From positions 1 through 21,236 of IMG/VR virus record IMGVR_UViG_3300036781_000527: a stretch of DNA of 21,236 nucleotides; one strand, 5' to 3'. Made by a program: the position numbers and the translations under genes. Below the pieces are notes generated by a model, which made no database searches, had not been told where the DNA came from, and saw only the letters and a program-made list of their open reading frames with translations. Below, one piece after another: positions 1-21,236 of the stretch (position 1 is its first letter; every line of letters starts with the position of its first letter). Source of the DNA: a virus.

Positions 1-367
1 CGGAGATGGTGATGGCTTTGGTCTCGTCCTCAGCGACCAGGGCGTTCTCGACCGTCTGCGCGAACCAGGCGAAGCGGGGGGTGTTGTTCTCCCAGGCTTC
101 GAAGATGTATTCGTTGTCCAGCAGGGAGTAGTTGGCGTCACCGTTGTTGAGAGTCTGCTCCCAGAAGTAGCTGTCCTCGTCCATGGTGATGCTGCCGGTG
201 CCGGTGCCGCTGAGTTCCTGGGTGAACGACATCTCGCTGAACTCGCTGACGATGGCGACCAGCGTGTTCATGCTGCGGAAGTCCAGGACGCGCACCGTCC
301 AGCCGCCGTTGATGTTGGGCTGAGGACCAAGGATGGACAGATACCGGCTGTCGGAGGTGGTGGCCAT
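1..367 (-). CDS. Gp37-like tail hub/minor tail protein, N-terminal part (runs off window)
   Basis: An ATG at 367 overlaps the TGA of the upstream gene as TGATG, and the frame stays open to position 1, giving the first 122 residues. The protein begins MATTSDSRYLSILGPQP. It then has a beta-rich pattern (WTVRVLDF, LSGTGTGSITM, EYIFEAWENNTPRFAWFAQTVE) typical of the first barrel of tail hub proteins of the Siphovirus ReqiPepy6 Gp37-like family. In that family the alternating strands describe a base vector, a 'too many digits' style numerical field and a small in-frame contrast between two line readings. It follows Dit and three other tip genes, as expected for a tail-associated (Tal/hub) protein that closes the tube and sits at the centre of the tip. 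The family call is inferred from pattern and position. The C-terminal part, where any lysin or receptor-binding domain would lie, is outside the window. Confidence 0.6.
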   Translation of the reverse strand, partial: MATTSDSRYLSILGPQPNINGGWTVRVLDFRSMNTLVAIVSEFSEMSFTQELSGTGTGSITMDEDSYFWEQTLNNGDANYSLLDNEYIFEAWENNTPRFAWFAQTVENALVAEDETKAITIS

Positions 368-1977
368 CAGGTCGTAACCTCCACAGCGGCGCCGGGCCCA
401 CCGAATGCCGGGACGGTGAAGTCAACCTCGTAGTGCTCGCAGTCGACGTCGTCGATGCTGATCTGCCGCTGGTCGGTGGTGGATCCGATGACGGCGGACT
501 TGCGTACCCACCGGGTGACCGTGGTGGGGTTTCCGTTGAAGTTCACGTGCCCACTGGCCGGGAACCCTTGTCCGTAGCAGGTGACCGTGTCGCCTGGAGA
601 GGCCGTGGACGGATCGAGCTGCCACAGGTGGATGGAGCGCGCGGCGGTGGCGTCGACATGCCAGACAACGTCCAGAAGCCCAGGGGCGAGGCTGTGGTCG
701 ACGGTGAAGGAGATCGGGTCGGTCCAGTCGAGTTCGGTCACGCCGTCGCTGTCGAGGACCCGGGCTCGCCAGAAAGTGGTGTCCGGTACGGCACTGGGCG
801 CGTCGAGCCAGACCCCGCCGTCGACGGCGGTGATGTTCGCGGTCAGGGTGGTCGCGCCGGTGAAGTCGGTGTTGTCGGCGTATTGGACCTCGACGGTCCA
901 GGTAGCGGTCTGGAACGGGGAGTTGAGGGCGACGACGAATTGGGGTTTGTCGACTTCGACGACGTCGCCCTCCAGAGGCGCACTCAGCCGGATCGTCGCA
1001 CCGGCGACGTACCCGGAAACTTGAGCACCCGTCTGGATCGGGGGCACCTGCACGACGATCGTGGCGGACATCGTCGTACGGACACCGATCGGCGGGACGA
1101 CGGCGATGTCCACCCCCACCAGTTGACCGCCGCCGGCGACACTCAGTCCGATCGGGGGAGCGGCCAGCAGACCCGGGAGAACGGCGGCCGGCGTGCTGAT
1201 CGAAGCGCTGATCGGCGGGACGACCAGATTAGTGTCGGGGATGGCGGTAACTGGGATGCGGACGCTGGCACCGATCGCTGGAACGTTGACATTAGGGTCG
1301 ACTACCAGGAACTGTCCTTGCAGGTAGGACAGCACGCTGGCGCGTTCCGTGGTAGTGAGGCTGCGGCTGTAGGCAACGAACTCGGCGATATCTCCTGCCC
1401 AGCCGACGGTACCGACATTACCGATCGAAGGTGTGTGCTGTGCAGAGCTTGTCGGATTGACAAACGCGACTGCAGCGGAATGCACGACTGTGCCATCGAT
1501 GCTCGTTACCCGGTTGGTTCCGTCATGGTAGACGTTGTAGATGTGAAAGCTGGCCGGGGTTACAGCCGGAAACGAGTATTGAGTGTTGGTGAAGGACCCG
1601 TCGTAAAGGGTGACGCCATCCGGTCCCGGGTAGTACGTGTAGTCGCCGCCGCCGAACTGGTAGAGCCCTGGCTGTTTGTTGGTGGTGGGATTGGCGACGA
1701 CGATGAAGACTTCACCGCTTGATTTACCATTGTAAATGTTTGGGTTCGTGAGCAGAAGCACGTTGTTGTTGAACCGTACGGTTGGGCTACCGTTCGGTGT
1801 CGCGCCGGTAATGAGCGTCGGCCCGGTCATGGTGCCGGAAGGGCCTGTATAGACGAGCGCATCGTTCCCGTTGCCGGAAATGTCAGGCCACGGGCTCACC
1901 GTGCCACCGTTGGGAATTGACGACAGCGACTTCGCCGTCAAATCCATGGCGAGTCCGGACGTGACAGGTAGAGGCAT
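367..1977 (-). CDS. Tail-tip protein with LamG-like, PPI-repeat, FN3-like and IPT-like regions
   Basis: This 536-residue protein starts at an ATG (1975-1977) that overlaps the previous stop as TGATG. Residues about 8-225 look like a concanavalin/LamG sandwich: WPDISGNGNDA near the start and GDIAEFVAYSRSLTTTERA with SVLSYLQGQF at its end are the usual landmarks of phage LamG-like domains. Residues about 232-325 hold five copies of a V/A-P-P/A-I motif spaced 17-21 residues apart. Residues about 333-430 read as an FN3-like strand set (FVVALNSP, WTVEVQYA, FWRARVLDSDG). Residues about 450-536 look like an IPT/TIG fold (PSTASPGDTVTCYGQGFP). It lies between the Dit cluster and the hub gene, so it is probably an exposed tip protein that binds cell-wall glycan or the cell surface. 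The binding role is inferred from the LamG-like domain; no catalytic motif is visible. Confidence 0.75.
   Translation of the reverse strand: MPLPVTSGLAMDLTAKSLSSIPNGGTVSPWPDISGNGNDALVYTGPSGTMTGPTLITGATPNGSPTVRFNNNVLLLTNPNIYNGKSSGEVFIVVANPTTNKQPGLYQFGGGDYTYYPGPDGVTLYDGSFTNTQYSFPAVTPASFHIYNVYHDGTNRVTSIDGTVVHSAAVAFVNPTSSAQHTPSIGNVGTVGWAGDIAEFVAYSRSLTTTERASVLSYLQGQFLVVDPNVNVPAIGASVRIPVTAIPDTNLVVPPISASISTPAAVLPGLLAAPPIGLSVAGGGQLVGVDIAVVPPIGVRTTMSATIVVQVPPIQTGAQVSGYVAGATIRLSAPLEGDVVEVDKPQFVVALNSPFQTATWTVEVQYADNTDFTGATTLTANITAVDGGVWLDAPSAVPDTTFWRARVLDSDGVTELDWTDPISFTVDHSLAPGLLDVVWHVDATAARSIHLWQLDPSTASPGDTVTCYGQGFPASGHVNFNGNPTTVTRWVRKSAVIGSTTDQRQISIDDVDCEHYEVDFTVPAFGGPGAAVEVTT
1020..1285 (-). repeat. 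Five V/A-P-P/A-I repeats in the tail-tip linker
   Basis: On the plus strand the motif recurs as GATCG-centred strings near 1036, 1086, 1148, 1208 and 1268. Read on the minus strand these are VPAIGASV, VPPISASI, APPIGLSV, VPPIGVRT and VPPIQTGA. Spacing is about 50-62 bases. The segment between motifs is hydrophobic and Val/Ala/Gly-rich, with almost no charged residues. It joins the LamG-like domain to the FN3-like domain. Confidence 0.75.
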
Positions 1978-2411
1978 CAGATGGCCGTGATCACGACAGC
2001 GCCGGACGGGAAGGACAGCTCGAACGGCTCGGCGGTATAGGTGCGCACGGCACCGAAGTCGATGAATCCGATGAGGCGGCTGGTGGAGTTGGTGCCGGTA
2101 TACCGGTAGATGACGGCGTACCTGGTAGAGACGGTCAGGGCGGTCCAGGTGACGGAGGATGCCGCCAGGGTCGCGGTGTTGGCGGTGGTGTCGTAGGTGA
2201 CCGACTTGCCGGTCAGCACAGGGCCGCCAGCCGTGTAACCAGCACCGGTCACCTCGCTGGCGATAACGTCGGCGTACGTCGCGTGATTGTCCTGGTTAGG
2301 TGTGTAACTGCTAGTGAGGAGCACTACCCTGTCGGTGTCGGTGACAACGTTATGGACACCGCCCAGCAGGTCTTTAAGAAACGTTCCATATGGTGTTGCG
2401 GTAATGGCCAT
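1977..2411 (-). CDS. Small phage structural protein (tail-tip cluster)
   Basis: This 144-residue protein starts at ATG 2409-2411, two bases after the TGA of the upstream gene; a longer frame reaching 2474 overlaps that gene and lacks support. It begins MAITATPYGTFLKDLLGGVH and continues with VVLLTSSYTPNQDNHATYAD, then VIASEVTGAGYTAGG. That pattern is common in small structural proteins of siphoviruses with unassigned roles. The C-terminal half is beta-rich (YAVIYRYTG, LIGFIDFGAV, ELSFPSGAVVI). Its position, translationally coupled to the LamG-like protein, suggests a minor virion component, perhaps a tip or fibre accessory. No signal peptide, membrane segment or enzymatic motif is seen. The family resemblance is from memory and the function is unknown. 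Confidence 0.75.
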   Translation of the reverse strand: MAITATPYGTFLKDLLGGVHNVVTDTDRVVLLTSSYTPNQDNHATYADVIASEVTGAGYTAGGPVLTGKSVTYDTTANTATLAASSVTWTALTVSTRYAVIYRYTGTNSTSRLIGFIDFGAVRTYTAEPFELSFPSGAVVITAI

Positions 2412-2413
2412 GA

Positions 2414-2815
2414 TCAGTCTCCGGTTTCCAGGGGGATGTTGTCTGAGGTGCCACTCGCCCCGGGCTGGCTCCAATCGGCGGGAGTGGCCTGCAAGGTCGC
2501 CAGCCGGGTGCCGTCGGCAGCGAAGCTGTCGGTGATGCGGCGCATCCAGAAGACCGGGCTGTACGCGCCGGGTGGGATGTCGCCGAGGCCGACGGATGCC
2601 GTGTAGGTGTCGCCGTCGAGCGACAGGTACAGGTCAAGCCCGTCGTCCCCGCCGGTGACGGTGACGATCACGTCGTCGGCCTGGTAGGCGCCGCTGTCGT
2701 TGTGCACCCGCAGCTGGGTGTCGTCACTGCTGGCCGGGGCGATACTGCCGAGGTCGAGCGGGAAGGCCGCCGAGGCGGCGGCTGCCACGTCGTAGAAGCT
2801 CAGTGGACTGGTCAC
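2414..2815 (-). CDS. Minor tail protein with Ig-like beta domain (putative)
   Basis: This 133-residue protein starts at GTG 2813-2815, just after the Dit stop at 2823-2825, and ends two bases before the next ATG. Central residues (VIVTVTGGDDGLDLYLSLDG) and the segment IPPGAYSPVFWMRRI followed by ATLQATPADW resemble the 'proline-glycine then WxR' strand pattern seen in small Ig-like minor tail proteins of actinophages. It is acidic (many Asp) with an Ala-rich N terminus. No enzyme motif is visible. Tight packing between Dit and the next tip gene supports a structural role in the tail tip. The exact role is unknown. Confidence 0.7.
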   Translation of the reverse strand: MTSPLSFYDVAAAASAAFPLDLGSIAPASSDDTQLRVHNDSGAYQADDVIVTVTGGDDGLDLYLSLDGDTYTASVGLGDIPPGAYSPVFWMRRITDSFAADGTRLATLQATPADWSQPGASGTSDNIPLETGD

Positions 2816-2822
2816 GGCGGGC

Positions 2823-3764
2823 TCACACGTACTGGGGCCGGAAGGACAGCACGGCGTTGCCGGCGCCGCTGTCGGCGGTCAGCTCGATCTTGTTGATTCC
2901 GGGCAGCAGGCTGACCCAGAACCGGGCGCCGAAGCTCGTGATCCTCCCGATCGCGCTGAACTTGGTGACGCTGTCGATGGCGGAGAACCGGGCGATGTCC
3001 ATCGCGATGTGGCCGCTACCACTCAGCGTGCCGTTGTACTGCACCCAACTGTCCGGGCTGGTCGACAGGTTCGATACGCGGGGATTGACCAGCGGCCCGT
3101 AGAGGTCGAGGTTGACGTAGCCGGATGCCGCGACGTCGTGCCCGTCGTTCCAGATGTAGACCGGCTGGCCGGGGGTCAGGGTGGTGTCGACCCGGTCGCC
3201 GTAGAAGTACGGGTCGGCCATGGTGAAGTCGAGCTGGAAGTCCGACCTGAACCTGCCGGTCATGGCCGGGTCCATGGTGCCGCTCATCTCGGCCCAGGAG
3301 AACGCGGAGAGCAACCGGGAGCCGGGAGCCGGCACACCGGGGTCGCCCTGGATGCAGACGTCACCCGATCGAGTGGTCGGGAAGGTGTCGGCGGTCAGGA
3401 ACCAGCGGCGGGTCAGCTTGACCCGCTGGTCGGAGAGCAGGCTGTGCCGAAACACCAACCGGCGCAGCCGGTCCCAATTGTCGTTCCACTGCAGCCGCTG
3501 GTCGGCAGGCGCGTTCCCGGTGGCGGGATCAAAGCCCACCATGAACATGATCAGGCTCATCGGCCGGGCGTCAGGAAGCTTGCGGCGGTGGATCTGCCCT
3601 GGCCGGTAGGCCATGGTCATGTCGCTACCCCGGCGCGGCGGCAGGTCGTAGCGGCTGCCGCCGACGGTGGTGACGGCCCAGCCCCATTGATGCAGGCTGA
3701 CTTCCTCACCATTGACGTCGGTGATGCTCCAGTACTCCGGCGAGGAGTTCGAAGGGTCCGTCAC
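2823..3764 (-). CDS. Distal tail protein (Dit-like, siphovirus tail family)
   Basis: This 313-residue protein follows the tape measure gene directly. I chose GTG 3762-3764, 13 bases after the tape measure stop, with AGGA just upstream. A longer open frame from 3869 would overlap the tape measure C terminus by about 30 codons and adds an Arg/Ser-rich stretch that looks out of frame. The start region (YWSITDVNGEEVSL) and the central DFTMADPYFYGDRV match the N-terminal belt and the characteristic 'ADPxxY' turn of Dit-like proteins. The C-terminal half (residues about 205-313) is beta-rich (SGYVNLDLYGPLVNPRV, WVSLLPGINKIEL) like a galectin/carbohydrate-binding-type domain. Dit forms the hexameric ring that joins the tail tube to the hub and tip. 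Function is inferred from motif and position. Confidence 0.85.
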   Translation of the reverse strand: MTDPSNSSPEYWSITDVNGEEVSLHQWGWAVTTVGGSRYDLPPRRGSDMTMAYRPGQIHRRKLPDARPMSLIMFMVGFDPATGNAPADQRLQWNDNWDRLRRLVFRHSLLSDQRVKLTRRWFLTADTFPTTRSGDVCIQGDPGVPAPGSRLLSAFSWAEMSGTMDPAMTGRFRSDFQLDFTMADPYFYGDRVDTTLTPGQPVYIWNDGHDVAASGYVNLDLYGPLVNPRVSNLSTSPDSWVQYNGTLSGSGHIAMDIARFSAIDSVTKFSAIGRITSFGARFWVSLLPGINKIELTADSGAGNAVLSFRPQYV

Positions 3765-3777
3765 GCCGTTCCTACTC

Positions 3778-6700
3778 TCATCGCCGGTGCCGGATAGCGG
3801 CAATGTGAATTTGGCGGCGCAGCGTCGCCTCGGACTTCTCCCGGACCGGGTTGTTGATCGTGACGTCACCCATGACCGGGGCGTGGTTGACCGTGTTGTT
3901 CACGACCGTCGGCACCCGGCCGGTCAGTTCCTGCGCGTCCGGCGACACCATGGACATGACCTGCGGGGCGGTCGCCGCGGAGAGGCCCTTGTAGAGCGAT
4001 TCCATGCCGCGCTCGTTGAAGTCCTGCAGGAACATCTTGGCGCCGGGTTCCTCCACCTTGGAACGACGGATGACCATCTCGCCGGGGGTGACCCAGGACA
4101 GCGCCTTGTCCTCGACACCCTGGAAGACACCCTGGATCAGGCCACCGGACATCTTCCGGTCGATGAACGCGGTCTTCAGATTGCTGAGGATCTCACCCGG
4201 ATGGCTCAGCCAGTAGACGAACTCGTGCTTACCCATGGCGGCGAAGAAGTTCGTGAAGGGCGTGATCAGAGCGTTTTTGAGGAAGGTTCCGATTTTCCCG
4301 AACGCCGCCGGCAACTTGTCGGTGAAGAAGCCTGGAATGGTCTTGGTGAAGAAGTCAGTGATCGGGTCTTTGACGTGCTTGCCGAACCAGGTCCCAACGC
4401 TGGAGAACCAGCCGGGGATGGTCTTGGTGAAGAAGCCCGGGATTTCCTCGATCCAGTTGATGAATGGGTCGAGCAACGTCGACTTGAGCCACTTCCAGCC
4501 CTGAAGTGCCAGACCCGGCAGGGTCTTAGTGAAGAACCCCAGGACCTTCAGCGGCAGATCGATGTACCAGAACTTGAGGAAGGCCAGGTACGCCTTCAGG
4601 AGGAACTCGACGCCCTTGAGCGCATAGCCGGGCAAGGTGACGAACAGGAACTTAAGGACCGTGGCCGGCAGCGTGACGAACCAGAACTTCAGGAAGTCTT
4701 CAAAGCCGTGCAGGACGGCCTTTCCCGCCTTGAGGGCCAAACCGCCGAGGCTGCTGAAGAAGCCGCCGATCTTGCTGCCGAGGAACTTGACGAAGTCGGC
4801 GATCCCGGAGAGAGCGCCCTTGAAACCGTCGGCGATGAGGCTGCCGATATTGGCGAGCTTCTTCTCGACGAAGTCACGGAGGTTCTTGTCCTTGAACAGG
4901 CTGTAGACGCCGCCGATGGCGCCGCCGACGGCGCCACCCACGACGGTGCCGACGCCGGGGATGACCGAGCCGATCGTGGCGCCGATCCCGGCGCCCTGCG
5001 CGACCGCTCCCAGGCCACGCTGGAGGCTGCCCTTGTCCTTGTCACTCTTGACGAACTTGTTGATCAGGTAGTCGCCGCCGAGGCTGGCCGCCGCGCCGGC
5101 AACGATGCCCCCGATGCCGCCGACAGCTCCTCGGGCCAGGCCGCCTCCCAGCCTGCCGACCAGGCCCAGCTTGCTGCCGCCGAGCTTGGCGACGTCCTCG
5201 ATGCCTTCCTCGGCGACGCCGGCCGCCTTGCCCGCCTTGCCTCCCCTGAAGATCCTGGACAGCAGGCTGCCGCCTTTGCCGCCCTTGCTGCCGGCGACGT
5301 CGTCGAGAACGTCCTCACCCTCGCTGAGCGCGGCGTCGGCCAGGCCGGCGGCCTTGCCGCCCTTACCCCGGCTGAAGACACGGCTGAGCAGGCTGCCCTT
5401 CTTGCCGCTGCTCTTGCCGACGTCGTCCAGCTCGTCCTCGACACTGGACAGGCCACGTCGGGCCTTTTTGCCGGGCTTCTTCTCCTTGTCCCGGTCGGGC
5501 AGGCCCGATAGTTGCTGACCGCCACCGGCCTGTCCCAGGGCGGCGTCGTAACCGGAGACGTAGCCTTCCTCGTACTCCGCTTCGTCACCGAGACCGCCGG
5601 AGCCGGTGGCCGTCCGACCGCTGAGCAGGCTGCCGGTGCCGATGGCGCCGAGGTCGTTGCCACCACTGAGGAACGGGGCACCCACGGCTCGACCAACCGC
5701 GCCGAGTCCGCCGAGCAGGCCCTTACGGACCCTGGTGGCCCTGCTGGGCGTGGCAACCGAGGCGGGCTTGTACTCGGGCAGGTCGAGCGGCCGGAAAGGA
5801 TGCTTGATCGGCGCCGTGGCCGCCATCCGGCCGCCGGGACCGCGCTGCTGCGCCGGCTTGGCGACGGTGTAACGGTCCTGCAGTCCCGGGATTACCTGGG
5901 TCTTGCCGGTGCGGGTCGGTGCCTTGTACGGGTCGGCGGTCGGCTCGTAGACGTTGTACGCCTCGCTCGCGGCCGGCGGCCGGGCGACGGTGTAGTCGTC
6001 GAAGGTGCCGGTCGGCAGCGGCGTGTTGCGTGGAAGGACCTTGCCCCGGGCGTCGCGCTGCTGCGGGGGCAGCGGCACGGTGTAGCTGTCCTGCAGACCG
6101 GGGATGGTCTGCTTCTTGCCGGTGCGGGTCGGCGCCTTGTAGTTGTCCGGGACCGTGGAGTAACTGGTGGCGTAGTCGGGCAGGCCCTGCGGATAGGTGC
6201 GCTGGGCCGGGACCTGGCTGATGTCGTACGGCTCGAAGGTGCGGCTGCCCTGGCTGGTGTCGTGCGTACCCAGTTCCGGGCCCTCGACGGGGCCGAGGAT
6301 CGGCTGGGTCGCCGGGGTCGGGTACAGGGCACCGCCGAGCGCGCTGAGACCCCGACCGAAGCTCTTGGTAACCCGCCGCACGCGGCTCTGCTTGGCCGGG
6401 GTGGGCGTCGAGACCGGCGTCGGCACGGCTGTGCCCAGCTCGTCGGCGACCTGGCTCTCCAGCTTGCCAAGCGGGGTGCTGCCCCGAACAACGCGCCGGG
6501 TGCGGGCTTCCTTAGCAGCCTTGGTCCGGGCAGCCTTGCCTTCGGCGCTATTCGGGTCGATGCCTTCGTCGAGCGAGGTCGGTCCGAAGTCGATCGGGTC
6601 AAGCCGGGAAGTCGGGCGCTTCGGGATCTGGGTGGTGCGGCTGCGCCGGTTCGATGTCGTGTTGTCACCGGGGCGCGCGCCACCGCCTCCTCCGGGGCCG

Positions 6701-9700
6701 CCAGGACGTGGCTTGTCATCGCCACCACCTGTGCCGCCCGATCCCCCGGTGCCGCCACGACTGATTCGCCCGGTGTTGATGGCGATCTCTTTGAGCAGCA
6801 CCTCCATCCGCGACAGATAGGGCAGCACGCCGCTGGTCGCGCCGTCGTGGCCGGTCGGGGAAACTGTCGGCCGAGCACTGCCGGACCGGCCAGTGCTGCC
6901 AGCCTTCTTGGCCTTCTTGGTGTCTTTCCGGAGGTTTCGCCGCTCGGCCGAGGTGCCGGACGGCCGGAGTAGCGCCTTGTCCTTGGCCGAGTCGACCTTT
7001 CCCTGCAAGTAACTCTTGGCCCTGCCCGGCCTGGTCTCGCCCCCGGTATCCCCGATCGACCCGGCGATGTTGCCGATACCCTTGGCTGCCTTGATCAGGT
7101 TAGTGATCAAGGCGGTGAAGCCGGAGATCTTGGCGACCAGGGCAGCGCCGAAGATCAGCGCGATGGCGCCGCCGAGGACCTTGAACGCGTCCGTCGCGAA
7201 GGGGACGTTCTTGCCGATCCACTCGACGACCGAAGCGATCTTGCTGAGGAGGCCGCCAGCCCATTCCAGGGTGGAGCCGAAAATGCTGAGCGCGGTGGTC
7301 CCACCGTGGTCGAAGAACTTGTTCAGTCCCTCGAAGATGCCGCCGATGGCGGCGCCGAGTTTACTGACCAGCCCGGACGAGGAAAGTTTGCCGAAGATGT
7401 CGTCGAGCTTCGGCAGCCACTGCGTCGAAATCGCCTTCAGCAGACTGCTGGCTTCGGACATGTTGCGGTTGTCGCTGAACAGTTTCCCGATGAAACCAGC
7501 AGCCGACGAAATAAACCCGACGACGTCATGCAGCAGCGGCTTAACGTTCTTGAGCCACTTCTGGAACCCCCCGTTGGGGTCCTGAGCCTGCTCACCCAGC
7601 TTTTTGAAGTTCGCCGACGCGTTGAGCAGGCCCTTGTTGAACCAGGTGGTGAAGTCGTCCTTGCCGCCGGTCGGCTGGTTCAGTGCCTTGAAGAATCCGC
7701 CGATGCCGGCGGCGAAGTTCTTGATGACCGGCCAGAGCTCCGACATCCGCTTCTGGGTAATCGACAAGAACCAAACAAGATCCTCGCGGCCCTTACTGTT
7801 CTTGTCGTTGAAGACACTGTCGAAGCCTTTCGCCATGCCGACGATGCCGTCGACGACGAAGTCGGTGAACGGGCGTGCAACCTCGACGATCGCTTTGAAA
7901 CCGTTGGCGGCGGCCAGTGCGGCGTCACCGAGCTTGGCGATGATGTCGCCGCTCTTTTCGCCTTGCGCGGCGAAGAATGCCTTCCAATCCGGGTTGGTGA
8001 ACAGGTCGAGTGCGTTCTGAGCGAACCGGCCGATAGCGACACTGGCCGGCTGCAAGAAGGTGGACAACTCATCGAGAAGGTCCGCGAACTTGCCGGTCTC
8101 TCCGGAGATGGGGCCGAAGATGTTTTCCGACAGCTGGTCCCGCATCTTCTTGTACGGGCCGTTCATCAAATCGAGAATGGCCTGCGTGACCTTGCGGGTC
8201 TGCGGGGGCAGCTTGGCCAGGTCGGCTGCGAGGGTGGCGGCGGCCGAACCGCCCGCCGCGGCGTCCCTCTGGGCCTTCTGGGTGGCAGTGATGTCCTTCT
8301 GCCACTGCAGGTAGGCCAGGTCGATCTTGCGGGCGGAGTCCTCGACATTCCGGTTGGCCTGGACAACCTCGTCGGCCCCGTCGACGCCCTTGGCGAACGC
8401 TTCGCTGGCGTCCTCCCGGGTCCGTTTGGCCTGAGTGGCCTGATCGGACTGGTCGAACAGGGCACCTTGGACGTTGTGCAGGGCCTCGCGCCGGTCGAGG
8501 CTGCTGGCCGTCGGGTCGGCCATCGCGCGGCGCGCTTGCTGCTCGGCGGACTCGACGTCGAGGGAGGCGCCTTCCTGCTCGAAGCGCAGCTTCTTCAGCG
8601 CGGTGGTGTAGTCCTCAAGCTGCCGGGTGGCGTCCTTACGGGCGTCCTTGAGCGCCTGCTCGGCGCGGGGGGCGTCGGCCTGGGCCCGCTTGTAGTCGAT
8701 ATACGCCTGTTGCTGGTTGTCCAGGGCGATCTTGTAGTCGTTCGCCGCGTCCCTGGCCGCGTTGGTGGTCTGGGTGGCCTCTTTCTGGGCGGCCGAGTAG
8801 GCGCTGAAGATGTTCGACAGCGGCTTCATCACGATGGCGAGGGCGCCGAAGCCGGCGATGGCGGCACCGATCAGGCCGGGCAGCGCCGCGAAGCCGCCGG
8901 CCAGCGCGCCGATGTTGCTGGCCAGTGCGAGGGCTGCGGCTCCGACGGCGCCCAGGATCGCGGCGAGCGGTCCGAGGGCGGCGATGACGGCGACAATCAG
9001 GGACTGGAAGCTGATCAGGTGACTGGTGCCGTTCTGCAGGACCCCGGTCAGCTTGTTGCCCATGGTGTTGAAGTTGCTGATCAGGTCGCTGAACAGGCTG
9101 TTGCCGGAGCCGCCCTGGCGGGGCCGGTTGACGCTGTCGATGTAGCCGCGGACCTGCTGGGTGATCTTGCCGAGCTTGCTGGCGGCGTCTTCGGCGCCGT
9201 CGCCCACGCTGCGGCTGATCCGCTTGCCCAGGTCGCCGAACAGCTTCTCGACGCGGCCGGTGACCGTGGTCGCCTTGCGCTCGATCTCGTCGAATTCGGT
9301 GGTGTTGGCGGCCGTGGTGGCGGCCCGACGGGCGGACGCCTTGGGCGCACTAAGGACCGACCGGCCGACGCCGACCGCGACGTCGGAGACGACCGAGCCG
9401 ATGGAGCCGATGACGGTCTGCTTGCTCTGCTTGCTCTTGGCCTCCCGCTCGGCGGCGCGGGCGCGGGCCTCGGCTGCGGCGGCGATGCGCTGTTCGAGGA
9501 GTTCACCTTGCTGGCTGGCCCGAGTGATGTCGTTTTCGAGGGCCTTGGTCTGCCGGGTGGTGGCGACACGGCGCTGGCGCAGGGTCTCCTGCTCCGTCAG
9601 CGCCCGGTTCTGCCGGCTCGTCTCGGCGGTCAGGCGCTGCTCTTCGGCCACGGCTTCGCGGCTGGCAGCTGCGGCCTCGCGGGACTGCGACGCCGAAGCA

Positions 9701-10590
9701 TTCGACTGGGCAACCGTGGACTGGCTGGTCGCCTTGTCGGTGACGGCCTGCTCGCGGACCTCCCGGGTGCTATCCAGGATGGACGACGTGTCGGCGTTCT
9801 TTGTATCGACGCCGAAGGTGCGGGCCTGCGATGTTTCGACCCGGGCCTGGCTCTCCTCGTTCTTGCGCCGTTCGGTCTCAGCAGCGGCGGCCTGCTTGCG
9901 GGCCTCGTTACTCAGGAAGTTCTGCGTGGACTGGTTGTCGCGCCGATCAGCGTCGCGCTGCCGGGTGACCGCATCCTGATCGGACCTCTGGGCTGCCTCG
10001 GCACGCTTCTGATCGGCTGCACTCTTGGATTGCTCGCGCTGGTCCTGGAACTTCTGCTGAGTGTTGGCCAGTTTCTGTTCGTGCTGATCGGTGGCCTGCT
10101 CACGCTGCTGGAACGTTTTACGCTCCGCGGCCTGCCGCTTCTGTTCTGCCTTTCCCGCGTCCTGCTCGGCGGAGTCGGAGTCCTGCCGGCGGCGCTCACG
10201 CCGCTTCTGCTGGGCGTCGAGTTCGTCCTGGCGGGCCTTCCGGCGGATCGCCTCGGCTTTGGCCTCTTCGACCGTCTGCCGTTTGGTCGCCTCGGTGTTC
10301 TCGTTGATCGCGGCGGTGTCATTCTTGACCGCGCTGGTCGCGTCCGCCGTAGTAGAACGAGCCCGCCGATTCGCATCCTGCGCAGCGCTGTTCTCGCCGA
10401 GGGCCTTGTTCTGCTTTTTGTAGGCATCTGTAACACTGTCGGCGCTCTTCGCCCGTGCCTTACTGAATTCACCCTCGGAATCCTTGAGGGCTTTCAGTTT
10501 CGCGCGGGCGGCGGCGAGTTCCTCGGCCAGGCCGGCCTGGTCGACGAGGATGCGAAGAATGACGTGGCGTACTACATCGTTGAGTGCCAT
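3778..10590 (-). CDS. Tape measure protein (2270 residues)
   Basis: It starts at ATG 10588-10590, 26 bases after the chaperone stop, with GGGAGG and GGGG stretches upstream. Residues 15-390 are a long Gln/Glu/Arg/Ala coiled coil. Residues about 525-595 are strongly hydrophobic (LIVAVIAALGPLAAILGAVG onward). A second coiled coil spans about 604-785. Residues about 790-1150 are Phe/Trp-dotted helix. Residues about 1180-1760 are a Pro/Gly/Thr/Arg-rich low-complexity insert. Two Gly/Ala-rich hydrophobic stretches follow at about 1815-1850 and 1863-1900, then an aromatic repeat section at about 1950-2125. The C-terminal WVTPGEMVIRR is a common tape measure ending. This protein sets tail length and is ejected early during infection; at about 1.5 angstrom per residue it predicts a tail near 340 nm. 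I see no peptidase or transglycosylase motif. Confidence 0.95.
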   Translation of the reverse strand: MALNDVVRHVILRILVDQAGLAEELAAARAKLKALKDSEGEFSKARAKSADSVTDAYKKQNKALGENSAAQDANRRARSTTADATSAVKNDTAAINENTEATKRQTVEEAKAEAIRRKARQDELDAQQKRRERRRQDSDSAEQDAGKAEQKRQAAERKTFQQREQATDQHEQKLANTQQKFQDQREQSKSAADQKRAEAAQRSDQDAVTRQRDADRRDNQSTQNFLSNEARKQAAAAETERRKNEESQARVETSQARTFGVDTKNADTSSILDSTREVREQAVTDKATSQSTVAQSNASASQSREAAAASREAVAEEQRLTAETSRQNRALTEQETLRQRRVATTRQTKALENDITRASQQGELLEQRIAAAAEARARAAEREAKSKQSKQTVIGSIGSVVSDVAVGVGRSVLSAPKASARRAATTAANTTEFDEIERKATTVTGRVEKLFGDLGKRISRSVGDGAEDAASKLGKITQQVRGYIDSVNRPRQGGSGNSLFSDLISNFNTMGNKLTGVLQNGTSHLISFQSLIVAVIAALGPLAAILGAVGAAALALASNIGALAGGFAALPGLIGAAIAGFGALAIVMKPLSNIFSAYSAAQKEATQTTNAARDAANDYKIALDNQQQAYIDYKRAQADAPRAEQALKDARKDATRQLEDYTTALKKLRFEQEGASLDVESAEQQARRAMADPTASSLDRREALHNVQGALFDQSDQATQAKRTREDASEAFAKGVDGADEVVQANRNVEDSARKIDLAYLQWQKDITATQKAQRDAAAGGSAAATLAADLAKLPPQTRKVTQAILDLMNGPYKKMRDQLSENIFGPISGETGKFADLLDELSTFLQPASVAIGRFAQNALDLFTNPDWKAFFAAQGEKSGDIIAKLGDAALAAANGFKAIVEVARPFTDFVVDGIVGMAKGFDSVFNDKNSKGREDLVWFLSITQKRMSELWPVIKNFAAGIGGFFKALNQPTGGKDDFTTWFNKGLLNASANFKKLGEQAQDPNGGFQKWLKNVKPLLHDVVGFISSAAGFIGKLFSDNRNMSEASSLLKAISTQWLPKLDDIFGKLSSSGLVSKLGAAIGGIFEGLNKFFDHGGTTALSIFGSTLEWAGGLLSKIASVVEWIGKNVPFATDAFKVLGGAIALIFGAALVAKISGFTALITNLIKAAKGIGNIAGSIGDTGGETRPGRAKSYLQGKVDSAKDKALLRPSGTSAERRNLRKDTKKAKKAGSTGRSGSARPTVSPTGHDGATSGVLPYLSRMEVLLKEIAINTGRISRGGTGGSGGTGGGDDKPRPGGPGGGGGARPGDNTTSNRRSRTTQIPKRPTSRLDPIDFGPTSLDEGIDPNSAEGKAARTKAAKEARTRRVVRGSTPLGKLESQVADELGTAVPTPVSTPTPAKQSRVRRVTKSFGRGLSALGGALYPTPATQPILGPVEGPELGTHDTSQGSRTFEPYDISQVPAQRTYPQGLPDYATSYSTVPDNYKAPTRTGKKQTIPGLQDSYTVPLPPQQRDARGKVLPRNTPLPTGTFDDYTVARPPAASEAYNVYEPTADPYKAPTRTGKTQVIPGLQDRYTVAKPAQQRGPGGRMAATAPIKHPFRPLDLPEYKPASVATPSRATRVRKGLLGGLGAVGRAVGAPFLSGGNDLGAIGTGSLLSGRTATGSGGLGDEAEYEEGYVSGYDAALGQAGGGQQLSGLPDRDKEKKPGKKARRGLSSVEDELDDVGKSSGKKGSLLSRVFSRGKGGKAAGLADAALSEGEDVLDDVAGSKGGKGGSLLSRIFRGGKAGKAAGVAEEGIEDVAKLGGSKLGLVGRLGGGLARGAVGGIGGIVAGAAASLGGDYLINKFVKSDKDKGSLQRGLGAVAQGAGIGATIGSVIPGVGTVVGGAVGGAIGGVYSLFKDKNLRDFVEKKLANIGSLIADGFKGALSGIADFVKFLGSKIGGFFSSLGGLALKAGKAVLHGFEDFLKFWFVTLPATVLKFLFVTLPGYALKGVEFLLKAYLAFLKFWYIDLPLKVLGFFTKTLPGLALQGWKWLKSTLLDPFINWIEEIPGFFTKTIPGWFSSVGTWFGKHVKDPITDFFTKTIPGFFTDKLPAAFGKIGTFLKNALITPFTNFFAAMGKHEFVYWLSHPGEILSNLKTAFIDRKMSGGLIQGVFQGVEDKALSWVTPGEMVIRRSKVEEPGAKMFLQDFNERGMESLYKGLSAATAPQVMSMVSPDAQELTGRVPTVVNNTVNHAPVMGDVTINNPVREKSEATLRRQIHIAAIRHRR
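4220..4740 (-). repeat. Aromatic 'FFTKTIPG' repeat section of the tape measure
   Basis: Residues about 1950-2125 repeat an aromatic/leucine-proline unit: FWFVTLPATV, FLFVTLPGYAL, FWYIDLPLKV, FFTKTLPGLAL, FFTKTIPGWF and FFTKTIPGFF. Spacing is about 15-30 residues. Regularly placed aromatic residues are a known feature of tape measure proteins, where they are thought to face the tube lumen or form the helical bundle. Here the DNA of the FFTKT copies is also similar, suggesting unit duplication. Confidence 0.75.
5895..6155 (-). repeat. Direct repeat pair in tape measure low-complexity insert
   Basis: Two units read YKAPTRTGK then Q-I/V-IPGLQD-YTV-P-QQR. They begin near 6150 (residue about 1480) and near 5937 (residue about 1552). 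The DNA copies, for example TCTTGCCGGT at 6114 and 5901, are offset by 213 bases, exactly 71 codons. Further YTV/Y-rich half-copies lie between them. The stretch is Pro/Thr/Tyr-rich and probably disordered. Confidence 0.75.
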
Positions 10591-10616
10591 GACGTACGCC
10601 CCGCCTCCCTATTTCT

Positions 10617-11101
10617 TTAGTGCCCTGCCCAGCGGCGCGGGGAGCCGAAGCTCATCATGAACCGCTCGAAACTGGCGTCTCCGTTATCGACCTCGGACGG
10701 TGCCTCGGGATCGAAGGGGCCGCTCTTTGCCGGGGTGGTGGCTTCCTGCTCCGGCGGGTCACCGATTGACTTCGCCGCATCCAGAAGTGGATTCACTGCG
10801 CCGGCCGATTCAACGGGCACCGTGGCCGCAATGAACACGGCCAACGTTTTGGTCTGCCATTTCAGCCAATGCTGGCGCTCCCAACGTGAGTAATGCTGTC
10901 GTTCTCGGACAGCAGCGACGCATTGACGGATTCGACCGAGCGGGAGCGCGAAGATGTCCTCGTCTTTCCACCCGTATTCCGACGAGAGGAGGTCGAAGGC
11001 GCGGGAGATTCCGCCGAGGACGGAGAGGTCGACGTCTTCGGGCTCGGGGACACCGACACCTGCCCGGTCTTCTCGGCCAGCTTGAACATGCTGGCCAGGC
11101 G
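10617..11101 (-). CDS. Tail assembly chaperone, frameshifted C-terminal part (T-like)
   Basis: This is the -1 frame continuation of the chaperone gene and ends at TAA 10617-10619. Reading from the slip at 11102-11108 it adds about 161 residues, making a fusion of about 310 residues. After a short bridge it reads LGGISRAFDLLSSEYGW, then DIFALPLGRI, and WQTKTLAVFIAAT. These are the usual landmarks of the T half of siphovirus chaperones: a YGW loop, then a helix ending in a tail-assembly W-Q-T/R motif. The last 60 residues are acidic and Pro-rich. In lambda the GT fusion holds the tape measure and recruits tube subunits, and is absent from the mature virion. The same frame is open up to 11279, but the part above the slippery site is an Arg-rich shadow and no start with a ribosome site is visible. 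Confidence 0.88.
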
Positions 11102-11548
11102 TTTTCCCAGTGCCTGAATGTCGGCGGACTCGCGTTTGACGATGGCCTCGATGATCGTGACGATGTCGTCGAGTTCGGGGTTCTCCAGCTCCGCGTCGAG
11201 GGCTTCCCACAGCATGGTGTTGCGCTCGACGTCCTGCTTGTTCAGGCCGCGACGCTCGATCAGCCCGACCGGATAGCACATGGAACGGATGAACTCGATG
11301 GTCTCGTCCTCGGCGTCCGGGATGGACATGACGACCACCGACAGCAGCCGACCCATGAACTCGTCGGTGTCAACGTCTTCGAGGTCGAAGATGCCGGAGT
11401 CCCGCAGCCCCGGCAGGGCGCCGTGCGTGACGATCCGCAACAGCTTGAAGAATTGGCGGGCTTTCAACGACTCCAGCTGGACCGTCATCCCGGACCGCAA
11501 CCTGGCGGTCTCCGGAATCGGGTCCAGCTGATCGAGTTCGTTCGCCAT
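10862..11548 (-). CDS. Tail assembly chaperone, frame-0 product (G-like)
   Basis: This 228-residue product starts at ATG 11546-11548, with GGAGG five bases upstream. Residues 1-150 form the conserved-looking part: LKARQFFKLLRIVTHGAL, FMGRLLSVVVMSIPDAED and WEALDAELENPELDDIVTII, typical of the helical G-type chaperone. It lies between the tail tube and tape measure genes, the invariant place for this gene. At codons 147-149 the frame passes through the slippery heptamer. Ribosomes that do not slip continue for about 79 codons through a Ser/Thr/Pro/Arg-rich tail (TSTSPSSAES, RSRSVESVNAS) that looks unconserved. The unusually long overlap means the unshifted protein carries an extra tail not usual for short G proteins. 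The role is to coat the tape measure during tail assembly. Confidence 0.9.
   Translation of the reverse strand: MANELDQLDPIPETARLRSGMTVQLESLKARQFFKLLRIVTHGALPGLRDSGIFDLEDVDTDEFMGRLLSVVVMSIPDAEDETIEFIRSMCYPVGLIERRGLNKQDVERNTMLWEALDAELENPELDDIVTIIEAIVKRESADIQALGKRLASMFKLAEKTGQVSVSPSPKTSTSPSSAESPAPSTSSRRNTGGKTRTSSRSRSVESVNASLLSENDSITHVGSASIG
11102..11108 (-). promoter_or_regulatory. Programmed -1 frameshift slippery site (GGGAAAA)
   Basis: The minus strand reads CTG GGA AAA CGC in frame 0, so the heptamer G GGA AAA fits the X XXY YYZ rule. A slip of one base gives GGG AAA ACG and enters exactly the frame that encodes the T-like half. The lambda G-T site has the closely related GGGAAAG. Placement about 150 codons into the chaperone gene is typical. 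I did not find an unambiguous stimulatory hairpin by eye. Confidence 0.9.
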
Positions 11549-11599
11549 TGTGGCCTCCAGGGCTCCTAGCGACAGCTATGGAATTGAGAAAGGAAACCG

Positions 11600-12160
11600 T
11601 CAGACCGCGGGACGGTTGATGAGCCGGCCGATCGCGCGAGTGGTCAGCGGAGTGCCGATCTCGTCCTTGTCGGACATGACGGCGCGGCCGGTGTAGTTCA
11701 GGAGCAGGCCACTCTTGTAGGACGGGCCGTCGAAGGAGAACGGGCCGAACTGCACCTTGTACAGGACAAAGTCCAGGGTGCGGATCTCACCGTCTTTGTC
11801 CTTGGCCGGAACACGCACGAGCATCGGCCGGACCGGCTGGTTCAGCGACGTCTCTTCCCACAGCGGCAGGCTGTAGTAGTCGCTCGCGCCCGTACCCGAA
11901 GAAGTGACCGTCGAGCCCGAGAGAAGAGCGATCGTGTCGAAGGGCACATAGCCCGACTGAATGGTCACGGTCGCGTAGTTGAACCAGAACCAGGACGACA
12001 GAACAGCGTCGTCACCGGTGTTGTCGTAGTTACCCGTGTCCACCGCGATAGTGCCGGTACGCACACCGTAGATATCGCCGGCGGACTCTTCAGCGCCGGT
12101 GGTGCCGTTCAGGATCCCGGCGTGGGTAAGAGAAAAGCCTTCAACCGTAGTGCTAGTCAC
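11600..12160 (-). CDS. Major tail (tube) protein
   Basis: This 186-residue protein starts at GTG 12158-12160; AAGGG lies nine bases upstream, in the 54-base gap after the cysteine protein. The sequence is beta-rich with few charged residues: YGVRTGTIAVDTGNYDN, WFWFNYATVTIQSGYVPFD, YYSLPLWEE, TLDFVLYKVQFGPFSFDGP and GLLLNYTGRAVMS. Length, strand content and placement directly before the frameshifted chaperone fit a siphovirus tail tube protein, which stacks in hexameric rings around the tape measure. The YKVQFGPFSFDG segment resembles the outer hairpin near the C terminus of actinophage tube proteins. It is the only likely tube candidate in the window. Confidence 0.88.
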   Translation of the reverse strand: MTSTTVEGFSLTHAGILNGTTGAEESAGDIYGVRTGTIAVDTGNYDNTGDDAVLSSWFWFNYATVTIQSGYVPFDTIALLSGSTVTSSGTGASDYYSLPLWEETSLNQPVRPMLVRVPAKDKDGEIRTLDFVLYKVQFGPFSFDGPSYKSGLLLNYTGRAVMSDKDEIGTPLTTRAIGRLINRPAV

Positions 12161-12214
12161 GCTGACACACCCTTTTCACGGCGCGGACGGGTCAACGTGT
12201 CTAATCGGACGGAC

Positions 12215-12502
12215 TTATCTCAAGGCTTGGCCGATCGCGCAGCACTGCTGATCGTGGCTACAGGTCCGATACCGGCACATCCAGATCTCTTCGACCCGGG
12301 TATTTACCAGCTCGCCAACGAAATTGAAGCTGTGGTACACGCGGACAAAGTCGTTCGTCCGTCGGCGAATCGCTTTCGCGCAGTCGGTACACGTGAACTC
12401 GATGAGGTTATTGGGCAGGTATTTGCCGAACTCTTCGCCGAGCTTGAGCTTCGTGAATAGCTTCTGCGGGCCGACCGGGCAGCGCACCTCGACGGTGTTC
12501 AC
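12215..12502 (-). CDS. Small cysteine-containing (zinc-ribbon-like) phage protein
   Basis: This 95-residue protein starts at GTG 12500-12502, overlapping the glycosyltransferase stop as GTGA; a longer frame to 12628 lies inside the glycosyltransferase. It begins VNTVEVRCPVGPQKLFTKLK. It then has LIEFTCTDCAKAIRRRTNDF, with a CxxC pair, and ends MCRYRTCSHDQQCC. The layout (RCP...K-L/F, then CxxCxKxxRR, then RVxHxF) is the form of a small zinc-ribbon protein often found in actinophages, sometimes compared with Mu Com. Only one Cys is in the first knuckle position (RCPVG), so a complete four-ligand site would need the C-terminal cysteines. Translational coupling to the glycosyltransferase suggests a linked role. 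Function is unknown; DNA or RNA binding is a guess from the fold. Confidence 0.75.
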   Translation of the reverse strand: MNTVEVRCPVGPQKLFTKLKLGEEFGKYLPNNLIEFTCTDCAKAIRRRTNDFVRVYHSFNFVGELVNTRVEEIWMCRYRTCSHDQQCCAIGQALR

Positions 12503-13593
12503 AGCAGGACGGCCTCCTCCTGCGCGCGTGCCTTCGCCACCCGGTACTTGTGCAGGACCCGTTCGCCGCGCTCGTCGAGTTCGCCGACTTTGTCCATCAA
12601 CCGGTCGATAACTTTCGGCCAGGAACACATGTTGGGGATGATGTTGGCGGCCAGGTCACCCTTGCGTTCCAGCTCAGAACGATGCTGGTAGCAGTGGATC
12701 ATCAGCTGCTTGAGGTGGTCCTTGCTGGCCTTGGCCCACTGACACTGCGGCCGGCTCTTGAGCAGCGGCTCCAGTTTGTAGTCCAGCGGGTAGGCGTAGG
12801 CCGAGGAAAGCCATTGGGTGTGCCCGCCCCAGTTGGTGCCGATCACGGTGCCGCCGGTGGACAGCATCTCCAGGGCCGGCAGGTTCTTGCCTTCGCCCCG
12901 GCTCGGAGCGAGCAGGACATGGTTGGCGGTGTAGAACTCACGCATGGTGTGCTCGGGCCACACGTCGTAGTAGAGGTGCAGGCCGGGCACGAGGTCCTGC
13001 ATCTTGGAATGCAGGCCGGGGGTGACGGTCTTGACGTGCAACTCGATGTCGAGTTCGGGCTGCTCCTCCCGCAGCTCCCGGAACGCGTCGATCGCCACGA
13101 ACGGGTCCTTGCGGGGGCCGAGCGCGCCGACCATGCAGAACCGCAGGGTCTTGGCGTGCCAGTCGCGGTGCTGCTGCGGCCATTTGCGCGGCCAGTACCC
13201 ACCCTGGACGGTGGCCGCGTTCGTGCTGACATACGGGTCCAGCCCGGTGGTGGTCACACTGTCGTAGCCGACGACCAGGTCGTAGTCCTTGAGCCGCTTA
13301 CGCAGACTGGACCGGCCGTCGCAGTTGTCCAGCGTGGTCATCTCCCACATCGTGTGGGCCACGGTGACTACCGAGTTCGTCCTGGCGCTGCGACTGATCC
13401 CCAGGTTCGGCGGATCCCAGTGATGCAGCAGCATGTCGAACGGCGCGTCGAGCCGCTTACACAACAGCTCGGCCACCTCGGGTGGCAGCGGAGCCTGCAC
13501 GGCGGCCGGGTCGAGGTAGACGTCCACCCCGGCCTGAATGAAGGCTTGTGCGAGACCGATTCCGTCTCCGCCGTAACCGCTGTGCGGATTCAC
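12499..13593 (-). CDS. GT-B fold glycosyltransferase (GT4-like) in the tail operon
   Basis: The 364-residue frame from GTG 13591-13593 encodes a retaining GT-B glycosyltransferase of GT4 type. The N-terminal domain has SGYGGDGIGLAQAFIQAGVD, the glycine-rich loop after the first strand. MVGALGPRKDP and DIELHVKT mark the start of the C-terminal Rossmann domain. SRGEGKNLPALEMLSTGGT contains the E-x7-E motif (E234 and E242 in this numbering) that binds the nucleotide-sugar donor, followed by NWGGHTQWL. The first beta strand is missing with the GTG start; an in-frame CTG at 13617 restores it as (M)KLLLKSPV and has a better ribosome site, so the true product is probably 372 residues. Donor and acceptor are unknown. 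Its location between tail terminator and tube genes suggests glycosylation of virion proteins, as known in some mycobacteriophages. Confidence 0.9.
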   Translation of the reverse strand: MNPHSGYGGDGIGLAQAFIQAGVDVYLDPAAVQAPLPPEVAELLCKRLDAPFDMLLHHWDPPNLGISRSARTNSVVTVAHTMWEMTTLDNCDGRSSLRKRLKDYDLVVGYDSVTTTGLDPYVSTNAATVQGGYWPRKWPQQHRDWHAKTLRFCMVGALGPRKDPFVAIDAFRELREEQPELDIELHVKTVTPGLHSKMQDLVPGLHLYYDVWPEHTMREFYTANHVLLAPSRGEGKNLPALEMLSTGGTVIGTNWGGHTQWLSSAYAYPLDYKLEPLLKSRPQCQWAKASKDHLKQLMIHCYQHRSELERKGDLAANIIPNMCSWPKVIDRLMDKVGELDERGERVLHKYRVAKARAQEEAVLL

Positions 13594-13614
13594 AGGAGAC
13601 TTGAGAAGAAGTTT

Positions 13615-13629
13615 CAGGGTTCAGCCCTC
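13615..13629 (-). promoter_or_regulatory. Ribosome site and likely CTG start of the glycosyltransferase
   Basis: On the minus strand GAGGG (13629-13625) is followed after seven bases by CTG (13617-13615). This frame joins the glycosyltransferase without a stop and lies three bases after the tail terminator TGA (13623-13621). The GTG at 13593 has only a pyrimidine-rich leader (CTTCTTCTCAAGTCTCCT) and no ribosome site. No ATG, GTG or TTG exists in between. Confidence 0.6.
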
Positions 13630-14115
13630 GACGACGGCGTAGGACACCTGCAGCCGCACGAGGCCGTCACCGTCAGGGACGACGATGATCGTCGGCTCGG
13701 TCAGCCGGGTACTGGTGATGACCCGCAACCCGCCGAACATGACGGCGTCACCGCCGGTGCGATGCAGGAACCGGTCGAAGACCTTGTAGACGGCGAAACA
13801 GCGCCGCATGACCTCGTTCAGGTCGGTGGCGTTGTGGCCGGCGTCCCGCATCGGATCGGCCCAGATGTTCAACGTCAACCGGGGAAAGCGCAGCGTGTTG
13901 TGCAGGTTCGCGCCGGCCCAGCCGCCCTCGTTGGACAGCACGGCGCAGGTCGTGCTGGTGCCCTCGATCTCCCCCACCGTGCGGTACTGGAAGATCCCTG
14001 GGGTGCTCTGCCCGTCGATGATGTAGCTGCTGACCGCGTCCCGGCAGTCGGGCTGGGCCAGCAGGTACTTCACGGCGCCGGAGACGATGTCGTCGGCGGT
14101 GATCGGGGCTGTCAC
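13621..14115 (-). CDS. Tail terminator protein (minor tail U-like)
   Basis: This 164-residue protein starts at GTG 14113-14115, overlapping the previous stop by four bases (GTGA); a longer frame to 14238 is inside the previous gene. The sequence begins VTAPITADDIVSGAVKYLLA and includes FPRLTLNIWADPMRD, then EVMRRCFAVYKVFDRFLHR, and ends LVRLQVSYAVVEG. The pattern of an N-terminal helix, a central 'RLTLxIWADP' strand and a closing 'VxLQVSYxVxxx' strand fits siphovirus tail terminators, which cap the finished tube and join it to the neck. Position after the gp10-like gene is as expected. Its stop is followed by the glycosyltransferase instead of directly by the tube gene. Confidence 0.85.
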   Translation of the reverse strand: MTAPITADDIVSGAVKYLLAQPDCRDAVSSYIIDGQSTPGIFQYRTVGEIEGTSTTCAVLSNEGGWAGANLHNTLRFPRLTLNIWADPMRDAGHNATDLNEVMRRCFAVYKVFDRFLHRTGGDAVMFGGLRVITSTRLTEPTIIVVPDGDGLVRLQVSYAVVEG

Positions 14116-14576
14116 AGGCCGCCTCGCTCGGGGTGCGGTGTGTTGACGCCTCGCGAGAAGTACGACGTGACCGGCCCGAGCATGTCGTCCTCGATGGGGA
14201 CGCCCTGGCTGAACCCGCCGAACTCGTCCGGCGTCCACCCGACCCGCTTGAAGAACGAGTGCGACGGTGGCCCGCCGTGCCGGGGGCTGGTGCCGAAGAA
14301 CTCGCTGGCCGCGTACTTCACCGGGTTCTTCACCCCGCCGGACTCGCCGCCGACGCTGATCTCCGCCTCGAACTCACGTCCGCCGGCCCGCAGGATGTCG
14401 AGCTTGGCCGACTCGCGCAGGCTGCCGGTCTCGATGTGGATGTCGTTGACGACTGTCTGGTGGGCCATGGTGACCACGCCGGCGAAGTGCAGCAGGTCGT
14501 CGGTGGTGAACCCGGCCTGCAGGCGTGACAGTTCCAGGTCGGCGCACCGGATGTCCCACTCGTACTTCTCGTCCAT
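14112..14576 (-). CDS. HK97 gp10-like tail completion/neck protein
   Basis: This 154-residue protein starts at ATG 14574-14576, overlapping the previous stop as TGATG. It begins MDEKYEWDIRCADLELSRL. It continues with VVNDIHIETGSLRESAKLDI, then FEAEISVGGESGGVKNPVKY and AASEFFGTSPRHGGPPSHSF. In the HK97 gp10-like family a helix is followed by 'xxTGxLRxSxxxxx' and then a 'YAxxxExGT' segment; both are present here in diverged form. The family works at the head-tail joint during tail completion. Position between head-closure and tail terminator is standard. The start is fixed by the overlap. Confidence 0.85.
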   Translation of the reverse strand: MDEKYEWDIRCADLELSRLQAGFTTDDLLHFAGVVTMAHQTVVNDIHIETGSLRESAKLDILRAGGREFEAEISVGGESGGVKNPVKYAASEFFGTSPRHGGPPSHSFFKRVGWTPDEFGGFSQGVPIEDDMLGPVTSYFSRGVNTPHPERGGL

Positions 14577-14995
14577 CAGTTGTCCGCCCGCAGAAGGTTG
14601 GGTTGAAAGTTCTGGCTGACCTCGATGACCTGAACTTCCATGTGGTGCGCGGCAGCTCCGTAGCCCTGCGCGACGTCAGGCATCACCCGGGTCTCGAACG
14701 TGCCCTGGAACGGGCCGTCGATGATGTGGAACCGGTCGCCGGAGCGGATCTCGCCAGTCGGGTCGAAGATCATCAGCCCGACCCGGTCCGGGGCGCGGCC
14801 GGCGACCAGCGGCATCGGCTGGTCCTTGCCGGGCCGCTGGAAGACCAGGTCGATCCGGCACATCAACTCACCCGGCACGGCGAGGTAGGGGTCGACGACG
14901 GCCTCGATCTTCTGCCAGGTCTGGGTGGCGGCCCCGTCGGTCACCTGAACCCCCAACCTCAGGACCTCAACCCGGGTGTTGTAAAGCCAGCGCAT
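14576..14995 (-). CDS. Head closure (stopper) protein
   Basis: This 139-residue protein starts at ATG 14993-14995, overlapping the adaptor stop as TGATG; the frame reaches 15163 but that part lies inside the adaptor gene and is Arg/Gly-rich shadow. It begins MRWLYNTRVEVLRLGVQVTD and has VDPYLAVPGELMCRIDLVF, then GLMIFDPTGEIRSGDRFHII and FETRVMPDVAQGYGAAAHH. The order 'N-terminal strand with R-V-E-V, then P-x-G-E/L..R.D..F, then D..GDRF' matches short head-closure proteins of the SPP1 gp16/HK97 gp7 type, which plug the portal-adaptor channel after packaging. The role is inferred from this pattern and from position. Confidence 0.8.
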   Translation of the reverse strand: MRWLYNTRVEVLRLGVQVTDGAATQTWQKIEAVVDPYLAVPGELMCRIDLVFQRPGKDQPMPLVAGRAPDRVGLMIFDPTGEIRSGDRFHIIDGPFQGTFETRVMPDVAQGYGAAAHHMEVQVIEVSQNFQPNLLRADN

Positions 14996-15495
14996 CAGCT
15001 GATCCGGATGTACGGGGGCCGCTCCAGGTGGCCCCGCTCGACTGGGTTCTCGATCCGCAACCCGCCCGGCCCCTGCACCAGGCCGTCCTCGCGCGACGCG
15101 ATCGACCCGAACGCGGTCAGCGCGACATCCTTCTGCTCGAACAGGTCCATCGCGGTGGCCCACCAGAACAGCCCTGCCCCGAGATCGGTCTGACCCGTCG
15201 TCTTGCTGATCGTGTTGGACCGGCCGTAGCTGTAGGACGCGATCGTCTCGGTCTGGAACGGCGACGCCTTCAACGTCTGGTACGGCTGCTCCAGGATGAG
15301 CTTGTCGGCCATCTCCAGCACCGCGTACAACGCGACCTGGCTCAGGTCAGGGTCCTCCGGCCAGACCTCCAACCCGGTGGCCACGCTGAACATCAGCGTG
15401 GCCTGGGTCAGCGCGGTGTCCGCGTAGCCGCCGTAGGTGGCGGCCGGTCGGCCGGAGAAGTCGGCGAGGTTCTGCACGGTCGGGACGGGCAGCAT
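14995..15495 (-). CDS. Head-tail adaptor protein (gp6-like)
   Basis: This 166-residue protein starts at ATG 15493-15495; AAGGG lies seven bases upstream. It begins MLPVPTVQNLADFSGRPAAT and continues YADTALTQATLMFSVATGLE. It then has LYAVLEMADKLILEQPYQTL and the turn YSYGRSNTISKTTGQTDLG, and later GLFWWATAMDLFEQ. A helical N-terminal half with the 'L.QA.L.F..AT' pattern followed by a Ser/Tyr-rich hinge ('ETIASYSYGR') is the form of actinophage head-to-tail connector adaptors. These form the ring under the portal. It opens the coupled run of four neck genes. The family call is from pattern and order. Confidence 0.85.
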   Translation of the reverse strand: MLPVPTVQNLADFSGRPAATYGGYADTALTQATLMFSVATGLEVWPEDPDLSQVALYAVLEMADKLILEQPYQTLKASPFQTETIASYSYGRSNTISKTTGQTDLGAGLFWWATAMDLFEQKDVALTAFGSIASREDGLVQGPGGLRIENPVERGHLERPPYIRIS

Positions 15496-15511
15496 GATCT
15501 TGCCCTTCTAA

Positions 15512-16174
15512 TCAGATGCCGGCAGGCAGGTGTGGCGCGGCCCGACGCTTACGAAGCTGCTCGGCCTTGTCGATCTCGGCCTGCGTGGGCGGCGCGATCA
15601 CGCTGTCGCCCTTCTCCGAACGCAGCGTCTCGAACGTCCCGTCGGCGTAGGACTTGCCGGGCCAGGGACCATTACGGAACATCACCTTGCCCCACCGCTC
15701 GGCCTGCCCGAACTCGTCCAGCCGCAGATCGAGCCAGGTCTGGCCCCGCCGGTTGAAGGTGTCCTTGTACGCCTGCCGGTTCGGCTCGAACTCCAGCTCC
15801 TCACCGCGATACCAGACCTTGCCCAGCGCGGTGAACCCGTCCTCCAGGATGTGGATCAGGATGTTGCTGCCGTCGCCCGGCTTGGCCAGTTCCTGGACCT
15901 GCACCCCGACGTCCTTACGGCCGGTCTCTCGAGCGAGCTGATCGCGCAGCCGCTTGATCTCCGCCTGCTCCGGGGTCAACTCGACATCCGGAATACCGGT
16001 CAGGACCACGTCGACGGAGGCTTCTCGATCTTCGGGCGCTTCTTCGTCGGCGGCCCGAAACTCTCGATCCGCCAGGTCCTCGGCTTCCTCGGCCACGGCC
16101 GGGCCGGCCTCAAACTCTGAGGCTGCGACGGCACGGGGCTGACGCCTGCCATTAGCGGGAACTCCTCGGGGCAT
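15512..16174 (-). CDS. Hypothetical protein preceding the head-tail adaptor
   Basis: This 220-residue protein starts at ATG 16172-16174; the frame is open to 16309 but the upstream part is Pro/Arg-rich and lacks a ribosome site, while GAAAGGTGG precedes the chosen ATG. Residues 1-90 are Ala/Glu/Asp-rich and acidic after a basic start (MPRGVPANGRRQPR), with a helical segment (ELTPEQAEIKRLRDQLARET). Residues about 95-220 look folded: GSNILIHILEDGFTALGKVW, then YRGEELEFEP and WLDLRLDEFGQAERWGKVMF. Proteins of this kind, with 'ILIHxLxDGFTAxGxVWYRGxELEF', occur beside the connector genes of actinophages, but I know no assigned function. A head or neck accessory role is likely from position. Confidence 0.75.
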   Translation of the reverse strand: MPRGVPANGRRQPRAVAASEFEAGPAVAEEAEDLADREFRAADEEAPEDREASVDVVLTGIPDVELTPEQAEIKRLRDQLARETGRKDVGVQVQELAKPGDGSNILIHILEDGFTALGKVWYRGEELEFEPNRQAYKDTFNRRGQTWLDLRLDEFGQAERWGKVMFRNGPWPGKSYADGTFETLRSEKGDSVIAPPTQAEIDKAEQLRKRRAAPHLPAGI

Positions 16175-16283
16175 GGTTGGCCACCACCTTTCACCGTCCT
16201 TATCGGTGACAGCCGGTGAGCCCGAGAATTGATGGACAGTCGGGCAGGCAGGGGCGGCGCGGGTCAGGCGACCCCGCAAGGCC

Positions 16284-16415
16284 CTACGGATCGGTGGTGT
16301 CGGTGTCACCCGGGCCAGCCGGGCCGGTGGTGGTGCTGCTGTCGGGCGCCTGGCCCTCCTCGACGCCCCCGCCGGTGTCGCTGGCGGCGGGTGCGTCGGT
16401 TGCTGGTGCGGTCAC
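16284..16415 (-). CDS. Small acidic Ser/Thr/Pro-rich ORF (43 residues)
   Basis: It starts at GTG 16413-16415, with a very good ribosome site (GGAAGGGG, 16430-16423, seven bases away), and stops at TAG 16284-16286. The product, VTAPATDAPAASDTGGGVEE and onward to DTDTTDP, is acidic, low-complexity and probably disordered. It is the first gene after the terminator at 16471-16493. An ATG at 16505 in the same frame runs through the terminator hairpin and is unlikely to be the start. No family is recognised; the strong ribosome site is the main support. Confidence 0.5.
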   Translation of the reverse strand: MTAPATDAPAASDTGGGVEEGQAPDSSTTTGPAGPGDTDTTDP

Positions 16416-16466
16416 GGTGGGGCCCCTTCCGGGCAAGGTCCGGGAAACTGCTGGGCTGCGGGCATG

Positions 16467-16493
16467 AAAACGGCCCCGGGGACACCGGGGCCG
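16467..16493 (-). terminator. Intrinsic terminator between propeller and neck modules
   Basis: On the minus strand CGGCCCCGG (16493-16485), a five-base loop, then CCGGGGCCG (16479-16471) form a perfect nine-base-pair GC stem, followed directly by TTTT (16470-16467). It lies about 90 bases after the second propeller stop and before the small acidic ORF. This would end transcription of the fibre/propeller module, wholly or partly. Confidence 0.75.
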
Positions 16494-16581
16494 GACACGG
16501 TTCATCGCAGGTCAGGCGATGACCTGCGGCGGTCAATATTGGCAGCGCATCGCCCGGGGGTTCGGGCTCAGGCACCCCGTC

Positions 16582-17604
16582 TCAGCTGCGTTCTACCGGG
16601 TATATCTGCCCGGTCACGTGCCGGGCGCCAAACGCGGCACCCGTGCGGTACACCGACAGAAACGGGCTGATGGAGTGGGCGACGGCCAGGTGCCCGCCGG
16701 ACGGGGACCAGCCCACGCCGTTGCCGAGGCCGGGAGGCAGGGTCGCCGGGTTGGCGAGCTTGGTCAGGGTGGTGCCGTCGAACGCGTACACCGACACGAA
16801 CGGGCTGCTCAGCTGGCCGACGGCCAGCTGAGCGCCCGACGGCGACCACGCCGCCGCGTACGCGCCACCGGCGGGCACGACGGCCGGGTTGGCGAGCTTG
16901 GTCAGGGTGGTGCCGTCGAACGCGTACACCGACAGATACGGGGAGGTGGTACCGGGGACGGCCAGGTAATTCCCGGACGCCGACCACGCCACCGCCGTCA
17001 CGCCGCCGGGAGGCAGGGTCGCCGGGTCGGCGAGCTTGGTCAAGGTGGTGCCGTCGAACGCGTACACCGACACGAACGGGCTGGTATTGCTCCCGATGGC
17101 CAAGTAGCCCGACAACGACCACGCCACCGCCGTCCCGGTGCCGGCAGGCAGGGTCGCCGGGTTGGCGAGCTTGGTCAAGGTGGTGCCGTCGAACGCGTAC
17201 ACCGACATGAACGGTGTGACGGTGTGGGCGACGGCCAGGTGGCCGCCGGACGGGGACCAGTCCACGCCGTTGCCGTTGCCGGTGGGCAGGGTCGCCGGGT
17301 TGGCGAGCTTGGTCAAGGTGGTGCCGTTGAACGCGTACACCGATACGTACGGTGTGGTGGTGTGGACGACGGCCAGCTGGTTACCCGACGGCGACCACGC
17401 CACGTCGACCCCGGCTCCGACAGGCATGACGGCCGGGTCGGCGAGCTTAGTCAGGGTGGTCCCGTCGAACGCGTACACCGACAGGTTCGAGGAGCTCCCG
17501 CTGTTGGTGACGGCCAGGTGAGCGCCCGACGGGGACCAGGCCGCTCCCGACCCGGTGCCGGCGGGCAGGACGGTTTCCGGGGTCAGAGCGTAGATGTCGG
17601 GCAC
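16582..17604 (-). CDS. Seven-bladed beta-propeller protein, copy 2 (WD40/YVTN-like repeats)
   Basis: This 340-residue protein starts at GTG 17602-17604, with GGAG nine bases upstream. After a short opening (MPDIYALTPETVLPAGTGSG) it has seven units of about 45 residues. Each unit begins A-W-S-P-S-G (one W-S-L-S-G and one W-S-A-S-G), then L-A-V, then P-F/Y-x-S-V-Y-A-F-D-G-T-T-L-T-K-L and A-N/D-P-A-x-x-P. The WSPSG strand plus SVYAFDG strand per unit fits a seven-bladed propeller, with the N-terminal strand pairing with the last blade (SVYRTGAAFGARHVTGQIY). No catalytic residues are evident. It follows its paralogue at 17657-18664 and precedes the terminator. Likely a virion surface or receptor/glycan-binding protein; this role is inferred. 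No signal peptide or membrane segment is visible. Confidence 0.85.
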   Translation of the reverse strand: MPDIYALTPETVLPAGTGSGAAWSPSGAHLAVTNSGSSSNLSVYAFDGTTLTKLADPAVMPVGAGVDVAWSPSGNQLAVVHTTTPYVSVYAFNGTTLTKLANPATLPTGNGNGVDWSPSGGHLAVAHTVTPFMSVYAFDGTTLTKLANPATLPAGTGTAVAWSLSGYLAIGSNTSPFVSVYAFDGTTLTKLADPATLPPGGVTAVAWSASGNYLAVPGTTSPYLSVYAFDGTTLTKLANPAVVPAGGAYAAAWSPSGAQLAVGQLSSPFVSVYAFDGTTLTKLANPATLPPGLGNGVGWSPSGGHLAVAHSISPFLSVYRTGAAFGARHVTGQIYPVERS

Positions 17605-18625
17605 GTGGGTGCACTCCGTCGCCGTAGAGAAGGAACGGGGACAACCCGCGAGGGGGTCACGGGTACACCTGCCCGGTCACGTGCCGGGTAGCGACCACGG
17701 CACCCGTGCGGTACACCGACATGAACGGTGTGAATCCGTGGGTGATGGCCAGGTGAGCGCCCGACGGGGACCAGGCCGCTCCCGTCCCGCTGCTAACTGG
17801 CAGGGTCGCCGGATTAGCGGCCTTGGTCAGGGTGCTGCCGTTGAACGCATACACCGACATGAACGGTGTGGTGGTGTGGGCGACGGCCAGCTGAGCGCCC
17901 GACGGTGACCAGTCCACTCCGCTGCCGTTGCCGGTAGGCAGGGTCGCCGGGTCGCTGATCTTGGTCAGGGTGCTGCCGTTGAACGCGTACACCGACATGA
18001 ACGGTGTGGTGGTGTGGACGACGGCCAAATGAGCGCCGGACGGCGACCACGCCGCCGACGTCGCGCTGCTGGCCGGCAGGGTCGCCGGGTTGGCGATCTT
18101 GGTCAAGGTGGTGCCGTTAAACGCATACACCGACATGAACGGTGTAGTGAAGTGAGCGATGGCCAGGTGAGCGCCGGACGGTGACCACGCCGCGCCCTTC
18201 CCGGTGCCGGTGGGCAGGACCGCCGGGTTGGCGAGCTTGGTCAAGGTGGTGCCGTTGAACGCGTACACCGACACGAACGGGGTGCTGCTGTGACCGATGG
18301 CCAAGTGGTTACCCGACGGCGCCCACGCCACCGCGTTCCCGCTACCGGTGGGCAGGGTCGCCGGGTCGGCGAGCTTGGTCAGGGTGCTGCCGTCGAACGC
18401 GTACACCGACACGAACGGGCTGGCCCCGGAGGCGATGGCCAGGTGGTTACCCGACGGCGACCACGCCGCGCCGTTCGCGCTGGCGATAGTCAGGATCGCC
18501 GGATCGGCGACCAGGGTGGTGCCGTCGAACGCGTACACCGACAGGCCCGTGGAGCCCCCGCTGTTGGTGACGGCCAGGTGAGCGCCGGACGGCGACCACG
18601 CCGCGCCCGTCGCGCCGCCGGTGGG
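16630..18625 (-). repeat. Tandem beta-propeller blade repeats (14 units in two genes)
   Basis: A unit of about 138 bases recurs seven times in each of two genes. Its plus-strand hallmark is CGAACGCGTACACCGACA, which encodes SVYAFDG, and is almost unchanged in most units. A shared string CTGCCCGGTCACGTGCCGGG lies at the 3' ends of both genes (16606-16625 and 17669-17688). Unit similarity at DNA level implies recent duplication or ongoing homogenisation. Confidence 0.9.
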
Positions 18626-18664
18626 CAGGGGGGTTTCCACGTTCAGGGCGTAGATGTCGGCCAT
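17657..18664 (-). CDS. Seven-bladed beta-propeller protein, copy 1 (WD40/YVTN-like repeats)
   Basis: This 335-residue protein starts at ATG 18662-18664, with GGAG eight bases upstream. It opens MADIYALNVETPLPTGGATG, nearly the same frame as the second copy. Seven units follow: each has W-S-P-S-G (one W-A-P-S-G), then H-L-A-I/V, then T-P-F-x-S-V-Y-A-F-N/D-G-T/S-T-L-T-K. The first unit lacks the T-K-L part (FDGTTLVADPAIL), a small deletion. The protein ends SVYRTGAVVATRHVTGQVYP, matching the end of copy 2. It is encoded seven bases after the 178-residue fibre-like gene, so it belongs to the fibre module. The seven-bladed fold is inferred from unit count and pattern. The role is probably a decoration or receptor-binding one, but it has not been identified. 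Confidence 0.85.
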   Translation of the reverse strand: MADIYALNVETPLPTGGATGAAWSPSGAHLAVTNSGGSTGLSVYAFDGTTLVADPAILTIASANGAAWSPSGNHLAIASGASPFVSVYAFDGSTLTKLADPATLPTGSGNAVAWAPSGNHLAIGHSSTPFVSVYAFNGTTLTKLANPAVLPTGTGKGAAWSPSGAHLAIAHFTTPFMSVYAFNGTTLTKIANPATLPASSATSAAWSPSGAHLAVVHTTTPFMSVYAFNGSTLTKISDPATLPTGNGSGVDWSPSGAQLAVAHTTTPFMSVYAFNGSTLTKAANPATLPVSSGTGAAWSPSGAHLAITHGFTPFMSVYRTGAVVATRHVTGQVYP

Positions 18665-18670
18665 GACGCT

Positions 18671-19207
18671 TTACTCCACTGCAACGTAGGTGAGGGTGAC
18701 CGTGACCGCCGTCGCGGCGGTCGGAGTGACCGTGATCGGGATCGCCGTCGACGGGACCGTCTCCATGGAGTAGCCGATGGGGACCGGGGACAGCTTCTGC
18801 ACCGCGCTGCCCGGGGTCAGGTATTCCAGGACCAGCCCGCAATTGTCCGGCACGGCGGTGGTGATGGCCCTGGCCGTGTCGGCGCTCTGGCTGGCCGCAT
18901 CGGTGTAGACCCGCACCCGGGCGGCGGCTGAGGTCTGCACCGCCAGCAGCCGGTATCCGGTCGCCATGGTGATCGTGCCGGTGTAGTTCGTCCCGGCGAC
19001 CGCCCCCGCCGTGGTGTACGTCGCGGTGAGCCTGGCCGGGGAGGCACCGGCGGCCGGGGTCGCCCACCCGGCCGCGTAGTCGGTGCCGGCCGTCTTGGCC
19101 AGGACCTGCCCGAGGGTGCCGCCGGGCGGCAGCTGACGGACGCTGTTGTCCAGCGCGAGCAGGGCCCCGCCGAAGCCCTGCCGGGACTGGTTCTGCCGGG
19201 TCGCCAT
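18671..19207 (-). CDS. Fibre-like virion protein with GGTLGQVLAK motif
   Basis: This 178-residue protein starts at ATG 19205-19207, four bases after the previous stop. Residues about 26-51, LPPGGTLGQVLAKTAGTDYA then AGWATP, are a common phage fibre motif (lppGGt-GqvLaKts-tdy--gW) that acts as a short collar or linker. Residues about 57-178 form a beta-rich domain: ARLTATYTTAGAVAGTNYTG, ARVRVYTDAASQSADTAR and a closing ITVTPTAATAVTVTLTYVAVE-type strand. The 'arvRvYtd-asqsaDtaR' segment resembles a widespread virion beta-domain with unknown ligand. The N terminus (MATRQNQSRQGFGG) is short and basic, probably for docking. A fibre or baseplate-like decorating role is inferred. Confidence 0.8.
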   Translation of the reverse strand: MATRQNQSRQGFGGALLALDNSVRQLPPGGTLGQVLAKTAGTDYAAGWATPAAGASPARLTATYTTAGAVAGTNYTGTITMATGYRLLAVQTSAAARVRVYTDAASQSADTARAITTAVPDNCGLVLEYLTPGSAVQKLSPVPIGYSMETVPSTAIPITVTPTAATAVTVTLTYVAVE

Positions 19208-19211
19208 CGGC

Positions 19212-20117
19212 TCACATCTTCGAGACGACGGCGTGGAACTCGTTCGCGGCCCACACCACGTCGGGTTTGAGGGTGACCGTGTTCAGGTCGGTGTGCTCGA
19301 CGTACACGTCGACCTCGTCGTACGGGGACGCGACACGGTACACCACCACGTTCACCGCCCGGGTGCCGAAGCTGTGGGTGATCGCGAACGAGGTCAAGGC
19401 CCCGTTGCCGAGGTCCTGCTCGACCGGGGCGGTCCCGGCCGACGCGACCCCGATGAAGCTGAACGCGGCGGTGCTGGTGCCCAGCGTGAACGTGTCGTTG
19501 GTCAGCAACGCGAACTTGTCGGCGCTGGTGCCTTCCCGCACGATCCAGTAGGAGCCGACGACGGCCTCCCCAGCGGCGTCCCAGTTGCCGGCCCTGGCCA
19601 TGGCGGTCCCGGCCGACGTCCACGTGTAGGGGCCGTTCTGGGTGCCGGTGGTCTGCCCGGCCAGCAAGAAGATGTCACCGTTGGCGGGCGTGATGCCGTC
19701 AATGGTGGCCGGAGCGGACGCGATGTTGACGTTGGCCGTCGTGGCCGCCCGCACGGTGCCCTTGAGAACCTGCCCGGAAGCGACACCAGCCAACGACGTG
19801 TCGACGTAGTTGCGGGTGGCCGCGTCCTGCGCCGAGGTTGGGTCGGCCAGGCTGGCGATGCGCTGCCCACCGAGGCCGACGGCCGCGGCAGGGGCGGCCA
19901 GCTGGTCCAGGCGGCTGGTGCGGACCTGGGTGTCGAAGTCGCTGATCGTCGCGGCGAGCTGGGTGCCGGTGTGGTTGGCCCGCGACCGAGCGTAGTCGCG
20001 GGCGGTCTCCAAGTCGACCTGGCGGGTGGCGTCCGTCGACCCGCCCGTCGGGACTCCCAGGTTGATGACTTTGAGCCCGTTCATGTCCTTGTTGTTGGCT
20101 GCCTTAATGGCTGTCAT
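19212..20117 (-). CDS. Fibre protein with HTGTQ collar motif and ATTANVNIA domain
   Basis: This 301-residue protein starts at ATG 20115-20117, with GAGG nine bases upstream. Residues 1-45 include LKVINLGVPTGGSTDATRQV, a fibre docking repeat. Residues 48-60 read NHTGTQLAATISDF, a known fibre collar motif. IASLADPTSAQDAATRNYVD at about 88-107 is a second repeat of the 'A-x-D-P-x-x-A-x-D-A-A-T-x-x-Y-V-D' type. Residues 117-226 hold the widespread domain with VRAATTANVNIA, IDGITPANGDIFLLAGQT and NGPYTWT. Residues about 235-301 are a C-terminal domain (TSFAITHSFGTRAVNVVVYR, SPYDEVDVYVEHTDLNTVTL) paralogous to the end of the 20530 gene. It is a trimeric tail or head fibre by motif; receptor unknown. 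Confidence 0.88.
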   Translation of the reverse strand: MTAIKAANNKDMNGLKVINLGVPTGGSTDATRQVDLETARDYARSRANHTGTQLAATISDFDTQVRTSRLDQLAAPAAAVGLGGQRIASLADPTSAQDAATRNYVDTSLAGVASGQVLKGTVRAATTANVNIASAPATIDGITPANGDIFLLAGQTTGTQNGPYTWTSAGTAMARAGNWDAAGEAVVGSYWIVREGTSADKFALLTNDTFTLGTSTAAFSFIGVASAGTAPVEQDLGNGALTSFAITHSFGTRAVNVVVYRVASPYDEVDVYVEHTDLNTVTLKPDVVWAANEFHAVVSKM

Positions 20118-20139
20118 CCTGCGATCCCTCGATCGGTTG

Positions 20140-20490
20140 TCACGATAGGTAGGCGGTTCCGGCGATACTCAGGTCGAATGACAGCCGTAGTGACACGCCC
20201 GGATCGATGTACTGCGTGACGGCGTCGTCGATGGTGTCTCCATCGGACGTGATGACCTTCAGGCCGCCCGGGTCGTAGCCCAGGTTGTGGGTGATCGTCC
20301 AGACGGTGCCTGCGGTTGACTGCACATGCTGGTACCCGCTTGTCGCGCCGCCGCCGCCGCCGCCGGCTTCCAAGGTGGCCACCCGGGCCGACAGCGCGGC
20401 GTCAGCGCTGTCCACGTAGCCCCTGGCAACGGCGTGGACGGAGGATGTCGCCGCCGGAATCGTCAGGGGACTACCGAGGAACTTGGGCAT
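20140..20490 (-). CDS. Small fibre protein with coiled coil, Gly linker and ITHNLG domain
   Basis: This 116-residue protein starts at ATG 20488-20490 with a full AAGGAGG ribosome site (20505-20499) eight bases upstream, the best in the window. It begins MPKFLGSPLTIPAATSSVHA. A short trimer-type coiled coil (SADAALSARVATLEA, residues about 28-42) and six glycines follow. Residues about 53-116 form the beta-domain HVQSTAGTVWTITHNLGYDP then GLKVITSDGDTID and LRLSFDLSIAGTAYLS, a form widespread at phage fibre ends. Layout (N-terminal docking, coiled coil, glycine hinge, terminal beta-domain) is that of a short trimeric fibre. The function is inferred by family resemblance. Confidence 0.85.
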   Translation of the reverse strand: MPKFLGSPLTIPAATSSVHAVARGYVDSADAALSARVATLEAGGGGGGATSGYQHVQSTAGTVWTITHNLGYDPGGLKVITSDGDTIDDAVTQYIDPGVSLRLSFDLSIAGTAYLS

Positions 20491-20529
20491 GACATGAGCC
20501 TCCTTTTCAGCTCGAACTCAGCGTGAACT

Positions 20530-21236
20530 TCAGCCGACGACCACGACGCGGTACTGCCCGGAGGTAGGGGCCTGACCGAACACGACGGTCACCGTGTTGA
20601 CGTCGGTGCGCTGCACCTCGGCGTAGACGGTGTCGTAGGGGGCGATGGCGTTGTAGATCTCGACCTGCACGTCGAGGGTGTTCAGGTTGTGCACGACCGC
20701 GATGCTGGTCGCGGTGCCGTCACCGACCGACCCCGCGAACCGGCGGGCCACCACGCTCGGGTCGATCGCGATGTCGGCGTCGACCAGGATGCCGAGGCCG
20801 GCCACGGCCGCCAGACCGGTCGCGGTGGTCGCCAGACCACCGTGCACGTCGGTGCTGATACCGACACCGGTGGCGTCGACGTCCAAGCCGTCATCGGCGC
20901 GGACCACCAGGCCCACACCCGCCGCGGTGGTCGCCAGGGCACCGTTGGGGTCGGTGGTGACACCCACGCCGGTGGCGTCGACGTCGAGGCCGTCGTCGGG
21001 CCGCAGCACCACGCTGACGCCGGTGGCGTCGACGGCCAGACCGGCGTTGGTCTTGGGGACCACCGCGATGCCGCCGGCGCCGACGCTCAGACCGCCGGCC
21101 GGGTCGGCAACGGCGGTCAGGCCGCTGCCGTCGACCTTGAGACCGGACGGGCTGGCCAGCTTCGCGCCGATACCCGGTGCGGTGACCTGCAGACCGCCGG
21201 CCGGGTCGGCGACCGCCTGCACGCCGGTCGCGTCGG
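20530..21236 (-). CDS. Fibre with 17-residue repeat shaft and C-terminal HNL domain (5' end outside window)
   Basis: The frame is open past the window edge, so the N terminus is missing; the GTG at 21222 is not a real start because the repeat continues above it. At least eight 17-residue units follow without indels, with the theme D-G-L-x-V-D-A-T-G-V and D-P-x-G-G-L. Examples are DDGLDVDATGVGV, NGALATTAAGVGL and GGLATTATGL. The stop is TGA 20530-20532. After a bridge (ILVDADIAIDPSVVARRFAG) a terminal domain of about 65 residues has TSIAVVHNLNTLDVQVEIY, APYDTVYAEVQRTDVNTVTV and YRVVVVG, paralogous to the end of the 301-residue fibre. The regular Gly-Leu/Val units resemble a triple beta-spiral or similar trimeric shaft (adenovirus fibre is the classic case). 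This fold is an inference. Confidence 0.85.
   Translation of the reverse strand, partial: DATGVQAVADPAGGLQVTAPGIGAKLASPSGLKVDGSGLTAVADPAGGLSVGAGGIAVVPKTNAGLAVDATGVSVVLRPDDGLDVDATGVGVTTDPNGALATTAAGVGLVVRADDGLDVDATGVGISTDVHGGLATTATGLAAVAGLGILVDADIAIDPSVVARRFAGSVGDGTATSIAVVHNLNTLDVQVEIYNAIAPYDTVYAEVQRTDVNTVTVVFGQAPTSGQYRVVVVG
20815..21236 (-). repeat. 51-base tandem repeat encoding the fibre shaft
   Basis: The string GGTGGCGTCGAC (encoding VDATG) recurs at 20869 and 20971, with a near copy at 21022; further diverged copies fall near 21124 and 21224. These spacings are 102, 51, 102 and about 100-102 bases, so a 51-base period (17 codons) holds over about eight units and continues past the window end. 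Confidence 0.9.

Follow-up and report, generated by a model that had tools for sequence, protein, structure and literature searches.

The window, by which we mean the whole stretch of DNA analysed here, is the 21,236-base IMG/VR virus record IMGVR_UViG_3300036781_000527 from an uncultured bacterial virus. Its recognisable genes lie on the minus strand. Two neighbouring genes of 335 and 340 codons, called A and B below, had been pointed out in a first-pass annotation and are indeed found between a series of fibre genes and a conserved gene. In the order in which they are read, the features of this region are the following.

20530..21234, minus strand: beta-repeat fibre gene, incomplete at the window edge, with a C-terminal domain of PHROG_2647 / PHROG_2824 type
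20140..20490, minus strand: short fibre gene, 116 aa, with an N-terminus common to the collagen-like fibres of sister phages
19212..20117, minus strand: fibre gene, 301 aa, matching PHROG_2647 ('head decoration') at E 1.6e-102
18671..19207, minus strand: fibre C-terminal-domain gene, 178 aa, with its stop 6 nt before A
17657..18664, minus strand: propeller gene A, 335 aa, ATG start, seven predicted WD40-type blades of ~46 aa, C-terminal tail ...VATRHVTGQVYP and stop
17605..17656, minus strand: A-B intergenic spacer, 52 nt, with weak similarity to the fibre gene upstream, at the 3' end of that gene
16582..17604, minus strand: propeller gene B, 340 aa, GTG start, seven predicted WD40-type blades, C-terminal tail ...GARHVTGQIYPVERS and stop
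15512..16309, minus strand: conserved gene after the cassette, true start probably at 16174 (MPRGVP)
14995..15495, minus strand: putative head-tail connector gene, used as a synteny anchor

From B to the likely start of the conserved gene, ~400 nt (16175-16581) contain no clear gene, and the corresponding gap is much shorter in the sister phage.

A and B each contain a 138-bp (46-codon) tandem repeat in 6.7 copies, with Tandem Repeats Finder scores of 896 in A and 797 in B, which is far above chance. In the proteins, the repeats appear as seven W[SA]xSG and seven SVY motifs each, spaced by 45-47 aa. The first-pass annotation had described seven WSPSG...SVYAFDG units; the number of units is correct, but the motif is less uniform. 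SVYAF[DN]G occurs in only six units per protein, the seventh reading SVYRTG followed by the common tail RHVTGQ[IV]YP, and some copies of WSPSG are altered to WAPSG, WSLSG or WSASG. The description of the blades as nearly identical is too strong, as the mean pairwise blade identity is 58-60% with the caps included and ~70% for inner blades 2-6. Over their whole length, A and B are 66% identical.

Predicted fold and variable face

The Pfam propeller models PF23389, PF12894 and PF08662 match both A and B above their cut-offs. The scores with the WD40 repeat model PF00400 are 20.5 and 21.2 bits, below its cut-off of 27, which the propellers of the sister phage reach with 51.4 and 44.3 bits; A and B are therefore classed as WD40-type by their fold and by the related Pfam models, not by PF00400. 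Structure prediction, as proposed in the first-pass annotation, gave an AlphaFold2 model of B with a pLDDT of 79.5 and a pTM of 0.84, based on four input sequences (B and three relatives) and containing four strands in most blades. In this model, residues 1-11 have a pLDDT below 50, the last 18 residues are unreliable, and the ring-closing N-terminal strand is not resolved. When the model was searched with Foldseek, the best solved structures were the designed seven-bladed protein nvWrap-T (top match, E 1.3e-15) and the WD40 protein Ciao1 (TM 0.79). The motif units, the AlphaFold2 model and the similarity to seven-bladed WD40 proteins all agree with seven four-stranded blades in a closed toroid, leaving aside the closing strand, and on these predictions A and B are almost certainly seven-bladed propellers of the WD40 type.

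Similar folds are predicted elsewhere among viruses. Foldseek matched 309 predicted viral proteins at E <= 1e-3, several of the best being WD40/YVTN proteins of uncultured Caudovirales, so that the propeller fold is not rare in phages. PHROG_19311, a family of unknown function, matches A and B with E-values of 4e-27 and 2e-24 and represents the same blade family; its profile has 1023 positions and is matched over part of its length only, whereas A and B are free-standing. Matches of A and B to toxin families in PHROG were dismissed as chance, being weak and local (E 4e-5 or worse, over ~40 to 65 residues of a blade).

The differences between blades are concentrated on one face. Over 21 inner blades of four proteins, the loops b-c and d-a, counted with positions 1 and 2 of the blade that follows, have an average entropy of 1.27 bits, compared with 0.39 bits for the loops a-b and c-d (permutation p 0.003). 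We note that the assignment of loops b-c and d-a to the top face follows general WD40 topology and the model built from four sequences. A single variable face as predicted in this way fits a propeller with one ligand-binding face and one docking face, but proves neither. Positional entropy was the measure computed for the blades, and conserved residues of a catalytic or sugar-binding kind were not identified.

Duplication and homogenisation of the twin genes

Sister contigs were reached with the major tail protein as bait. The sister phage IMGVR_UViG_3300036823_000075 contains the same propeller pair with gene-specific C-terminal tails: the 3' end of A is shared with the first propeller gene of the sister, and that of B with the second. 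This orthology of the tails indicates that the pair is older than the split of the window phage and its sister. In the sister, the spacer between the two propeller genes includes (at L093 4799-4864) a second copy of the sequence that ends the fibre gene upstream, with a local score of 56 that was reached by 0/2000 shuffles (maximum 39), so that what was duplicated was a unit of fibre-gene 3' end and propeller. The relic is clear only in the sister phage, and the trace in the A-B spacer of the window is weak. Judged from these comparisons, the twin is an old tandem duplication, in which fibre end and propeller were copied together before the two phages separated.

The bodies of the two genes have a different history from their tails. 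Synonymous differences between blades (pS) amount to 0.23-0.29 within and between A and B and to 0.445 between phages, where codon usage alone would give about 0.50-0.55. Homogenisation is weaker in the sister phage, whose blades have a pS of 0.40-0.47. A position-by-position orthology of the blades of A and B was rejected for blades 2-6, which are 65% identical at the same position and 68% at different positions, and an exact match of 51 nt connects blade 3 of A with blade 2 of B, out of register. Taken together, the low pS, the lack of positional orthology and the off-register match suggest that sequence is exchanged among the bodies, whereas each tail remains private to its gene. Such exchange, from blade to blade and from twin to twin, would keep the bodies alike and leave the gene-specific tails distinct. 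The idea of a diversifying pair, raised in the first-pass annotation, thus holds in one respect only: the blades are homogenised, but the variation that does exist between them lies mainly on one predicted face. A diversity-generating retroelement was considered in this connection, and no reverse transcriptase was noticed among the genes of the window. This concerted evolution with conserved private tails raises the question of why two copies are kept.

With inner blades at ~70% amino acid identity and the low pS given above, A and B belong with the highly repetitive, recently amplified propellers. WD40-type propellers of this kind likewise have seven similar blades and blade amplification, and the survey describing them notes viral members (PMC9218822, PMC6805158). 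The word 'phage' is absent from the main text of the survey, whereas A and B form a tandem pair that is tied to fibre genes and exchanges sequence. MW202701, a phage sequence from our searches, encodes a single protein of 714 aa with about fourteen blades, which fits the peaks at 7 and 14 blades reported in the survey (PMC9218822, PMC6805158).

Surroundings of the pair in sister and unrelated phages

The location in a structural operon beside fibre genes, as described in the first-pass annotation, is borne out by the upstream neighbours, which are fibre-like and include the strong PHROG_2647 match at 19212..20117. The best relatives of that fibre, 54-59% identical, come from Gordonia phages and cluster C mycobacteriophages; those whose position was looked up have the capsid gene close by. 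The relative in Gordonia phage UBSmoodge has its place between the capsid gene and the head-to-tail adaptor gene, and the one in Myrna, annotated as head decoration, comes downstream of the capsid gene. This 'head decoration' label of PHROG_2647 is an annotation only, and the Myrna section of a cryo-EM paper names a minor capsid (accessory) protein that is different from the PHROG_2647-type protein (PMC7150772). The 178-aa gene just before A is 85% identical to the C-terminus of a 982-aa fibre of the sister.

The window ends before its own capsid gene, and the position of the cassette relative to the capsid gene is seen in sister contigs. L105 contains, in order, a capsid gene (3-509), a beta-repeat fibre, the 982-aa fibre (3891-6839; Pfam CBM_5_12 at E 6.5e-21, with a collagen match below its cut-off), two propellers (6845-7873 and 7940-8965) and the conserved gene at 9001. 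The equivalent cassette of L014 has a capsid gene at its far end, and in L105, L014 and L108 the cassette is preceded by capsid and followed by head-completion genes. Other relatives lack the cassette. The conserved gene (15512..16309 in the window) is directly downstream of the capsid gene in them: in L099, L111, L112 and L119, which have a similar capsid protein, the gap between the two is too short for cargo or nearly so, L096 has only short ORFs there, and no annotated cassette was found at the corresponding place in Arthrobacter phages KellEzio and DanielleIgnace. On these observations, the cassette is an accessory element inserted among the head genes. The phage itself is taken to be a large siphovirus, and its host is probably an actinobacterium, as judged from the cultured relatives, which are Microbacterium and Arthrobacter phages. 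Of these, Microbacterium phage Magritte is closest to the window phage; it gave no propeller match. It is fair to say, with the first-pass annotation, that such a pair is outside the standard siphovirus plan; among close relatives, however, a propeller pair or trio recurs in the same slot.

The contents of this slot differ between relatives. L104, whose conserved gene is 70% identical, has at the position of the twin two tandem propellers (379 and 380 aa) of another type with SxDGxTW (Asp-box-like) repeats, and L095/L108 have three propellers of this Asp-box type. Pfam EPTP matches the propellers of L104 and of L095/L108 above its cut-off, and a model of an L095 propeller (pLDDT 74.5, pTM 0.67) has YCF48 as its top Foldseek match. 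In L138, a beta-helix protein (7441-8649) stands immediately before the conserved gene, and one conserved gene further on are a GH16 protein in L098 (5341-6165) and the GDPD protein gp27 of Magritte (L012 13629-16094). The beta-helix, GH16 and GDPD proteins are all inserted among head-completion genes. The predicted cargo of this slot and of the one nearby consists of adhesive or glycan-active folds or, for GDPD, of an enzyme acting on phosphodiesters. The fact that the pair or trio is kept in place while the propeller family is swapped is less like an ordinary structural part and suggests a module for sticking to surfaces that can be exchanged.

The first-pass annotation had called for a search of phage sequences for the blade. 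Scanning viral contigs with B alone gave no match, a two-sequence alignment gave one weak match, and a four-sequence alignment gave 12 loci; neighbouring genes were a better bait for relatives than protein B or the two-sequence alignment. The bacterial genomes searched gave only two weak matches, and no bacterial source can be named. In the window, A starts 6 nt behind the fibre gene, the immediate downstream position expected of a fibre-tip adhesin. In eleven other listed loci, which include near-duplicates and one of the Asp-box type (L104), the distance from the end of one ORF to the start of the propeller ORF behind it is between -52 and +5 nt, and most of these preceding ORFs match fibre or structural PHROGs. 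Pseudomonas phage POR1 is a cultured phage with a propeller behind a fibre, in its case a collagen-like gene. In L165, L167 and L169, a 113-aa ORF separates fibre and propeller. This other phage group (L165/L166, L167, L169) has two propellers each, which on sequence is a second occurrence of the paired layout. The two propellers, of ~355 aa, flank an ORF of ~100 aa and come after fibre genes (L165 7550-10059, L167 7461-9924, L169 5407-7881). The propeller may also be fused to its neighbour: in CGphi29 it is joined to a region partly matching an annotated tail fibre, and in ZRG1 to a tail-terminator-like domain.

Possible role of the propellers

We propose, with a probability of about 0.5, that A and B are two propeller adhesins, each with its own gene, at the end of a fibre cassette among the head genes, most likely docked on head fibres and binding a ligand. 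Association of A and B with virion fibres is quite probable in our judgement, and both a placement on the head rather than the tail and an adhesive role appear reasonably probable. The upstream genes would make beta-repeat or collagen-like fibres, most likely head fibres since the cassette follows the capsid gene. The propellers would most likely dock on the fibre, perhaps at its tip. The gp38 adhesin of T2-like phages, encoded by a separate gene directly behind the fibre gene, caps the long tail fibres in this way. Like gp38, A has its own gene behind a fibre gene, but fold and location differ, and the likeness is one of layout. In A and B the conserved face would dock, and the variable one would take up a ligand of repetitive structure, most likely a host surface glycan. 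On head fibres, binding would be multivalent and probably reversible. Head decoration or receptor/glycan binding, as suggested in the first-pass annotation, is still the best reading, in view of the sister cassettes between capsid and head-completion genes and of the fibre-propeller adjacency or fusion in unrelated phages.

Capsid-attached proteins that aid host binding and add little to shell stability are known, namely phi29 gp8.5, T4 Hoc and the collagen-like SPP1 gp12 (PMC7602432). None of these is reported with a propeller in that review, which lists five main folds of decoration proteins without the propeller (PMC7602432), whereas A and B are predicted propellers. In our search of the literature, no phage propeller serving to decorate a capsid was found. 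More tentatively, and somewhat against the odds, the relatives may share a head-anchored, exchangeable propeller slot, in which capsid fibres are tipped with paired propellers, WD40-type and YCF48/Asp-box-type propellers interchange without loss of the pair or trio, and the twins undergo concerted evolution. If this is true, the propeller fold would take a capsid-decoration role that is missing from the main folds of the review (PMC7602432). The part of head fibres in phage host finding is poorly known, and a fixed slot allows a comparison of sisters in which it is empty or holds a beta-helix, a WD40-type pair, or an Asp-box-type pair or trio, which makes the contribution of adhesive modules testable.

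The fibres and propellers could instead belong to the tail or neck despite the head-region location of their genes, which we consider unlikely. Collagen parts of the fibres match 'tail fiber' PHROGs, and the propeller of L163/L164 is an exception in that it follows a tape-measure-like gene and a 184-aa gene, a placement by which the blade family is not tied to the head. In addition, the known phage propellers are parts of adhesins on the tail or at a vertex: phi11 Gp45 (five blades), PRD1 P2 and PhiKZ gp131C (seven blades) are used, or proposed to be used, at the end that contacts the host (PMC4901313). They are domains of baseplate or other receptor-binding proteins, whereas A and B are separate paired genes in the head-gene region, and the likeness is one of fold use. 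The fold is known in phages, and what is unusual is the paired, exchangeable arrangement. Against a tail location, separate tape-measure and distal-tail genes are present in the window, a good way downstream of the cassette, the sister cassettes lie between capsid and head-completion genes, and the nearest full fibre is the PHROG_2647 protein.

Genes just 3' of fibre genes often encode chaperones, and the propeller ORF either overlaps the ORF before it or starts right behind it, so A and B might be fibre assembly or folding factors that are absent from the mature virion. The fusions to fibre-like (CGphi29) and tail-terminator-like (ZRG1) sequence and the replacement of the WD40-type family by another propeller family in the same slot make this improbable, and duplicated proteins with one variable face would be unusual for a chaperone. 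It is equally improbable that the propellers are cement, that is, decoration proteins that stabilise the capsid and bind no ligand. Their genes adjoin the capsid gene and many decoration proteins are cement (PMC7602432), but relatives whose capsid protein is similar (for example L099, L111, L112 and L119) lack the propellers, other proteins replace the propellers in the slot, and the propellers have a variable face. Least probable is a cytoplasmic role as accessory (moron) proteins that act on the infected host: propellers of the WD40 kind frequently serve as scaffolds inside cells, but the close, nearly overlapping linkage to fibre genes, seen in several phage groups, and the fusions to virion-type sequences (CGphi29, ZRG1) speak against it.

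Three other features of the window were observed. A glycosyltransferase gene (12499-13593) lies just before the major tail protein region; it is present in all syntenic relatives checked, kept also in the cassette-less Arthrobacter phages, and may glycosylate virion proteins. A slippery GGGAAAA at 11108 within the tail assembly chaperone gene fits the usual -1 frameshift into ORF 11279-10617. Downstream of the distal tail genes, a 536-aa protein without a Pfam match (367-1977) is a candidate for an ordinary tail-tip adhesin.
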